NCBI RefSeq assembly: GCF_003634775.1
Contig: NZ_RBXB01000003.1
Span: forward strand, 248,001 to 312,000
Direction: 5' to 3'
Origin: Chryseobacterium defluvii
Lineage (GTDB): Bacteria > Bacteroidota > Bacteroidia > Flavobacteriales > Weeksellaceae
Length of the DNA: 64,000 bases
The notes under the pieces were generated by a model. The model was not told the origin of the DNA. It saw only the letters and a program-made list of their open reading frames with translations, and searched no databases. A program made the position numbers and the translations under genes. This document shows positions 1 to 64,000 of this stretch, one piece after another (positions within the stretch are counted from its first letter, which is position 1; each line of letters starts with the position of its first letter).

Positions 1-1821
1 GAAGAACATTTTTTTAACTTTCATATTAAAATACACGTCTGCAATCGGCTGTCCTCCAATTGAAAATGAGTTGGCATTCGGAAGAATATAATCGTTAATG
101 ACAGGGAAATAATCTCTTGACGCGAATTTAGAAAAGTAATATACTTTGATTCCGGCCTGAATTTCAGCTGCTTTTTTAAAGGCAAGAGTCTGATAAAAGA
201 TATTAGCTCTTCCGATGAAACCAGGCATCGGATATAATTCTTTATTCGTTAAAGCATTTTGAAACTGTACCCTTGTGTTCAAATGAAAATGGCCATAACT
301 GAATGTAGCATCACCTCCGATTTGAGATATATTCAAAGGGGTCTCGCTTTGCTTTGGAGTTGCACTGCTATCAAAGTATGTGTAATTATCTATTCTGAAA
401 TAATTGACAAAAAGTTCTGTTTTGAACCATTTCAGATTGATGTTTCCACCAATTTCAGTAATGGACTGATTCTTTGCATCCTGAAGATAGTAATTGAACT
501 TTTTATATACTGAAGTATTCAACAAATAATTAAATGTGGGATAAACACTTTGAAAGTTTACTCTGGCATTGACAAAATAATCTTTAATTGGCTCAAATTT
601 CAAATTATTGGTCGTTTTTAAATAATTACCAAACTCGCTTCCGTTTGAAAATTCCAGGAATGAATTAAGCTGAACTTTATCCCAAAGTTTAACCTGCAAA
701 TTTCCTACAGCCCCTAATCTGTTTTCTTTGATTTCTGTTGGCCATGTAATATCATTCACTATAATTCCTTCTTCAATTCCGAATTTCAGCATCTGATAAC
801 GGACTCCTGCATCAAGCTTGAATTTTTCATTATCTAATACTAAACTTACAGTATTGCTCAAATTATCTGAGTATTTCTTTGTAGAAAGCGGAAAACCGCT
901 GATCAATTCATCTTCATTGGCATACCAATAAGGTTCCAAAGCATCCTGATGATAAAAATATTTATTTCCCTGATGAAAAATAGTGTGTCTTATCCTGAAA
1001 GGAAACTTTTCTGAATTAAATGGGGTAAACTGGTGACTCAGATAATATCTTCTATAAGAAAACTGTGAACTTGTAGAAGCCAGATTTACCTGCGCGTTTT
1101 GTCTGTTTCTGTATTCACTGTCTCCATTTTGGAATAAATCATCTTCAAAAATACCTCCGTTTTCCTGATTGTTTACGTTTTGGTGCAGATAATGAGCAAA
1201 GATCTCATAATTTCCTTTTTTGGTAATATAGTGTCCCGAAAACAAAGTATTATTATTTGATGCCAGAGAATTTCTATAAAGTCCCTGAGAACGAAGCCCC
1301 ATATATTCCAAAGCAAAATTGAATCTCTTGCCTATGTTTTGGGTATAGGTTGATTTCAACGCCGCGCCATTCCTCATTGAATTATGATAGACAAATGTGG
1401 CGGTAGGAGTTTTCACATCATAATATAGTACATCATTAATCCCTATGATTCCATACGATTTATTGGTAGGGAGTAAGGAGAGATTTTGTTCGGAGTTGAC
1501 TTCATAAGATAAGGGATTAAATCCTGACCCCACATTGGCAAACTGAATTTTCCCAAAATTGTCTTTGTTGTTATATTGAGAAAAAATATATGTTTTATCA
1601 AAAGTCATTACCGTATCAAAAATTTTCTTTTCAGCATATTGTGTCTGAAACTGATAATCGTTGATGGTGGGCTTAAATATTTTCAGGGAATCTTTCCTAC
1701 CTGAGTCTATGACCAAAGTGTCCTCCGCTTTTTTATCGACTCTGTTGGAATCTGTTTTATTGACTACCTGGGCATTCGTAAAAAAGCCTGAGAAAAGTAT
1801 AATGAGAAATATGTACTTCAT
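1..1821 (-). CDS. Putative outer-membrane porin (Porin_10-like), 3' end outside window
   Basis: Reading the minus strand from the ATG at 1821 gives 607 codons without a stop to the window edge, so the C-terminus is missing. The protein opens with a signal peptide (MKYIFLIILFSGFFTNAQ). After about 70 residues comes a long series of alternating aromatic/polar segments rich in Y, N, F and Q, typical of beta-barrel strands. A stretch of the form 'TQNIGKRFNFALEYMGLRSQG' in the first third resembles the Bacteroidota putative porin family (Porin_10), whose members are usually 600-700 residues; that family assignment is from memory of the motif. It probably forms an outer-membrane channel of unknown substrate. 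It lies downstream of the SusCD operon but is separated from it by a terminator and has its own -7 element. The in-frame codon upstream of this ATG region is a stop, which fixes the start. Confidence 0.7.
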   Translation of the reverse strand, partial: MKYIFLIILFSGFFTNAQVVNKTDSNRVDKKAEDTLVIDSGRKDSLKIFKPTINDYQFQTQYAEKKIFDTVMTFDKTYIFSQYNNKDNFGKIQFANVGSGFNPLSYEVNSEQNLSLLPTNKSYGIIGINDVLYYDVKTPTATFVYHNSMRNGAALKSTYTQNIGKRFNFALEYMGLRSQGLYRNSLASNNNTLFSGHYITKKGNYEIFAHYLHQNVNNQENGGIFEDDLFQNGDSEYRNRQNAQVNLASTSSQFSYRRYYLSHQFTPFNSEKFPFRIRHTIFHQGNKYFYHQDALEPYWYANEDELISGFPLSTKKYSDNLSNTVSLVLDNEKFKLDAGVRYQMLKFGIEEGIIVNDITWPTEIKENRLGAVGNLQVKLWDKVQLNSFLEFSNGSEFGNYLKTTNNLKFEPIKDYFVNARVNFQSVYPTFNYLLNTSVYKKFNYYLQDAKNQSITEIGGNINLKWFKTELFVNYFRIDNYTYFDSSATPKQSETPLNISQIGGDATFSYGHFHLNTRVQFQNALTNKELYPMPGFIGRANIFYQTLAFKKAAEIQAGIKVYYFSKFASRDYFPVINDYILPNANSFSIGGQPIADVYFNMKVKKMFF

Positions 1822-1887
1822 ATGGACATTTATATTGTTCAAAAGGTCATATGTAACCGTGTGGTTTCATTTCCTGATTTTGTAAAG

Positions 1888-1895
1888 CAAAAATA
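1888..1895 (-). promoter_or_regulatory. -7 promoter element of the porin gene
   Basis: On the minus strand this reads TATTTTTG, a perfect match to the Bacteroidota -7 consensus TAnnTTTG. It lies 66 nt upstream of the porin ATG and downstream of the SusCD terminator. No TTG box is seen at the expected distance upstream, so the call rests on the -7 element alone. Confidence 0.45.
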
Positions 1896-1911
1896 AGAAA
1901 TAAAAGGAAAT

Positions 1912-1944
1912 AAAAAACCCCGTCTTAAAGACGAGGTTTTTTTA
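1912..1944 (-). terminator. Rho-independent terminator of the SusCD operon
   Basis: On the minus strand a stem CCTCGTC/GACGGGG (one G-T pair) closes a short TTTAA loop and is followed by TTTTTTATTT. It sits just after the stop codon of the third operon gene, where an intrinsic terminator is expected. Confidence 0.8.
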
Positions 1945-1962
1945 TAATATCAATATTGAATA

Positions 1963-2763
1963 TTAAATACCAGTTAATGTATCTACTTTATCTCCGAAAG
2001 AACCCGCATTTACATAATAGTTAACATTTAATGTAACTTTTCTAGCACAAAAATCAACTTTAGAAGCGGCACCGCTCACAGCCATTTTCATAGAAATCAT
2101 ACCGTAAGATGGGTGAAGATATCCAGTTTGCTGAGGAGCGAAAGTAATGTTTCCAGAGTTAGGATCGTAAGTAAGCTTAATATCGTATCCTACTTCAATA
2201 TAGTCTTTAAGAAGTAAAGTGTTAGGATCTGGTCCCTGAACAATTGATTGTCCACTCCAAGAACCAAATAAACCGTTATTTACATCAAACAATCCTACAA
2301 ATGTAGCAGCATTACAAACTAATGACATTGATAGTGTAAAATCTTGTCTGAAGCTTGTATTAGGGATTGTAGCACTCTGTAATTTAAATTTAGCAACTTT
2401 AGCAATAGGAGTCATTCCTGATTCTAAAACTCTAATGGTAAATTTACCAGTATTTTCACCGCTAGCTAAATTATCAGTAGCATTTATAATTTGAAAATCA
2501 GTTCCTTCAACTGCTGTTGAATTAGCTGCATCAAAAACCAATTTAACGTCATGACTACCAGAAACAGCAGCGATAGTTTCATAATCGATCACATAATCGA
2601 AATGATTAGTCCCCGCTAGTACTCCTGCTGTACCTTCGCTCTTGGCAAAGGTAAGGTAAGAACCTTTATCATAGTCTGGGTTTGGCAAACCTTCATCATC
2701 AACACAAGAAAATACTGAAAAGAAGGCTGCAAAAAACATTAGATATTTTAACATATTTTTCAT
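1963..2763 (-). CDS. Lipoprotein encoded with the SusCD pair
   Basis: 266-residue secreted lipoprotein: a hydrophobic signal peptide ends in the lipobox FSVFSC, followed by acidic residues (VDDEG) of the kind that direct flavobacterial lipoproteins to the cell surface. The rest is beta-rich, with the segment 'AVEGTDFQI' resembling Calx-beta/DUF-type immunoglobulin-like surface lipoproteins that accompany SusCD systems. I do not recognise an enzymatic motif. The likely role is a surface ligand-binding partner of the SusC/SusD transporter, inferred from its position as third gene of the operon, 18 nt after susD. The ATG at 2763 is preferred over an upstream TTG at 2772, because it gives a normal signal peptide (MKNMLKYLMFF). 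Confidence 0.8.
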   Translation of the reverse strand: MKNMLKYLMFFAAFFSVFSCVDDEGLPNPDYDKGSYLTFAKSEGTAGVLAGTNHFDYVIDYETIAAVSGSHDVKLVFDAANSTAVEGTDFQIINATDNLASGENTGKFTIRVLESGMTPIAKVAKFKLQSATIPNTSFRQDFTLSMSLVCNAATFVGLFDVNNGLFGSWSGQSIVQGPDPNTLLLKDYIEVGYDIKLTYDPNSGNITFAPQQTGYLHPSYGMISMKMAVSGAASKVDFCARKVTLNVNYYVNAGSFGDKVDTLTGI

Positions 2764-2781
2764 TTTAGTCAATTTATAAAA

Positions 2782-4353
2782 TTAATAACCAGGGTTTTGT
2801 TGAATAGCTGTATTCACATTCATTTCCAAAGATGGAATTGGCAATGCCCACTTATAGCTATTTAAAGGCAAGTTTGCTGGGTTACCTCCAGGGAAATTTG
2901 AAGTACTAGAAGAATAATCAACAGGGTGTCTGTCAATTCCTGCGTTAGCTAAATTACCCAATCTCTTAATATCTATAAATCTATAACCTTCGTAAGCAAA
3001 TTCAATTCTTCTTTGATCTAAGATTCCTTTCCAAGCAGCAGTTGCACTAGGATAAGTAACAACCTGGCTAGAACCAAATCTTTGGTCCAATACAGTTTTA
3101 ACAGCAGCAGCAGCACCAATTAAATCTCCGGCAGCTACCCTTGCTTCTGCTTTAATGAAATACATTTCAGAAATTCTCATGATTTTGAAATCATTGTTAT
3201 TTCCGTTTGTACCTGTAGTTGCCCAAGTCGTAGTACCTGTTGCAACACCTCCGTGTTTGTTGATCACCAAAACATCAGAATCTCTATAAGTAGGAGAAGT
3301 AGCGTAATTAGGGTCAACAATTGAAGAAGGAGCTACAATCGTTCTGAATCTAACGTCAGCGGCACTATTTACAGCAACTAAGTTATATAAAGCTCTACTT
3401 ACTTCATAGAAAGGTGATCCTGCTGCATTTGGTCTAACACTACACCAAGCGTTATGTAAGTTGGAAGCTTGTGCATTTTGCTGAACAGTTCTTTTTAACT
3501 TAAAGATAACTTCCTGAGCAGCACCATTAGATTCATTAAAGAAAACTCCTTGGTATTGAGCTTTAGTAGCAAGACTTACTCCAGAACTAGCGATTACCTG
3601 GTTAGCCCAAGTTTCAGCATTCGTATAATCTCCTTTATAAGCATATGCGCGAGCTTTTAAACCTCTTGTAAAGTTAACGTTAGCTACTGTCGGATCAAGT
3701 GCTGGTGCCGGGTTAGCAGTATATAAAGCAATTGCCTGATCTAAGTCACTGTGAATGAATGCATAAAATTCTCCATTCGTATTTCTTAGACGGTCGTTGT
3801 CTTCAGCGGCAAAGACTCTATCAGAAATAATACCCGCTAAAGCAGTGTCACTTTTCATATCTGTTGTAAAATATGACATGATTTTTAGATGACAGTAAGC
3901 TCTCATTGTTAAAGCTTCCGCTTTAATTCTAGCAATAACTTTTGCATCATCAGCATCCTTTGGTACTATTTTAGTAGAGTAATCAAGAAGCCTGTTAATT
4001 CTTGCTAAAGCAATATAGGTATTTGCCCATAATGCAGAAGGTCCACCTGATGTAGGAGTCAAGAAGAATACATAGTCATCAGTTAAACCTTGTCCGCCAT
4101 TTGCTACTCCAATTCCGCATTCATCTGTAAATACAGATACAAATTCTGCTTCAGCTCTGCCAGATGCAGCTGCATATACAGAATTAAGTAATAGTCTTAG
4201 GTCAGAACTTGTCTGGAAGGCAACATCTTCTGTCAAGGCCCCAGGTGCATAGGTATCTAGCATATCATTGCTACAAGATGTAGAAGATAATCCTGCTAAG
4301 GCTATAAGTGATATATAAACTAATTTTTTCATTTTTTTTAAATTCTTATTCAT
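2782..4353 (-). CDS. RagB/SusD family nutrient-uptake lipoprotein
   Basis: 523-residue lipoprotein with signal peptide and lipobox (LSSTSC). The architecture is that of the RagB/SusD family: an N-terminal SusD-like segment ('DMLDTYAPGALTEDVAF'), TPR-like helices in the middle ('ALTMRAYCHLKIMSYF', 'RGLKARAYAYKGDYTNAETW'), and the C-terminal family signature 'ILDQRRIEFAYEGYRFIDIKRLG' region near residues 440-470. Such proteins sit on the outer membrane as a lid over the partner SusC barrel and capture substrate. The gene starts 5 nt after susC and is clearly co-transcribed. A second ATG seven codons in (4332) could also be the start. No CAZyme lies nearby, so a glycan substrate cannot be assumed. 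Confidence 0.95.
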   Translation of the reverse strand: MNKNLKKMKKLVYISLIALAGLSSTSCSNDMLDTYAPGALTEDVAFQTSSDLRLLLNSVYAAASGRAEAEFVSVFTDECGIGVANGGQGLTDDYVFFLTPTSGGPSALWANTYIALARINRLLDYSTKIVPKDADDAKVIARIKAEALTMRAYCHLKIMSYFTTDMKSDTALAGIISDRVFAAEDNDRLRNTNGEFYAFIHSDLDQAIALYTANPAPALDPTVANVNFTRGLKARAYAYKGDYTNAETWANQVIASSGVSLATKAQYQGVFFNESNGAAQEVIFKLKRTVQQNAQASNLHNAWCSVRPNAAGSPFYEVSRALYNLVAVNSAADVRFRTIVAPSSIVDPNYATSPTYRDSDVLVINKHGGVATGTTTWATTGTNGNNNDFKIMRISEMYFIKAEARVAAGDLIGAAAAVKTVLDQRFGSSQVVTYPSATAAWKGILDQRRIEFAYEGYRFIDIKRLGNLANAGIDRHPVDYSSSTSNFPGGNPANLPLNSYKWALPIPSLEMNVNTAIQQNPGY

Positions 4354-4358
4354 TAAAA

Positions 4359-7199
4359 TTAAAACTTAACATCAAACCCTAAAGTAAATGTTTTAGGAGA
4401 AGGATATTGACTTTGATCTGCTCCTCTGTTACTTTCAGCATCATATCCCTGCCATTTAGTCCATGTCGCAAGGTTCTCACCCTGTAATGTTATTCTTAAC
4501 TCTCTTACAAATGTACCATTCAGTAAAGATTTTGGAATATTATATCCTAATTGGATATTTCTAAGTCTTACATAAGATGCGTCCACCAAGAATCTGTCTG
4601 ATAATGCCTGAGCATCATAATTAGAAGCTGTAAGGGAAGGAATATTTGTATTCGTATTTGTAGGAGTCCAAGCATTTAATAGATCGCTTGAAACGTTAAA
4701 CTGACCTAACTGAGTTGGATCATAGAATCCTGACATATCATAATCGTATCTGTATAGACCTGCAACATACGTAAATGTTGTAGATAAATATAATCCTTTA
4801 TAATCCAAATCAAATCCAAAACCACCTTGGTATTTAGGAACTGTATTGTATTTAAGAGGTCTTAAGTCTGCAGTTGTTGGCGTTTCAGTCGGATTACCGT
4901 TGATATCTTCAAATAATAAGTTACCATTACTTGGATTAACACCTAAATAGTGGTATACATAAGGTGCCTGATACAAAGATCCGTTTTGAGAATATACCAT
5001 TGGCTGAGTACCTTCTCTTAAAATTCCGTCTGGTAAATCATATACTCTTTGCTTATTGATAGATCCGTTTCCTCTTAAAGTAAAGGTAAGGTTACCATTT
5101 TTGATTAGATCATAAGCAAGAGATAATTCATATCCACTGTTTCTTAAATCCTGCGGAGTATTTTGTCTGATAGATAAAACCCCACTCGTTGGAGACTGTG
5201 CCCAGTCATCAAATAGGTCAATCGTTTTTCTGTCATATACGTCAAACTGTCCTCTCAATTTTCTATTGAATAATTCGAAGTCAGTACCAATGTTCCATTG
5301 TTTAGTAGTTTCCCATCTCAGGTCTGCATATCCTAAAGTGATTCCCATACCCATTAATCCGTTATAAACGTTATTAACAATAGAGAAAGTATCTAGGTAT
5401 GGAGGAGGGTTTAATCCAGCCCAAACAGTACCATCTACGATTCTTTGGTTACCGGTCACCCCGTAAGAACCTCTGATTTTAAATGAGTTAACCCATTTAA
5501 CATTATCCATGAAGCTTTCTTCATCTACATTCCATCTACCTCCCACAGACCAGAAAGTACCCCATCTTTGATCCTCGCTGAATCTGCTTGAAGCATCTCG
5601 TCTGATGTTCGCCACAATACCATATTTTTTATTGTAGTCGTAATCAAGGTTACCAAAGAAAGAGAACATATTCAATCTTGATTGTCCTGCTCCTACTGTT
5701 GGTACGTTGAAGTCATCATTACTTGTATCTGTAACATAACCTGTTCCTGCACCCGGTACCCAAGTCAATGGATTAAGACCTCTTTGGGTAAATGTGCTTG
5801 ATTTTAACATAGCATTATTAAATTCGAAAGCTCCAGCAGCATTAATAGTGTGGTCTCCGAAAGATTTGCTATATTCTAATTGCCATAAGTTATTGAAATA
5901 GAATTGTCTTGATTCAGCAATTGTTTCTGTTCCTACCGCTTCTGTTCCGTTTTGGAATAAGAAAGAGTTGAATGAAATTGGATGCTGCCAAGTTAATCCG
6001 TTTTGAGTAATTAACTGAGCATTCGCTCTCATTCTCGCAGTAAGGGAAGGAAGAATCTGATAAGATAGTTCAGAAGTAACATCTAATCTCATTTCATCTA
6101 AACCTGTGTAGAATGTTTTCATTTTATCTATCAGGAATAGTGGAGTATATAATAATGTTCCTTCAGTTTCATATAGATTGAACAACTGTTGAGAATTCTG
6201 ATATAGGCTAGGAGAAAGGTGAGGTGCTCCCTGGTATGCACCAAGTACCATATTTTGGTTTACACCACCAGTACCTAAACTTCCGATCTGATCGTTTCTA
6301 GTGAAACCAATTGCAGTACCAAAAGTATATTTGAATTTATTATCATTCGTTTTACCGTTAATTGTATTTCTAACAGTAAATCTCTTCATACCACTGTTTT
6401 CCAGGATACCATCTTGTTGTAAGTAACCTACATTGGTATAGCTGTTAATGTTTTTAGCTCCTGTAGTTACAGAGAAGTCATGACTCTGTAAGAAAGAAGG
6501 TCTAAAGAAAACATCTAGCCAGTTAGTATTTGTTTGATAATTATTGATTTCTTCCTGAGTCATATCAGCACCTACACCGGCACCATATCTATTTTCAAGA
6601 GTTAGTAATTGTCTGGCATTTGCTAAATTATATCTAGCATCTTGCAACATTGAAACCCCAATCTGAGATCTATAGTTAAATGCTGTTCTGTCGCCATATC
6701 TTCCTTGTTTGGTCTTGATAACAATAACCCCGTTAGAACCTCTGTTACCATATTGAGCCGTAGCAGAAGCATCTTTCAATACTTCCATACTTTCAACATC
6801 ATTCGGGTTTAATGATCTGAATGAGTCACTGTTCGTAGGGAAACCATCAATTACATACAACGGGTCAGTGTTTCCACTAAAAGTACCAACCCCTCTGATG
6901 ATTACAGTTGGCTTGGCCCCCGGTTGTCCTGTTCCAGTACTAATATTAACCCCAGCCAACTGCCCCTGAACAACGTTCATAAGGTTTGAGTTCGGTCTAC
7001 CGTTAATAGTTTCTTCTTTAATTTGCGCAGTAGATACCACTGCAGTTTTTTTAGATACAGCTCTATATCCAACCACTACAACCTCATCGATTTTAGTCTC
7101 TTGTTTTGGAATAGTATCCTGTTTTGTTTGCGCCAATAGTGTTTGCCCACCCATAAAGAACAATACTCCAGCACTCAATACACGTAATTTAACATTCAT
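4359..7199 (-). CDS. SusC/RagA family TonB-linked outer-membrane transporter
   Basis: 946 residues. After the signal peptide (cleavage near LLAQ) comes a TonB-box-like segment 'IDEVVVVGY' (about residues 37-45), then the plug domain with the family motifs 'VIIRGVGTFSGNTDPLYVIDG' and 'VLKDASATAQYGNRGSNGVIVIKTK' (about 94-165), then a large beta-barrel ending in an aromatic residue (FDVKF). The carboxypeptidase-regulatory-like domain found at the N-terminus of many SusC proteins is absent, so this is the shorter subtype. It imports a ligand captured by the adjacent SusD protein using TonB energy. It is the first gene of a three-gene operon, preceded by a 307-bp regulatory gap. No sigma/anti-sigma pair is adjacent, so its control is not of the obvious ECF type. 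Confidence 0.96.
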   Translation of the reverse strand: MNVKLRVLSAGVLFFMGGQTLLAQTKQDTIPKQETKIDEVVVVGYRAVSKKTAVVSTAQIKEETINGRPNSNLMNVVQGQLAGVNISTGTGQPGAKPTVIIRGVGTFSGNTDPLYVIDGFPTNSDSFRSLNPNDVESMEVLKDASATAQYGNRGSNGVIVIKTKQGRYGDRTAFNYRSQIGVSMLQDARYNLANARQLLTLENRYGAGVGADMTQEEINNYQTNTNWLDVFFRPSFLQSHDFSVTTGAKNINSYTNVGYLQQDGILENSGMKRFTVRNTINGKTNDNKFKYTFGTAIGFTRNDQIGSLGTGGVNQNMVLGAYQGAPHLSPSLYQNSQQLFNLYETEGTLLYTPLFLIDKMKTFYTGLDEMRLDVTSELSYQILPSLTARMRANAQLITQNGLTWQHPISFNSFLFQNGTEAVGTETIAESRQFYFNNLWQLEYSKSFGDHTINAAGAFEFNNAMLKSSTFTQRGLNPLTWVPGAGTGYVTDTSNDDFNVPTVGAGQSRLNMFSFFGNLDYDYNKKYGIVANIRRDASSRFSEDQRWGTFWSVGGRWNVDEESFMDNVKWVNSFKIRGSYGVTGNQRIVDGTVWAGLNPPPYLDTFSIVNNVYNGLMGMGITLGYADLRWETTKQWNIGTDFELFNRKLRGQFDVYDRKTIDLFDDWAQSPTSGVLSIRQNTPQDLRNSGYELSLAYDLIKNGNLTFTLRGNGSINKQRVYDLPDGILREGTQPMVYSQNGSLYQAPYVYHYLGVNPSNGNLLFEDINGNPTETPTTADLRPLKYNTVPKYQGGFGFDLDYKGLYLSTTFTYVAGLYRYDYDMSGFYDPTQLGQFNVSSDLLNAWTPTNTNTNIPSLTASNYDAQALSDRFLVDASYVRLRNIQLGYNIPKSLLNGTFVRELRITLQGENLATWTKWQGYDAESNRGADQSQYPSPKTFTLGFDVKF

Positions 7200-7228
7200 A
7201 TTAACAAATTTTAATATATTTTAATAGG

Positions 7229-7259
7229 CAAATATGTTAATAAATATTAACACTTGCAA
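7229..7259 (-). promoter_or_regulatory. Probable susC promoter
   Basis: On the minus strand a TTG (7259-7257) is followed after 20 nt by CATATTTG (7236-7229), one base off the TAnnTTTG consensus. The leader to the susC ATG is about 30 nt. An inverted repeat occupies most of the spacer. Confidence 0.4.
7235..7252. repeat. Perfect inverted repeat within the susC promoter spacer
   Basis: TGTTAAT-AAAT-ATTAACA: 7-bp arms around a 4-nt centre, lying between the proposed -33 and -7 elements. The position suits an operator for a dimeric regulator, but AT-rich DNA makes chance palindromes common. Confidence 0.4.
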
Positions 7260-7455
7260 GTTTTTTAATCACTTATATGGCCTGGTTTTTTACAATAATT
7301 AGTGAATTATAGATAAAATAAATAAAACTTAGCAATAATAGGCGGTTATTATTTAATAAAACTCAAAATAACCATAACAAAAAACATATTTAACAGATAA
7401 TACTCAACGATAAAAATATTATTTAGAATCATTATAAATTAAAAACAGACAAAAT

Positions 7456-7484
7456 AAAAAACCACTTGCTAAACAAGTGGTTTT
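7456..7484 (-). terminator. Rho-independent terminator after infB
   Basis: On the minus strand CCACTTG pairs with CAAGTGG around a TTTAG loop, extended by A-T pairs and followed by TTTTTTATTTTG. It lies about 20 nt after the infB stop codon. Confidence 0.85.
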
Positions 7485-7506
7485 CATGTATTTAAATTAA
7501 AAAGTT

Positions 7507-10449
7507 TTATTTCAACTTCTTTTTAACGGCAACTTCTTCATAAACCTCTAAAATATCTCCTACTTCAATATCGTTATATCCTTTAAGGTTCAATCCACAT
7601 TCATACCCTTTTGTAACCTCTTTAACGTCATCTTTGAAACGTTTTAAGCTTTCCAATTCTCCATCAAATTTAACGATTCCGTCTCTCAACACTCTTACTT
7701 TAGAGTTTCTTGTCACTTTACCTGAAAGTACCATACAACCAGCAATTGTTCCTACCTTGGAAATCTTAAATACTTCTCTGATTTCAACATTACCGATTAC
7801 CTGTTCTTTAATTTCAGGAGAAAGCATTCCTTCCATTGCTTCTTTCACTTCTTCAATCGCTGCATAGATTACAGAATATGTTCTGATCTCGATTTCTTCT
7901 CTGTCTGCAAGATCTTTAGCATTGGCTCCAGCTCTTACATTAAATCCGATAATGATGGCATCAGACGCCGTTGCAAGGTTAACATCAGATTCGGTAATCT
8001 GACCAACTCCCTTATGAAGAATATTCACATTGATCTCTTCCGTAGATAATCTCTGCAACTGATCGGATAATGCTTCTACCGAACCATCCACGTCTCCTTT
8101 AAGGATAATATTCAGTTCTTTGAAATCACCCAAAGCAATTCTTCGTCCAAGCTCTTCAAGGGTTGTATGTTTTTTGGTTCTGATGGAAAGTTCTCTCTGA
8201 AGCTGCTCTCTTTTATTTGCAATGGTTTTAGCTTCACTTTCATCTTCATATACTTTAAACTTATCACCTGCTGTAGGAGCTCCATCCAATCCCAGAATAG
8301 TAACCGGAATTGAAGGTCCTGCTTCTTTAAGATTTCTACCTCTTTCATCAAGCATCGCTTTTACTTTACCATGGTTTTTACCGGCAAGAACATAATCTCC
8401 AACTCTTAAAGTTCCTGATTGAACAAGCATGGTTGATACATAGCCTCTTCCTTTATCTAAAGAAGCTTCAATAACAACACCCTGAGCATTTCTATTAGGA
8501 TTGGCTTTTAATTCCAATAATTCAGCCTGAAGCAATACTTTCTCTAATAAAAGATCAATATTATTACCAAACTTAGCAGAGATTTCCTGAGATTGAACAT
8601 TTCCACCCCACTCTTCCACCAAGATGTTCATTCCTGAAAGCTGCTGACGGATATTATCCGGATTCGCACTTGGTTTATCCACTTTATTCAGGGCAATGAT
8701 CATTGGTACACCTGCTGCCTGTGCGTGAGAAATAGCTTCTTTTGTCTGAGGCATTACATCATCATCTGCGGCAATAACAATAATAGCAATATCGGTAATC
8801 TGAGCACCTCTGGCTCTCATCGCTGTAAACGCTTCGTGACCCGGTGTATCTAAGAATGTAATTCTCTGACCGTTTTCAAGTTTTACGTTATAAGCACCGA
8901 TATGTTGGGTAATCCCTCCTGATTCACCCGCAATTACGTTGGTTTTTCTAATATAGTCGAGTAATGAAGTCTTCCCGTGATCCACGTGTCCCATTACCGT
9001 TACAATCGGAGCTCTTGGACGAAGGTCTTCCTCGCTGTCAATTTCATCTTCTGAGTCGGTTTCTTCAAGATCTGCATCAGAGAATTCAATTTTATATCCG
9101 AACTCGTCTGCTACTAATAGTAATGTATCAGCTTCTAGTCTCTGATTCATGGTAACCATAACTCCTAATGAGAAACAAGCAGAGATTACTTCAGTTGGTG
9201 ACACATTCATTAAGCTTGCCAGCTCGCCTACCGTAATAAACTCGGTAACCTTCAGAGTCCTGTCTTGCGCTTCAAGCTCTTGCTGACGCTCATCCTGTTC
9301 TCTACGGAAAGTTCGCTTATCTTTTCTATGTTTAGCAGATTTAGATTTACCTCCCTTATTGGTCAACTTTTCAAGGGTTTCCTTAATCTGGTTTTTAACC
9401 TGTTCATCTGTTAATTCAACAGGCATGACTCTTTGTCCGGGTCTGTTATTCTGACCTTTTTTGAATCCTCCGCCCTGGCCTTGACCTGGGGGACGATTTC
9501 CCTGATTGTTGTTTCCAAAACGGTTTCCACCCTGACCTCCTTGGCCTTGTGGACGATTTCCTTGTCCACCCTGACCTTGTGGTCTGTTTCCTTGATTCCC
9601 TCCCTGAGGACGGTTCCCTTGGCCACCGCCTTGGTTATTGTTTCCGGATTGCTGGTTATTCCCTTGGTTCTGTTGGTTAGGACCGGGCTTTTCAATCCTT
9701 TTTCTTTTCTTTTTAGCACCGGCAGAAGATCTGGATTTATCCGCAAATTGGGTTAAATCAATTTTTTCACCCACAATTTTTGGCCCGTCAAGCTTTTGAT
9801 AAACGGTTTCAATTTTTTGAGGTTCCTGTGGTTCTTCAGCTATCTGAGGTTCCTGTTTTGTTTCAACAGGCTTTGGCTCGGTTGCCACAACAGGTTTTGG
9901 GGCTTCTTTCACAGGCTCTTCAACCGGCTTTTGCTCCACTTTCTTTTCTTCCGCTGCTGGTTTTTCTTTTTTAGCAGGTCTGTTTCTGCTTTCTATCTGG
10001 GACAAATCAATTTTATCCAAAACTTTGAATTCCTGCTTTTCAGGGGTTGCAGGAGTAGGTTCAGGAGTCTTTACAGGTTCCTCTTTTTTCTCTTCCACTG
10101 CAGGAGCAGGAGCTTCTTCCGCTTCTGGTTTCTTATTTTCTAAATCTATTTTACCTAAAATTTTTGTTTCCGGTTTTATATTAGCTTTAGCTCTTATTAC
10201 TTCAGGGGTTTTCTTTTCTTCAATTTCCAGTTTTTCTTCCGGAACTTTAGTAATCACCACCTCATGGGAAGCCTTACGTTGTTCGCCATCCTTGGCAAAC
10301 TCAGCCTCCAATGCAGAATATGCCGCTTCTTCCAATTGAGCGTTAGGATTGCTTTCAACCTCAAAGCCCTTGGATTGTAAAAACTCTACTAATCTGGACA
10401 TCGAAATGTTGAATTCCTTGACCGCTTTATTTAATCTAATTTTTGGCAT
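7507..10449 (-). CDS. infB: Translation initiation factor IF-2
   Basis: 980 residues. GTPase that delivers initiator tRNA to the 30S subunit and promotes subunit joining. Visible: an N-terminal helical domain (1-52), a long disordered P/E/K-rich region in which a short motif recurs three times (KIDL at about 100-103, 147-150 and 229-232), a Q/G/N/R-rich low-complexity tract (about 255-340), an IF2_N domain (about 400-455), then the GTPase domain with G1 'GHVDHGKT' (487-494), 'DTPGHEAF' and 'NKVD', followed by the C-terminal domains. The length is normal for Bacteroidota IF-2. Last gene of rimP-nusA-infB. The repetitive tract produces spurious open frames on both strands. Confidence 0.98.
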
Positions 10450-10524
10450 TTATATTATTTACTATTTTTTAATTTTTAAAATTAAAGTATTTCTTTTTTA
10501 CTGTTTATTAAAATTATTAAAATT

Positions 10525-11760
10525 TTAATCCTCAAATTCTTCTCTTAAAATACGTTTTACATCTTCAATAGTTTCTTCCTCAAGGTCAACCATGTTTAAA
10601 AGACTCTCCGTTTCTTTATCTAATACAGATTTTGCAGTAGTAAGACCTACTTTTCTAAACTCTTCCAAAATCCATTCTTCAATATCGTCATTAAATTCTT
10701 TCAATTCAACATCGTCATCCTCGCTGGATTCTCTATATACATCAATTTCATATCCTGTCAACCAAGAAGCCAGTCTGATATTCTGACCTTGTTTTCCGAT
10801 TACTTTAGAAATCTCTTCAACAGGAGTATATACCAGTGCATAAGTACTATCCTCATTGATATCAATTTTATTGATGGTAACATTTCCTAAAGCTCTCTTC
10901 ACCAAGATCTCAGGGTTTTTAGACCACTGAATCACATCGATGTTTTCATTTCTCAACTCTCTTACAACCCCGTGAATTCTCGATCCTTTTACTCCCACAC
11001 AAGCTCCTACCGGATCAATTCTGTCATCGTAAGCATCCACTGCAATTTTTGCCTTTTCTCCAGGTATTCTCACCACTTTTTTCAGGATGATTGTTCCGTC
11101 CTGAATCTCAGGAATTTCCAGTTCTAATAATTTCTCTAAGAATTTAGGTGCAGTTCTGGAAATAATAATCTGCGGTTTAGAACCTTTAAAATCTACTGTT
11201 TCTACAATAGCTCTGATGTTTTCTCCTTTTTTAAAGAAATCGGACGGAATCTGATTTTCTTTTGGCAGAATGAATTCATTTCCTTCATCATCAAGCAAAA
11301 TAACATGCTTATGACGGATATGATGAATTTCCCCTACAACAATTTCACCAATTCTGTCTCTAAATTGTTCATACAACATGGCATTGTTATGCTCCTGCAG
11401 TTTGGTGGCTAAGATTTGTTTCAGAGTAAGGATATTTCTTCTTCCCAACTGGGCAACAGGAATTTCCATGGTATACTCCTCTCCTACTTCGAAGGTAGGG
11501 TCTATTTTCTTAGCTTCGGAAATTTCGATTTCCAAGTCATCATCTTCAGACATCTCGTCCTCTACAATTGTCTTGTTCAAAAATATCTGAAAATCTCCTT
11601 TATCCGGGTTTACAATCACATCAAAATGATCATCTGAATCAAATCTTTTTCTCAAAAGGGTTTTCAGTGAATCTTCAATAATTGCCATAAGATCAATCTT
11701 ACTGATCCCCTTTTCGTCTTTAAAATCACCAAAGGATTCAATCAACGCTATATTATCCAT
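10525..11760 (-). CDS. nusA: Transcription termination/antitermination factor NusA
   Basis: 411 residues. Binds RNA polymerase and RNA and modulates pausing, termination and antitermination. Order seen: N-terminal polymerase-binding domain (1 to about 125), S1 domain (about 135-200, 'GEIVVGEIHHIRHKHVILL'), then two KH domains ('DPVGACVGVKGSRIHGVVREL' about 250-270 and 'VIGKQGQNIRLASWLTGYEIDV' about 315-336). A short acidic C-terminal tail follows. The protein is shorter than the E. coli form, lacking the two full acidic repeats, as is usual outside proteobacteria. It lies 17 nt after rimP and about 75 nt before infB, in the widespread conserved order. Confidence 0.97.
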   Translation of the reverse strand: MDNIALIESFGDFKDEKGISKIDLMAIIEDSLKTLLRKRFDSDDHFDVIVNPDKGDFQIFLNKTIVEDEMSEDDDLEIEISEAKKIDPTFEVGEEYTMEIPVAQLGRRNILTLKQILATKLQEHNNAMLYEQFRDRIGEIVVGEIHHIRHKHVILLDDEGNEFILPKENQIPSDFFKKGENIRAIVETVDFKGSKPQIIISRTAPKFLEKLLELEIPEIQDGTIILKKVVRIPGEKAKIAVDAYDDRIDPVGACVGVKGSRIHGVVRELRNENIDVIQWSKNPEILVKRALGNVTINKIDINEDSTYALVYTPVEEISKVIGKQGQNIRLASWLTGYEIDVYRESSEDDDVELKEFNDDIEEWILEEFRKVGLTTAKSVLDKETESLLNMVDLEEETIEDVKRILREEFED

Positions 11761-11777
11761 TTATCTTTTTGCTTTTT

Positions 11778-12245
11778 TTAAAATTTAATTACTACTAATG
11801 CTTTTTTTATCTCCGTATAAGGTATTTCCTTCTCTTCTTCCACATCCACTTTACCTTTTCCTATGTCTTTCGGTTTTCTGTATCGTAAAACAAGGGTGAT
11901 TTTGTCTTCATCTACTTTGGACAATTCACCTTCAATTTTAGAAGAATCGCCCAAGAGAACTTCAATTTCTCTTCCAATATTCTTACTGAATTGTCGTGGC
12001 GTAGATAAAGGCTCACTTAATCCCGCCGACATTACCTGCAGGCTGAAATCATGTTCTTCACGATCCATATTGAATTCTATGGCACGGCTTGCATCCAGAC
12101 AATCCTGCAAAGAAACCCCATTATCTCCATCTAAAATCACTATAATATCATTCCCTGCAGAAATCTTTAAATCGATAAGAAATAAGTCTTTTCTGGTTTC
12201 GAGGAATGCCTGTAACAATTCTTCAATTCTTTTTCTAAACTCCAT
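11778..12245 (-). CDS. rimP: Ribosome maturation factor RimP
   Basis: 155 residues. Assists late maturation of the 30S subunit. Recognised by the N-terminal segment 'LFLIDLKISAGNDIIVILDGDNGVSLQDC' (compare V-x-I-D in the family), the central 'DFSLQVMSAGLSEPLSTPRQFSKNIGREIEVLL' matching the family core E-V-S-S-P-G-[LI]-x-x-P-L, and a C-terminal Sm-like strand set ending 'ALVVIKF'. First gene of rimP-nusA-infB. A full-consensus promoter and a terminator-shaped leader hairpin lie upstream. Confidence 0.95.
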   Translation of the reverse strand: MEFRKRIEELLQAFLETRKDLFLIDLKISAGNDIIVILDGDNGVSLQDCLDASRAIEFNMDREEHDFSLQVMSAGLSEPLSTPRQFSKNIGREIEVLLGDSSKIEGELSKVDEDKITLVLRYRKPKDIGKGKVDVEEEKEIPYTEIKKALVVIKF

Positions 12246-12270
12246 AATTTATCTTTGATTTACCCGTACG

Positions 12271-12295
12271 AAAAAAGGCTTTCTTCCGAAGCCTT
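12271..12295 (-). promoter_or_regulatory. Terminator-shaped hairpin in the rimP-nusA-infB leader
   Basis: On the minus strand AAGGCTT - 7 nt - AAGCCTT is followed directly by TTTTCG. It lies between the operon promoter (12321-12351) and the rimP ATG (12245), so it is inside the 5' leader. No gene ends on this strand here, so it cannot serve as an ordinary downstream terminator. An attenuator is one reading; a simple leader stem-loop is another. Confidence 0.5.
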
Positions 12296-12320
12296 CCCAT
12301 TTTTTTCCGTAAATCCATTG

Positions 12321-12351
12321 CAAATATACGTATTTTTTCTAAAAAAGCAAA
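12321..12351 (-). promoter_or_regulatory. Promoter of the rimP-nusA-infB operon
   Basis: On the minus strand TTTG (12351-12348), a 19-nt spacer, then TATATTTG (12328-12321). This matches the flavobacterial consensus TTTG-N19-TAnnTTTG at every specified base. The leader to rimP is about 70 nt. Confidence 0.75.
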
Positions 12352-12427
12352 ATCATCTTATTATCAAGTAAATAAGCAGATTATATCTATCCTCAATAAA
12401 TAAAAAACACAATGATGGTATTTTTAC

Positions 12428-12435
12428 TATTTTTG
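12428..12435 (+). promoter_or_regulatory. -7 promoter element of the ugd-rfbB-rfbA operon
   Basis: TATTTTTG, a perfect TAnnTTTG match, 25 nt before the ugd start codon. No TTG box at the expected spacing is seen upstream. Confidence 0.45.
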
Positions 12436-12460
12436 TCATGAATTTTTAAAAACATACATT

Positions 12461-13774
12461 TTGAATATAACAATTGTAGGAACAGGTTATGTAGGATTGG
12501 TCACAGGAACTACTCTCGCAGAACTTGGCAATTCAGTATACTGTGTTGATATTGATGAGAAAAAAGTAGAAGGTATGAAAAACGGCATTGTTCCCATTTA
12601 TGAGCCGAATCTTGAGGAAATGTTTTTAAGAAACATTCAGGCCGAAAGGTTATTTTTCACCACTAATTTAAAAGAGGCTTTAGACAAAAGTGAAGTCGTT
12701 TACCTTGCACTTCCGACTCCTCCGGGAGAAGATGGTTCCGCAGATCTTTCTTATGTTCTGCAGGTAGCCAATAATATCGGAGAAATGATGACTGAATACA
12801 AGGTTATCGTTAACAAGAGTACGGTTCCTGTTGGAACTGCTGACAGAGTAAGCGAAGTGATTGCATCTAAAACAGCCCTTCCTTTCGATGTGGTTTCAAA
12901 CCCAGAGTTTTTAAGAGAGGGTTTCGCTGTGGAAGACTCCATGAATCCGGCAAGAGTGGTTGTAGGATCAAGCTCCGAAAAGGCAAAAGAAATTATGGCT
13001 AAAATTTACCAGCCATTTACGAATACAGGAATCCCTATCATTTTTATGGATGAAAAGTCATCAGAGCTCACCAAATATGCATCCAATTCTTTCCTGGCAG
13101 TGAAGATTACTTTTATGAACGAAATTGCCAACTATTGTGAAAAAGTGGGTGCGGATGTGGATAAAGTGAGATTAGGAATGGGGAGTGATGACAGAATCGG
13201 ACACCGGTTTTTATTTCCCGGCATCGGATATGGCGGAAGCTGTTTTCCTAAAGATGTGAAAGCATTAATAAAATCAGGGAAAGAAGAAAATTTCAATTTT
13301 CAGATTTTAGAAGCTACGGAAACCGTGAACACCGCACAAAAAGTTATTCTGGTTTCTGATATTGAAAATTATTTCGGAGGCAATATAGAAGGAAAAACCA
13401 TTGCTTTTTGGGGATTAGCCTTCAAGGCCAATACAGACGATATCCGCGAAGCTTCTTCTTTGGATAATATTGATCTGTTATTAAAAAAGGGTGCGAAAAT
13501 TGTTGCCTATGATGCTGTTGCAGAAAAGAATGTGCAGAAAGTCCTCGGAGACAAGATTCAATACGCAAAAAGCATGTATGAAGCTTTAGAAAATGCAGAT
13601 GCCTTATTCATAGCAACAGAATGGCCGGAGTTTAAAAATCCGAACTTCAAACTTATGGCTGAAAAAATGAAAAACAAAGTCATTTTTGACGGAAGGAATA
13701 TGTATCCATTGGAAATTCCTGAACAAAACGGATTTTATTATAAAAGTATAGGTAGAAAAACAATCGTAAAATAA
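12461..13774 (+). CDS. ugd: UDP-glucose 6-dehydrogenase
   Basis: 437 residues. Oxidises UDP-glucose to UDP-glucuronate with two NAD+ per turnover. The N-terminal Rossmann motif GTGYVG is at 7-12, 'FLREGFAVED' at about 150-159, and the catalytic cysteine C261 lies in 'GIGYGGSCFPKD'. A C-terminal nucleotide-binding domain follows. The start codon is TTG at 12461: the coding sequence begins directly at the first beta strand (NITIVGTGYVG), the only nearby upstream ATG runs into a stop, and later ATGs would remove the NAD site. First gene of the polysaccharide locus, 4 nt before rfbB. A relative acting on another UDP-hexose cannot be excluded, but the active-site sequence is that of the UDP-glucose enzyme. 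Confidence 0.92.
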   Translation: MNITIVGTGYVGLVTGTTLAELGNSVYCVDIDEKKVEGMKNGIVPIYEPNLEEMFLRNIQAERLFFTTNLKEALDKSEVVYLALPTPPGEDGSADLSYVLQVANNIGEMMTEYKVIVNKSTVPVGTADRVSEVIASKTALPFDVVSNPEFLREGFAVEDSMNPARVVVGSSSEKAKEIMAKIYQPFTNTGIPIIFMDEKSSELTKYASNSFLAVKITFMNEIANYCEKVGADVDKVRLGMGSDDRIGHRFLFPGIGYGGSCFPKDVKALIKSGKEENFNFQILEATETVNTAQKVILVSDIENYFGGNIEGKTIAFWGLAFKANTDDIREASSLDNIDLLLKKGAKIVAYDAVAEKNVQKVLGDKIQYAKSMYEALENADALFIATEWPEFKNPNFKLMAEKMKNKVIFDGRNMYPLEIPEQNGFYYKSIGRKTIVK

Positions 13775-13778
13775 AGAG

Positions 13779-14858
13779 ATGAAAAATATAATTATTACAG
13801 GTGGGGCAGGGTTTATTGGTTCTCATGTTGTAAGAGAATTTGTAAAGAACAACCCGGATACAACCATTATTAATCTTGATGCTCTTACTTATGCAGGGAA
13901 TCTTGAAAACCTAAAGGACATTGAACATGAATCTAATTATGTTTTTGAAAAAGCAGATATTACAAAACCTGAAGAATTAAGAAGAATATTTGAAAAATAT
14001 AATCCGGATGCTGTCGTACATTTAGCTGCAGAGAGCCATGTGGACAGAAGTATTACAGACCCGATGGCATTCATCAACACCAATGTTCACGGAACAGCTA
14101 ATCTTCTTAACCTTTGTAAAGAGTTCTGGACGCTGAACCCGGATCACACGCATGGAAGATTTCCGGATGAAAAGAGAACGAATTTATTTTATCATGTTTC
14201 TACAGACGAAGTTTACGGAAGCTTGGGAGAAACCGGATTTTTTCTTGAAACAACCCCATATGACCCACAATCTCCTTATTCAGCATCAAAAGCAGCTTCT
14301 GATCATTTGGTAAGGGCATATGGGAATACGTATGGAATGCCATTTATTGTATCTAACTGTTCAAACAATTATGGTCCGAATCATTTCCCAGAAAAACTGA
14401 TTCCTCTTTGTATTTCCAATATCATTAATGAAAGGCCTTTACCTATTTATGGTGACGGAAAATATACACGTGACTGGTTATTCGTAATTGATCACGCAAG
14501 AGCAATCCATCAGATCTTCAATGAAGCGAAGACAGGAGAAACCTACAATATCGGAGGCTTCAATGAATGGCAGAACATTGATTTGGTAAAAGAGCTTATC
14601 AAACAAATGGACGCCAAATTAGGAAAACCTGAAGGACATTCTGAAAAACTGATTACTTTTGTTAAAGACAGACCGGGACACGATAAGCGTTATGCTATTG
14701 ATGCCTCCAAATTAAATAAAGATTTAGGATGGAAACCGTCAGTCACTTTTGAGGAAGGACTTTCTAAAACCATAGACTGGTATCTTGAAAACAAAGAATG
14801 GCTGGAGAATGTAACGAGTGGAGATTACCAGAAGTATTACGAAAAACAATATAATTAA
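13779..14858 (+). CDS. rfbB: dTDP-glucose 4,6-dehydratase
   Basis: 359 residues, extended short-chain dehydrogenase. Converts dTDP-glucose to dTDP-4-keto-6-deoxyglucose. Visible: NAD-binding GGAGFIG (8-14), catalytic TDE (142-144), YSASK (Y167, K171), and the family-typical '[17 protein letters not shown]' segment. The product is the branch point for deoxysugars. Neither RmlC nor RmlD is in the window, while the FdtA/QdtA-type isomerase and aminotransferase are, which points to a 3-amino-3,6-dideoxyhexose rather than rhamnose as the local product. It is 4 nt downstream of ugd and about 10 nt upstream of rfbA. Confidence 0.96.
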
Positions 14859-14868
14859 AACACACACG

Positions 14869-15732
14869 ATGAAAGGTATCATTTTAGCCGGAGGTTCAGG
14901 AACAAGGCTTTATCCGCTCACCATTGCCGTAAGCAAACAATTAATGCCGGTTTATGATAAACCCATGATTTATTACCCTCTTTCCACCCTGCTTTTAGCA
15001 GGAATTAAGGATATACTGATTATCACCACTCCCCATGACCAAGCCGGTTTTATCAAACTTTTGGGAGACGGTTCACAGATCGGATGTAATATAGAATATG
15101 TTGTGCAGCCAAGCCCAGACGGATTGGCACAGGCTTTCATATTAGGAGAGCAATTTATTGGTAATGATCCGGCAGCATTGGTATTGGGAGACAATATTTT
15201 CTATGGCTCCGAAATGGGGACGCTATTAAAGAATAAGACTAATCCAAAAGGTGGTGTTGTATTCGCATATCATGTTGCAGACCCGGAAAGATACGGTGTC
15301 GTAGAATTTGATGACAACTTCAAGGCTGTTTCAATAGAAGAAAAACCTACTCATCCTAAATCAAATTACGCAGTTCCCGGACTTTATTTTTATGATAATG
15401 AAGTAGTGGAAATCGCTAAAAACATTCAGCCTTCTGCGAGAGGTGAACTTGAAATTACTGACGTTAATAATGTTTACCTTCAAAAAGAAAGACTGGAGGT
15501 CGGGGTCTTAGACAGGGGTACAGCATGGCTGGATACGGGAACCTTCGATTCGCTCCATGATGCCTCAGAATTTGTAAGTGTGATTGAAAAAAGACAGGGC
15601 TTTAAGATCGGCTGTATTGAGGAAATTGCTTTCAGAAATAAATTCATTAATGAAGAAAAACTCCTTGAAACGGCTGCCAAATATGGAAAAAGCGGATATG
15701 GCGAATATCTGAAGCAGCTCGTAAAAAAATAA
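14869..15732 (+). CDS. rfbA: Glucose-1-phosphate thymidylyltransferase
   Basis: 287 residues. Makes dTDP-glucose from dTTP and glucose-1-phosphate, the substrate of the preceding dehydratase. The start of the protein is the nucleotidyltransferase signature '[17 protein letters not shown]', followed by '[20 protein letters not shown]' and '[20 protein letters not shown]', all diagnostic of RmlA/RfbA. The open frame extends 51 nt upstream to an ATG overlapping rfbB, but the ATG at 14869 puts the signature at residues 2-18 and gives the standard length. A clear intrinsic terminator follows. Confidence 0.96.
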
Positions 15733-15755
15733 CTGCAAACATTTAAAATATTTAC

Positions 15756-15787
15756 AAACTATTGGCCTTATGGTCAATAGTTTTTTG
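15756..15787 (+). terminator. Rho-independent terminator after rfbA
   Basis: AAACTATTGGCC - TTAT - GGTCAATAGTTT with one mismatched (G-T) pair, followed by TTTTG. It ends the ugd-rfbB-rfbA transcript. Confidence 0.85.
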
Positions 15788-15882
15788 TTCATAATAACAA
15801 ATATCAATATATTAGTTGTTAATTTCGATTTATATCGATGAATAATTCATAAATTGAGAAGCAATGATCGAATTAATTATTA

Positions 15883-15890
15883 TAAATTTG
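15883..15890 (+). promoter_or_regulatory. -7 promoter element upstream of wzm
   Basis: TAAATTTG, a perfect TAnnTTTG match, 16 nt before the wzm ATG and downstream of the rfbA terminator. A TTG at 15854-15856 is 26 nt upstream, a little far for the usual spacing. Confidence 0.45.
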
Positions 15891-15906
15891 CATAAAACAT
15901 ATACTG

Positions 15907-16755
15907 ATGAATGAACCACAACAAAAGTGGACAGAAACTATCGAGGCAAGTCACTCTTTATTTGATTTACGGTTAAGTGAGGTCTGGAGATATAAAGATC
16001 TTATTTATATGTTTGTAAAAAGGGATTTTGTGTCAAGTTTCAAGCAAACTGTTCTGGGACCGATCTGGTTTTTTATCAACCCAATCTTAACAACCATCGT
16101 TTATCTGGTTGTTTTTGGAAGAATTGCCAATTTACCTACGGACGGTGCTCCCCGATTATTATTTTACCTTGCCGGAGTAACACTTTGGAATTACTTCTCA
16201 AGCTCATTAACGGGTACGTCTTATACTTTTGCCGGAAACGCCAATATTTTCGGGAAAGTCTATTTTCCCAGACTTGTCACTCCGATTTCAATTGTAATTT
16301 CCAATCTTATGCGGTTTGCCGTCCAGCTATTATTATTTATTCTTGGATGGGCATATTATCTGTCTAAAGGTGAAGTTCACCCCAACTGGTGGATTCTGGC
16401 AACTCCTTTTCTGATCATCCTGATGGCTCTTTTTGCATTAGGAGTAGGAATGATATTTTCCGCACTTACCACAAAATATAAAGACCTGAACATGCTTTTG
16501 GGTTTTGGAGTTAGCTTATACATGTATGCTACTCCGGTAATATATCCCGTGTCTTCACTTCCCGATCCTTTTAAAAAGATCGCCATGTATAACCCTTTGA
16601 CCGGTATTTTTGAATGCTTCAAGTATGCCTGGATGGGAGTAGGAGAATTCTCCCCTTTGATGTTGGGAATCAGCTCCGTTATCATTCTGATTCTCCTGGC
16701 TATAGGAATTGTTATTTTCAACAAAGTTGAAAAGACATTCATGGATACTGTATAA
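15907..16755 (+). CDS. wzm: Polysaccharide ABC exporter, permease subunit (Wzm-type)
   Basis: 282 residues, ABC-2 family membrane protein. Its six or so hydrophobic segments include 'ILTTIVYLVVFGRIA', 'LLFILGWAYYLS', 'FLIILMALFALGVGMIFSALTTKY' and 'IILILLAIGIVIFNKVEKTF'. The N-terminal amphipathic part 'LRLSEVWRYKDLIYMFVKRDFVSSFKQTVLGPIWFFINPI' is typical of O-antigen/teichoic acid exporters. With the following ATPase it moves lipid-linked polysaccharide across the inner membrane. This defines the locus as ABC-transporter-dependent; no Wzx flippase or Wzy polymerase is seen in the window. Starts a new transcript after the rfbA terminator. Confidence 0.92.
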   Translation: MNEPQQKWTETIEASHSLFDLRLSEVWRYKDLIYMFVKRDFVSSFKQTVLGPIWFFINPILTTIVYLVVFGRIANLPTDGAPRLLFYLAGVTLWNYFSSSLTGTSYTFAGNANIFGKVYFPRLVTPISIVISNLMRFAVQLLLFILGWAYYLSKGEVHPNWWILATPFLIILMALFALGVGMIFSALTTKYKDLNMLLGFGVSLYMYATPVIYPVSSLPDPFKKIAMYNPLTGIFECFKYAWMGVGEFSPLMLGISSVIILILLAIGIVIFNKVEKTFMDTV

Positions 16756-16781
16756 GTAATTTAACTCTAAAATCAGAAAAC

Positions 16782-18038
16782 ATGCTGGCTTTAAAAGCAG
16801 AAAACATATCAAAACAATACCGTTTGGGAGAAGTGGGAACCGGAACACTTTCCCATGACCTGAACAGGTTTTGGCATAAAATAAGAGGCAAGGAGGACCC
16901 TTATCTGAAAATTGGGGAAGCCAATGACAGAACCACAAAAGGAGACTCAGAATATGTCTGGTCCCTTCGCGATATCAATTTTGAGATTAATCAGGGGGAT
17001 GCGGTAGGTATTATCGGAAGAAACGGTGCCGGAAAATCTACCCTGTTGAAACTTCTGAGCAAGGTAACCAAACCCACCACGGGAAAAATATATAGCCAGG
17101 GAAGAATTGCTTCTTTACTGGAAGTAGGAACCGGTTTTCATCCTGAAATGACAGGCCGTGAAAATGTATTTCTTAATGGCGCTATCTTAGGAATGACCCG
17201 AAAAGAAATTAAACGTAAATTTGATGAGATTGTAGATTTTTCAGGAGTAGAAAGATATATCGATACTCCGGTAAAAAGATATTCCTCGGGGATGTATGTG
17301 CGCCTTGCTTTTGCTGTTGCTGCTCACCTGGAGTCCGAAATCCTAATTGTGGATGAAGTTTTAGCCGTAGGAGATGCGGAATTTCAGAAAAAATGTCTGG
17401 GAAAAATGGGGGACGTAACGAGAGGAGAAGGAAGGACTGTATTATTTGTAAGTCATAATATCACAGCTATTAAAGAGCTCTGTAATAATGCTATCCTTTT
17501 GGAAAAAGGACAACAGATAATGCAGGGAGAAGTTAACAGATGTATTATTGAATATCAGAAAAACAGCCAGGTCAAATTTTCTTATGATTATTTGAATCAT
17601 CCTGAAAAGGTTGAAAATGATAAAATACAGGTAAAATCTTTTATAACCGAACCCATCGCCGGGGATATGATCAATATCAAATCGGGGGTCCGGGTGACAG
17701 TCACCTTCATGTCAAAACTAGAAAATGTGGATATTGATCTTTCCTTTTTCCTTAAAAACAGTCATGATTTAACGGTGATGAGTACAGGATTAATGGTGTG
17801 TGGAAATAAAGATGCAGAAAAAGGAGACTATACCGTTACCTTTGAAATTCCGCCTTATACTATTAATGAAGATTCATATTATTTTGATTTTTTCTGGGGG
17901 ATAAACAGATCTGAAATTGCATTCAGAACTGAAGCTTTTGGATTTGAGGTTAATGGAATGCAGAATCAGTTTGGTGAAATCATAAAATCACCGGGAATCC
18001 TGTTCCCTCAAATTATACATAAAATCGAAAAGGTATAA
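16782..18038 (+). CDS. wzt: Polysaccharide ABC exporter, ATPase subunit with C-terminal Wzt-like domain
   Basis: 418 residues. ATPase partner of the preceding permease. Walker A GRNGAGKST (79-87), signature YSSGM (167-171), Walker B ILIVDE (187-192) and H-loop H225 are all intact. An extra domain of about 155 residues follows (about 262-418). Extensions of this kind in Wzt proteins form an immunoglobulin-like fold that reads the modified non-reducing end of the O-polysaccharide before export; that role is known for some Wzt proteins and inferred here. Located 26 nt after wzm. The presence of the domain suggests a chain with a specific terminal modification. Confidence 0.93.
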   Translation: MLALKAENISKQYRLGEVGTGTLSHDLNRFWHKIRGKEDPYLKIGEANDRTTKGDSEYVWSLRDINFEINQGDAVGIIGRNGAGKSTLLKLLSKVTKPTTGKIYSQGRIASLLEVGTGFHPEMTGRENVFLNGAILGMTRKEIKRKFDEIVDFSGVERYIDTPVKRYSSGMYVRLAFAVAAHLESEILIVDEVLAVGDAEFQKKCLGKMGDVTRGEGRTVLFVSHNITAIKELCNNAILLEKGQQIMQGEVNRCIIEYQKNSQVKFSYDYLNHPEKVENDKIQVKSFITEPIAGDMINIKSGVRVTVTFMSKLENVDIDLSFFLKNSHDLTVMSTGLMVCGNKDAEKGDYTVTFEIPPYTINEDSYYFDFFWGINRSEIAFRTEAFGFEVNGMQNQFGEIIKSPGILFPQIIHKIEKV

Positions 18039-18052
18039 ACTCTGCAAATTAG

Positions 18053-18083
18053 TTTGCGGGTTGTTATATAATTTATACTTTTA
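18053..18083 (+). promoter_or_regulatory. Possible promoter before the dTDP-amino-sugar cassette
   Basis: TTTG (18053-18056), a 19-nt spacer, then TACTTTTA (18076-18083), one base from TAnnTTTG. It lies about 43 nt before the fdtA-like gene, in an 88-bp gap. Confidence 0.35.
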
Positions 18084-18126
18084 ATTGAAAAAAATAATTA
18101 ATTATTAATAATTATATTCATCGTTA

Positions 18127-18528
18127 ATGGATATCCCTCATATTATCAATTTTTCCAGAATAGGTTCTCAGGATTTAGGATATATTACGGTAGCGGAGGC
18201 TCAAAAAGATACCCCGTTTGATATAAAAAGAGTATACTGGACCTATTACACACCTCAGGATGTAACCCGAGGCGGACACGCTCACAAAAAACTTCAACAA
18301 ATTATATTTGCAGTTTCAGGAACTATAGAGTTTAATACTCTGGATTTGAATGGCAATAAAGACACTTTCATTTTAGATTCCCCTTCCAAAGGATTGTATA
18401 TTCCCAGATTGATTTGGAGAGACATTAAGTTTAGTCACAGCGCAGTATTATTATGCTTAGCTTCGGAGCTTTATGACGAAAAAGATTATTTTAGAGATTT
18501 TGATGAATTTATAAATTATAAAAAATGA
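18127..18528 (+). CDS. dTDP-4-keto-6-deoxyhexose 3,4-ketoisomerase (FdtA/QdtA-type cupin)
   Basis: 133-residue single-domain cupin. Converts the RfbB product dTDP-4-keto-6-deoxyglucose to the 3-keto sugar (galacto or gluco form). The active-site pair is visible as G-H51-A-H53 in '[24 protein letters not shown]', with the family-typical '[12 protein letters not shown]' strand before it. It is encoded directly before an acetyltransferase (4-nt ATGA overlap) and a PLP aminotransferase, the gene set known for dTDP-Fuc3NAc or dTDP-Qui3NAc. Which epimer is made (FdtA versus QdtA) cannot be decided by eye. Confidence 0.88.
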
Positions 18529-18986
18529 TTCATTCTTTAGCTGATGTTCAATCCCTCAATATAGGAGAAGGCACTCATGTCTGGCAGTTCTGTGTAATAT
18601 TGAAGGATGCCAAAATAGGAAAGAATTGCAATATCAATTGTCAGGTTCTGATAGAAAACCAGGTGATTATCGGGGATAATGTCACTATAAAGCCTGGTGT
18701 ACAAATATGGGATGGCATCACTCTTGAAGATGATGTTTTCATTGGTCCGAATGTTACTTTTACCAACGACTTATTTCCCAAATCCAAGAACAAAGATTTT
18801 AAACTGGAAAAGACTTTGATAAAAAAGGGAGCTTCTATTGGCGCCAATGCTACAATATTAGCGGGAATTACTATAGGAGAAAATGCATTGATCGGAGCAG
18901 GTAGTGTTGTAACTAAAAATGTTCCTCAAAATGAAATATGGGTTGGAAATCCCGCAAAATTTTTAAAGAAAAAGCACGATGATTAA
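18525..18986 (+). CDS. dTDP-3-amino-3,6-dideoxyhexose N-acetyltransferase (hexapeptide repeat)
   Basis: 153 residues forming a left-handed beta-helix of hexapeptide repeats (for example '[20 protein letters not shown]', '[14 protein letters not shown]', '[12 protein letters not shown]'). It resembles FdtC/QdtC/WbpD-like acetyltransferases ('[13 protein letters not shown]' at the N-terminus). It probably transfers acetyl from acetyl-CoA to the 3-amino group made by the next gene's aminotransferase. It overlaps the isomerase gene by 4 nt and the aminotransferase gene by 8 nt, so the three are translationally coupled. The acyl group could differ from acetyl. Confidence 0.88.
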
Positions 18987-20079
18987 ATTTCTGGACTTAC
19001 AAAAAATAAACCTTTCCCACCAACAGGAAATTGAAAATGCGTTATTAGAGACATTTCGTTCCGGCTGGTACCTGTTAGGTGAAAAAATAAAAACCTTCGA
19101 AAAAGAACTTGCTCAATATTGTAATGTTCCCCATGCCATTGGTGTAGCTAATGGTTTGGATGCTTTAAGGCTGATTTTAAGAGCTTATATAGAATTAGGG
19201 GTGATGAAGGAAGGAGATGAAGTTGTGGTTCCGGCTAATACCTATATAGCTTCCCTCCTTGCTATTACAGATAATAAATTGGTTCCTGTTTTAGTGGAAC
19301 CGGATATCAATACTTATAATATTGATGTTACCAAAATTGAAGAAAAAATCACTTCAAAAACCAGAGCCATTCTTCTTGTTCATTTATACGGAAGCATTGT
19401 ATTTTCAGAAGACCTTACCCGCCTTGCAGATAAATATGATCTGAAAATAGTAGAAGATAATGCTCAGGCTATAGGCGCTGTATGGAATAATAAAAAATCA
19501 GGAAGCTTGGGAGATGCCGCAGGATTTAGTTTTTACCCTGGAAAAAATTTAGGAGCTTTAGGAGATGCTGGTGCCGTTACCTGCAAAGAACAGGATGTAG
19601 CGGATTGTATAAGAACATTGGCCAACTATGGCTCTCAGAAAAAATACGTTAATAAATATCAAGGATACAACTCCCGATTAGACGAGATTCAGGCGGCTGT
19701 TCTTTCAGTAAAATTTAAGTATCTGGATTCTGAAAACCAGAGACGACAAAAAATTGCTCAACGTTACCTTACGGAAATCGTAAATCCTAAAGTTATACTT
19801 CCGTACCATAAAATAGAAGAGAAGAGTCATGTATATCATCTGTTTGTAGTGAGAACAGAACACAGAGATGATCTGCAAAGATATTTGGAAGAAAACAGTA
19901 TTCAAACATTGATTCATTATCCTATCCCTCCTCATCAACAGGAAGCATATTCTGATTTAAAAATACTTCAATTACCTATTACAGAAAAAATTCATCAGGA
20001 AGTTTTGAGTTTACCTATGTCTCCGGTAATGACAGATGATGAAGTTTCAAAGGTCATACAAACTATAAATTCATTCTAA
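18979..20079 (+). CDS. PLP-dependent sugar 3-aminotransferase (DegT/DnrJ/EryC1/StrS, FdtB-like)
   Basis: 366 residues. Transfers an amino group, usually from glutamate, to the 3-keto sugar nucleotide. Visible: '[16 protein letters not shown]' (about 55-70), '[16 protein letters not shown]', the '[43 protein letters not shown]' block (split here only by description) with the PLP lysine K189 in 'YPGKNLG', and '[14 protein letters not shown]'. This is the standard VioA/FdtB-type family. Position in the isomerase-acetyltransferase-aminotransferase cassette supports the dTDP-3-amino-3,6-dideoxyhexose assignment. Confidence 0.9.
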
Positions 20080-20081
20080 TA

Positions 20082-21059
20082 ATGGTTCTGAATATAATAT
20101 TTTCATATAATCGCGCCATTCAACTGGATTATCTGTTACAATCCGTTTTACAACATTTTAAGACGGATTCTAAGATTGTCATACTTTATCATACAAGCGG
20201 CAATCACAAGAAAGGTTATGATTTACTGAAGGAAAAATATGCAGGTCAACAGAACATTTCCTTTGTTGAAAGAAAAAATGTTTTGTTTGATGTTTCTTAT
20301 ATAAAAGCAATCCATTCTGAGAAAGACTGGAAGTTTTTTAAAGAAAAAAACCTTTTCAATAAGTATGGAGATAATTTTAAAGGGTTACTGCAAAATATCA
20401 TCCGCAAAAGCGACTGCGAATTTGTTATGTTCAATACGGATGACGGCGTTTTCTTCGATGATGTTGTTATCTCCGATGAAATTTTCAATATTATACGAAA
20501 TAATCCGGAAAATGCTTCATACAGACTGTACGTTGGAGAAAACCTGGAAGGTCAGCCCAGCTATGTAAAGAAGAAAAATGATTATTACGAATGGGATTAC
20601 TATACGGATACTGTTGTCCATCATTGGTCATACCCTTTTTCTGTTGATGCAACCATTTATCATTCAAAAGGCCTTTTGAAATATCTAGAAAAAATGGTTT
20701 ACCATAATCCAGTCACATTAGAGGAAAACGGCTGTCAGTATATATTACAACATAGGCTTTTCCGTATTGGCTTGAGCCCTATTCAATCAAAGCTTGTGGC
20801 CACAAAACTCAACAGGGTATCCGTAGATTCCCTGAACCCTACTATCCATATAAAACCTGATTTTCTTAATGAAAAATTTTTAGATGGATATACATTAGAG
20901 CTCATTATTCCTGAAAAGATTGATAATGCCAATATTGTCCCTGATAAAATTTATCTCATCAAGGGAGATACTAAGGAACTTATTTATTCAATGGATGCAC
21001 AGGGTGAAAAAATTCAGAGCCTATTAGGTATTGAAGGGGCTAAAGAACAATTAGAATAA
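20082..21059 (+). CDS. Probable GT-A-fold glycosyltransferase (orphan)
   Basis: 325 residues. The N-terminus 'VLNIIFSYNRAIQLDYLLQSVLQHF' has the look of a GT-A nucleotide-sugar domain, and 'FVMFNTDDGVFFDD' (about 135-148) resembles a DxD metal site. The rest does not match a family I know well. It starts 2 nt after the aminotransferase gene and sits among glycosyltransferases, so a sugar-transfer role in the polysaccharide is likely. It could be the transferase for the 3-acetamido sugar made just upstream, but that is inference from position only. Confidence 0.65.
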   Translation: MVLNIIFSYNRAIQLDYLLQSVLQHFKTDSKIVILYHTSGNHKKGYDLLKEKYAGQQNISFVERKNVLFDVSYIKAIHSEKDWKFFKEKNLFNKYGDNFKGLLQNIIRKSDCEFVMFNTDDGVFFDDVVISDEIFNIIRNNPENASYRLYVGENLEGQPSYVKKKNDYYEWDYYTDTVVHHWSYPFSVDATIYHSKGLLKYLEKMVYHNPVTLEENGCQYILQHRLFRIGLSPIQSKLVATKLNRVSVDSLNPTIHIKPDFLNEKFLDGYTLELIIPEKIDNANIVPDKIYLIKGDTKELIYSMDAQGEKIQSLLGIEGAKEQLE

Positions 21060-21066
21060 TTTTGAT

Positions 21067-21963
21067 TTGGAAAAAAGAGATTTAGTAACGATTATTGTTT
21101 GTAGCTACAACCAGGGAAGTTATATCAGGGAGTGCCTTGATAGTATTAAAGCACAAACCTACAACAATATACAACTTATTGTTGCTGATGATGCGTCACC
21201 GGATAACTCAGTACAAGTTTTTGAAGATTGGTTAAACGAAAATGATTACCCGGCAATCAAAAATTTCCATCAAAAAAACACCGGACTTGCCACAATATTA
21301 AATGAGTGTCTGGAGTTGATAAAAGGAGAATATGTAAAAGTAATTGCAGCAGACGACTTTCTTCATCCCGAAGCCATAGAAAAATGTATCGGAAAGCTCA
21401 AAAGCATGGGTGAAAACTATGGAATGGTTTATACAGATACCTACGGAATTGATGATCATTCCAATATTTTAAAAGATATTGCCGATTATAACGGGATGTA
21501 CAATGAAGATCCTGAGATTTTCAGACAAAATCTTATAAAAAATAACCGGATTGCAGCATTAACTGTTGTAATGCGAAAAGAAGCTTTAACAAAAACAGGA
21601 GCGTATAGAAATGATCTCCTGGTTGAGGATTATTACCGTTGGCTAATGATCAGTTCTTTATACCATATTGCCTATATACCTGAAAAACTGGCCTATTACA
21701 GACTTCATTCTTCCAACATATCTTCTGCTAAAACAGAAAGAATAGATGAGGAATGCCTGTACCTGCAAATCATGTTTGACACAACCGGACAATTTAGAAA
21801 AAACATTAATTATAAAATTGAACAATTATATTTAGGAAACAAATTATCAAAGTTCTTACAAAGCCAGTTCCAACAGTACTCTTACAAAAAAAAGAGACTT
21901 GCATGGGCAATTCAATATAATATAAGCCCTGGACTATATACTTTAATTAACAGATATTTATAA
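21067..21963 (+). CDS. Glycosyltransferase family 2
   Basis: 298 residues. GT2 signature at the N-terminus: 'LVTIIVCSYNQGSYIRECLDSI', 'LIVADDASPDNS' and a metal-binding-type 'VIAADDFLHPEA' (about residues 93-104). Transfers a sugar from a nucleotide donor at the cytoplasmic face of the membrane; donor and acceptor are unknown. The start codon is TTG: the frame is closed by a TAG a few codons upstream, and the first beta strand begins within the first ten residues, leaving no room for a later ATG. It follows the preceding gene by 7 nt. Confidence 0.88.
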   Translation: MEKRDLVTIIVCSYNQGSYIRECLDSIKAQTYNNIQLIVADDASPDNSVQVFEDWLNENDYPAIKNFHQKNTGLATILNECLELIKGEYVKVIAADDFLHPEAIEKCIGKLKSMGENYGMVYTDTYGIDDHSNILKDIADYNGMYNEDPEIFRQNLIKNNRIAALTVVMRKEALTKTGAYRNDLLVEDYYRWLMISSLYHIAYIPEKLAYYRLHSSNISSAKTERIDEECLYLQIMFDTTGQFRKNINYKIEQLYLGNKLSKFLQSQFQQYSYKKKRLAWAIQYNISPGLYTLINRYL

Positions 21964-22013
21964 ACTGAAACTTACCTACAGCATGCATCATACTAATTAA
22001 AATACAATTTCCG

Positions 22014-22613
22014 ATGTTCAAAAAAATTCAAAATTATATTAACAGGAAGATTACTTCTTTCATTGCGGATCTTGAGCTTCAGGAGAAGAAAAAAAAGTGG
22101 TGGCATTTTACTTCGAAACCCAATATCCATATTCACCATACGTTTGCACCTAAAGATATCAATATATTCAAAGGAAATGAAGGTGAATTTGGTGATATTA
22201 CCATTGGGGAATATTTTTTTGTAAGAAGCTACTGCAATATATCCGTGCTTCCGGGGGCTACACTTCAGATCGGAAACGGGGTCTTCTTTAATAATTACTC
22301 ATCTGTTAATTGTGTTGATAAGATTATGATTGGTGACAATACCATATTTGGAGAAGGAGTAAAGCTTTACGACCATAACCATAAATATGGTTTTGACCCT
22401 GATTTTTTTGTAGATAAGACTCAGTTTAAAACAGCTCCTATCACTATTGGTAAAAATTGTTGGATTGGCAGCAATACGGTTATATTGAAAGGAGTGGAAA
22501 TTGGAGACAATTGCATCATTGGAGCAGGCTGTGTGATTCATAAATCCATTCCCTCCAACACAATCATAAAAAACAGTCAAAATTTAATATTCGAATCTTT
22601 ACCAAATGAATGA
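22014..22613 (+). CDS. Hexapeptide-repeat acyltransferase
   Basis: 199 residues. The C-terminal two thirds form hexapeptide turns ('GDITIGEYFFVRSYCNI', 'MIGDNTIFGEGVKLYDHNHKY', 'ITIGKNCWIGSNTVILKGVEIGDNCIIGAGCVIH'), with the 'DHNH' segment typical of the maltose/galactoside O-acetyltransferase branch. The first 45 residues are basic and may touch the membrane. It probably O-acetylates the polysaccharide or a precursor. It overlaps the next glycosyltransferase gene by 8 nt. Confidence 0.85.
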   Translation: MFKKIQNYINRKITSFIADLELQEKKKKWWHFTSKPNIHIHHTFAPKDINIFKGNEGEFGDITIGEYFFVRSYCNISVLPGATLQIGNGVFFNNYSSVNCVDKIMIGDNTIFGEGVKLYDHNHKYGFDPDFFVDKTQFKTAPITIGKNCWIGSNTVILKGVEIGDNCIIGAGCVIHKSIPSNTIIKNSQNLIFESLPNE

Positions 22614-23793
22614 AACAAAAAAAATATTAGTTATTTCCCATGAAGCATCATTATCAGGTGCTCCTATTCTATTATTAAGTTTGCTGAAAAAGCTTCAACA
22701 GGAGAAAAAGAATTACAGCATAGACATATTATTATTAAGAGCAGGGCTGCTGTACGAAGACTTTGCAAAAATTTCCAATAATAAAATTATAGTAGCTTCT
22801 TACTATAACCAGTCCCTATCTTTTGTCAACAGGAATTTTAAAAAACTTCAGGAAGCCTTCTTTCCCAAAGCCGAAAGCAGAGATGAACTTATTGAAAAAG
22901 TAACACTCGGACTGCTTTTGAAGAATTACAATCTGGTATATGGAAATACGGCTGAAACATTAATCTGGACTCTCCCATTTTACAAAAGAAACATACCAAC
23001 TATCGTTGCCATTCATGAGCTTGCTTTCGGAGTAGAGAGTTCCTATTCAAAAGATTTTATTACAGAAAATGTATATAATGTATCCACTATCATTGCAGGT
23101 TCGAATGCTGTTGCTCAAAATCTGATCAACCGGTATAATGCTGATCCTAAAAAAATAAAAGTCATTCATTCATTTGTTGATGAAACCATTACCATCCAAA
23201 AAGACAAGCCTGCTTTAAGAAAAGAATTAAATATCTCTGATTCTGATCTGGTCATCGGAATTGCCAGTTCGCAAGAATTAAGAAAAGGAACTGACCTTGT
23301 ACCGCTTCTCGTAAAAAAAATTGCACAAAAAACAGATATTGATTTTAAGTTTATCAATCTTGGCGGATCTACTAAAATCGGAGCCGTAAAATGTTCCATG
23401 CTTGATGCAGAAAAACTAGGTGTGGCAGATAAAATCATTTATGTGGACCACAATAAATTCCCTAATGATTATATTAACATCTTTGATATTTTCCTTTTAC
23501 TCTCCAGGGAAGATCCTTTCCCTTTGGTTATGCTTACTGCTGCAAAACTAAAAAAACCGATTGTCGCGTTTGACCAAAGCGGAGGTGCCGTAGAATTCCT
23601 TGAAAATGGGTATGGTGTTCTCGCTCCATATCTTGATCTTGATGTAATGGCTTCTGAGATCGTAGAGCTTCTTAAAAATAAACAACTGAGGGAAAACTAT
23701 GGAAATAAGATCCAACAGAAGTTAGAGACAGAGTACTCGGAAAAGAGGCTTACAACAGATATTTTCACAACCATAGAAGATCTGCTTAAATAA
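22606..23793 (+). CDS. Glycosyltransferase family 4
   Basis: 395 residues, GT-B fold. The C-terminal donor-binding half carries 'LRKELNISDSDLVIGIASSQELRKGTD' and the family E-x7-E-like region 'LSREDPFPLVMLTAAKLKKPIVAF' (about 301-325). N-terminus 'ILVISHEASLSGAPILLLSLLKKL' is the usual first strand and glycine loop. It adds a sugar to the growing chain; specificity is not visible. ATG overlaps the upstream acyltransferase gene. Confidence 0.9.
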   Translation: MNETKKILVISHEASLSGAPILLLSLLKKLQQEKKNYSIDILLLRAGLLYEDFAKISNNKIIVASYYNQSLSFVNRNFKKLQEAFFPKAESRDELIEKVTLGLLLKNYNLVYGNTAETLIWTLPFYKRNIPTIVAIHELAFGVESSYSKDFITENVYNVSTIIAGSNAVAQNLINRYNADPKKIKVIHSFVDETITIQKDKPALRKELNISDSDLVIGIASSQELRKGTDLVPLLVKKIAQKTDIDFKFINLGGSTKIGAVKCSMLDAEKLGVADKIIYVDHNKFPNDYINIFDIFLLLSREDPFPLVMLTAAKLKKPIVAFDQSGGAVEFLENGYGVLAPYLDLDVMASEIVELLKNKQLRENYGNKIQQKLETEYSEKRLTTDIFTTIEDLLK

Positions 23794-23805
23794 TTCTATC
23801 ATTTT

Positions 23806-24672
23806 ATGATCTCAATAATAGTTTCATCATATCAAGCACATTATTATGATCAGCTAGTGGAAAGCATTCGCGAGACCATTGGCATTGATACTTATGAAAT
23901 TATACAGATTTGGAATCCTAATCTTATGGGGATAACCCAGGCATATAACAAAGGAGCTCAGAAAGCTCAATATGAAAATTTTTTATTTCTTCATGAAGAT
24001 GTTATCTTTCATACTCAGAATTGGGGTCAAAAATTAATGTCACATCTTGAAAAACCTAATGTTGGAGTTATTGGCATCTCAGGCTCTTCATATGTTCCGA
24101 CTGCACCTTCCAGCTGGACTGTTTCTGAGGAATATCAACAAACCAATATTCTTGAAAGCACAAAAGAAAATCCTGTTCCCAGACATACACGGACAACAAC
24201 AAAAACCATGAATAGGGTATATGGTGTTGACGGTGTATTTTTAGCAATAAAGAAACAAAATTTTATAATTTACAGATTTAATGAGGAATTAAAAGGATTT
24301 CATGGTTATGATTTAGATTTGAGCTTACGTGTGTCAAAAACTTTACAAAATTATACTGTTAACGATATTCTGATAGAACATTTTTCCATGGGAAATTTAG
24401 ACAAAACATGGTTTGACACAAATATTTTCATCCGGGAAAAATTAGGTTCTGATTTTCATCAAAAAAAACCTGATACTGAGGCCAAAGCTTTTTTAAACTT
24501 TTTAGTACGATATTTTCAATATTATCCGATAAATAAAAAAACTATTTTATTTACATTAAAATTTTACCCTTATAAATCTCTTAATATTAAGGGACATTGT
24601 GTAATTTTAAAAAAATATTTTAGTTATCTAAGATATTCCTCTGATATCAATAATAAAAATGATTTTAAATAA
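23806..24672 (+). CDS. Glycosyltransferase-like protein (GT-A, PF13712-type)
   Basis: 288 residues. N-terminus 'MISIIVSSYQAHYYDQLVESI' followed by 'GITQAYNKGAQKAQYENFLFLHEDVIFHTQNWGQKL' region matches the small family of GT2-like proteins with an 'HEDV' rather than DxD acidic motif. 'GVDGVFLAIKK...FHGYDLDLSLRV' is the acceptor-side motif of this family. The 3' end is noticeably AT-rich. It overlaps slightly with an upstream ATG of the next frame. Confidence 0.75.
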   Translation: MISIIVSSYQAHYYDQLVESIRETIGIDTYEIIQIWNPNLMGITQAYNKGAQKAQYENFLFLHEDVIFHTQNWGQKLMSHLEKPNVGVIGISGSSYVPTAPSSWTVSEEYQQTNILESTKENPVPRHTRTTTKTMNRVYGVDGVFLAIKKQNFIIYRFNEELKGFHGYDLDLSLRVSKTLQNYTVNDILIEHFSMGNLDKTWFDTNIFIREKLGSDFHQKKPDTEAKAFLNFLVRYFQYYPINKKTILFTLKFYPYKSLNIKGHCVILKKYFSYLRYSSDINNKNDFK

Positions 24673-24685
24673 TAAAAACATTAGA

Positions 24686-25513
24686 ATGAAAAAATTTTTA
24701 AATACTCACAATCAAGATTTAATGCAGTTCGCAGAAGATCATGCACTTATTTATAAAAACGCTAACCCATTCCCAAGCATCTCATTTGAAAACTTCTTTA
24801 ATCCTGAATTTTTAGAGGAAGTTTTGGCAGAATTTCCAGATCTGGCTAAAGAAGATGCCATTAATTTTAACGATCCTCTTCAAAAAAAATTTGCTGGTAA
24901 AGGAGAGAAATCTTTCGGTCCTAAAACGAGAGAACTTATGTATTTTCTTAATTCCGAGCCCTTTCTCAATTTTGTAAATAAACTTGCCGGGATTGAAGAA
25001 GTGCTGTATGGTGACCCTTACTTTTCAGGTGGCGGACTTCATGAAATAAAAAGAGGAGGTTTATTAAAAGTACATGCTGATTTTAACAAAAACCCAACTA
25101 ATGGGCTTGACAGAAGAATCAATGTTTTAGTATATCTCAATAAAGATTGGAAAGATGAATACGGAGGACATTTTGAATTGTGGAATAAGGACATGACAAA
25201 GTGTGAAACTAAAATTTCACCTAAATTTAATACGTTAGCTATGTTTTCTACTACATCAGATTCTTATCACGGACATCCTGACCCTCTAAACTGCCCTGAA
25301 GATATGAGTAGAAAATCGTTAGCATTATATTACTATTCCAACGGAAGACCGGAATCTGAAGCAATTGCATTCAAAGAAAGCCACAATACCCTGTTCGTAC
25401 AAAGAAAAAATTCCAATGAAGATAATAAAGCTTGGGATGAAAATGTACAAAGAAAGCAACAACAGCCAAAAGTGCCTTTCTTAAAAAAAATATATTACAA
25501 ACTATTCGGATAA
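24686..25513 (+). CDS. 2-oxoglutarate/Fe(II)-dependent oxygenase (prolyl-4-hydroxylase-like)
   Basis: 275 residues. The double-stranded beta-helix core is recognisable: iron ligands H130 and D132 in 'LLKVHADFNKN', a distal histidine (H195 or H197) in 'SDSYHGHPDPL', and a basic residue (R209/K210) in 'MSRKSLALYYYS' placed to bind 2-oxoglutarate. Together these imply a working dioxygenase. Substrate is unknown; its place among glycosyltransferases suggests hydroxylation of a sugar, of an acyl substituent, or of a carrier. The ATG at 24686 gives MKKFLNTHN; an ATG nine codons earlier would overlap the preceding gene. Confidence 0.82.
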   Translation: MKKFLNTHNQDLMQFAEDHALIYKNANPFPSISFENFFNPEFLEEVLAEFPDLAKEDAINFNDPLQKKFAGKGEKSFGPKTRELMYFLNSEPFLNFVNKLAGIEEVLYGDPYFSGGGLHEIKRGGLLKVHADFNKNPTNGLDRRINVLVYLNKDWKDEYGGHFELWNKDMTKCETKISPKFNTLAMFSTTSDSYHGHPDPLNCPEDMSRKSLALYYYSNGRPESEAIAFKESHNTLFVQRKNSNEDNKAWDENVQRKQQQPKVPFLKKIYYKLFG

Positions 25514-25525
25514 CAAGTATTACAT

Positions 25526-26191
25526 ATGATTATAGGAAATGGGCTTATTGCCAATTCATTAAAAAAAATTGACTCGGAAAACATATTGCTTTTTGCTTCA
25601 GGTGTATCTAATTCCCTTGAAACCAGAAGTTCAGAATTTGAAAGGGAATTCACTCTTTTAAAAAAAACGCTTAGTAATAACAAAGGAAAATTAATTTATT
25701 TTTCTACTCTTAGTATTCATGACCAGTCAAAGCAAGACAGTCACTATGTTCTTCATAAGTTGAAAATTGAAGCCTACATAAAAGATCATGTTGAAGATTA
25801 CTTAATATTAAGAATAGGCAATATTGTAGGCAATGGAGGAAACCCAAATACTTTATTTAATTTTCTTAAGACCCAGATAACCAATGAAAATAAGTTTGTT
25901 ATTCATCAGAAAGCAAGAAGGCTTTTATTAGATATTGATGATATTGCAAAATTCCTGAATACCCAATGTACTCATTTAACAAATGAAACTCTTAATTTCG
26001 CTTATCCTTATTATTATGACCTAAAGGAAATCGTTGGAGCCATTCAAAAAAAGATTAATAAGCCGGCTCACTATGACGAAATTAATGAAGGTGATTTTTA
26101 TAAAGTATCCTTTGATGATAACATTGCCCAATTCTTTTCGGGGATAAGTCCGGATGATTATCTTCAAAAATTAACCGAAAAATATATATAA
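25526..26191 (+). CDS. SDR-type NAD(P)-dependent sugar epimerase/reductase, short form
   Basis: 221 residues. 'MIIGNGLIANSL' at the N-terminus is a Rossmann glycine motif (GxGxIA), and 'LIYFSTLSIHD...HYVLHKLKIEAYI' supplies the catalytic serine/threonine and the YxxxK pair (Y-V-L-H-K). 'LRIGNIVGNGG' matches the extended-SDR core. It is clearly shorter than usual sugar-nucleotide epimerases (about 300 residues). The product could be a reduced or epimerised nucleotide sugar. Spaced 12 nt from each neighbour. Confidence 0.75.
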   Translation: MIIGNGLIANSLKKIDSENILLFASGVSNSLETRSSEFEREFTLLKKTLSNNKGKLIYFSTLSIHDQSKQDSHYVLHKLKIEAYIKDHVEDYLILRIGNIVGNGGNPNTLFNFLKTQITNENKFVIHQKARRLLLDIDDIAKFLNTQCTHLTNETLNFAYPYYYDLKEIVGAIQKKINKPAHYDEINEGDFYKVSFDDNIAQFFSGISPDDYLQKLTEKYI

Positions 26192-26203
26192 AACGCAATA
26201 CAA

Positions 26204-27124
26204 ATGCCTAGAATATATTTTATCATTGTTACTTACAACGCCATGAAATGGTCGGAAAGATGTTTTAACAGTTTAAGGCAATCTTCCATTCCGGTAAGTT
26301 GTATTGTGATTGATAATGGCTCTACAGACGGCACTCAGGAATATATAAAAAAACATTTCCCAGAAGTGGATTTCATCCAGTCTGAAGAAAATTTAGGCTT
26401 TGGAAAAGCGAATAATATTGGTATTGAAAAAGCATACATAGAAGGGGCAGATTTTTTCTACCTGATGAATCAGGATGCTTGGCTTTATACTGATAGTATA
26501 GAAAAATTATTGGATGTCTATAGTAATTATCCGGCTCAGCAAGAGATCGGAATTTTAAGCCCGATGCACATCAACGGCACCGAGAAACAGCTCGATATTT
26601 TCCTTGATAAATACATTGCCATTAATTTTGAAACAACCAGATTGATTTCGGACCTGTATTTTCAGGATCTTAGGCCTTTTTATCAGATAAAATTCATTAA
26701 TGCAGCGCATTGGTTTATCCCAAGACATACCATAGAAACGGTGGGAGGCTTTAATCCTTACTTTTTCCATTACGGGGAAGACATTGAATATGCCAACCGC
26801 ATTCACTTCCATCAAAAGAAAATACTCCTTGTTCCGGGCAGTAAAGTTGTCCATGACGGGAAACAATCTTTAAATAAGGTAGATTACAACAAATATGAAG
26901 ATTTAAGTGTAGAAACCAACATTTTAAACCCCAATCTTCATCATGCTTTTCTGTTGGAGAAAAAAGCACTCAGACAAAGTATTCTCAAAAATACATTGAC
27001 TGGAAACTTTGAAGCCTCCAAAAAACTGTCGAAAAAATATAAGAAAATCTCCGGGGAAGAAAAAAGACTATTGGAAATTCAAAATCAGGTGAGGCAAGCC
27101 GGTCCCACCTTTTTGAAAGTATAA
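26204..27124 (+). CDS. Glycosyltransferase family 2 (rhamnosyltransferase-like)
   Basis: 306 residues. 'IYFIIVTYNAMKWSERCFNSL', 'CIVIDNGSTDGTQEYI', 'NLGFGKANNIGI', 'FFYLMNQDAWL' and 'VGGFNPYFFHYGEDIEYANRI' in order are the motifs of the GT2 branch that includes rhamnosyltransferases, in which NQD takes the place of DxD. The donor cannot be told from sequence. The downstream gap of 45 bp holds no clear signal. Confidence 0.88.
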   Translation: MPRIYFIIVTYNAMKWSERCFNSLRQSSIPVSCIVIDNGSTDGTQEYIKKHFPEVDFIQSEENLGFGKANNIGIEKAYIEGADFFYLMNQDAWLYTDSIEKLLDVYSNYPAQQEIGILSPMHINGTEKQLDIFLDKYIAINFETTRLISDLYFQDLRPFYQIKFINAAHWFIPRHTIETVGGFNPYFFHYGEDIEYANRIHFHQKKILLVPGSKVVHDGKQSLNKVDYNKYEDLSVETNILNPNLHHAFLLEKKALRQSILKNTLTGNFEASKKLSKKYKKISGEEKRLLEIQNQVRQAGPTFLKV

Positions 27125-27169
27125 ATTTATTCCCATATTTTTATAAAAAATAATTAAAACACAAACAGG

Positions 27170-27931
27170 ATGTCTATTTTAAACAGGCTTAAAAACAAAA
27201 TCAAATTATATTCCCATGCAGGAACGACGTATCATTGCCCTTTCTGTGGCTATGATTCCAAAGACCTGGAAATTGTAGGTCATGATCTGCCCGTATTAAG
27301 AGAAAAACATGTTATCGGTGGGGGGAGAAGAGCTGCAGGATGTTATCGATGTCATTCCAGAGACAGGGAAAGGCTTTTGTATGCTTTTATTGTGGAAGAA
27401 TTAAAACTTCCAAAGGAAACCAGCATATTACATATCGCCCCCGAACCGAAACTATCAAATATCCTTTTAAAGCAAAACTTTAAAGAATATATCTGCGGAG
27501 ACCTCTTCACCATAGGGTATGAATATCCTGATTATGTTCAGAATATGAATGTCCTGGATATTCCTTATGAAGATAATCATTTTGACCTGGTAATCTGTAA
27601 TCATGTATTAGAACATATTCCCGAAGATACTAAGGCAATGGGGGAAATATTCAGAGTTTTAAAACCGCACGGAAAAGCGATCCTTCAGGTTCCAATCTCG
27701 GCCAATAATCAGGTTACTCATGAAGATTTCACGATTACTGACAAGTACAAAAGAGAAGAGCTTTTCGGGCAGTTTGATCATGTGAGAATTTATGGGCAGG
27801 ATTATATTACCCGACTGGAAAGTGTGGGCTTTATTGTACACAGAATCAATATTTCTGATCAATACAAAAAGTTCGGAGTTAACCCCGAAGAAGATCTTTT
27901 CTTCTGTGAAAAACCGGGTAATCATCATTAA
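27170..27931 (+). CDS. SAM-dependent methyltransferase with N-terminal zinc-ribbon-like motif
   Basis: 253 residues. Two CxxC pairs near the N-terminus ('HCPFCGY' and 'GCYRCHSRDRERLL') could bind zinc. The methyltransferase domain follows: 'SILHIAPEPKLSNIL' (motif I region), 'FDLVICNHVLEHIPEDTKAMGEIFRVLKPHGKAILQVP' (motif IV and post-motifs of Methyltransf_11). Probably methylates a sugar or a chain terminus. Terminal methylation would fit the Wzt C-terminal domain, but that is inference. It lies 11 nt before asnB. Confidence 0.82.
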   Translation: MSILNRLKNKIKLYSHAGTTYHCPFCGYDSKDLEIVGHDLPVLREKHVIGGGRRAAGCYRCHSRDRERLLYAFIVEELKLPKETSILHIAPEPKLSNILLKQNFKEYICGDLFTIGYEYPDYVQNMNVLDIPYEDNHFDLVICNHVLEHIPEDTKAMGEIFRVLKPHGKAILQVPISANNQVTHEDFTITDKYKREELFGQFDHVRIYGQDYITRLESVGFIVHRINISDQYKKFGVNPEEDLFFCEKPGNHH

Positions 27932-27942
27932 AATTCAGGAGT

Positions 27943-29739
27943 ATGTGCGGAATAGCCGGCATCATTGCCAACAATGCGGAAAACTATCAGAATGAGATCA
28001 GGAAAATGACCGATGCCATTGCGCATCGCGGTCCCGATTCTTCACACCACGAATTATATAAAAACGCCATTTTAGGCCATCGCAGGCTCTCTATTATAGA
28101 TCTTTCGGAAAATGGAAAACAACCTATGTTTTCTCATGATAAAAATGAATGTATTGTTCTGAATGGTGAAATCTATGGCTATCAGACCATTAAAAATCAA
28201 TATCCGGAATATCCTTATCGCGGGACTTCTGATACGGAAGTAATTCTTGCTATGTATAAGAGAAAGCAAGAAAAACTGATTCATGAGCTTCCCGGAATGT
28301 TTGCTTTTGCCATCTGGGATGAAGAAAAACAGCAATTGTTTTGCGCCAGAGACCGATTCGGTGAAAAGCCTTTTTACTATGCCATCGGTCCCAACAATGA
28401 ATTTATTTTTGCCTCGGAAATCAAAGCCATTCTGGCTTCAGGTTTAATCCAACCGAAAGTAAGTCCGGAAGCACTCTCCCATTATCTGCAATACGGCTAT
28501 GTAAGTACTTATCAGAGTATTTACAGCAATATTTTCACATTGCCTCCCGCTCATCAGTTGATCTGGAAAAACGGAAAAACAGAAGTTTCACGATACTACA
28601 GCCTTCCCGCAAAAGACAGAAGCATTAGCTTGTCTGATGCCAAAGAAGAATTCACCTATCTTCTTAAAAATGCGGTGAAAAAACAGCTGATTGCCGACGT
28701 AGAAGTAGGAAGTTTTTTGAGTGGCGGCCTGGACTCTTCTTCCATTGTTGCTCTGGTGAATGAATTTTTACCTCATCAGACTACCATTAGTTTCGGGTAC
28801 GATCACGAAGACAGTGAATTAAAATATGCCAAAGAAATTGCAGAAAAATATAAAACCAATCATATCGAGATCCATGAAAAAAAGGAAGATCTCGTTACCT
28901 CCTTATTAAAAGTTTCTCCATTTCTGGATGAACCTTTTGCTGACAGATCCTGCATTCCTCATTATGAAATTTGTAAAAGTGCCAGAAAAAGCCTTACCGT
29001 AGTACTTTCAGGGGATGTTGGTGATGAATTATTCGGTGGATATAATTTCTATACTACAGAAAATCAGCTCAGAAATCATTTCAGCTATAAAAATATTATT
29101 GCCAAGTTCGGATTGAAGCTTTACCAAAATATCAAGCAGACTTCTTTCATTACACAAAAGAATATGGAACATCCGGATATTCTGGATTTTCATCAGAACT
29201 CCGTAAGGAACTTCTTTACGAATGAAGATAAGAAATTATTGGGAATAACTGCAGAGTATCATCAGGATTACAGTTTCACACCCAATCCGGATTCCCTCAA
29301 TGATATTATGAGAATAGACCTGGAGAAGTTCGTACCCGGAAATATGATGGTAAAATCGGACAGAATGGCGATGGCCAATTCGCTGGAAGTCCGTACTCCC
29401 TTTCTGGACATAGATTTCGCAGAATTCTGCATTCAATTGCCGGAGCAGCTAAAATTGAACAATGAGAATGATAAAATTATCCTTCGCGAAGCAATGGGCT
29501 CTTACTGGACGGAAACCATCAGAAACCGGAATAAACAAGGTTTTGGGGTGGATATCGGAGGTTGGTTTGAAGAAAAAAACCTGCTCAACTTTTCTGATAA
29601 TCTTCTTAAAAATCCTGATCATAAAGTTTTTAATTTCATTGATTTTAAAGCCACTCAAAAATTTCTGGATAAGGGTCAAAAGCACTGGAATCTATTGCAG
29701 CTGGCTCTTTGGGCTGAAAATAACAGCAAATACTTGTAA
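27943..29739 (+). CDS. asnB: Asparagine synthase-type glutamine amidotransferase
   Basis: 598 residues. The N-terminal glutaminase domain begins MCGIAGI with the nucleophile C2, and contains 'HRGPDSS' and 'LNGEIYGY'. The C-terminal synthetase domain has the ATP loop SGGLDSS (260-266) and 'LSGDVGDELFGGYNFY'. Both active sites are intact. In general it amidates a carboxylate using glutamine and ATP. Within polysaccharide loci such proteins often make uronamides (WbpS-like), which would fit the upstream Ugd that supplies glucuronate; housekeeping asparagine synthesis is the alternative. It abuts the next glycosyltransferase gene (TAATG overlap). Confidence 0.9.
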   Translation: MCGIAGIIANNAENYQNEIRKMTDAIAHRGPDSSHHELYKNAILGHRRLSIIDLSENGKQPMFSHDKNECIVLNGEIYGYQTIKNQYPEYPYRGTSDTEVILAMYKRKQEKLIHELPGMFAFAIWDEEKQQLFCARDRFGEKPFYYAIGPNNEFIFASEIKAILASGLIQPKVSPEALSHYLQYGYVSTYQSIYSNIFTLPPAHQLIWKNGKTEVSRYYSLPAKDRSISLSDAKEEFTYLLKNAVKKQLIADVEVGSFLSGGLDSSSIVALVNEFLPHQTTISFGYDHEDSELKYAKEIAEKYKTNHIEIHEKKEDLVTSLLKVSPFLDEPFADRSCIPHYEICKSARKSLTVVLSGDVGDELFGGYNFYTTENQLRNHFSYKNIIAKFGLKLYQNIKQTSFITQKNMEHPDILDFHQNSVRNFFTNEDKKLLGITAEYHQDYSFTPNPDSLNDIMRIDLEKFVPGNMMVKSDRMAMANSLEVRTPFLDIDFAEFCIQLPEQLKLNNENDKIILREAMGSYWTETIRNRNKQGFGVDIGGWFEEKNLLNFSDNLLKNPDHKVFNFIDFKATQKFLDKGQKHWNLLQLALWAENNSKYL

Positions 29740-30689
29740 TGATGGGCGGGCATTTAGAAATATCTGTTATCATACCGGTTTACAATGCTTCAGGATTTCT
29801 TGAGAGGGCAGTTCATTCCGCTTTACAATTCGGGGAAGTGAAAGAGGTGATTTTAATTGAAGATAAATCCACTGATGATTCTTTGGAAGTCTGCAACAGA
29901 CTGGTTTCAGAAAATTCAAGAGTAAAGCTTTATCAGCATCACGATAAAGAAAATCACGGAGCCGGAGCAACCAGGAATTTAGGATTAGAAAAAGCGAAAT
30001 ATGAATTTATCGCTTTTTTAGACTCCGATGATCATTATCTTCCGAACCGTTTTGACATGGAAAAAACGATATTCAATAATCCTAAAATCGAAGGTACTTT
30101 CGGAGCGATCGGGGTAGAATACTTATCGGAAAAGGGGAAAGAGGAATACCTTGCTAAATTTAATAATTCTACTCTGACTACCGTGAACTATCCGGCAGAG
30201 GGAGATGAAGTTTTCAAAGGATTGCTTGGTTTAACATCTAAAACTTTCGGGTCCTTTTTTCATTTAAATACTTTAACGGTCAGAAAATCTTCCATTATTA
30301 AAAATAACCTGCACTTTAATGAAAGTCTTCGGGTACATCAGGATTCTGATTTTATCATAAAGTTAGCTTATCATTGCTATTTAAAATCTGGAATCATAGA
30401 TCAAGCAATTGCTATAAGAGGTGTTCATGATAATAATAGAATTACAAAAATAGTAAGGTATTCAGCACAATACAATCAAAGACAGTTTCTTTTATGGAAG
30501 TCTTTGTATGATTGGGCTACTTCTCAGAACCTATCATCCGAGTACAAAAAGAAAGTTTATTTACAATACAGATCATTTGACTTATCTTTAAAAACAGGAT
30601 TAAATAAATATTCAAACATTGTAATCGAGGCTATTAAAAACCCTGAAATATTAAAAACAAAATATCGTTTCACCTATATGAACTCATGA
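29739..30689 (+). CDS. Glycosyltransferase family 2 (paralog A)
   Basis: 316 residues. 'ISVIIPVYNASGFLERAVHSAL', 'VILIEDKSTDDSLEVC', 'NHGAGATRNLGLEKAKYEFIAFLDSDDHYL' are standard GT2 motifs including the DSD metal site. The protein is strikingly similar to the gene at 31694, with long identical segments such as 'ALQFGEV', 'RVKLYQH' and 'LDQAVAVRGVH'-type matches near the end, so the two are duplicates flanking an acyltransferase gene. Its start codon overlaps the asnB stop (TAATG), indicating translational coupling. Confidence 0.88.
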   Translation: MMGGHLEISVIIPVYNASGFLERAVHSALQFGEVKEVILIEDKSTDDSLEVCNRLVSENSRVKLYQHHDKENHGAGATRNLGLEKAKYEFIAFLDSDDHYLPNRFDMEKTIFNNPKIEGTFGAIGVEYLSEKGKEEYLAKFNNSTLTTVNYPAEGDEVFKGLLGLTSKTFGSFFHLNTLTVRKSSIIKNNLHFNESLRVHQDSDFIIKLAYHCYLKSGIIDQAIAIRGVHDNNRITKIVRYSAQYNQRQFLLWKSLYDWATSQNLSSEYKKKVYLQYRSFDLSLKTGLNKYSNIVIEAIKNPEILKTKYRFTYMNS

Positions 30690-31687
30690 AGCTTAAAAAT
30701 TTACAAATATTAAGGGGGATCTCAGCATTGTTAGTATGTTTTTTTCATTTTAGGGAAAATCTCAATATCCCCGATTTAGAACTTGGTGAAATTTTATTCA
30801 GTAAAGGAAGTATTGGTGTTCCAATCTTCTTTGTTATTAGCGGGTTTATTATGGTTTTTACAACCAGAACAATAGATTTTACGGAAACTAATGTGGGTAA
30901 AGAAATTGTTATTTTTTTTAAGAAAAGGATAATCAGAGTAGTTCCTCTTTATTACCTGCTTACATTTGCATGGATTTTTATCGGTGGAAGTTTTTTTTAT
31001 TATTTTGAAGGAAAAGGTTTTTCCAGACTTTTACATTCCTTATTATTTTTACCTGAAAAAAATGTATTCCCTGTCGTTTACTTAGGATGGTCCCTCAATT
31101 ATGAAATGTTTTTTTATCTGGTCTTTGGCATTTCCCTATTTTTTAAAACTAAGAGATACTTTTTTATAATAACATTTTTTATAGCTACATATCTTTTGGG
31201 ATTGATTTTCAACCCCGAAAATGCTTATTTAGAAATGGTAACAAGTTATTTAAATTTGTATTTCGTGGTAGGAATTATCTATGGGCTCTTACTAGATAAA
31301 ATTCCTGTTTCCAAAAATATCGGAATAATAATTTCAAGCACCGGAATATTGTTATTCACACTTCTGATATTTAAGATCATACCTTCTGATAAAGAAATAC
31401 TTACACTATTTATCGTTTCTTTATTTGTGCTTTCTTTCTTGCTTTTTGATTATACATTTCATTGTAAAGGAAACCAATTCTTAGTTTTTTTAGGAGATAT
31501 ATCCTATTCACTATATCTTTCACATCCTTTCGTAGGAGTTCTGTTGAAAAGATTTCATGTTGATGGATATTTAAGTATTCCTTATTTCGCAGTTCAAATT
31601 GCCCTTGTTATTTTGGTAGCCACATTTCTTTATCATTTTATAGAGAAAAGAATGATTAATTATTTAAAATTAAAAAGCATAATTTGA
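30686..31687 (+). CDS. Acyltransferase family 3 (OafA/YrhL-like) membrane protein
   Basis: 333 residues with about ten hydrophobic segments. The family motifs are present: 'LQILRGISALLVCFFHF' with the catalytic-type histidine and 'GSIGVPIFFVISGFIMVF', and 'LGWSLNYEMFFYLVFGISLFF'. These proteins move acyl groups, usually acetyl from acetyl-CoA, onto extracytoplasmic polysaccharide. Overlaps the preceding gene by 4 nt (ATGA). By eye the gene is more AT-rich than its neighbours, and it splits two duplicated glycosyltransferase genes, which hints at a later insertion. Confidence 0.9.
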   Translation: MKLKNLQILRGISALLVCFFHFRENLNIPDLELGEILFSKGSIGVPIFFVISGFIMVFTTRTIDFTETNVGKEIVIFFKKRIIRVVPLYYLLTFAWIFIGGSFFYYFEGKGFSRLLHSLLFLPEKNVFPVVYLGWSLNYEMFFYLVFGISLFFKTKRYFFIITFFIATYLLGLIFNPENAYLEMVTSYLNLYFVVGIIYGLLLDKIPVSKNIGIIISSTGILLFTLLIFKIIPSDKEILTLFIVSLFVLSFLLFDYTFHCKGNQFLVFLGDISYSLYLSHPFVGVLLKRFHVDGYLSIPYFAVQIALVILVATFLYHFIEKRMINYLKLKSII

Positions 31688-31693
31688 TAAAAA

Positions 31694-32635
31694 ATGAAAG
31701 TTTCAGTAATTGTTCCTGTTTATAATGCCGAAAAATATGTTGCCCAGGCTGTAGAATCTGCATTGCAATTCGGGGAAGTTCATGAAGTTATCTTAGTAGA
31801 AGATAAATCTCCCGATAATGCACTGCAGGTTTGTAAAGAACTGGCAGCAAAGTATAACAGGGTAAAACTTTACCAGCATCCCGATAAAGGAAATCATGGG
31901 GCCGGACCAACAAGAAATCTGGGAATCGAAAAATCTACAGGGGATTTTATTGCTTTTCTGGATGCAGATGATTATTATCTTCCCAATAGATTCGATGCAG
32001 AAAAAGAGCTTTTCAAAAATCCCAAGGTAGAAGGTGTGTATGGCGCTCTGGGCGTTCATTATTATTCCGAAAAGGCAAAAGAGCAGTATTATGAGTTGTT
32101 CCAAGACCGTCTTACCACAGTTTACAAAAAACATGACCCTAAAGACGTTTTTCCCGGCCAGATGAATATGCTGGGAAGCTTCGGATTATTCAGCATTGAT
32201 ACTCTAACAATCAGGAAAGAGCCATTGATGCGTAAAGTTACGCCTCTGTTTAAAAAAAGCTTAAGGCTTCATCAGGATACAGAATTTTTGTTCCGCTTAT
32301 CCTATTATCTCGATCTTTATCCGGGTATTTTAGATCAAGCTGTAGCTGTAAGAGGTGTCCATGAAGATAATAGAATCACACAAGTGGATTCAAAAAAGGT
32401 GAAACCTTCTACCACAAGAGTTTTACTATGGAAAGAAGTGAACCAGTGGGCCAAAAATGAAAGTACCATTCCTGCACACATCAAACTTCATATCACTAGA
32501 ATGCACAGAAGTTTTGAGATTGCTAATGCGCCTGTATTGAAAAAATGGGGTATGATTTTGAAATATCTGGTGACGGATTATCCGAGTATTCGTTCAGGGC
32601 TCTATAATATTAATTTCAGAAAATATTTATTTTAA
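31694..32635 (+). CDS. Glycosyltransferase family 2 (paralog B)
   Basis: 313 residues. 'VSVIVPVYNAEKYVAQAVESAL', 'VILVEDKSPDNALQVC', 'NHGAGPTRNLGIEKSTGDFIAFLDADDYYL' are GT2 motifs with a DAD metal site. Paralog of the gene at 29739. It ends in a convergent overlap with the minus-strand SGNH gene: the two stop codons share bases 32632-32635, so no terminator separates the two transcription units. Confidence 0.9.
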   Translation: MKVSVIVPVYNAEKYVAQAVESALQFGEVHEVILVEDKSPDNALQVCKELAAKYNRVKLYQHPDKGNHGAGPTRNLGIEKSTGDFIAFLDADDYYLPNRFDAEKELFKNPKVEGVYGALGVHYYSEKAKEQYYELFQDRLTTVYKKHDPKDVFPGQMNMLGSFGLFSIDTLTIRKEPLMRKVTPLFKKSLRLHQDTEFLFRLSYYLDLYPGILDQAVAVRGVHEDNRITQVDSKKVKPSTTRVLLWKEVNQWAKNESTIPAHIKLHITRMHRSFEIANAPVLKKWGMILKYLVTDYPSIRSGLYNINFRKYLF

Positions 32636-33552
32636 TTTTTTCTACTCGCCAGAATAGAATCTGCAATCTGAGCCGTAAATACTTTTCCTGATTCTTTATA
32701 CATGTGATTGCCGTCTGTATACATATATTCATCGGCTTTGGATGAAAAATCAAAGAAAACAACACCATGTTTTTTAGAGATCTGATTTATTTTCTCGCTG
32801 AAATCCGGTGAGTAAGATCTTTCTATATCCATTATTTTTTGCGAGGCGGGAATTCTTACAAGATAAACGCTTCCTTTGGTCTTCAAATATTCGATAATAT
32901 CTTTTAAAGCGTTAATTCTATCCTGAGATATCTTTTGGCTTCTGACAAAATCCGTATATTCCTTTATCTTTTTCTCCTCTCTTTTGGCAATTGTATCTGG
33001 ATGTGTGTTTACGGTAACTTCCATCCAGCCGTTTTTATGAACGTATGTATTAGATTTGGCTGTTTCTTCCCTATCCTTATAGATATTAAACCAGCTTCTC
33101 GGATAGTTCTTTATAAGATATTCGTAATTAGGATCCAGGTCATAAAAATGCATATTCGCTAAAGCGGATTTGTTTTCATAAAAATCTTCTTCGTTTTTTA
33201 TATTTTTATCTGCCGATAAGTTCCAGGGATCCACCGTTAAAATAAAAATTCCGCCTTTTGTATCGGGATCTAATTTTTTCTTTATAGCTTCAAAATATAC
33301 TTTTCCATAAGGAGACTCCGTAATATTAAAAGCAAAATTATTAAACTTCCTGTTTCCCAATTTGCCATCCAAAATATCCGGGACAACCGCCTGGACTCCT
33401 CTGGAATCTCCTAAAATCATATTGGACGGTTTTGGACCAGTAAAATGCCTGTAATTATCATCCGTATTTCCATCCGCATAAGTTCCCAGAAAGAATAGTA
33501 CCGCCACGATCCCGATAATATAAAGTGATATTTTAAATAAGAATTTTTTCAT
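32632..33552 (-). CDS. SGNH-hydrolase-like membrane-anchored protein paired with MBOAT
   Basis: 306 residues. An N-terminal hydrophobic anchor (about 5-24) is followed by an extracytoplasmic domain with block I 'MILGDSRG' (S50) and a C-terminal 'DGNHM' giving D280 and H283, the two ends of an SGNH catalytic triad. Proteins of this kind (DltD, AlgJ/AlgX) work with an MBOAT partner in acyl transfer to extracellular polymers. The ATG at 33552, one base after the MBOAT stop, is preferred over an ATG at 33567 or a TTG further upstream. Last gene of the FkbH-ACP module. Confidence 0.75.
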   Translation of the reverse strand: MKKFLFKISLYIIGIVAVLFFLGTYADGNTDDNYRHFTGPKPSNMILGDSRGVQAVVPDILDGKLGNRKFNNFAFNITESPYGKVYFEAIKKKLDPDTKGGIFILTVDPWNLSADKNIKNEEDFYENKSALANMHFYDLDPNYEYLIKNYPRSWFNIYKDREETAKSNTYVHKNGWMEVTVNTHPDTIAKREEKKIKEYTDFVRSQKISQDRINALKDIIEYLKTKGSVYLVRIPASQKIMDIERSYSPDFSEKINQISKKHGVVFFDFSSKADEYMYTDGNHMYKESGKVFTAQIADSILASRKN

Positions 33553-33553
33553 A

Positions 33554-34966
33554 TCAGAATTGTTCATAGATGAAATTACCGTTACCAAACACTCCGAAAT
33601 ACATGATCATGAAAATAAGACAGATATAAACAGTTCTTCTTATAAAAGGATGATATCTGCTGATCTCAAGACCGTGCTCCTGATCTTTATTTAACCAGTC
33701 AATCACAATCAGAATCCCTATTAATCCTAAAATTTTCATTTTTATGAATAGCGGAACCGAAAAAAGCGAAAGGCTGAATATTCTTGCATACATGCCAAAA
33801 GCATCCGTAAGAGTAGGAGCTACAAATAATACAAAAGCAAAGCATACCATGATCATGGTAAGCAGAATATTTCCGAGTTCCTGAAAAGTAGGAATCGGCT
33901 TGGAGATTTTTTTCTTTTTATTCAGTTTATCTTTCAGGATCAACGGGATATAATAAACCCCATGAAGCAACCCAAAAAAAATGAATGTAAATCTGGCTCC
34001 ATGCCATGCTCCGATCAGAACAAAGTTTAAAATAATAGCGGCAATCAATCCTTTCTTTCCATAATCTCTAAACTCAATTATTAAAGGCGTAAATACATAT
34101 TCAGTTAACCAGGAAGTCAATGAAATATGCCATTTTCTCCAGAATTCGGCAATATTTTGAGCAAAAAGCGGAAATGCAAAGTTTTTGGTTGTTTTAAATC
34201 CCAACAGTTTAGCAAATCCAATGGCCATATCAGAATATCCAGAAAAATCTGCATAGATTTCAAACAGGAAAAGTACAAGCCCAAAAGCTACCGTACTTCC
34301 TGAAAGATGATCATAATTATGGAAAATATCCTGAGTAATGGGCGTTATGCTATTGGCAACCACCAATTTTTTAAATACTCCCAAAAGGATTTGCCTCGCC
34401 GCATCAGAACCATTTTCTAAGGTGAAGATTCTTTCTTTTTTTAGCTGTGGAAGCAATAAACCGCCTTTATCAATGGGGCCGGAAGTCATGCTCGGGAAGA
34501 AAGCGACATAATTAAAGAAAACCAAAACATCTGTCTCAGGCTTCAGTTTTTTATTCTTGATATCAAGAAAATAGCTTAATATTCTAAAGGTATAAAAGCT
34601 GATACCAAGTGGTAAAATTATCGATAAAGTGAGTGTGTTTTTTATATTAAAAAGATCCGCAAAAGAATCTATAAAGAAATTGAAGTATTTAAAATAAAAA
34701 AGGGTCCCGATTGCTAAAATTAAACCTAGATTCAAGAAAATCCGTTTCTTTTTTCCCTCGTTTTCACCAATTTTTATTCCTAAAAAATAAGCCATTGCAG
34801 AAGTACCGATGAGCAAAGCCAAAAATCTCCAGTCCCAGTATGCGTAAAAAATATAGCTTGCCAACAGCAATACTATATTCTGTAGCTTCAGATTCTTTTG
34901 GGATAACCAATAAAGTCCGAAAACAATGGCAAAGAAAAGTATAAAAGCAATTGAGGTAAACTGCAT
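33554..34966 (-). CDS. MBOAT family O-acyltransferase (AlgI/DltB-like)
   Basis: 470-residue polytopic membrane protein. Family signatures: 'LLPLGISFYTFRILSYFLDI'-type segment (IILPLGISFYTF), 'FWRKWHISLTSWLTEYVF' (residues about 270-290) and the conserved histidine in 'GAWHGARFTFIFFGLLHG'. MBOATs of this branch transfer an acyl group from a cytoplasmic donor through the membrane to an extracytoplasmic acceptor; the DltB member takes acyl units from a carrier protein, a precedent for use of the ACP encoded upstream. ATG at 34966 is chosen over a TTG one codon earlier. Followed one base later by the SGNH gene. Confidence 0.92.
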   Translation of the reverse strand: MQFTSIAFILFFAIVFGLYWLSQKNLKLQNIVLLLASYIFYAYWDWRFLALLIGTSAMAYFLGIKIGENEGKKKRIFLNLGLILAIGTLFYFKYFNFFIDSFADLFNIKNTLTLSIILPLGISFYTFRILSYFLDIKNKKLKPETDVLVFFNYVAFFPSMTSGPIDKGGLLLPQLKKERIFTLENGSDAARQILLGVFKKLVVANSITPITQDIFHNYDHLSGSTVAFGLVLFLFEIYADFSGYSDMAIGFAKLLGFKTTKNFAFPLFAQNIAEFWRKWHISLTSWLTEYVFTPLIIEFRDYGKKGLIAAIILNFVLIGAWHGARFTFIFFGLLHGVYYIPLILKDKLNKKKKISKPIPTFQELGNILLTMIMVCFAFVLFVAPTLTDAFGMYARIFSLSLFSVPLFIKMKILGLIGILIVIDWLNKDQEHGLEISRYHPFIRRTVYICLIFMIMYFGVFGNGNFIYEQF

Positions 34967-34983
34967 CAATCTTTATTTAAATA

Positions 34984-35697
34984 TTAATAATGGGAAGCGT
35001 CCAGGAAAATATGATTCCCGTTAAAATGCTTTCCTCCGTTGATGCAAAGATCTATTACATTCGAAATGTCTTTGCTTTCAAGGTTATCTTTTAAAGGATA
35101 GCCCGCAAGTATGGTTTCCTTCACCCTTTCATCCATATTCTTGTGGAAGTCTGTAGGAATAAAAGAGGGCGAAACAGAGTTACAGGTTATGCCGAATTTC
35201 ACATTTTCTATTGCCCAGCTTTTACTCATCTGAAGCAAATAAGCTTTATTGGAATTATACACAGAAGTTCCCATTGCAGGAGAATTAAGGGATGATGAAA
35301 GGATATTGATGATTCTTCCCAGTTTTTTCTTACGGAACAGGTTAATGCATTCCTGGGTAACCTGTAATGTAGGCATCACATTATTCTTAAAATCATTCAG
35401 GAATTTTTCAGCTTCTGTTTTATGGAAATAAGTATCAATAAAAGTCCCGTTATAATAATTATTGATGAGAATATCCGGATCAAAAGCTCTGATTTCAGCA
35501 CAAAAAGCTTTCATTTGATCAGCAGACGTAAAATCTATCTGAAATGCTTTGGCATTCATAAATTGTGCCTCTATTTCTTTTGCCGATTCTGCGGAATGGC
35601 AATAAGTAAATAATACCTCATACCCTTTTTCAAGTAGAAATACATTGATCTCTTTACCAATTCCGGATGAACCTCCGGTTAAAACCACTTTATTCAC
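34984..35697 (-). CDS. SDR-family reductase (FabG-like) of the ACP module
   Basis: 237 residues. 'VVLTGGSSGIGKE' (cofactor loop TGxxxGIG, residues 4-15), 'LINNYYNGTF', 'INILSSSLNSPAMGTSVYNSNKAYL' with catalytic serine and YxxxK. It matches classical 3-ketoacyl-ACP reductase-type SDRs. The GTG start overlaps the stop codon of the dehydratase gene (GTGA), so the two are coupled. Its place between dehydratase and MBOAT genes suggests reduction of a keto-acyl group bound to the local ACP; a sugar substrate is the alternative. Confidence 0.88.
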   Translation of the reverse strand: MNKVVLTGGSSGIGKEINVFLLEKGYEVLFTYCHSAESAKEIEAQFMNAKAFQIDFTSADQMKAFCAEIRAFDPDILINNYYNGTFIDTYFHKTEAEKFLNDFKNNVMPTLQVTQECINLFRKKKLGRIINILSSSLNSPAMGTSVYNSNKAYLLQMSKSWAIENVKFGITCNSVSPSFIPTDFHKNMDERVKETILAGYPLKDNLESKDISNVIDLCINGGKHFNGNHIFLDASHY

Positions 35698-36092
35698 GTT
35701 AGTTCTTTTATTTGAATTTTTCCGGCAGCAACGGTTTTACGTTCTGCATTCATAAAATTAAACTTAAAAGTATTTACCTGCACTGCTTCGGATTGTTCAT
35801 CAACAACAGCCTCAAAGTTTAAAACATCATGCAGGTATACCGGCCTTTTAAAATTGATTGTTTGCGAAAGGATCATCACCTCTTCTGTAGGTAAAAGCTC
35901 ACCAATAAAGTAAGAGAGAAAACCGTTCAGTATATTTCCGTGCATTACTTTTGCTTTAAAACCTTTGTTTTGAGCAAATTCATCATCAATGTGCAAAGAA
36001 TTCCGGTCGTTAAAAACAGTAATGAATCCGTTATAGATATTCTCATCAACTTTAAATTGATGTTGAAATACCTGATTGAGCTGAAGCACCAT
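35694..36092 (-). CDS. MaoC-type hot-dog dehydratase/hydratase
   Basis: 132 residues. The hydratase motif is visible: D29, N31 and H34 in 'FNDRNSLHIDDEFA' (compare family G-D-x-N-P-L-H), followed by 'GFKAKVMHGNILNGFLSYFIG' and 'FKRPVYLHDVL'. These enzymes add or remove water at C2-C3 of acyl thioesters. Lying 6 nt after the acyl carrier protein gene and overlapping the reductase gene, it probably acts on a beta-hydroxyacyl-ACP. Confidence 0.88.
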   Translation of the reverse strand: MVLQLNQVFQHQFKVDENIYNGFITVFNDRNSLHIDDEFAQNKGFKAKVMHGNILNGFLSYFIGELLPTEEVMILSQTINFKRPVYLHDVLNFEAVVDEQSEAVQVNTFKFNFMNAERKTVAAGKIQIKELT

Positions 36093-36098
36093 TATTTA

Positions 36099-36335
36099 TT
36101 ATTTTGCTACAATACAATCTATCATTTCCCCAACATTCTGCCAGCTCTGAATTTCTGAGGAAGTAAAACGTACTCCAAAAGCTTTTTCTACTGCCACAAT
36201 TAACTGGATGTGAGAAAGGGAATCCCATTCTTCAATATCTTCTGCCGTAGTTTCAAAGTTCAGAACTATATGCTCGTTATCCAATTCTTCGTGAAAAATA
36301 GTTGTCAGCTTCGCTAAAATTTCATTTTTATCCAT
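36099..36335 (-). CDS. Dedicated acyl carrier protein
   Basis: 78 residues, acidic, four-helix type. The phosphopantetheine attachment site is S39 in 'EEWDSLSHIQLI' (the canonical DSL). It carries acyl intermediates as thioesters. It is not the housekeeping fatty-acid ACP, as there are no fab genes around. It lies 8 nt after the FkbH-like gene, the usual partner that loads such carriers, and just before a dehydratase and reductase. Confidence 0.93.
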   Translation of the reverse strand: MDKNEILAKLTTIFHEELDNEHIVLNFETTAEDIEEWDSLSHIQLIVAVEKAFGVRFTSSEIQSWQNVGEMIDCIVAK

Positions 36336-36343
36336 AATGTCGT

Positions 36344-38068
36344 TTATTTACTAATGATATATACTTTTTGGGATTGATAGTCATCAACATTCAGAATCCA
36401 TTTTTCATTCTGTTCTACAAATCCTAGTTTTTCATAATGGTCTTTTACCATCTGGTTTTTTGCTGTTGGAATATATTCCCCAACAATATATTTATAATTA
36501 TGTTTTTTTGCCGTTTCTATAATAGTATTCAGCGTAAAGTCTTCCATTCCTCTTTTTAAAACCCGGCAGCTCATCAGCCATGTATCAATGAAAAGTGTCT
36601 GGTTATCTTTTTTCTCTAAAACAATGACCGCAATCAGTCCGTTATCTCCATATTTATCTTCCAAAGTAAAAGAAATGGTGTAATGACGATCTGAATTCAT
36701 CAGATATTCAATTTCCTGTTCCGTATATCTTACAGTCCTTAGATTAAACTGATTGGAACGTTGTGTCAGCTGAGAAATTCTTGGTTTTGAAAAATGGCTG
36801 AATGGCTGGACATCGGAAACCATATTCATGCTTTTAAGAAAATCTTCCACATTGGTAAAGTTTTCCAAAGCAATAGCTCTCTGTGCTTCCACCTGATACT
36901 GTTTTGTTCTTTCCGTATCGTTCTCAGAGAAACTGGTCGTTTCAAAAAGGTTAAGGCTGTATAGGTATTCCAGATAATGAGCAGGATCTTCGGGTAATTC
37001 CGGTACACAAACTTCGGGAAGGTTCTCACGGACAATATTTCTTTCGAATGGATTATCATCCAGAAACACCATTGAATCAAACCCTATATTTAAAATGCTT
37101 TGAATTTTCCTGATATTATCCACTTTGTTTTCCCAATTGGCAACAAAAACTGCAATATCCTCCAGTTTCAGCACCATATCGGGATGCTTTTCAAAAGGTT
37201 CTTTGGCCTTATCTTCATCATTTTTACTGCAAACAGCCAGTATCACGCCTCTTTTCTGTAGGGCTTTTACCCAATACTGGAATTCTGTAAATGCTTTTCC
37301 TATCCCTAAATTCCCTATTTGAATTTTCTCTAATCCATCATCTCCAATGATCCCACCCCATGTGGTATTATCCAGGTCTAAGATAAGGCACTTTTTGAAT
37401 TTTCCTTCCAAGGAAGAAATAATACTGAAAATATGATGGGCAACTATAGGCAATGCATCAATCGATAATACCATTTCAGTATTTACATAGATGCTAGGAG
37501 AAAACATGAAGTCTCTTCCCCATTTGTTCTGAATGGAAACTAAATCGGCAATGAAGAAATTGTCTTTTCCAATAGCCAATTGGGAAGATAGCAGGTAATT
37601 AAGTTTATGTTGCTGGAAAACGAAAGATGATTCTACTTTATTAGAAAAATTACCAAAAACCTGATCACTGATTCCGGGAAAATTACAATAGATGACTCTG
37701 CTTTTTATTCTGCTTTGAATGGTATTATATAACTTTTCTATAAAACCGATTTTATCTTCTGCAAAGTTGACCGGAGAATCATGGCTTTTATAAAACTGGC
37801 TTAATAACTTATGTGAAGATTCAAAAATTATAGTATAATCGGGATCAAATTCGTAATATTCCGAGCTAGGATCCAGAATCTGGCGGGAAATCTGTCCAAA
37901 ATCCGCTTCAAAAATTTCAAGATTGAATCCATTATAAAGAGCTGTTCCCTTTAAGGCTATATTCAAAAACTGAGTAGCGGTATCTCCTAATAAAGCAACT
38001 TTTATCTTTTTTAGCTGATGGGAATTTTGATTATTTTTTTTCTTTAACTCTGAAAACGTTTTATACAT
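36344..38068 (-). CDS. FkbH-like HAD-IIIC family protein (glyceryl-ACP loading type)
   Basis: 574 residues. An N-terminal domain (about 20-215) of SGNH-like fold type ('KVALLGDTATQFL') precedes the HAD domain with motif I DLDNT (231-235, 'DLDNTTWGG'), motif II CSKND (280-284) and motif III DDNP (337-340, 'DDNPFER'). A GNAT-like C-terminal region follows ('YGDNGLIAVIVLEKK'). Characterised FkbH enzymes take the glyceryl group from 1,3-bisphosphoglycerate and load it on an ACP. All HAD residues are intact here and an ACP gene is next to it, so that reaction is a sound inference. Many FkbH-like proteins in polysaccharide loci remain uncharacterised. Confidence 0.88.
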   Translation of the reverse strand: MYKTFSELKKKNNQNSHQLKKIKVALLGDTATQFLNIALKGTALYNGFNLEIFEADFGQISRQILDPSSEYYEFDPDYTIIFESSHKLLSQFYKSHDSPVNFAEDKIGFIEKLYNTIQSRIKSRVIYCNFPGISDQVFGNFSNKVESSFVFQQHKLNYLLSSQLAIGKDNFFIADLVSIQNKWGRDFMFSPSIYVNTEMVLSIDALPIVAHHIFSIISSLEGKFKKCLILDLDNTTWGGIIGDDGLEKIQIGNLGIGKAFTEFQYWVKALQKRGVILAVCSKNDEDKAKEPFEKHPDMVLKLEDIAVFVANWENKVDNIRKIQSILNIGFDSMVFLDDNPFERNIVRENLPEVCVPELPEDPAHYLEYLYSLNLFETTSFSENDTERTKQYQVEAQRAIALENFTNVEDFLKSMNMVSDVQPFSHFSKPRISQLTQRSNQFNLRTVRYTEQEIEYLMNSDRHYTISFTLEDKYGDNGLIAVIVLEKKDNQTLFIDTWLMSCRVLKRGMEDFTLNTIIETAKKHNYKYIVGEYIPTAKNQMVKDHYEKLGFVEQNEKWILNVDDYQSQKVYIISK

Positions 38069-38107
38069 AATAATCTCATTTACTTAATAATCAATATCGA
38101 TTAAGAT

Positions 38108-38115
38108 CAAATCTA
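38108..38115 (-). promoter_or_regulatory. -7 promoter element of the FkbH-ACP module
   Basis: On the minus strand TAGATTTG, matching TAnnTTTG, 39 nt upstream of the FkbH-like ATG in a 181-bp gap. A TTG 14 nt further upstream is closer than usual spacing. It suggests that the six-gene module can be transcribed independently of the genes before it. Confidence 0.4.
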
Positions 38116-38249
38116 TTGTCTTCCCCTTTCAAAAAGAACTTTGTCGAAATATTATATACGCAACATGAGAAACATGCCCAAGATGTGTTTGGAGAAATTT
38201 AGTTTTAATCACTGTGTTTTTATTTTATTACAAAAATAAATATTTTTTA

Positions 38250-39275
38250 TCAAGTTTTAACACTTTTCAAATAATCTCTCAGGGGCTTTTCCACAAATTG
38301 ATAAAGTAAAGTGGAAACGATAAGCAAAATGACCATATACAAACAGAAAACCATATCTATATCGAGAAGTATATGCTTTTGTTTTAAAATTTCCCTTATG
38401 ATGTACAGAACCGGAATATGCACAATATAAATAGCATAGCTTATTTCACCCAGATATTCCAAAGGTTTTAAAGAGAAAAGTTTTGTAAGCACTCCGTTAT
38501 TATAAGAGGTCAGAACAATCAACGGGATAAAAAGCACCGCCATAAGACCATTATGGAAATTAAGAGGAACAAATATAAGGGCCAGTAACACTACCATAAA
38601 AATGGCAATAACCGGGAAATCATAATTTTTTTGTTTAAAATGCTTCACAAAAAATATTCCGGCTAAGTTCCCAACCAAAAATTCATTGAGATGCAACAGT
38701 GGAAAATAAAACCCAAATTCATGACTTTTGGTATGAGGTCCTTCATACCACGAAGAGCTCACATAAAAATTGGAAAAAACCTGAGTAACTATCCAAATGA
38801 TAATCGCAATCACCCAAATGCTTTTATTCTGTTTGGAATAATAGCGATTATATAAGAAAGGAAACAGAAAATAAAAAAGAAATTCTACAGAAATAGACCA
38901 ACCCGGAAAATTCAGGACCAAAGCTTCTCCCGGAAACCAGCTTTGCATTCCCAATAAGTATAAGATCAGTTTGTATACACTACAATTAGAATACTTGGTA
39001 ATGAGATACAATAATAATCCGACAATATACAAGGGATAAATCCTGGCCAACCTGTTCCTGTAATAGTCTGCATAATCGATGCTGTTTTTTTTATGATAGG
39101 CCACAATCATAATGAATCCCGAAAGAATAAAAAAGTAGCTTACCCCTACATTCGCCCGCAGGAAAATATCTGAAATATAGTCGGTATGATATAAAAATAA
39201 GTCTTTGTTAAAATGTGAAATGACAATGGCAATGGCCGCCACAAATCTGGTAAAGGTAATCTGACTTATTTTCAC
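38250..39275 (-). CDS. Acyltransferase family 3 (OafA/YrhL-like) membrane protein
   Basis: 341 residues, polytopic. 'ITFTRFVAAIAIVISHFNKD' with the family histidine, 'ANVGVSYFFILSGFIMIVAY', 'NFPGWSISVEFLFYFLFPFLY' and 'LEYLGEISYAIYIVHIPVLY' are typical. It probably O-acetylates or otherwise acylates the surface polysaccharide. The start codon is GTG at 39275; no in-frame ATG lies upstream before a stop. It is 20 nt after the methyltransferase gene, and is followed by a 181-bp gap before the FkbH module on the same strand. Confidence 0.9.
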   Translation of the reverse strand: MKISQITFTRFVAAIAIVISHFNKDLFLYHTDYISDIFLRANVGVSYFFILSGFIMIVAYHKKNSIDYADYYRNRLARIYPLYIVGLLLYLITKYSNCSVYKLILYLLGMQSWFPGEALVLNFPGWSISVEFLFYFLFPFLYNRYYSKQNKSIWVIAIIIWIVTQVFSNFYVSSSWYEGPHTKSHEFGFYFPLLHLNEFLVGNLAGIFFVKHFKQKNYDFPVIAIFMVVLLALIFVPLNFHNGLMAVLFIPLIVLTSYNNGVLTKLFSLKPLEYLGEISYAIYIVHIPVLYIIREILKQKHILLDIDMVFCLYMVILLIVSTLLYQFVEKPLRDYLKSVKT

Positions 39276-39295
39276 TGAGAATTCAATTGCTTACA

Positions 39296-40066
39296 TTATT
39301 TGATAAAGACGCCTACATATTTGCCTTCAAATTCAACCACCGTTGTGACGATATTGTTTTTCTCGCAGAAATCCTGATAAGCGGAATTATCGCCTATATC
39401 ATCACTGATGAATACTCCCCCTTTTCTTAAATGCTTATATAATTCATGATAAGCCCAGTATCTTCCGTTATAGCTTTTATCCGAATCATAGTGCACCACA
39501 TCAAAAGTCTGATTGTCCGCAAAAATTTTCGGTAAGGACTCTTTATCTGCAAAACGGTACAGTTTCCATATTTTTTTAAGGTTTTCAGGAACTACATATC
39601 CTACATACTGGTCCCCGTCCTGCGCCAGATAAGGCATATCCGAACTATATAATGTGCCGTTTCTTTTTTCAAGGGAAAGAAGAGCGGCTAAAGAGGACCA
39701 TCCATAAGCCACACCTGTTTCTACCACATTTTGGGCGTTGGTGAACTCACAGGCATAATAGATCAGTTCCAATGCTCCTGCTCCACCCATTTTTATAGGA
39801 CATTCTTTTTCTCTTTGTTCCGATACTTTTAAAATTTCCTGATATTCATTTTGGAAAGGTTCTATATCAAATCCAAAAAGCTTAGAAACCGCTTCTTTCT
39901 GAGAAATAGCATGAGAAGAAGCCCAGGAATTGGTTTTTTCTTTGCCTTTAAAAGCGTTTCCCCTGTTGATGGTATTCTTTATGATTTTTCTTCCCAGCTC
40001 GGGATAAAGATCAGGCCTTTTGAGATAGGCCATAAATGTTTTGAGAACTCGTACTATTTCGCTCAC
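39296..40066 (-). CDS. Class I SAM-dependent methyltransferase (Methyltransf_24-like)
   Basis: About 256 residues. SAM-binding motif I 'NVVETGVAYGWSSLAAL', then 'LYSSDMPY', 'FDVVHYDSDKSYNGRYWAYHEL' and 'LRKGGVFISDDIGDNSAYQDF', the pattern of Methyltransf_24 and of CmcI-like enzymes. Probably methylates a sugar hydroxyl. The start is uncertain: a TTG at 40087 overlaps a consensus -7 element and so is unlikely to be transcribed; GTG at 40066 is preferred; ATG at 40033 is possible. First gene of the minus-strand block. Confidence 0.82.
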   Translation of the reverse strand: MSEIVRVLKTFMAYLKRPDLYPELGRKIIKNTINRGNAFKGKEKTNSWASSHAISQKEAVSKLFGFDIEPFQNEYQEILKVSEQREKECPIKMGGAGALELIYYACEFTNAQNVVETGVAYGWSSLAALLSLEKRNGTLYSSDMPYLAQDGDQYVGYVVPENLKKIWKLYRFADKESLPKIFADNQTFDVVHYDSDKSYNGRYWAYHELYKHLRKGGVFISDDIGDNSAYQDFCEKNNIVTTVVEFEGKYVGVFIK

Positions 40067-40084
40067 TGTGTTAATTTTAAGCCA

Positions 40085-40092
40085 CAAAAATA
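40085..40092 (-). promoter_or_regulatory. -7 promoter element of the minus-strand block
   Basis: On the minus strand TATTTTTG, a perfect TAnnTTTG match, 18 nt before the preferred GTG start of the methyltransferase. It forms a divergent pair with the plus-strand elements at 40123-40140. Confidence 0.45.
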
Positions 40093-40122
40093 AAGATTTT
40101 TCCCCAACTTTTTAAGAATAAT

Positions 40123-40140
40123 TATCTTTGCATAAATTTG
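40123..40140 (+). promoter_or_regulatory. Two tandem -7 elements before the 40151 glycosyltransferase
   Basis: TATCTTTG (40123-40130) and TAAATTTG (40133-40140) both match TAnnTTTG, 10-20 nt before the ATG. Only one may be used. No TTG box is seen at the usual distance. Confidence 0.45.
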
Positions 40141-40150
40141 TTGACACTAA

Positions 40151-40993
40151 ATGATGAAATTTTCCATTCTAATTGCCAATTATAATAACGGCAGATTTTT
40201 CAGGGCGTGTTATGATTCCATCATAGCTCAAAAATATGATTATTGGGAAGTTGTGATTCTTGATGATGCCTCTACAGATAACTCCCTGGAAATAATCAGA
40301 GAAATTATTGGAGAAGATTCCCGTTTCAAGATCTACCAAAATGATATCAACAGCGGAGTTGGCATTACCAAAAGTAAATTAATAGAACTTGCCACCGGTG
40401 ATATCTGTGGATTTGTGGATCCTGATGATGCCATCACACCGGATGCATTGCAATCAAGTATTGAAGTTTTCAAAAAAAATAAAGGGGTGGTACTTACGTA
40501 TTCCAAATTCGTAAAGTGTGATGAAAACCTTAATCCGGTTGAAGTTTCTACCGCAGCGATGCAGGTTTTGAGCAATTCCCCTTATTTCTTCAACTGCCCT
40601 GTTCATATAGTCCATTTTGTTGCTTTCAGAAAAAACATTTATGAGCAAACCGCTAAAATGGATTCTTCCCTGCGGATTGCAGAAGATCAGGACCTGTATC
40701 TGAAAATGTATGAGAAAGGAAAAGTACAATTCATTAATGAAGCAAATTATCTCTATAGAATACATTCCGGCGGAATATCCCAACATGATAATAAGCCGAA
40801 ATCACGTGAATATTTTGCGAAGGTGATTTTTAATGCCATGAAACGCAGAAATTTAAAAACAATCAATGGCAAGCCGGTTCCGGAAACCTATGATCACCCG
40901 AAGGAAATATATGACTTGTTGGAATACCAAAATAGCATTACCTTTAGAATAAAGAAAAAAATCCTGATCTCTTTTCAAAAACTTTTCGGATAA
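40151..40993 (+). CDS. Glycosyltransferase family 2
   Basis: 280 residues. 'FSILIANYNNGRFFRACYDSI', 'VVILDDASTDNSLEII', 'GVGITKSKLIELATGDICGFVDPDDAIT' with a DPDD metal site. Standard GT2 fold, specificity unknown. The first of four plus-strand genes (GT2, GT4, hexapeptide acyltransferase, GT4) packed with 0-2 nt gaps, which look like one operon running away from the minus-strand block. Its stop overlaps the next start (TAATG). Confidence 0.9.
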   Translation: MMKFSILIANYNNGRFFRACYDSIIAQKYDYWEVVILDDASTDNSLEIIREIIGEDSRFKIYQNDINSGVGITKSKLIELATGDICGFVDPDDAITPDALQSSIEVFKKNKGVVLTYSKFVKCDENLNPVEVSTAAMQVLSNSPYFFNCPVHIVHFVAFRKNIYEQTAKMDSSLRIAEDQDLYLKMYEKGKVQFINEANYLYRIHSGGISQHDNKPKSREYFAKVIFNAMKRRNLKTINGKPVPETYDHPKEIYDLLEYQNSITFRIKKKILISFQKLFG

Positions 40994-42150
40994 TGGCAGG
41001 ACTCAATAAAACAAAGGTTCTTTTCAGACATCGCTCCATGGAAATGGGCGGGGTGGAAAAGGTTATTTTAAGCATGCTCAATCATCTCAACAAAGATAAG
41101 TTTGATATGACGATATGCTTAAACATGAATCAGGGTGAACTTCGCAATGAGATTCCGGGATATGTAAGAAAGGTTTTCCTTACGGACGGAAGAGAAGATT
41201 TTTCCAAAAATCCAATCATTCAAAAAATTCAATTGGCCAAAAGAAGAATAGGACTTCAAAAAGCCCTGAAAAACCCTAAGATTACAGATAAACTGTTGAA
41301 TGATGAGTATGATGTGGAAATAGCCCCTACTTATGCGGCATTTGATTCTGTTTTGAACTCTTCCAATAAAAAATCAAAGAAAATAGGGTGGTTTCACTCA
41401 GATATTACCTTACCTAAACTTCAACCTTTGGTTCCTGATATTTTAAAGCAAATCCCACAGTTCGACTATTTTATTTTCGGATCACAACAAACCAAAGACA
41501 TTCTGATCGAAACCTATCCTGAACTCAAAATTCCGGAAAATCAGGTGGTCTTGAATGCCATTCCGATAGAAGAATTGAAACAGAAAGCCTTAGATTTCAC
41601 TCCTGAATTCCCTCAGAAACCTGTCTTTGTATCTGTGGCCAGACTGCACAGCAGAAAAGGATTTCATAAGCTTATGGATGCACATGCCCGTTTACTCAAA
41701 GACGGATTTGATCATCATATCATGATTATCGGTGATGGAGAAGAAAAAGAAAATCTAAAAAAACAGGCGGAAACATTAGGTGTTACCGGCAGTTTCGAAT
41801 TTCTGGGCTCTTTAATGAATCCTTATCCTTATGTGAAAAATGCTGACTTTTTTATTCTTCCTTCCGAATCTGAAAGCTGGCCCCTCATTATTGCGGATTC
41901 CCTCATTCTTCAAAAACCGATCATCTCTACCAATGTGGGTGGAATCCCGGAAATGATTACCCATGGCAAAACCGGTTACCTCATCAATTATGAAGTGGAG
42001 GAAATGTATGCCTCCATGAAAAAATTTTTAACCGATCCTGAACTGATCGCCGAGATAAAAAACAATCTGACGGATATTGAAAAACAATTCGACAATCAAA
42101 AGATATTTGATACTGTTGAAAATATCATCATTAACTTAGTAAAAAAATAA
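40993..42150 (+). CDS. Glycosyltransferase family 4
   Basis: 385 residues, GT-B fold. 'VLFRHRSMEMGGVEKVILSML' (acceptor-side glycine loop), 'FPQKPVFVSVARLHSRKGFHKLMDAH', 'HIMIIGDGEEKENL', and the donor-site region 'LPSESESWPLIIADSLILQKPIIST' (E-x7-type). Related in overall sequence to the gene at 42716, with which it shares motifs such as 'NPYPYVKNADFFIL'. The donor sugar is unknown. Confidence 0.92.
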   Translation: MAGLNKTKVLFRHRSMEMGGVEKVILSMLNHLNKDKFDMTICLNMNQGELRNEIPGYVRKVFLTDGREDFSKNPIIQKIQLAKRRIGLQKALKNPKITDKLLNDEYDVEIAPTYAAFDSVLNSSNKKSKKIGWFHSDITLPKLQPLVPDILKQIPQFDYFIFGSQQTKDILIETYPELKIPENQVVLNAIPIEELKQKALDFTPEFPQKPVFVSVARLHSRKGFHKLMDAHARLLKDGFDHHIMIIGDGEEKENLKKQAETLGVTGSFEFLGSLMNPYPYVKNADFFILPSESESWPLIIADSLILQKPIISTNVGGIPEMITHGKTGYLINYEVEEMYASMKKFLTDPELIAEIKNNLTDIEKQFDNQKIFDTVENIIINLVKK

Positions 42151-42151
42151 C

Positions 42152-42715
42152 ATGCTTTTCCTATACCGCGTTATCCTGAAAATTCATACCATATATCACC
42201 TCATGATCCAGAAGATCTACTTGAAAATTGCCCTGTCAAAAGGATTAAAAGTAGGTAAAAATGTACGTTTCGTAGAAGTTCCGCAATTCGGAACCGAACC
42301 TTTTTTAATTGAGATCGGAGACGAAACCACATTCTCTAATAATGTAAGATTCATCAATCATGACGGAGGACAAAATGCCTTGCACTTTTTTGAAAAGTAT
42401 AAGGATGTAAGAACTTTCGGAAGAATAAAAATTGGTAACCAGTGCCTTATAGGAGCTGATACTATTATTATGCTGGGAGTAGAAATGGGTGATAATTGCA
42501 TTTTGGGAGCAGGTTCCATATTAACCAGCTCTATGCCAAGCGGAACAGTTTATGCAGGTGTTCCGGCGAAATATATATGCACTATTGAAGAATATGGAGA
42601 CAAGCTGCTAGCCAATAACGTAATGTATCCCCGTGAATTAGAGCCCGACCGTCCTAAGTTGGAGGCTTATATAAAGAAGCACCTACCCCACACCTATAAA
42701 CCCGTGAAAAAATAA
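42152..42715 (+). CDS. Hexapeptide-repeat acyltransferase
   Basis: 187 residues. An N-terminal hydrophobic/basic segment is followed by hexapeptide turns: 'FLIEIGDETTFSNNVRFINHDGG', 'IKIGNQCLIGADTIIMLGVEMGDNCILGAGSILTSSMP', 'VYAGVPAKYI'. It belongs to the CatB/NodL/WbbJ-like O-acetyltransferases, and probably acetylates a sugar of this polysaccharide. It sits between two GT4 genes with 1-nt and 0-nt gaps. Confidence 0.87.
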   Translation: MLFLYRVILKIHTIYHLMIQKIYLKIALSKGLKVGKNVRFVEVPQFGTEPFLIEIGDETTFSNNVRFINHDGGQNALHFFEKYKDVRTFGRIKIGNQCLIGADTIIMLGVEMGDNCILGAGSILTSSMPSGTVYAGVPAKYICTIEEYGDKLLANNVMYPRELEPDRPKLEAYIKKHLPHTYKPVKK

Positions 42716-43867
42716 ATGGCTGAAAAAAAGAAAATACTTATCCGTATCGGCTCCTTGCGACATGGAGGTGCTGAAAAAGTATTGGCAACTTTTTTGAAAA
42801 ACATCCCTCCGCATCAATACGAAATTGACCTGCTCTTAAACTTGTATTCCGGGAAATACCTCTCCGAGATTCCGGATTGGATCAATATTATCTATCTCCA
42901 TAAGGGAGAAATGATCACAACAAACCGCCCACAAGATATTCCCCGAAAGGCGGCAAGGGTAATTCATGAAAAAATATTGAAAAAATTCCCCGGTCTTCTT
43001 TATAAAGGTAAGTTGAAAAGTAAGCAATATGATATAGAGTTTGCCGCCATTCATGGGATGAGGGACGAGATTCTGGGATCTCCTCTCCATTCTTCTAAAA
43101 AAGCAGTATGGATTCACAATGATCTGTCTGAAGTGAAGGGCTATACTCATCAGGAAATCAGAAAATTTTTCGGTTTCGATAAAATAATGGTGATTTCCGA
43201 AAAGATTGAACAGCTATTTCAAAGCTTAGCTATTAATGATGCTGAAAAACAGAAAATCGTCAGAATTTATAATCCACTCGATACAGAAGAATTTTTGGAC
43301 AAAGCCAAACAACCTGTAATCAAATATCAATTCGACTCATCTGTCCCCACTTTTGTTTCTGTTGGAACCGTGTTTCCGCAAAAAGGTTTCGACAGGCTTT
43401 TAAAAGTCCATAAAAGATTATTGAATGAAGGTTTAAGGCATAAAATTCTCATTATTGGTGACGGGTACGACTTCGAAAATATCAAAAAATTAAAAACGGA
43501 GTTGGGTGTTGATGAAACGGCAACCATGTTAGGATTTACGGACAATCCTTATCCCTACTTTAAAAATGCGGATTTTTATATATTAAGCTCCAGATATGAA
43601 GGTTTTCCGACTGTTTTATTTGAAGCAATTACCTTAAAAAAGAAAATTATTTCCACCGAAGTTTCCGGAGCACGGGAGATGCTTAATAACGGAGAGCTCG
43701 GACTTATCGTAGACAATTCGGAGGAAGGTATTTATCAGGGAATGAAACAGGCTCTCTCTGAGCCTGACACATTCATTACATATGAAAACAGATTAAAGGA
43801 ATATGAAATGCCTTTCAATCTGAAAAATTCTGTGAACAAGATCACTTCTATTCTTGACGGTTTGTAA
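42716..43867 (+). CDS. Glycosyltransferase family 4
   Basis: 383 residues. 'ILIRIGSLRHGGAEKVLATFL' at the N-terminus, 'TFVSVGTVFPQKGFDRLLKVHKRLL', 'HKILIIGDGYDFENI', and the clear family motif 'SRYEGFPTVLFEAITLKKKIISTEVSGAREML'. Last gene of the polysaccharide locus in this window; followed by a perfect 19-bp hairpin. Confidence 0.93.
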   Translation: MAEKKKILIRIGSLRHGGAEKVLATFLKNIPPHQYEIDLLLNLYSGKYLSEIPDWINIIYLHKGEMITTNRPQDIPRKAARVIHEKILKKFPGLLYKGKLKSKQYDIEFAAIHGMRDEILGSPLHSSKKAVWIHNDLSEVKGYTHQEIRKFFGFDKIMVISEKIEQLFQSLAINDAEKQKIVRIYNPLDTEEFLDKAKQPVIKYQFDSSVPTFVSVGTVFPQKGFDRLLKVHKRLLNEGLRHKILIIGDGYDFENIKKLKTELGVDETATMLGFTDNPYPYFKNADFYILSSRYEGFPTVLFEAITLKKKIISTEVSGAREMLNNGELGLIVDNSEEGIYQGMKQALSEPDTFITYENRLKEYEMPFNLKNSVNKITSILDGL

Positions 43868-43877
43868 TCTCAATATA

Positions 43878-43918
43878 AGATAGGTTTCAGCCTGACTCCG
43901 TCAGGCTGAAACCTATCT
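43878..43918. repeat. Perfect 19-bp inverted repeat with 3-nt loop
   Basis: Left arm AGATAGGTTTCAGCCTGAC (43878-43896), loop TCC, exact right arm (43900-43918). It lies 10 nt after the last glycosyltransferase stop codon. The stem is far longer than local terminators and no T-run follows, so it may be a transcript-end stabilising hairpin, a rho-type end, or an intergenic repeat unit rather than an ordinary terminator. The rest of the 282-bp gap to 44150 holds an 8-bp inverted repeat and nothing else recognised. Confidence 0.7.
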
Positions 43919-44045
43919 GTAAGAATATTTCCATTTTCAATAATCTTCTACCCAGGTCTACAAAGACCACGATAAGCGTCACACTTACTGTATCAACTTC
44001 TACACTTATTAAATCTGACTTTTTTTCCATCACCACATATCCCAC

Positions 44046-44066
44046 ATTTGTGAATAAATCACAAAT
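44046..44066. repeat. Inverted repeat resembling a CRP/FNR-type half-site pair
   Basis: ATTTGTGA - ATAAA - TCACAAAT, perfect 8-bp arms around 5 nt. TGTGA/TCACA half-sites are those of CRP-family regulators, but the usual spacing is 6, not 5. It lies about 84 nt upstream of the 44150 lipoprotein gene. Confidence 0.35.
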
Positions 44067-44149
44067 TTTCTTTTCCTTATAAAATGGTTGGAATTAACCC
44101 AGAAAAGCAACCTTAAAAAGAAGTAAGGGATCACCAAAATCTAAAAGCT

Positions 44150-45364
44150 ATGAGAAAAATTGTCTTATCATTAGTAACTGTCGGAGCCATTCTTTCTTCA
44201 TGTCACAATGAATCCGGCCTACCTACAACAGAAGATCAGAAAACGAATCCATCTGCAATGATGAAAGCAGGCCTTTCCAGCATGCCTATTGAAGATAAAA
44301 GAATTTATCTGGAATCTATTATGATGAATTCAGCTAAATACATTGTTTTTGAAGCTCAAAGAAGCGCCGAATCGAGAAACACTATCTATTCTGAATTGGA
44401 AAAAAACATAGACGGTGATGATAATGCTTTAGTTGAGATTTTCTACAAAAATATACCTGCCTTATTCAATAATGTGGATTTTAAAAACAGTCTTGCCTCT
44501 TTTGATGACTTAGAGGGCAGTAAATATTTTCCTCAAATTTTCATTTACAATTATAAAAATTTAAAATCTGCAGGTCAGATCGGTACCTCAAACCCTATTT
44601 TAACTGTTTTTTATACAGGTGATGAAACACAGACATCTGCAAAAGCATATAAGCTTAATGCCTCAGGAAATTGGGAATTTGTAAAAATGGTAGATGAACA
44701 GACCCTTAATAATGAAGAAATATGGGTAGTTTCCTTAAATGAAACTTTTGTGAATGCTATTGATCTGTCTGTTCTTCCAAAAGATGCCGTCCCTCCGGTA
44801 CTGAAAGGGCCTTCCGGTCCACCGCCGCCACCGGATGATCGTTGCGAGGATGGAACTAACTATTGGCCATACTTCGAGTATATGACCATAAGAAAGCATA
44901 ATGAATCATTCTTTGCCGGGAAAAGTGATATTTGGACCAAAACGTATACCGCCTGGAATACTCCCAACAGTGTAAATCCGTGTAATTCCACTCTTCCCCG
45001 CATTATGTGGACCAATAATTCCAGTGGAGAAATTTTCATCAGAAAATTCATGAGATATATGATTCCTAATACATCTTTATATGTCGTATGCGGCTATGCG
45101 GGATCATGGGATCCGGGGCCATTCAATGCCGGAGGCTGGCAAGGGGATGCATTTAACTATGTTATTTTTGAAAAAGACTCATGGCCGACAGGTATAAGAT
45201 TCACCGATATCAATAATAATGGATTCAATGGATCTTATCAATACCGTTCTGCTGACAATTACTATGACAAAGGTATTATTTTGCATTGGAGCAGTACCGG
45301 ACCGCATATGAACGGCTATTCAAGAGACATCAGCGGACAGATTAAGTTTAATTCAAGATTGTAA
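44150..45364 (+). CDS. Lipoprotein of unknown function
   Basis: 404 residues. Signal peptide with lipobox ILSSC, then a helical N-terminal half ('IEDKRIYLESIMMNSAKYIVFEAQRSAESRNTIY'-type), a proline-rich linker GPSGPPPPPDD near residue 222, and a C-terminal half rich in W, Y, N and G ('WDPGPFNAGGWQGDAFNYVIFEKDSWP'). The two halves look like separate domains: a cell-wall/surface stalk and a beta-sandwich-like binding part. I do not recognise the family. It is monocistronic, with an intrinsic terminator after it. Confidence 0.75.
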   Translation: MRKIVLSLVTVGAILSSCHNESGLPTTEDQKTNPSAMMKAGLSSMPIEDKRIYLESIMMNSAKYIVFEAQRSAESRNTIYSELEKNIDGDDNALVEIFYKNIPALFNNVDFKNSLASFDDLEGSKYFPQIFIYNYKNLKSAGQIGTSNPILTVFYTGDETQTSAKAYKLNASGNWEFVKMVDEQTLNNEEIWVVSLNETFVNAIDLSVLPKDAVPPVLKGPSGPPPPPDDRCEDGTNYWPYFEYMTIRKHNESFFAGKSDIWTKTYTAWNTPNSVNPCNSTLPRIMWTNNSSGEIFIRKFMRYMIPNTSLYVVCGYAGSWDPGPFNAGGWQGDAFNYVIFEKDSWPTGIRFTDINNNGFNGSYQYRSADNYYDKGIILHWSSTGPHMNGYSRDISGQIKFNSRL

Positions 45365-45381
45365 TCGTTTTATCCTATTCC

Positions 45382-45408
45382 AAGGCTGCTATAATGGCAG
45401 CCTTTTTT
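45382..45408 (+). terminator. Rho-independent terminator after the 44150 lipoprotein
   Basis: AAGGCTGC - short AT loop - GCAGCCTT followed by TTTTT, about 17 nt after the stop codon. Confidence 0.85.
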
Positions 45409-45506
45409 ATTATGAATTAATCTTTTTGTTTCCTTCCGGAAAATGATACTCTACCTCTGCTTACATTTTAATTTTCTCTGATTACTTCTGAAGTTTTTTT
45501 TATAAA

Positions 45507-45535
45507 TTGCCGTTTTAAAACAGGTCCAAACTTTG
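45507..45535 (+). promoter_or_regulatory. Possible promoter of the acetyltransferase gene
   Basis: TTG (45507-45509), 18-nt spacer, then AAACTTTG (45528-45535), one base from TAnnTTTG. The -7 element ends only 4 nt before the ATG at 45540, which would make the transcript leaderless. Confidence 0.3.
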
Positions 45536-45539
45536 TGAT

Positions 45540-46097
45540 ATGTCAGAAAAACACTCCCTTATTCAGAAAGATTTTTATCGCGAAAGCGGAAAGTGGCTTT
45601 CCAAATTTGAGATCTGGGCTAAATGCATCAATCCGAATCTTCATTTCATTTATATTCTAAGAAAAAACCAGCAGTACAAAAAGAATTCCCTACTGGGTGC
45701 ATTCTGGAGACTGGTTTTGAGGCATCATCAGATTAAATACGGGTTTCAGATATATCCTGAAACTGAAATTGGAGAGGGTTTTTATTTAGGACATTGGGGA
45801 GCATTGGTGATCAATCCTAAAGCTAAAATCGGTAAAAACTGCAATATTGCCCAAGGCGTTACTATCGGCCAGCAAAACCGTGGAAAATATGAAGGCTTCC
45901 CTACAATAGGTGATGAAGTCTGGATAGGAACCAATGCCGTTGTCGTAGGCGGGATCACAATAGGCAATAATGTTTTAATAGCTCCTAATGCGTATGTGAA
46001 TTTTGACATCCCTTCCGACTCCATCGTAGTAGGCAATCCTGCCAAAGTGTATCCTAAAGAAAACGCAACAGAAGGATATATCAACCATAAAATCTAA
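45540..46097 (+). CDS. Serine acetyltransferase-like hexapeptide acetyltransferase
   Basis: 185 residues. N-terminal helical part ('FLRKNQQYKKN'-like region), then '[73 protein letters not shown]', described here in pieces: the segments 'GHWGALVINPKAKIG', 'IAQGVTIGQ' and 'PTIGDEVWIGTNAVVVG' are those of the CysE/SAT branch. The N-terminal domain is shorter than in true CysE (about 260 residues). It may make O-acetylserine or, given the nearby polysaccharide locus, acetylate a surface sugar. It is monocistronic. Confidence 0.78.
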   Translation: MSEKHSLIQKDFYRESGKWLSKFEIWAKCINPNLHFIYILRKNQQYKKNSLLGAFWRLVLRHHQIKYGFQIYPETEIGEGFYLGHWGALVINPKAKIGKNCNIAQGVTIGQQNRGKYEGFPTIGDEVWIGTNAVVVGGITIGNNVLIAPNAYVNFDIPSDSIVVGNPAKVYPKENATEGYINHKI

Positions 46098-46266
46098 ATT
46101 TTGCGAAGGATTGAATTTAATAATATTTTAATGTCTCTTTCTTTTATTCTGATTTTTAGTTTGTAATTTTATCTTTTAAAGTGGCTTTGAGATATTTTTT
46201 AATAAAACTATTTTACAGTCAATATGATTTTACGCATATCCCCATATTAAACTTTGTTAAAAATGG

Positions 46267-46295
46267 TTGGTTTTTCAGCGAAAATTATATTTTTG
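46267..46295 (+). promoter_or_regulatory. Promoter of the carbonic anhydrase/SulP operon
   Basis: TTG (46267-46269), 18-nt spacer, TATTTTTG (46288-46295), a full match to the flavobacterial consensus. The leader to the carbonic anhydrase ATG is about 70 nt. The rest of the 276-bp gap (46098-46373) is AT-rich with nothing else seen. Confidence 0.65.
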
Positions 46296-46373
46296 CATGA
46301 TTATTGATTTGGTCTATTGATTTTAAAAATAATTTTAACGAAATAAATAATTATAAACCCTAACATTTAAATT

Positions 46374-47039
46374 ATGTCACAATCGTACAAGGTTATTTTT
46401 GAAAACAACAGAAAATGGGTAGAGTCTAAACTTGCACAAGATCCGGAATTCTTCCATGAATTAGCTAAAACCCAGCATCCTGATTATTTATATATCGGAT
46501 GTTCAGACAGCAGAGCTACTGCGGAAGAACTTATGGGTGCTAAACCGGGGGAAGTTTTTGTCCACAGAAATATTGCTAATGTAGTCAATACTTTGGATAT
46601 GAGTTCAACAGCCGTTATTCAGTATGCTGTAGAACACCTGAAAGTAAAGCACATTATTGTTTGCGGACATTACAACTGCGGTGGTGTAAAGGCAGCGATG
46701 ACACCTCAGGATTTGGGATTATTGAACCCATGGTTGAGAAACATCCGTGATGTCTATAGATTACACCAGGCTGAATTAGACGCTATCGAAGATGAGGGTA
46801 AACGTTATGACAGGCTTGTAGAATTGAATGTTCAGGAGCAGTGCATCAACGTAATTAAAATGGCTTGTGTACAGGAAAGATATATTTTAGAAGAATTTCC
46901 TATTGTTCACGGCTGGGTGTTCGACCTTAGAACCGGAAAGATTATTGATCTGGAAATTGATTTCGAAAAATTATTGAAAGACATCCAGAAGATCTACAAT
47001 CTTACGGAATCCGACTGGGTGATGAGCAAAAAGAAGTAA
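46374..47039 (+). CDS. can: Beta-class carbonic anhydrase
   Basis: 221 residues. Interconverts CO2 and bicarbonate. Zinc ligands and catalytic dyad are visible: C43, D45 and R47 in 'CSDSRATAEELMGAKPGEVFVHRNIANVV', and H99 and C102 in 'VCGHYNCGGVK'. Length matches E. coli Can. It is a cytoplasmic enzyme. First gene of an apparent four-gene operon (this enzyme, a small secreted protein, a SulP transporter and a second beta-carbonic anhydrase), under a good promoter. Confidence 0.95.
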   Translation: MSQSYKVIFENNRKWVESKLAQDPEFFHELAKTQHPDYLYIGCSDSRATAEELMGAKPGEVFVHRNIANVVNTLDMSSTAVIQYAVEHLKVKHIIVCGHYNCGGVKAAMTPQDLGLLNPWLRNIRDVYRLHQAELDAIEDEGKRYDRLVELNVQEQCINVIKMACVQERYILEEFPIVHGWVFDLRTGKIIDLEIDFEKLLKDIQKIYNLTESDWVMSKKK

Positions 47040-47059
47040 TTCTTAACATGTGATTTGGA

Positions 47060-47359
47060 ATGAAATTTTGGAGTATTATTACATTACTGATTTTTTTCAA
47101 CTTTACGGCACTACCGAGTATTGCTGTAGTTGCGGGTTGGGATCTGCTTCAGACCAATGTGATAGTGAATGAAGAAGAGCCCCATTCCCACCCTACCTCT
47201 TTTACGGTTTATGAAAAGACACTTCCTAAAACTTTAAATGTTTATGACTATCTTAAGTTTTTCATGCCTGATTGGGAAGGCAGGTCTTTTATGCTGGTAG
47301 ATGATTCCTTTCATCTTTCCCCATTACTCACTATATTTTCTCCGCCTCCGGAAGCTTAA
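47060..47359 (+). CDS. Small secreted protein in the bicarbonate operon
   Basis: 99 residues. A hydrophobic N-terminus (FWSIITLLIFFNFTALPSIA) acts as signal peptide or anchor. The rest is short and has 'EEEPHSHPTSF' and ends 'FSPPPEA'. The two histidines next to acidic residues could bind metal. I do not recognise the family. It starts 20 nt after the carbonic anhydrase stop and precedes the SulP gene, so it probably serves bicarbonate handling or is a periplasmic accessory; that is inference from position. Confidence 0.6.
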   Translation: MKFWSIITLLIFFNFTALPSIAVVAGWDLLQTNVIVNEEEPHSHPTSFTVYEKTLPKTLNVYDYLKFFMPDWEGRSFMLVDDSFHLSPLLTIFSPPPEA

Positions 47360-47502
47360 TTTTATTATTCTTTATTTACAACATTCATATCAAATCTGAT
47401 ATCGGATACTTGTGTTTTTAAAATTAAATTTCCAATCTTTTATAATTGATGATAAGGTTTCTTTATCCATCATTTATAATCATAGTATTTTTCAAAAAAA
47501 TC

Positions 47503-49095
47503 ATGAAAAAAACATCATTAATAGGAGGAATTAAAGAAAATTTCCCTTCAGGACTCGTTGTATTTTTAGTGGCACTTCCTTTATGTTTAGGAATTGCCTT
47601 AGCATCGGGAGCTCCGCCGTTATCCGGAATCATTGCGGGTATTGTAGGCGGTTTGGTAATAGGAACGATCAGTAATTCAAACATTTCAGTTTCAGGGCCT
47701 GCAGCAGGTTTAACGGCTATTGTTCTTACAGCTATTACAGACTTAGGTGCATTTGAATTATTCCTTTGTGCAGGGATCGTTGCAGGGCTGATTCAATTGG
47801 TTTTAGGCTTTATCAAAGCCGGAAGTATTTCTAATTACTTCCCCAATAATGTGATCGAAGGAATGCTTGCCGGAATTGGAATCATCATCATTCTAAAGCA
47901 AATTCCACATGCCCTGGGCTTCGATAAAGATTATGAAGGACATGAATCTATATTCGATAAAGGCTTAAATTTTAATTATTTTACAGAATTATTCGGAGCT
48001 ATTCATCCGGGCGCTATTTTAGTGACTGTGGTTTCTATTGCCATACTTTTAGCCTGGGATAAAGTTCCTGTGCTAAAAAGACTGAAAATGCTTCCGGGAG
48101 CTTTGGTAGCTGTAGTCACCGGAATTATTTTAAATGAAATCTTTAAAATGACAGGGAGTAGTTTGGCGATAGGTTCTGAGCATCTTGTTCCTCTTCCTGT
48201 TCCCAAATCTGCAGATGACTTGAAAAACCTTATTACTTTTCCAGATTTTTCAGGGCTTGCCGACTATAAAATATGGTTAACTGGTGCAACTATAGCGATT
48301 GTGGCTTCAGTTGAAACCTTACTCTGTATCGAAGCTTCCGACAAGCTTGACAGACAAAGAAGAATAACAGATACCAATCTTGAGCTTAAAGCACAGGGAA
48401 TCGGAAACCTGGTAAGTTCGTTTATCGGAGGACTGCCAATGACATCAGTAGTGGTACGAAGCTCAGCAAATGCAAATGCGGGAGCAACCTCTAAAATTTC
48501 CACGATCATTCACGGTTTACTTTTATTGATCTGTGTATTATCTATTCCCGCAATCTTAAATTTAATCCCTCTTGCAACGCTTGCTGCGGTATTAATTTTG
48601 GTAGGATATAAATTGGCAAAACCGGCAACATTCAAGCATTTCTGGCATTTAGGCAAATTCCAGTTTATTCCTTTCATTGCAACGGTAGTAGCTGTAGTTG
48701 CTACAGATTTACTGAAAGGAGTCGGAATTGGTTTGGCAATTTCCGTGTTCTATATTCTTCAGGGAAATATGAAGCGAGCTTATTATCTGAGCCGGGAAAA
48801 CCTGGATGATGCGGATGAAATCAACATTAAACTTGCCGAAGAAGTTTCTTTCTTAAACAAGGCGGCCATCAAAAAAACACTGAAAAACATCAAACCCAAT
48901 TCTACGGTAACCATTGATGCAAGAGGAACTTCCTATATTGCCACGGATGTATTGGAAATGATACAGGACTTTGCCAATATCCGGGCAAAAGAAGAAGACA
49001 TTGAAGTAGAACTTTTAGGATTCAAAACTTCATACAGAGATTATGAAGAGGATGAAGATTCCCATATCCTGGTTACCCACAGAAGAGCCATGTAA
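47503..49095 (+). CDS. SulP family anion transporter (probable bicarbonate importer)
   Basis: 530 residues, about 10-14 membrane segments. Begins 'GGIKENFPSGLVVFLVALPLCLGIALASGAP', a SulP signature, followed by 'SVSGPAAGLTAIV' and 'GLPMTSVVVRSSANANAGATSK'. A C-terminal STAS domain (about 445-520: 'VTIDARGTSYIATDVLEMIQDF') is present. SulP members carry sulfate, bicarbonate or other anions. The two flanking carbonic anhydrase genes favour bicarbonate (BicA-like), by inference. The ATG at 47503 is chosen over an upstream ATG at 47446, because it starts at the conserved MKKTSLIGG-type N-terminus. Confidence 0.92.
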   Translation: MKKTSLIGGIKENFPSGLVVFLVALPLCLGIALASGAPPLSGIIAGIVGGLVIGTISNSNISVSGPAAGLTAIVLTAITDLGAFELFLCAGIVAGLIQLVLGFIKAGSISNYFPNNVIEGMLAGIGIIIILKQIPHALGFDKDYEGHESIFDKGLNFNYFTELFGAIHPGAILVTVVSIAILLAWDKVPVLKRLKMLPGALVAVVTGIILNEIFKMTGSSLAIGSEHLVPLPVPKSADDLKNLITFPDFSGLADYKIWLTGATIAIVASVETLLCIEASDKLDRQRRITDTNLELKAQGIGNLVSSFIGGLPMTSVVVRSSANANAGATSKISTIIHGLLLLICVLSIPAILNLIPLATLAAVLILVGYKLAKPATFKHFWHLGKFQFIPFIATVVAVVATDLLKGVGIGLAISVFYILQGNMKRAYYLSRENLDDADEINIKLAEEVSFLNKAAIKKTLKNIKPNSTVTIDARGTSYIATDVLEMIQDFANIRAKEEDIEVELLGFKTSYRDYEEDEDSHILVTHRRAM

Positions 49096-49139
49096 ACCAT
49101 CGTTAAAAAACCTTATTTATTAAAAAATAAACAAATTAT

Positions 49140-49775
49140 ATGAAAGCCCATACACACGAAACTCAATTGACAATTACTCCTGAAAAAGCATTGAACTTTT
49201 TGAAGGAAGGAAACCAAAGATTTGTAAATAACTTAAAAGCCAACAGAGACCTTTTGGAACAGGTAAATGCTACCCGTGAAGGACAATGGCCTTTTGCTGT
49301 TATTTTGAGTTGTATAGACAGCCGTACTTCTGCAGAACTTATCTTTGATCAGGGACTGGGAGATATTTTCAGTATCAGAATTGCGGGAAATTTTGTCAAT
49401 CAGGATATTTTAGGTTCAATGGAATTTGGCTGTAATGTTGCAGGTTCCAAACTTGTTGTCGTTTTAGGACACACGAAATGTGGCGCCCTAAAAGGCGGAC
49501 TTGATGCAGCACAAATCGAAGGAATGGGAATGGATAACCTTAACCATCTTGTCAATCATTTTGATTCAACGATCAAAGAAATCATAGAAGAAGGGGAGGA
49601 ACGTTCATCAAAAAACAGCTCGCTTTTAGAGAGGCTCAATCAGCAAAATATAAAAAAGGCCATTGAGGACATACGTAAAGAAAGCTCAACACTTAAAAAG
49701 CTTGAAGAAGAAGGTAAAATAAAAATAGTTGGTGCTAATTATGATGTTGAAACAGGCGTTGTAACCTGGTTGTAA
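49140..49775 (+). CDS. Beta-class carbonic anhydrase, second copy
   Basis: 211 residues. Zinc ligands C58, D60 and R62 in 'SCIDSRTSAELIFDQGLGDIFSIRIAGNFVN', H111 and C114 in 'LGHTKCGALKGG'. It belongs to a different beta-CA subgroup from the enzyme at 46374 (distinct N-terminus, longer insert near 130-175 rich in E and K). Cytoplasmic, no signal peptide. Last gene of the operon, 44 nt after SulP. The pairing of two divergent anhydrases with a SulP carrier points to fast use or interconversion of imported bicarbonate. Confidence 0.93.
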   Translation: MKAHTHETQLTITPEKALNFLKEGNQRFVNNLKANRDLLEQVNATREGQWPFAVILSCIDSRTSAELIFDQGLGDIFSIRIAGNFVNQDILGSMEFGCNVAGSKLVVVLGHTKCGALKGGLDAAQIEGMGMDNLNHLVNHFDSTIKEIIEEGEERSSKNSSLLERLNQQNIKKAIEDIRKESSTLKKLEEEGKIKIVGANYDVETGVVTWL

Positions 49776-49821
49776 CAATCATCATTATATAGATCGGAAA
49801 ATTAATTTTAGATACAACAGC

Positions 49822-49850
49822 AAAGACCACCAGATTTGGGTGGTCTTTTG
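49822..49850 (+). terminator. Rho-independent terminator after the carbonic anhydrase operon
   Basis: AAAGACCACC - loop - GGTGGTCTTT followed by TGTTTTATTT. It lies between the convergent carbonic anhydrase and pth genes and may serve both strands. Confidence 0.8.
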
Positions 49851-49886
49851 TTTTATTTGAGGTATTCTATTGTTGTAAATTATCGA

Positions 49887-50450
49887 TTATTTCCCGTTAA
49901 AAGCAGACATTGTATTCTGAATTCCTGCAAATACGAATGACAGGCATGCTTTAGAAAACTTATCAATTCTTTCCTGAAGCTTTTCTTTCTCTTCTTCACT
50001 CCAGGTTCCCAATACATAATCTACCTGTCTTCCTTCGGAAAAATCTGCCGAAATCCCGAACCGCAACCTTGCATAATTTTGGGTCTGCAAGACTTCCTGA
50101 ATGTTTTTAAGACCATTATGACCGGCATCAGAACCTTTCATTTTCATTCTTAGAGTTCCGAAAGGAAGAGCGAGGTCATCTGTAATGATCATAACATTTT
50201 CCAACGGAATATTTTCTTTTTGCATCCAGTATTTCACTGCATTTCCGGAGAGGTTCATATACGTATCGGGTTTTAAAACCAATACTTTTCTTCCTTTGTA
50301 TTTTCCTTCTGCCATCCAACCAAAATTAGTGGTCTGAAAAGGAGTTTCCAGTGTTTCTGCTATTTTCTCAGCTACTTTAAATCCTATATTGTGACGGGTA
50401 TTTTCGTACTCAGCTCCTTTATTTCCCAGTCCGACAATTAAATATTTCAT
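49887..50450 (-). CDS. pth: Peptidyl-tRNA hydrolase
   Basis: 187 residues. Releases tRNA from prematurely dropped peptidyl-tRNA. Active-site residues N10 and H20 are visible in 'YLIVGLGNKGAEYENTRHNIGF', with the conserved 'KPDTYMNLSGNAV' and 'GSDAGHNGLKNI' segments after them. The length is standard for Pth1. It is transcribed away from the upstream lipoprotein gene, with an intrinsic terminator in the 87-bp gap between them. Confidence 0.97.
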   Translation of the reverse strand: MKYLIVGLGNKGAEYENTRHNIGFKVAEKIAETLETPFQTTNFGWMAEGKYKGRKVLVLKPDTYMNLSGNAVKYWMQKENIPLENVMIITDDLALPFGTLRMKMKGSDAGHNGLKNIQEVLQTQNYARLRFGISADFSEGRQVDYVLGTWSEEEKEKLQERIDKFSKACLSFVFAGIQNTMSAFNGK

Positions 50451-50483
50451 GTAGAAATTTTTTGTAAAATTAAGGCATAATAA

Positions 50484-50517
50484 ATAAAAAAACTCAATCC
50501 TGAGAAGAATTGAGTTT
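50484..50517 (-). terminator. Rho-independent terminator after the 50538 lipoprotein
   Basis: On the minus strand AACTCAAT - 10 nt - ATTGAGTT is followed by TTTTTTATTT, 20 nt after the lipoprotein stop codon and before the pth start. Confidence 0.8.
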
Positions 50518-50537
50518 ATCTATTTTTAAAATTATTT

Positions 50538-51470
50538 TTACATTGGCTTATAGAAATAATATACTCCAAATCCTCTTGTCATATAAGTCTGAGGATCATA
50601 GTTAAAGTTTGTACTATACACAACAGGAGTTGGAATCGGTACCATAAGATCTGTTATTGTAAATCTCTTCGGGTTATTCGGAGATAAAATCAAGCTTCTC
50701 ATATCATTTTCTTCTGTTGATAACAATACGGAAATCTTATATGCTGTTGGAAGCAAAGAATATGGGCTGATTCTGTTGTCGTAATTAAAATAGTCGTAAG
50801 AATACTTTTTAGTAACCGTTGTTGTGATTACTCCATTGTTCATAGGTCCGTATTCTCTTACCACTTTAGATACGTTGTCTCCTAAATAAGTATACACTGT
50901 TTTAGAATAATCGGTATAAACGAATGGCGTAGCCGGAGCTTCAGGACCATTAATCATCACAATAGATTCTAATTTATTTGTTGTTGCATTATAGCCAAGA
51001 GTATATAAAGATTTTGTTTTTCTGAAAAGTACCATTGGACCGACAGTAGCCGGTGGAACCGGAGGGTTTCTTCTATATACCCATCGGTTTTCTGAAATCG
51101 TGGTTAATCTTCCGTTATTTCCATAAGTGAATAACTGAGAATATGAAATACTGTCCTTATCTAAGGTTCCGTCATGATCCAGATCAAGAAAACCATTAAA
51201 ATCAATTTTGCTTACTTTGTCACCGCTGTACATTACGTCAGTAACCGAAGCACTGTCTGTAATTACTTTAGATAAAAGAAGTCCGCTGTAATGATATTCC
51301 GCAATGGTATCAGCGTCCGTAACTTCTCTATATAATGCTCTAGCGCCAATCAGACCGCCATTTCCATTCAGATCAATAAGGGGATTGCCATCTTCATCCA
51401 CCATATCTTTACAAGAATAGATAGAGGAAAAACCTGCTAATAATAAAATAAAGTAGAAAAGTCGTTTCAT
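50538..51470 (-). CDS. Lipoprotein with RHS/YD-like repeats, unknown function
   Basis: 310 residues. Signal peptide and lipobox (IYSC), then acidic residues. The body shows repeated strands of the 'YSGDKVSKI..' and 'FTYGNNGRLTTISE' kind, reminiscent of the YD-type repeats found in Bacteroidota lipoproteins annotated DUF4595 or similar, and it is predicted to be all beta. No catalytic motif was seen. It is preceded by a -7 element and followed by its own terminator, so it is monocistronic. Confidence 0.75.
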   Translation of the reverse strand: MKRLFYFILLLAGFSSIYSCKDMVDEDGNPLIDLNGNGGLIGARALYREVTDADTIAEYHYSGLLLSKVITDSASVTDVMYSGDKVSKIDFNGFLDLDHDGTLDKDSISYSQLFTYGNNGRLTTISENRWVYRRNPPVPPATVGPMVLFRKTKSLYTLGYNATTNKLESIVMINGPEAPATPFVYTDYSKTVYTYLGDNVSKVVREYGPMNNGVITTTVTKKYSYDYFNYDNRISPYSLLPTAYKISVLLSTEENDMRSLILSPNNPKRFTITDLMVPIPTPVVYSTNFNYDPQTYMTRGFGVYYFYKPM

Positions 51471-51495
51471 TTCCGGGTGATTGTTTATTTTTCCA

Positions 51496-51503
51496 CAAAT
51501 ATA
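51496..51503 (-). promoter_or_regulatory. -7 promoter element of the 50538 lipoprotein
   Basis: On the minus strand TATATTTG, matching TAnnTTTG, 25 nt upstream of the ATG. No TTG at the usual spacing. Confidence 0.45.
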
Positions 51504-51640
51504 ATTTTTTTTTGAATAAAAAGCATATTTTTATTTATATTCTCGAAAAACTAATAATTGTTTTTTTATTTATCAAGCTTCAAACATAAGCTTACTATAT
51601 CTGAATACAGATGTATTATTTATCTTTAAAATCCCTACCA

Positions 51641-52384
51641 TTAATATGGCTGCAAAACAGAAGTCGTTAAAACGGATTGTGACATTTCCGCATTCAGGTA
51701 CGCGCCATTAGCTACTGCCCCAATTCCTAAAGTTCCGGAATTCAGGTTTCTCTTCGTACAGGCAACTTTTACGGTATAATTATTTTTAGGAATCAAATTA
51801 GTAAGCGTAGCATTAAGATTAAAAATTTTATTGGTCCCGTCTGTTCCCAATAAAACATCAGTCCGTACTGCTTTCAACTTATCATCAACAAAAATACCAC
51901 ATGCAAATCCTGATGAAGAATTTCCATTACCATTCTTCTGCGCAGTCGTTTGAAAAGTAAAAACCACTTTATTCGTCATGTTGGTAATGGAAAAAGTATC
52001 CATTGTTCCGGGAAGAACAGTCCATTCACTGCTGATTGCAGCATCCTCATTATAAGGTGAAGTAGAGCCATTGGTACCGCTGAAAGCAGCTCCCGCCTGA
52101 TCCGAAACCGTATTAATGGAAAACAAAGACATGCTTCCCTGCCCATCTGCAATTTTTATACTCTTCCAGTCATTGGAAGTAAATTCTGAACTATTATGAA
52201 ATATAGTTCCAGCAACTCCCGGAGAACCCTTTACGGTATTGGTTCCGCCCATTCTTATCTCCTTTCTCACATTCAAATCGGCATTGATATCCAGTGTATT
52301 CACAGGGGTTGTGGTCTTTATTCCTACTTGAGAGCTGTACAACACTACCGTAAACATTGATAGTATATAGAATATTTTTTTCAT
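51641..52384 (-). CDS. Secreted protein, tandem paralog 3 (VGIGT-type head)
   Basis: 247 residues. Signal peptide (FTVVLYSSQ), then 'VGIKTTTPVNTLDINADLNVRKEIRMGG', a motif shared with many Bacteroidota surface proteins. The C-terminal half carries 'GFACGIFVDDKLKAVR' and 'YTVKVACTKRN'; the two cysteines are conserved in the upstream paralogs and may form a disulfide. Predicted beta-sandwich. Third of three tandem homologues (53217, 52390, 51641), 5 nt after the second. Function unknown; possibly subunits of a surface fibre. Confidence 0.75.
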   Translation of the reverse strand: MKKIFYILSMFTVVLYSSQVGIKTTTPVNTLDINADLNVRKEIRMGGTNTVKGSPGVAGTIFHNSSEFTSNDWKSIKIADGQGSMSLFSINTVSDQAGAAFSGTNGSTSPYNEDAAISSEWTVLPGTMDTFSITNMTNKVVFTFQTTAQKNGNGNSSSGFACGIFVDDKLKAVRTDVLLGTDGTNKIFNLNATLTNLIPKNNYTVKVACTKRNLNSGTLGIGAVANGAYLNAEMSQSVLTTSVLQPY

Positions 52385-52389
52385 CGTTT

Positions 52390-53205
52390 TTAATTAATAA
52401 TTGGGTTAAATACTTGGGGAACTTCGTAAACATCCACTTTAAGAGAAGACTGTGAGATAAAATCATTAATGTTTGTAGCGGCATTGATTCCTATAGCCAA
52501 TGTAATCCCACTGGTCGTATTATAGGATTTTAACCTTGAGCACGCTACACTTACGGTATGCTGCCCTTTGGATAAATTCTGCGCCATTCCGATCTGATTA
52601 TGGGTAATGAATGTATTGGACGCACTACTCGCCTTCAAATTTCTTTGTCTCAGATTCACCAGCTTATCGTCCACAAAAATTCCGCAGGCATAATCTATTG
52701 ATGTATCCGTGCTTCCGTTTGCCGGAAAATTGGCCTGAACTACGGTTTCAAACTGAAAATAGGTTTTACTCTCCGTACTGTACACATGAATGGTTTGCGA
52801 TAACCCTGATATTTTTTTGAATCCTGAAAAACCACTAAAGTCGTTGTTTTTTGTAAAGGTCGCTGATCTTGACACAATGGTAGATTCGTCGGAACTATTG
52901 AATGTAACCCCGGCCCTGTCAGAGAAAGAATTGTTGTATATAAGGTAAAATTTATTAGGCTCATATTCAGGAATCCTTAATGTTTTCCAGATTGGAGGAT
53001 ATCCTTCTCCCTGAGAAACCAGAACCTGGTCATGAGTTCCTTCTGATAGACTATTCTCGGTAGCATTCAATACGACTAATTTACCTCTTAGGTTATAATC
53101 TCCATTGACATCTAATCCGGCTTTAGGTTGCTGTGTATTTATTCCCATCTGGGCATAGAAAGGAAGCCCTGCTGTAACCAGCAGAGTAAGAAACATTTTT
53201 TTCAT
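52390..53205 (-). CDS. Secreted protein, tandem paralog 2 (VGIGT-type head)
   Basis: 271 residues. Signal peptide (LLVTAGLPFYAQ), then 'MGINTQQPKAGLDVNGDYNLRGKL' and 'VLVSQGEGYPPIWKTL', the latter almost identical to the first paralog ('VLVSQGEGLPPVWKSL'). The C-terminal half has 'YACGIFVDDKLVNLR' and 'HTVSVACSRLK', the paired-cysteine pattern of the set. Predicted all-beta secreted protein. It starts about 11 nt after the 53217 gene and ends 5 nt before the third paralog. Confidence 0.75.
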   Translation of the reverse strand: MKKMFLTLLVTAGLPFYAQMGINTQQPKAGLDVNGDYNLRGKLVVLNATENSLSEGTHDQVLVSQGEGYPPIWKTLRIPEYEPNKFYLIYNNSFSDRAGVTFNSSDESTIVSRSATFTKNNDFSGFSGFKKISGLSQTIHVYSTESKTYFQFETVVQANFPANGSTDTSIDYACGIFVDDKLVNLRQRNLKASSASNTFITHNQIGMAQNLSKGQHTVSVACSRLKSYNTTSGITLAIGINAATNINDFISQSSLKVDVYEVPQVFNPIIN

Positions 53206-53216
53206 TCTTAATTCAG

Positions 53217-54035
53217 TTAGTTTTTATAGGTTACATATTCCACGACATCTATTTTGATCATAGACTCTAAAGTAAATGCATTGGAAATCGTATTTGCATT
53301 GGAAACATTACGCCCAATAGTGAACTCAGTGTTGGCATTGGAAGTATCAATTTTTCTGCACGCCACCTCAACTTTCTGATTTCCTACAGGAACATTTTGC
53401 TCTGTATAATTAAGAGTAAAAATGTAATCCTGGATTCCTGCCTTTTCAGAATTATTATTGGAAGAAATCTTATCGGGACGTACTGCTACAAGCTTCCCAT
53501 TCCTGAAAACCCCGCAGGTAAAGCTGATGTTTTGAGAGGTTGTTGCGGAAGGAGCCTTCATTTCCACACCGGTCTGAAACTGGTAGGTAAGACGGTTTTT
53601 ACCATTTTTGATCACAAAATTGTTTTCAAGTCCGGTAATCTTATTCCATGTTCCTTTGCTGGTATCTGAAATATTGTCGCCGACATTGTTTTTATAAACA
53701 TTATCGCCGGCAGTTCCGCTTGAAAGTGTTGCAATACCTGTCTGATCAGATGACAGATAAGAATTAATCAGTTTGTATTGTCCTTCCTCCATGAAAGAAA
53801 CATTCAGGGATTTCCATACAGGAGGAAGACCCTCTCCCTGAGAAACCAAAACCTGTCCGTTAAGGCCGGCATTCCCAGTCTGGGACGAAGTCCCTCCTAC
53901 TCTAAGTTCTTTTCTTAAGGTGGTCTTTCCATTGACATCAAGGGTTGCATTTGGAGCATTTGTGCCAATACCCACCTGAGCGTGAGCATAGGCAGAGAAT
54001 AGCCCAATCACGCAAAAGTGCATCGTGTTTTTCAT
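53217..54035 (-). CDS. Secreted protein, tandem paralog 1 (VGIGT-type head)
   Basis: 272 residues. Signal peptide ending AHAQ, then the family head 'VGIGTNAPNATLDVNGKTTLRKELRVGG'-type (given here in two parts: 'VGIGTNAPNATLDVNG' and 'TLRKELRVGG'). The C-terminal half carries 'FTCGVFRNGKLVAVR' and 'QKVEVACRKID', again with one cysteine each. The ATG at 54035 is preferred, as an upstream TTG lies inside a -7 promoter element; ATG 54023 is an alternative. First gene of the three-gene operon. Confidence 0.75.
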   Translation of the reverse strand: MKNTMHFCVIGLFSAYAHAQVGIGTNAPNATLDVNGKTTLRKELRVGGTSSQTGNAGLNGQVLVSQGEGLPPVWKSLNVSFMEEGQYKLINSYLSSDQTGIATLSSGTAGDNVYKNNVGDNISDTSKGTWNKITGLENNFVIKNGKNRLTYQFQTGVEMKAPSATTSQNISFTCGVFRNGKLVAVRPDKISSNNNSEKAGIQDYIFTLNYTEQNVPVGNQKVEVACRKIDTSNANTEFTIGRNVSNANTISNAFTLESMIKIDVVEYVTYKN

Positions 54036-54044
54036 ATAAGGCTG

Positions 54045-54052
54045 CAAAGATA
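54045..54052 (-). promoter_or_regulatory. -7 promoter element of the tandem-paralog operon
   Basis: On the minus strand TATCTTTG, matching TAnnTTTG, only 9 nt before the ATG at 54035. This also rules out the upstream TTG start. Confidence 0.5.
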
Positions 54053-54101
54053 AATATTTTTTCAATCAAAAACCTTATTTACGATGATTAATTCAATAGA
54101 A

Positions 54102-54132
54102 ATAAATGAATTATGTCATATAATTCATTTAT
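54102..54132 (-). terminator. AT-rich inverted repeat downstream of mfd, probable terminator
   Basis: Perfect 13-bp arms ATAAATGAATTAT / ATAATTCATTTAT around a 5-nt loop (GTCAT). On the minus strand it is followed by TTTCT. It lies 38 nt after the mfd stop codon and before the promoter of the paralog operon. The T-run is short, so termination strength is uncertain. Confidence 0.5.
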
Positions 54133-54169
54133 AAAAAAAGTAGACTTATTCTAAAATTAAACAAGCTGT

Positions 54170-57100
54170 TTAGTGAGAAGCAAGAATAGACCGCAGTAAA
54201 ATATTCACCTCATCTACATTTTTCACCTTCTCTTTTCTCATCATCAGCTGATTGCCTTCTTTACCAATTTTCTCCTTCAGCTGGGCTTCGGCAGGATTTT
54301 GAGTCAGATAATTGATGATATGCTTGAATTTTTCAGTCTGGTAAAACTTATCTTGTGGGTTACCCGGAAAATATCCCAGAAAAACTCCATTTTTCATTAC
54401 AATTTTTTCAAATCCTATTTCCGCAGCCAGCCATTTTAACGAAACACTTTTTAATAAGTTAATAGCTTCTTTTGGCAGTTCTCCGAAACGGTCTATCAAT
54501 TCCAGCTCAAACTTCTGTAAATCCTTTTCATTATCAATTTCTGCAATTTTCTGGTACAGAAGCAATCTTTCTTCCGTATTGGAAATGTAAGAATCCGGCA
54601 GCATGAGTTCCAGATCTGTATCGATATTCACTTCTTTTACGGATTTGAATAATTTTTGTCTTTCTTCTTCATTTTCAAACAAGTTTCCGAAGCTTTCATC
54701 ATCTTTTAATTCTTCCAATGCTTCCTGCATTAATTTTTGATAGGTTTCAAAGCCCATTTCATTAATGAAGCCGCTCTGCTCCGCACCTAATAGATCTCCG
54801 GCTCCACGGATCTCCAAATCTTTCATCGCGATCTGGAAACCGCTTCCCAGATCCGAAAACTGCTCAATTGCCTCCAGTCTTTTTCTCGCATCGGAAGTCA
54901 TCATATCAAACGGTGGAGTGATGAGATAACAAAAAGCTTTTCTGTTACTTCGTCCCACCCTTCCTCTCATCTGGTGAAGATCTGCCATTCCGAAACGCTG
55001 CGCATCATTAATGAATATAGTATTGGCGTTGGGAACATCCACTCCACTTTCAACAATTGTGGTAGAAACAAGAACATCATATTTCCCTTCCATAAAATCC
55101 AGGACATTTTTCTCCAGTTGCTTTCCATCCATTTGTCCGTGACCTGTAATTACCTTGGCATCAGGGACCAGTCTTTGAATAAGCCCGGCAATATCTTTCA
55201 GATTTTCAATCCTGTTATTGATAAAATAAACCTGCCCGTCTCTTTGCAGTTCATAAGAAACCGCATCCCGGATGATTTCTTCATTGAATCCGACAATCTG
55301 AGTATCTACAGGCTGTCTGTTTGGAGGCGGTGTTTTAATAACGGATAAATCTCTTGCTGCCATGAGCGAAAACTGTAAGGTCCTTGGAATAGGTGTAGCC
55401 GTTAAAGTAAGCGTATCCACATTACTTTTCAGTGTTTTCAATTTATCTTTTACCGAAACTCCGAACTTATGCTCTTCATCTATGATGAGCAATCCCAAAT
55501 CTTTAAACTTAACGCCACTCCCCACCAACTGATGCGTTCCTATGATAATATCCAGTTGCCCATTTTTGAGGGCTTCAAGGGTTTCCGATTTTTGCTTAGC
55601 CGTTCTGAATCTGTTTAAGTATGAAACATTGACCGGAAAATCCTTCAGTCTTTCTTTAAAGCTTCTATAATGCTGGAAAGCCAGAATGGTTGTAGGAACC
55701 AAAACAGCTACCTGCTTGCCATCAGTCGCCGCTTTGAATGCAGCACGGATAGCCACTTCGGTTTTACCGAATCCTACATCTCCGCAAACCAACCTATCCA
55801 TTACCGTAACAGCCTCCATATCTTTTTTCACATCAATAGTTGCTTTTTCCTGATCCGGAGTATCTTCATAGATAAAGCTGGCTTCCAGCTCATTTTGCAG
55901 ATAAGAATCCGGAGAATATGCAAAACCTTGTGCCGTTTTTCTTTGCGCATAGAGCTTGATGAGATCAAAAGCAATCTGTTTTACCTTTGTTTTTGTTTTT
56001 TGCTTTAAAGACTTCCAGGCCGGAGACCCCAGTTTGCTAAGAACAATCTCTTTCCCATCCGGGCCATTATATTTTGAAATTTTATGAAGTGAGTGAATAC
56101 TTACATATAATAAGTCCCCATTTTTATAAGTCAGTTTAAAACATTCCTGGATTTTCCCGTCATTATTCACCTTAACCAATCCCATGAATTTTCCGATTCC
56201 ATGGTCTATATGGGCAATATAATCCCCTACTTTCAGGGACATCAGGTCTTTCAGGGTAAGCTGTTCAGATTTTGCAAAAGTATTTTTAGTCTTATATCTT
56301 TGATAACGGTCAAAAATCTGGTGATCCGTATACACTAAGATCTTATGGTTATTATCTACAAACCCTTCATGAAGCTCAGATTTAAAACTCTTAAACAGAA
56401 CCTCATGTTCCAGCTCTTCAAAAATAGATTCCAGTCTCTCTTTTTGCTTTTCCGTTGAAAAGGAGATCCATGTTTCAAACCCCTCGTGTTGTTTTTCTTC
56501 CAGGTCTTCAATCAGCAGCTCAAAATTTTTATGGAAAGCAGGTTGTGCCGTCTGTTCAATTTTAATTTCAGCGGTTGAAAAACCTTCAATGGCAACACTA
56601 CTAAAATCAATTGTTGTATATTTTTTGTAATCAAATAAAAATTCCTGGTCAGAAATAAATAGCTCCTGCGGTGATCTGTGGGCAATATCCTTATTCAGTC
56701 CTTCAAATTTCTCCAGGGATTTTTCATAAAATCCTTTAATCTTCTGAAGACCTACCATTGCATTCTTGAACACTACTATACTATCTTTTGGTAAAAGCTG
56801 TAGCAGGGATACTTTAGATCCTGTTACCGAAAAGTTCATATTGGAAACCAATTGGAATTCTTTCACCTTACCTACGGAAAGCTGAGTTTCAATATCAAAA
56901 GTCTTGATACTTTCAATTTCATTCCCAAAAAAAGTAATACGGTAGGGTTTTTCGTATGAATAGGAAAAAACGTCTACAATTCCCCCTCTTACCGAAAATT
57001 CCCCAGGTTCGGATACGAAATCTGCCTGCTGAAAGTTATAATGATGAAGCAACTCGTCTACGAAATCGAAATCAAGCTGATCGCCGACCTTTATATGATG

Positions 57101-57535
57101 GGAAATTGCTTTAAAATCTTCTTTCTTCAAGACTTTTTCTGATAAAGCTCCGGCATAGGCTACAATAACCTTCGGAGATTTCCCCGAATTGATTTTATTT
57201 AAAACTTCCGTTCTTAAAACCAGATTTGCGTTTTGTGTTTTCTCAACCTGATAAGGTTCCAGATGGGTAGCAGGAAAATAAAGAACTTTCTCTTTTCCCA
57301 GCAGGTCTTCCATTTCCGTGTTGATGTAGAGAGCATCTTCCTTATCATCTACCAGATACAGAATATTTTTCTTACGGGTTAAGAAAAGTTCGGCAACGAA
57401 AACTGAAACAGAAGAACCGGCACTTCCTTTTACAGAAATATGCTGACTGTTTTCCAACTGAGTAAAAATTTCTTTTCCAAATTCTTTCTGAAGTAATTCC
57501 GGAAGAAATTTTTCGGTAATGGTCTTTAACTGCAT
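54170..57535 (-). CDS. mfd: Transcription-repair coupling factor
   Basis: 1121 residues. Removes RNA polymerase stalled at lesions and recruits UvrA. An N-terminal UvrB-homology region is followed by the RNA-polymerase-interacting domain ('LKVGDYIAHIDHGIGKFMGL'), then the superfamily-2 translocase with Walker A 'GDVGFGKT' (about 584-591) and DEEH (about 686-689), then 'TATPIPRTL' and the TRG motif region, and a C-terminal D7 domain ('MLPDSYISNTEERLLLYQKIAE'). The frame stays open to 57877, but that extension would overlap the papain-like gene promoter region and encodes a foreign-looking hydrophobic stretch; ATG 57535 gives the family-typical MQLKTITEKF start and length. Confidence 0.97.
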   Translation of the reverse strand: MQLKTITEKFLPELLQKEFGKEIFTQLENSQHISVKGSAGSSVSVFVAELFLTRKKNILYLVDDKEDALYINTEMEDLLGKEKVLYFPATHLEPYQVEKTQNANLVLRTEVLNKINSGKSPKVIVAYAGALSEKVLKKEDFKAISHHIKVGDQLDFDFVDELLHHYNFQQADFVSEPGEFSVRGGIVDVFSYSYEKPYRITFFGNEIESIKTFDIETQLSVGKVKEFQLVSNMNFSVTGSKVSLLQLLPKDSIVVFKNAMVGLQKIKGFYEKSLEKFEGLNKDIAHRSPQELFISDQEFLFDYKKYTTIDFSSVAIEGFSTAEIKIEQTAQPAFHKNFELLIEDLEEKQHEGFETWISFSTEKQKERLESIFEELEHEVLFKSFKSELHEGFVDNNHKILVYTDHQIFDRYQRYKTKNTFAKSEQLTLKDLMSLKVGDYIAHIDHGIGKFMGLVKVNNDGKIQECFKLTYKNGDLLYVSIHSLHKISKYNGPDGKEIVLSKLGSPAWKSLKQKTKTKVKQIAFDLIKLYAQRKTAQGFAYSPDSYLQNELEASFIYEDTPDQEKATIDVKKDMEAVTVMDRLVCGDVGFGKTEVAIRAAFKAATDGKQVAVLVPTTILAFQHYRSFKERLKDFPVNVSYLNRFRTAKQKSETLEALKNGQLDIIIGTHQLVGSGVKFKDLGLLIIDEEHKFGVSVKDKLKTLKSNVDTLTLTATPIPRTLQFSLMAARDLSVIKTPPPNRQPVDTQIVGFNEEIIRDAVSYELQRDGQVYFINNRIENLKDIAGLIQRLVPDAKVITGHGQMDGKQLEKNVLDFMEGKYDVLVSTTIVESGVDVPNANTIFINDAQRFGMADLHQMRGRVGRSNRKAFCYLITPPFDMMTSDARKRLEAIEQFSDLGSGFQIAMKDLEIRGAGDLLGAEQSGFINEMGFETYQKLMQEALEELKDDESFGNLFENEEERQKLFKSVKEVNIDTDLELMLPDSYISNTEERLLLYQKIAEIDNEKDLQKFELELIDRFGELPKEAINLLKSVSLKWLAAEIGFEKIVMKNGVFLGYFPGNPQDKFYQTEKFKHIINYLTQNPAEAQLKEKIGKEGNQLMMRKEKVKNVDEVNILLRSILASH

Positions 57536-57596
57536 AAATAGTAATGATATCAACGACAAAAGCGATTTCGGGTATTTCCGAAACCGTTTGTTTTTA

Positions 57597-57604
57597 CAAA
57601 GATA
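57597..57604 (-). promoter_or_regulatory. -7 promoter element of mfd
   Basis: On the minus strand TATCTTTG, matching TAnnTTTG, 61 nt before the mfd ATG. No TTG at the usual spacing. Confidence 0.45.
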
Positions 57605-57743
57605 CAAATAATAAATCAGGAAAATCCCCATCCCAAAAACAGGTAAAACCCTTACGTTGAGATATTTCATGTGCTGTACTTTTGTAAAAGAAATACGGCG
57701 GAATCCGAAAAGCCAAAGAGTAGGAAACAGAAAAACTAACCCC

Positions 57744-58325
57744 ATGAAAAGAATAATTTTAGGTCTATTTTTCATTGGACTTACCTTAATGAGCTGTTGT
57801 AAACCAGAGATCATAGGTAACGTTTCCAATACGTTAAGACCACAAGAAACCAACAACTGGTGTTGGGCTGCAACCACTCAAATGTTAGCTCAGCATTTTC
57901 AGATCAATGTCACTCAATGTGCATTAGCCAACCACAGATTTGGAGTCAACAACTGCTGTACTCCCCAAACCGCAGGTACTCCTTGCCCCAAAAATGCAGA
58001 CTGTAACCGTCCAGGTTGGCTGGAGCTGGATTTTGCAGGGCTAAAATTCAGTGAAAGTGCTACTGCTTTAACCTGGGAAAAACTACAGAAACAAATCTTT
58101 TGTTCTAAAAAAACCATGGGCTACGCATACGGAACCCCGGGAGTCGTAGGACATGTTGTAGTGGTAAAAGGCTATGTAACCGTAGGCGGAACAAGGTATG
58201 TTGTACTGAATGATCCCTGGAGCCCTTGTGTGGGACAGGAAAGATTAATTACATATGAAACCTATGCAGATCCTGCCGGAAGCAGCACGCATTGGAATAC
58301 CTGGTATGATTTAGCAAAAAAATAA
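57744..58325 (+). CDS. Papain-like cysteine protease lipoprotein
   Basis: 193 residues. Signal peptide with lipobox LMSC (C18). Catalytic residues are visible: C40 in 'QETNNWCWAATTQML', H137 in 'GVVGHVVVVKGY' and N156 or D157 in 'VVLNDPWSP'. The NWCWAA motif is that of papain-like (C39-like/C70, AvrRpt2-type) bacterial proteases. Several additional cysteines (59, 71, 72, 81, 87, 120) suggest disulfides, fitting an extracytoplasmic protein. The open frame runs upstream to 57657, but the signal peptide starts at the ATG at 57744. It probably cleaves or attaches proteins at the cell surface; target unknown. The next gene follows after 15 nt. Confidence 0.85.
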   Translation: MKRIILGLFFIGLTLMSCCKPEIIGNVSNTLRPQETNNWCWAATTQMLAQHFQINVTQCALANHRFGVNNCCTPQTAGTPCPKNADCNRPGWLELDFAGLKFSESATALTWEKLQKQIFCSKKTMGYAYGTPGVVGHVVVVKGYVTVGGTRYVVLNDPWSPCVGQERLITYETYADPAGSSTHWNTWYDLAKK

Positions 58326-58340
58326 TTTAAATTCAAAACA

Positions 58341-59024
58341 ATGAAAAATCTAAAACATATATTCGCCGTTTTATTATTATCAGTTTTCCTAATTTCGTGT
58401 ACAGATAAAAGCAATATGGGAAACTCCGGCCAGAATGAAATCAGAGAAAATAACTTTACAACATCGGATGATGCTGTGAATAAAGGAAAAGCTGACCTTA
58501 TTTCGATTTTAAAAAACAATAAGGAATTCAATCTTACTATTGATGCAGCAGCACTGGAACGTTCAAAACCCGAAGCTCCAATTTCTGTTTTTGACGTAAA
58601 TTTTGAAAAACTACTCCGTTCAGACTCTGTTACTTTAGCCACAATAGCTGAAGAGAGCAAAAAAAGCCAGACTCCTTTGGTTGATAATTCAAGAGTTATC
58701 ACGGTAATCTCCACATCCAAAAATGAAAAAGGCTGGCAACTGGATGAAATTACCGATAATGTACGCTCTTCTGACCTTACAGAAATTAAAGGACAGTTCA
58801 ATGCCATGAATGTGCCGATTTCAGTCTTTGAGGTCCCTAATATCAATGCGACCATTTATGAAGTAAATACAGACGGAAGAAAATTATATTATACGAAATA
58901 TAATGGCGGCTCTTTAAGGCAGCCTTTATCTGAGGGAGAGCTTATAAAACAAATCCGTAATGATGCCCAGATATTCCAAAGACAATTTGGTGATGAGCTG
59001 AAAAAAGGAAAACTCGTTAAATAA
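58341..59024 (+). CDS. Lipoprotein encoded with the papain-like protease
   Basis: 227 residues. Signal peptide with lipobox LISC, then a low-complexity acidic/asparagine stretch. A region of about 150 residues follows, predicted to be mixed alpha/beta ('LISILKNNKEFNLTIDAAAL', 'PISVFDVNFEKLL', 'VPISVFEVPNINATIYEV'). I do not recognise the family. Cotranscription 15 nt after the protease suggests a partner, inhibitor or chaperone for it, but there is no sequence proof. An intrinsic terminator follows. Confidence 0.7.
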   Translation: MKNLKHIFAVLLLSVFLISCTDKSNMGNSGQNEIRENNFTTSDDAVNKGKADLISILKNNKEFNLTIDAAALERSKPEAPISVFDVNFEKLLRSDSVTLATIAEESKKSQTPLVDNSRVITVISTSKNEKGWQLDEITDNVRSSDLTEIKGQFNAMNVPISVFEVPNINATIYEVNTDGRKLYYTKYNGGSLRQPLSEGELIKQIRNDAQIFQRQFGDELKKGKLVK

Positions 59025-59045
59025 CCTTCAATAAACGGTTTTATC

Positions 59046-59074
59046 AACGCTTCTTTGTACAAAGAAGCGTTTTT
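59046..59074 (+). terminator. Rho-independent terminator after the protease-lipoprotein pair
   Basis: A perfect palindrome (AACGCTTCTTTG then its complement around TAC) is followed by TTTT. It lies 22 nt after the 58341 gene's stop codon. Confidence 0.85.
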
Positions 59075-59186
59075 CATAATATTTTACTAAAATCTCTAAT
59101 TAAAAGTTAAAAAAAAACTGTTACTCCTACATGGCATAATGTTTGGAAATTTTAATAGTGAATAACAACTTTAAACGAATAATATT

Positions 59187-59579
59187 ATGAAAAAAGTAAT
59201 TAGAATCTTAGGTATTTTTCTATTGGTATTTTTTGCGGTCACGTCCTTCTCATCATGTAGCGACGATGATGATCCGGCGAACAATGACTTCTTTGCAGGA
59301 ACATATCGTGGTAGCGTATCCTACAAAGATGGAAGTACAGATATCAGCACGAATGACGGAAGTGTATTTGTAACTAAAATAGCCAGTGGTACAAAATATA
59401 ATTTTGCATTCTCGAACAGTATTCCGGATCTTAACGGAATTGAATTTGAAAAACAGGGCGACAACACCTTGGTAATGGTTGGTTCTACAGCCACTTCATA
59501 CATCAGAATTGATAATGATGAATTGAAAATTTTATATAGCAAGGATGGCAAAACCTGGACGGCTAACTGTACACGTTAA
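59187..59579 (+). CDS. Small lipoprotein with acidic surface-export signal
   Basis: 130 residues. Signal peptide with lipobox FSSC followed by SDDDD, a run of acidic residues typical of flavobacterial lipoproteins sent to the cell surface. The body reads as one small beta-sandwich ('FFAGTYRGSVSYKDGST', 'SDLNGIEFEKQGDNTLV'-type repeats), similar in style to lipocalin-like or DUF-type domains. No functional motif known to me. Monocistronic, followed by a terminator. Confidence 0.75.
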   Translation: MKKVIRILGIFLLVFFAVTSFSSCSDDDDPANNDFFAGTYRGSVSYKDGSTDISTNDGSVFVTKIASGTKYNFAFSNSIPDLNGIEFEKQGDNTLVMVGSTATSYIRIDNDELKILYSKDGKTWTANCTR

Positions 59580-59601
59580 ACCAGCCTTTCATACATATGA
59601 C

Positions 59602-59630
59602 AACCTGTTTCTATAGAGACAGGTTTTTTT
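59602..59630 (+). terminator. Rho-independent terminator after the 59187 lipoprotein
   Basis: AACCTGT - 10 nt - ACAGGTT followed by TTTTTAT. Confidence 0.85.
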
Positions 59631-59748
59631 ATAAGATTAAGAGAAGTTTTAATATTTTTTTAAGCAGTAATAAACTTTAGTTAAGTTTCAGAAACTCTGA
59701 TTTTTCAGTCCGTTTTTTGTATACCTTTATTCAACAAAAAAAGCTCTT

Positions 59749-59994
59749 ATGAAAAAATTTTTATCTGCAATGTCACTAATTTTAGGATTAGGCCTTGCAA
59801 CTGCTCAGCAAACTACCCCTGCGACCAGGACTACGGCCCATCAGGCTACCAAAACTGTAAAAGCTCCTGAAGCTAAGGCTACAAAACCGGCCGCAAAACT
59901 GAAGAAGGACGGAACGCCGGACAAAAGATATAAGGAAAACAAAAAGCTTAAAAAAGACGGAACTCCAGATAAAAGGTACAAAGAAAACAAGTAG
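59749..59994 (+). CDS. Short secreted basic peptide with two identical repeats
   Basis: 81 residues. Signal peptide (MKKFLSAMSLILGLGLATAQ), a T/A/K/P-rich spacer (about 21-50), then the repeat LKKDGTPDKRYKENK at 51-65 and again at 67-81. Net charge is strongly positive. The two repeats are protein-identical but differ at the DNA level in 10 of 15 codons, all at third positions. Similar repeat peptides occur widely in Bacteroidota; function unknown, with binding to nucleic acid, membranes or cell wall as possibilities. No clear terminator follows. Confidence 0.8.
   Translation: MKKFLSAMSLILGLGLATAQQTTPATRTTAHQATKTVKAPEAKATKPAAKLKKDGTPDKRYKENKKLKKDGTPDKRYKENK
59899..59991 (+). repeat. Coding tandem repeat, 2 x 45 bp, protein-identical
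   Basis: Positions 59899-59943 and 59947-59991 encode LKKDGTPDKRYKENK twice, separated by one lysine codon. 10 of the 15 codons differ between the copies and every change is synonymous. Confidence 0.95.
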
Positions 59995-60111
59995 ACATAT
60001 CTATCATATAGTTGTTATTTTCATAATCAAATTTCGAAGAACCGGTGAAGTAATTCATCGGTTTTTTTGGTGGTAGGAAAATAAAACTTCATCAGTTTCT
60101 TCAGTTATTTA

Positions 60112-60119
60112 TAAATTTG
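60112..60119 (+). promoter_or_regulatory. -7 promoter element of the GH3-family gene
   Basis: TAAATTTG, matching TAnnTTTG. It ends 4 nt before the ATG at 60124, so the transcript may be leaderless or nearly so. Confidence 0.45.
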
Positions 60120-60123
60120 AACC

Positions 60124-61623
60124 ATGTTAAACTTTCTCAAGAAAAAAATAGCATTGATCTGGGCTAAAAAACATGTCCGGAACACTGAAGAATTTAAACA
60201 AAATCCTCAAAAAAAACAAGAAGAGCTACTGCTTTCTTTTATAGATACGGCTGGAAAAACTCTTTTTGGAAGAGAGCATGATTTTGAAAACATCCGTTCT
60301 ATTGAAGATTTCCAGGCGAGAGTACCTATTTCCGATTATGAAGATCTGAAACCTTATATAGAGAGGATGAAAAAAGGGCAAGCCAATATTTTATGGACGG
60401 GAACTCCGGAATATTTTGCCAAAACATCGGGAACAACTTCAGGCTCAAAATATATTCCTATTTCAAAAGAAGGCATGCCTTATCAGATTGCAGGAGCTCA
60501 AAGCGCCCTGTTTCATTATATCGCCAGGAAAAACAATGCGGATTTCGTTGAGGGGAAAATGATTTTCCTTCAGGGAAGCCCTGAGCTGGAAGAAGTCTAT
60601 GGAATAAAAACAGGCAGACTTTCCGGCATTGTCGCTCATCATATTCCTAACTATTTACAAAAAAACCGCTTACCAAGCTGGGAAACCAATATTATGGAAG
60701 ATTGGGAAGCAAAGGTTGATAAAATTGTAGCGGAAACGGAAAAAGAAAACATGACGCTAATTTCAGGAATACCACCTTGGCTAATCATGTATTTTGAGAA
60801 GTTAATTGAACGACACGGAAAAAAGATCAAGCAGATATTTCCTAATCTTCAGCTGATCGTTACGGGAGGAGTGAACTATGAACCTTACCGGGATAAAATG
60901 GAAGACCTGTTGGGAGGAAAAGTTGATATTGTTCAGACATTTCCCGCTTCAGAAGGTTTTTTTGCCTTCCAGGATGATTACACCCGGGAAGGGCTTTTAC
61001 TTTTGACCAATCATGGAATTTTTTATGAATTTGTTCCATTAGAAGAATATGGAAAACCTAATGCGGGAAGATTAACGTTAAAAGACATTGAGCTTCATAA
61101 AGACTACGCTTTAATTTTAACGACTAATTCCGGGTTATGGGCTTATTCTATAGGAGATGTGATACGATTTATTGATACAAAACCACATAGAATTTTAGTG
61201 AGCGGAAGAACAAAACATTTCACATCGGCTTTTGGAGAACACGTGATTGCCTTTGAAGTTGAAGAAGCGGTAAAAGCTACTTTGGAACAGTTTCCTGCCC
61301 AGATTACCGAATTTCATCTGGCTCCTCAGGTAAATCCCGGAGAAGGGCTTCCTTACCATGAATGGTTTATTGAATTTGAAAAGACTCCTCAGGATATGGA
61401 ATCTTTTAGAAATGAACTCGATGAACAGCTCAGAAAACGTAATACATATTATGATGATCTGATTTCAGGAAACATTTTGCAACCACTCCAAATTACTCAG
61501 CTGAAAAAAAACGCATTCCAGGAGTATGCAAAATCACAGGGCAAACTAGGTGGCCAGAATAAAATCCCAAGACTTGCCAATGACAGAAAAATTGCCGATT
61601 TATTGAAAATCTATAAAATTTAG
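60124..61623 (+). CDS. GH3 family acyl-acid amido synthetase-like protein
   Basis: 499 residues. ANL-superfamily adenylating enzyme. Visible: 'AKTSGTTSGSKYIPISKEG' (ATP-binding, about 98-116), 'DIVQTFPASEGFFAFQDD' and 'GLWAYSIGDVIRFIDTKPHRILVSGRTKHFTSAFGEHV'-type hinge region (described in segments 'YSIGDVIRF' and 'VSGRTKHFTSAFGEHV'). Plant GH3 enzymes join amino acids to carboxylic acids; bacterial members are common in Bacteroidota and little studied. Monocistronic, cytoplasmic, no signal peptide. Confidence 0.9.
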   Translation: MLNFLKKKIALIWAKKHVRNTEEFKQNPQKKQEELLLSFIDTAGKTLFGREHDFENIRSIEDFQARVPISDYEDLKPYIERMKKGQANILWTGTPEYFAKTSGTTSGSKYIPISKEGMPYQIAGAQSALFHYIARKNNADFVEGKMIFLQGSPELEEVYGIKTGRLSGIVAHHIPNYLQKNRLPSWETNIMEDWEAKVDKIVAETEKENMTLISGIPPWLIMYFEKLIERHGKKIKQIFPNLQLIVTGGVNYEPYRDKMEDLLGGKVDIVQTFPASEGFFAFQDDYTREGLLLLTNHGIFYEFVPLEEYGKPNAGRLTLKDIELHKDYALILTTNSGLWAYSIGDVIRFIDTKPHRILVSGRTKHFTSAFGEHVIAFEVEEAVKATLEQFPAQITEFHLAPQVNPGEGLPYHEWFIEFEKTPQDMESFRNELDEQLRKRNTYYDDLISGNILQPLQITQLKKNAFQEYAKSQGKLGGQNKIPRLANDRKIADLLKIYKI

Positions 61624-61666
61624 ACACATTTTCTTCATTACAAAAACGTATATTCAAAAAAAATTA

Positions 61667-61674
61667 TAAATTTG
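61667..61674 (+). promoter_or_regulatory. -7 promoter element of the 61693 lipoprotein
   Basis: TAAATTTG, matching TAnnTTTG, 18 nt before the ATG. No TTG at the usual spacing. Confidence 0.45.
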
Positions 61675-61692
61675 AAAAACTAAAAAATAATA

Positions 61693-62055
61693 ATGAAAGC
61701 AGCTGTACTTTTAAAATCATCTTTATTAACGTCTTTATTTGTTATTTCATCTTGTGCTACTACAAAGTATTCCGAGGATATTTCAAAGAACGATTATTCT
61801 AATCTTGAAGCAGGAAGAACGTATATCGTTACTATGAAAGACGGTTCTAAAAAACAAAAAATGCTATTCCGTAATGTAGATGGTGACAATATTATCGGTA
61901 CAGCAGGAAAGAAAGACAGTACGGAAGTGATTATTCCTAAATCTAATGTTGCCGCCGTAAAGGACAGATCTAAAGCACGTGTAGTAGCAGGTGCCACGGT
62001 AATCGGAGCTGCAGGTGTTGCTGCTCTTGTATTAAGTTCGACAAGAGCGGATTAA
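61693..62055 (+). CDS. Small lipoprotein with C-terminal hydrophobic helix
   Basis: 120 residues. Signal peptide with lipobox ISSC, a middle part of short beta strands ('GRTYIVTMKDGSKKQKMLFRNVDGDNIIGT'-type segment, and 'TEVIIPKSNVAAVKDRSK'), then a hydrophobic C-terminal helix 'VVAGATVIGAAGVAALVL'. The middle resembles small SH3/LysM-like barrel domains found in Bacteroidota lipoproteins; no function assigned. A terminator follows which overlaps the next gene's promoter. Confidence 0.75.
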   Translation: MKAAVLLKSSLLTSLFVISSCATTKYSEDISKNDYSNLEAGRTYIVTMKDGSKKQKMLFRNVDGDNIIGTAGKKDSTEVIIPKSNVAAVKDRSKARVVAGATVIGAAGVAALVLSSTRAD

Positions 62056-62112
62056 ATAGATTTTATCTTTCAGTATCTATTTGATTTATCAGTTAAAAAT
62101 GCATTATAACGC

Positions 62113-62143
62113 TAGCCTTAAATGAATATTTAGGGCTATTTTT
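62113..62143 (+). terminator. Rho-independent terminator overlapping the MFS promoter
   Basis: Left arm TAGCCTTAAAT (62113-62123), loop GAAT, right arm ATTTAGGGCTA (62128-62138; one G-T pair), then TTTTT. The end of the stem and the T-run are also the -7 element TATTTTTG of the next gene. Confidence 0.75.
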
Positions 62144-62144
62144 G
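62137..62144 (+). promoter_or_regulatory. -7 promoter element of the MFS gene, built from a terminator tail
   Basis: TATTTTTG, matching TAnnTTTG, formed by the last two stem bases and the T-run of the preceding terminator. It ends 3 nt before the ATG at 62148. Confidence 0.45.
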
Positions 62145-62147
62145 TGC

Positions 62148-63383
62148 ATGATTTCATTTACTCCGCTGAAGACGTTGCAAAATGTTGAATTCAGGAATCT
62201 TCTTACGGGAAGATTTTTTATTGTATTAGCTTTTAGAATGCTTGCTACTTTACTGGGATGGTGGGTGTATCAATTAACAAAGGATCCCTTTTCAATCGGG
62301 CTTATCGGACTCTCGGAGGTAATTCCGGCTGTAAGTTGTGCTTTATACGCAGGTCATGTTATTGATATGAATGAAAAGAAGAAGCTCTTACTGATCTGCA
62401 ATTATGCATATATCTTTTTAATCGGGCTTTTACTTATTCCTGCTTTCTTTGGAAGTAAAACGCATTTCACAGGGCATCAGATCACCTATTATATCTATGG
62501 TGTTATATTTTTCACGGGAATTGCAAGAGCATTTATAGGCCCTATTGTTCCATCAATGATTCCTAAGATCGTAAAGAAAGAAAATCTTCCTAATGCGGTA
62601 ACATTAAATCAGGCTGCCTTTTTAGTCTCTTCCGTTTGTGGTCATGCGATAGGAGGATTCCTTATTGCCGGATTTGGAGTGAAATGGACTTTAGTATTTA
62701 TTATTTTACTGATATTTATTGCGTCCCTGTTTTTCTGGCAGCTGAACAAGCAACATTCTGAATATAAAAAAGAACAGGTGAATGTAATGGAAAGCATGAG
62801 AGAAGGTGTTGACTATATACTCAAAACAAAAGAGATTTTAGGAGCATTATGTCTTGATATGTTTGCGGTCCTGTTCGGCGGGGCAGTTGCCATGATCCCT
62901 GTTTACGCGACAGATATTCTAAAGGTGGGAGCAGAAGGATTCGGGTTATTAAATGCCGCTTCGGACATTGGCTCTATGTGCATTATTACTATTTTATCCA
63001 TCATTCCTTTGAGAAAAAATCAAGGGAAAATATTATTGGTGGTGGTTGCCGGATTTGGGCTTTGTATTATCGGTTTCGGTTTATCTCAGCTTTACTGGCT
63101 TTCATTTATGTTCTTGGTTCTCAGCGGAATGCTTGATGGAATCTCCGTAGTAATCCGTGGAACTATTGTCCAGTTGAAAACACCGGACCACATCCGTGGG
63201 CGTGTATTGAGTGTCAACTCCATATTTATCATGTCCAGCAATGAAATGGGGCAATTTGAAAGCGGGTTGGCTGCTAAGCTTATGGGCGTTGTGCGTTCTG
63301 TTGTATTTGGTGGGACAATGACGGTTCTTATCGCCTTGATTGTTGGGAGCACAAATCCCAAATTAAGAAAAATGCAATACTAA
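62148..63383 (+). CDS. Major facilitator superfamily transporter
   Basis: 411 residues with about 12 hydrophobic segments. 'VIDMNEKKKLLLICNY' lies at the loop 2-3 position of the family motif A region, and 'NAVTLNQAAFLVSSVCGHAIGGFLIAGFG' and 'MREGVDYILKTKEILGALCLDMFAVLFGGAVAMIPVYA' are typical of the enterobactin-exporter/MFS_3 type group. Probably an exporter, substrate unknown. The ATG at 62148 is used because a TTG two codons earlier lies within the -7 element. Confidence 0.9.
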   Translation: MISFTPLKTLQNVEFRNLLTGRFFIVLAFRMLATLLGWWVYQLTKDPFSIGLIGLSEVIPAVSCALYAGHVIDMNEKKKLLLICNYAYIFLIGLLLIPAFFGSKTHFTGHQITYYIYGVIFFTGIARAFIGPIVPSMIPKIVKKENLPNAVTLNQAAFLVSSVCGHAIGGFLIAGFGVKWTLVFIILLIFIASLFFWQLNKQHSEYKKEQVNVMESMREGVDYILKTKEILGALCLDMFAVLFGGAVAMIPVYATDILKVGAEGFGLLNAASDIGSMCIITILSIIPLRKNQGKILLVVVAGFGLCIIGFGLSQLYWLSFMFLVLSGMLDGISVVIRGTIVQLKTPDHIRGRVLSVNSIFIMSSNEMGQFESGLAAKLMGVVRSVVFGGTMTVLIALIVGSTNPKLRKMQY

Positions 63384-63447
63384 ATTTATTTTACTTATAA
63401 TTCTATTAAATATATTACATTTTTTTCAATTAACCATTAATAATTTT

Positions 63448-63455
63448 TATATTTG
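63448..63455 (+). promoter_or_regulatory. -7 promoter element of the 63477 gene
   Basis: TATATTTG, matching TAnnTTTG, 21 nt before the ATG. No TTG at the usual spacing. Confidence 0.45.
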
Positions 63456-63476
63456 CTTTATAAAATTTCCCCTTTT

Positions 63477-64000
63477 ATGAAAAAAATTCTATTATTTTTT
63501 CTGTTACTATCGTCGCAGATATTCTTTTCTCAATCAGATTGTCCTACGGCAATTGCCGTTTGTGGGAATGCCAACATTTCTTACACCCCTTCCGGACCCG
63601 GAAATATCCTGGAAGATTTAGGAGGATGTCTTATTGATGACGAAAACTTTTCTGTATGGTATACTTTCACGGTTGCTACTTCAGGAACATTAGCGTTTAC
63701 GATTGATGCCAATGTTGACAATGATGATTACGACTTTGGGGTATACGGACCCAACAAGCAGTGTAGCAATTTAGGTGCTCCCATCAGATGTAATTTCGCA
63801 GGAGTTTCTCCTACAGGAAATACGGGTCTTTCCCTGACTCCACCTCCTAATGCATACTGGAGTCCGCATTTAAATGTAGTTGCAGGAGAAACCTATTATT
63901 TAATTATTGACAACTATAGTAATTCAGCTAATGGATTTTCTTTAATATGGTCGGGTACGGCAACGCTGGCTTCTCCGTTTAATGATCCTGCGATCACTCC
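63477..64000 (+). CDS. Large secreted protein, N-terminal part (probable T9SS substrate), 3' end outside window
   Basis: 174 codons are present with no stop before the window edge. A signal peptide (MKKILLFFLLLSSQIFFSQ) is followed by 'DCPTAIAVCGNANISYTPSGPGN', 'SVWYTFTVATSGTLAFTIDAN', 'DDYDFGVYGPNKQC' and 'LNVVAGETYYLIIDNYSNS', the pattern of the N-terminal PPC-like/adhesion domain of long flavobacterial proteins that end in a type IX secretion signal. The C-terminal signal, which would settle this, is not in the window. Confidence 0.75.
   Translation, partial: MKKILLFFLLLSSQIFFSQSDCPTAIAVCGNANISYTPSGPGNILEDLGGCLIDDENFSVWYTFTVATSGTLAFTIDANVDNDDYDFGVYGPNKQCSNLGAPIRCNFAGVSPTGNTGLSLTPPPNAYWSPHLNVVAGETYYLIIDNYSNSANGFSLIWSGTATLASPFNDPAIT

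Follow-up and report, generated by a model that had tools for sequence, protein, structure and literature searches.

Which acyl group is made by the carrier-protein-dependent gene module found among the polysaccharide genes of Chryseobacterium defluvii, and onto what is it transferred? We analyzed a window of 64,000 nucleotides (contig NZ_RBXB01000003.1, positions 248,001 to 312,000), for which a reading made from the sequence alone, without database searches, had described six tightly packed minus-strand genes with intact motifs at 32632-38068, placed them inside a polysaccharide locus and noted the absence of a ketosynthase. Our analyses agree on each of these points. Six ORFs, all on the minus strand and separated by intergenic gaps of -4 to +17 nt, lie at these coordinates in the order FkbH-ACP-MaoC-SDR-MBOAT-SGNH, each of the six genes, like its relatives, keeps its catalytic motifs intact, and the module contains no ketosynthase. 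The features are, from upstream to downstream:

38250..39275, minus strand: AT3 (OafA-like) acyltransferase, the upstream neighbour, outside the six-gene module
38108..38115, minus strand: TAGATTTG, a weak candidate for the operon's Bacteroidota -7 box, some 40 nt ahead of fkbH
36344..38068, minus strand: FkbH-type glyceryl transferase/phosphatase, 574 aa (FkbH_N, HAD-IIIC and a GNAT-like C-terminus)
36099..36335, minus strand: acyl carrier protein (ACP), 78 aa (PP-binding, 31.8 bits; DSL serine S39)
35694..36092, minus strand: MaoC/PhaJ-type hot-dog dehydratase, 132 aa (MaoC_dehydratas, 41.9 bits; D29/N31/H34)
34984..35697, minus strand: classical FabG-like SDR, 237 aa, GTG start (Y147/K151)
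33554..34966, minus strand: DltB-like membrane-bound O-acyltransferase (MBOAT), 470 aa (Pfam MBOAT, 53.4 bits; H280, H322)
32632..33552, minus strand: periplasmic SGNH-type protein, 306 aa from the ATG at 33552, with an N-terminal membrane helix (S50/D280/H283)

The surrounding locus encodes a UDP-sugar dehydrogenase, a sugar dehydratase, a nucleotidyltransferase, an ABC-2 permease with its ATPase, FdtA, DegT, many glycosyltransferases and two AT3 acyltransferases; an AT3 gene also lies upstream of the module in many relatives, though not in all. The 3-hydroxyacyl-CoA dehydrogenase, acyl-CoA dehydrogenase and O-methyltransferase of the methoxymalonyl-ACP set are absent from the operon, and no DltA D-alanine:carrier ligase was found among the six genes or their immediate neighbours. 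The proposal that the operon has its own -7 element fared less well: the box exists, but TANNTTTG is no more frequent in the window than expected by chance (79 observed versus 85 expected), none of the relatives has a box at the corresponding place, and a search for TTTG-N19-TANNTTTG gave no match ahead of fkbH.

The first protein scored 233.7 bits against FkbH_N (PF21211) and 310.4 bits against TIGR01686 (cut-off 146.65), and is related to a solved structure, 3slr (B. fragilis BF1531), at 515 bits. Its HAD residues D231/D233 are kept in 50 of 50 relatives, and C280 of its CSKN motif, which we take to be the glyceryl-carrying cysteine, in 49 of the 50. By analogy, this FkbH would take glyceryl from 1,3-bisphosphoglycerate, remove the phosphate and load glyceryl onto the holo-ACP. 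The ACPs of modules with MaoC and SDR form a subtype with a C-terminal GEMIDC (18/18), compared with a Ser in all eight other ACPs.

D29/N31/H34 are kept in all 24 MaoC proteins paired with an SDR; the PDB relatives of MaoC are the R-specific enoyl-CoA hydratases 5cpg and 1iq6, and the best matches of the SDR are 3-oxoacyl-ACP reductase models and FabG structures. Wherever the catalytic residues of MaoC are intact, its SDR partner is of the keto-reductase type, while a MaoC paralogue in one genome has lost D29 and N31 and has no SDR partner. Both families normally act on 3-hydroxyacyl and 3-oxoacyl groups. Use of glyceryl and alpha-keto thioesters by MaoC and SDR would need an altered specificity that is not visible in their sequences, which counts against a route to lactyl.

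At the other end of the operon, the MBOAT is DltB-like rather than a DltB, with 157.9 bits against TIGR04091 (cut-off 375) and matches to the DltB structures 8jem and 6bug at 4e-27 and 5e-27, and its H322 is kept in 49/49 relatives. The SGNH gene follows that of the MBOAT in most loci. Sequence families match its product weakly (DUF1574, 23.8 bits, under the cut-off of 29.1), while its predicted fold (AlphaFold model searched with Foldseek) matches PatB and GDSL esterases and, at a lower rank, DltD; S50/D280/H283 are invariant in 25 aligned sequences. The invariant histidine, the S/D/H triad and the predicted fold together point to a pair of an MBOAT and a membrane-anchored SGNH protein.

A genome search for the six-gene order had been suggested as a check, and its outcome supports a single module: in 23 of the 24 loci carrying the MaoC-SDR pair, the dehydratase and ketoreductase, with their catalytic residues, adjoin FkbH and ACP, and an MBOAT is in the same cluster. 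These 23 comprise 15 Chryseobacterium, three Kaistella and five genomes from five other families. The complete six-gene order is present in all 15 Chryseobacterium genomes with this MaoC (148 Chryseobacterium genomes) and in the three Kaistella, whereas the five from other families have FkbH-ACP-MaoC-SDR plus an MBOAT. Comparison of the genomes indicates that the order is under selection. In one genome, MaoC-SDR-MBOAT-SGNH are together and FkbH-ACP are on another contig. In relatives, some small or unrelated ORFs were automatically labelled 'SDR' or 'ACP' (for example, a 180-aa 'ACP'); these labels were spurious and ignored. We also set aside a Subdoligranulum plasmid (OY725877) with an FkbH (37%) and MaoC-SDR-like matches just downstream, as gene calls gave no intact MaoC or SDR frame. 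On pSymB of Sinorhizobium meliloti, an FkbH lies near an MBOAT (28-39% identity), which we regard as a lead only.

The middle of the module can be exchanged. Five genomes have FkbH-ACP-MBOAT-SGNH without MaoC-SDR, and in four others a methyltransferase (with or without a VOC protein) occupies the MaoC-SDR slot; MaoC-SDR is therefore an add-on acting on the product of FkbH, and, judged from these arrangements, depends on FkbH and not the reverse. We compared the type of this cassette with trees of FkbH, ACP, MBOAT and SGNH in 27 modules, using 500 shuffles. Cassette type follows the ACP tree (three changes, as few in 0/500 shuffles), the MBOAT tree (four; 0/500) and the SGNH tree (five; 1/500), and shows no association with the FkbH tree, where eight changes are needed compared with a shuffle mean of 8.5. 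Such a pattern would be expected from a single common unit loaded by FkbH, with different groups derived from it handled by the remaining parts. Physical linkage may account for part of the co-inheritance of ACP, cassette and MBOAT, but FkbH lies just as near and yet does not track the cassette. Conserved order, a swappable middle and MBOATs that track the cassette thus uphold the sequence-only reading of the six genes as one module, with FkbH and ACP as its core, MaoC and SDR acting after FkbH, and MBOAT-SGNH as the transfer end.

We consider it somewhat probable that the operon is an ACP-dependent decoration system in which a Dlt/Pat-like pair of MBOAT and SGNH proteins O-lactylates a surface glycan, because the route from glyceryl-ACP to lactyl-ACP proposed in the sequence-only reading has a published precedent in DH-KR proteins, one which that reading did not cite. 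Dehydration by MaoC would turn glyceryl-ACP into the enol form of pyruvyl-ACP; the alpha-keto thioester that results would be reduced to lactyl-ACP by the FabG-like SDR. The ACP would then dock on the cytoplasmic face of the MBOAT, which would carry lactyl across the membrane, and the SGNH protein would help to attach it to a hydroxyl group of the surface glycan, probably the polysaccharide of the surrounding locus. We infer glyceryl loading, dehydration-reduction and carrier-to-MBOAT transfer by analogy with characterised enzymes, and also infer lactyl as the group and the neighbouring polysaccharide as its destination; the acceptor and the stereochemistry are guesses. For the proposed sequence from glyceryl- through enolpyruvyl/pyruvyl- to lactyl-ACP, the overall conversion is characterised for DH-KR proteins of two polyketide pathways, FR901464 and lankacidin (PMC4765723, PMC6162330; both reporting He et al. 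2014, PMID 25160004), and the identity of the group as lactyl in the present module is an extension from them. Bryostatin, another possible lactyl precedent, found no confirmation in the literature searched and is not relied on.

Lactyl-ACP, or a similar product, might instead serve an acceptor other than the neighbouring polysaccharide, be it a glycolipid, a lipoprotein glycan or a different surface glycan, which we regard as fairly unlikely. Modules of this kind sit among housekeeping genes in some genomes (G227, G436 and G544; loci L041, L042 and L102), and therefore the target need not be a local polysaccharide; DltB acts on a lipid-anchored polymer (PMC11035591), and in one genome the ACP is fused to a cytoplasmic hexapeptide acyltransferase. 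The neighbouring polysaccharide is favoured by the position of the module, which in the 15 Chryseobacterium genomes with MaoC-SDR occupies one and the same position in a locus rich in glycosyltransferases.

Less probable is a glyceryl-derived group other than lactyl, arising, for example, by transfer of pyruvyl or enolpyruvyl from the ACP, through an SDR that oxidises a glyceryl hydroxyl, or by inversion at C2. The oxidising enzymes of methoxymalonyl pathways are dehydrogenases of other families, and the constant pairing of an intact MaoC with a keto-reductase-type SDR likewise argues against such a group. The comparative evidence from the six genes would fit any FkbH-derived C3 group, and in methoxymalonyl pathways glyceryl-ACP is oxidised, not dehydrated (PMC7489565); however, the sole characterised dehydratase-reductase route from glyceryl-ACP in the literature searched ends in lactyl-ACP.

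A short 3-hydroxyacyl group made with host fatty-acid enzymes and loaded on this ACP, with FkbH in a side role, was the main alternative named earlier; although MaoC and SDR come from the R-hydratase and FabG families, 3-hydroxybutyryl is a known bacterial polysaccharide substituent (PMC9912281) and two related clusters have a ketosynthase, we regard it as very improbable because MaoC-SDR depends on FkbH, which is itself widespread without the pair, and because the present module has no ketosynthase and the clusters that do have one carry a different type of FkbH (33-41% identical). In four genomes, MaoC-SDR fusion proteins adjoin FkbH-type and ACP genes; three of the four FkbH-like proteins are without the CSKN cysteine (A, A and N instead), so that these clusters may make something else and lend weak support to the lactyl scheme.

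O-lactylation may be one output of a wider scheme. We give an even chance to an exchangeable Bacteroidia surface-acylation platform in which a constant FkbH loads glyceryl and interchangeable cassettes (nothing; MaoC and SDR; methyltransferase with or without VOC), each with a matching ACP, MBOAT and SGNH protein, would put glyceryl, lactyl or methylated glyceryl on surface glycans. The swapped middle genes of relatives would then change which group is attached, gene content alone would predict three different substituents and make it possible to test how MBOATs select their acyl groups, and exchange of cassettes would give close relatives an easy means of varying surface antigens or phage receptors. 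The scheme also suggests a function for the orphan structure 3slr.

The sequence-only reading knew of no system described with exactly this set of parts, which fits the literature searched (mostly outside subscription journals), where we found no polysaccharide example of FkbH with an MBOAT, an O-antigen or lactyl; each half of the module, however, has a described relative. Like the module, PatA-PatB and AlgI-AlgJ/AlgX have an MBOAT followed by an SGNH protein, and among named acyltransferases the predicted fold of our SGNH protein is closest to PatB. To our knowledge, those systems transfer acetyl and their operons, unlike the module, lack a carrier protein of their own and genes for making the acyl group. 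The Dlt system of teichoic acid D-alanylation (DltA-DltB-DltC-DltD) shares with the module a small carrier, a DltB-like MBOAT and an extracytoplasmic SGNH protein in one operon, and a thioester-bound small acyl group, which DltB takes from the carrier DltC (PMC11035591). It differs in its adenylating ligase DltA, whose role in charging the carrier would fall to FkbH, with a phosphate of glycolysis as the source, and the module has an acyl group that is not an amino acid, a Gram-negative host and an MBOAT below the DltB equivalog cut-off. Methoxymalonyl and tetronate modules also combine FkbH with a free-standing ACP and tailor glyceryl-ACP with neighbouring enzymes, but by oxidation and methylation or FabH condensation, and their products enter polyketides (PMC7489565). 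The proposed chemistry resembles that of the FR901464/lankacidin starter route, in which glyceryl-ACP, likewise from 1,3-bisphosphoglycerate, is dehydrated and reduced to lactyl-ACP. There a bifunctional DH-KR, likened here by description to the separate MaoC and SDR, provides a lactyl that primes a polyketide chain, whereas in the module, which has no ketosynthase, lactyl would go to a membrane acyltransferase. If the scheme is true, we know of no earlier surface glycan whose O-lactylation depends on a carrier protein, and the system would join the glyceryl/lactyl-ACP chemistry of polyketide starters with Dlt/Pat-type MBOAT acyl export in a surface decoration drawn straight from glycolysis.

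The window holds six consecutive genes within a polysaccharide locus that also comprises an ABC exporter, FdtA/DegT/hexapeptide genes, numerous glycosyltransferases and two AT3 acyltransferases:

32632-38068, minus strand: FkbH, ACP, MaoC, SDR, MBOAT and SGNH-type protein, consecutive, spaced by -4 to +17 nt
30686-31687, plus strand: AT3 (OafA-like) acyltransferase, one flank of the module
38250-39275, minus strand: AT3 (OafA-like) acyltransferase, other flank of the module

The AT3 genes on both flanks make additional acylation of the polysaccharide probable. Family models recognised the products of the first five genes (FkbH to MBOAT) and barely detected the SGNH protein. However, S50, D280 and H283 of the latter showed no variation across 25 aligned sequences, and its AlphaFold model (mean pLDDT 72.7) matched SGNH enzymes including PatB, with DltD lower in the list. 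The module described in the sequence-only reading was thus borne out, except for the -7 promoter element assigned to it, which occurred at chance frequency and was not conserved in relatives.

The gene order recurs in relatives. A profile built on the window's MaoC, run over 148 genomes of the genus, found a match in 15, all with the order FkbH-ACP-MaoC-SDR-MBOAT-SGNH, interrupted at one locus by a gene for a 441-aa multi-helix membrane protein between FkbH and ACP (L122:8134-9459). Three Kaistella genomes share the order, with MBOAT and SGNH proteins of another lineage (46-48% and ~31% identity to those of the window). Among 395 sampled genomes of the class, strong MaoC matches occurred in five further families (G483, G670, G544, G625, G774), with FkbH, ACP and SDR adjoining and an MBOAT in the cluster. 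Altogether, 23 of 24 MaoC-SDR loci were joined to FkbH-ACP; in the sole exception with an SDR (G013), MaoC-SDR faces MBOAT-SGNH and FkbH-ACP lies on another contig. The six genes therefore form one unit.

This dependence is one-way. The family sample contained 15 genomes with a close FkbH relative (≥73% identical): six with MaoC-SDR, five with FkbH-ACP-MBOAT-SGNH only and four with a methyltransferase in the operon, accompanied in three by a VOC (Glyoxalase_4) protein. As FkbH modules exist without MaoC-SDR, whereas MaoC-SDR nearly always occurs with FkbH-ACP, gene content indicates that MaoC-SDR is an optional step acting on what FkbH loads. A 301-aa methyltransferase, usually beside a 126-aa VOC/Glyoxalase_4 protein, fills the MaoC-SDR slot at L038, L039, L040 (G292, G426, G442), L148, L158 and L045 (G316), and this cassette is predicted to yield methylated glyceryl-ACP. 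In C. defluvii (L008), a single FkbH accompanies two or more adjacent ACP/MBOAT/SGNH sets, with three successive MBOATs, an arrangement suggestive of a common glyceryl source for several decorations. A second MBOAT-SGNH pair, absent from the window, lies upstream of FkbH in L008, L055, L112, L115, L117 and L118.

We labelled 27 Weeksellaceae modules by cassette (MaoC-SDR, methyltransferase or none), then scored every gene tree for the number of label changes and compared this with 500 label shuffles. Cassette type showed no association with the FkbH tree beyond shuffled labels (8 changes; shuffle mean 8.5; 212/500 as low), whereas changes were few in the trees of ACP (3; mean 7.7; 0/500; 26 modules), MBOAT (4; mean 8.5; 0/500) and SGNH (5; mean 8.5; 1/500). 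The ACP ends in a GEMIDC motif in 18/18 MaoC-SDR modules, with Ser there in the other 8/8. FkbH behaves as a common entry step, and it is ACP, MBOAT and SGNH that track the acyl group produced. Physical linkage could contribute to this tracking, but FkbH is as close to the cassette as MBOAT and does not track it.

FkbH enzymes use 1,3-bisphosphoglycerate, which they load and dephosphorylate so that glyceryl remains on a carrier (PMC8949500; PMC7489565). The HAD aspartates (D231/D233) were present in 50/50 relatives and the CSKN cysteine (C280) in 49/50, and FkbH would supply glyceryl-ACP as the starting unit. PDB 3slr (B. fragilis BF1531), the only solved relative of the window's FkbH, carries the title 'uncharacterized protein'; our analysis suggests glyceryl loading as its function. 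All 24 SDR-paired MaoC copies carry the D-x-N-x-x-H signature of R-specific hydratases, and the FabG-like SDR has its Tyr and Lys intact. In G694, a MaoC paralogue that has lost its catalytic D and N is unaccompanied by an SDR; it lies in an FkbH-methyltransferase-ACP-MaoC-MBOAT-SGNH module (L105:5645-11348), in the place of the VOC protein of other modules. Glyceryl-ACP would be dehydrated to enolpyruvyl-ACP, which, as pyruvyl-ACP, would be reduced to lactyl-ACP. The same overall conversion, glyceryl-S-ACP to lactyl-S-ACP, is characterised in polyketide biosynthesis, where DH-KR proteins perform it for FR901464 and lankacidin, as summarised in PMC4765723 (citing He et al. 2014) and PMC6162330. 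This precedent, not cited in the sequence-only reading, moves the lactyl proposal from a possible scheme to one with biochemical precedent. MaoC-SDR fusion proteins adjoin FkbH-like and ACP genes in four genomes (L011, L108, L110, L111); we gave these little weight because the CSKN cysteine is replaced (A, A or N) at three of the four loci, where glyceryl loading is doubtful. Another FkbH type (~40% identical) in the same family occurs at L053:4442-9340, and similarly at L049, L051 and L052, with a VOC protein, ketosynthase III, ACPs, an SDR and a PglD-like hexapeptide acyltransferase; these clusters probably make a chain-extended N-acyl substituent of a sugar.

In the Dlt system, the carrier protein DltC hands the acyl group to DltB at the cytoplasmic face (PMC11035591). 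The window's MBOAT, whose active-site histidine is invariant in relatives, matched DltB structures at 4e-27 but fell under the DltB equivalog cut-off. By analogy, it would export lactyl to the periplasmic side, with the SGNH protein as putative partner in ester transfer. The acceptor is uncertain, since modules of the family sit among housekeeping genes in three genomes (G227, G436, G544) and the ACP of the FkbH-MaoC-SDR-MBOAT module in G483 is fused to a hexapeptide (LbH) acyltransferase (L100:7075-7956). Lactyl substituents are a known, if rare, feature of bacterial glycans, and the examples taken from the review PMC9912281 are amide- or ether-linked, so an ester-linked lactyl made by the MBOAT-SGNH route would, if true, be new. 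Overall, the sequence-only interpretation is supported in outline, with lactyl as a plausible product. The likeness to Dlt lies in acyl export, whereas the acyl group would be made within the module by polyketide-type glyceryl chemistry.
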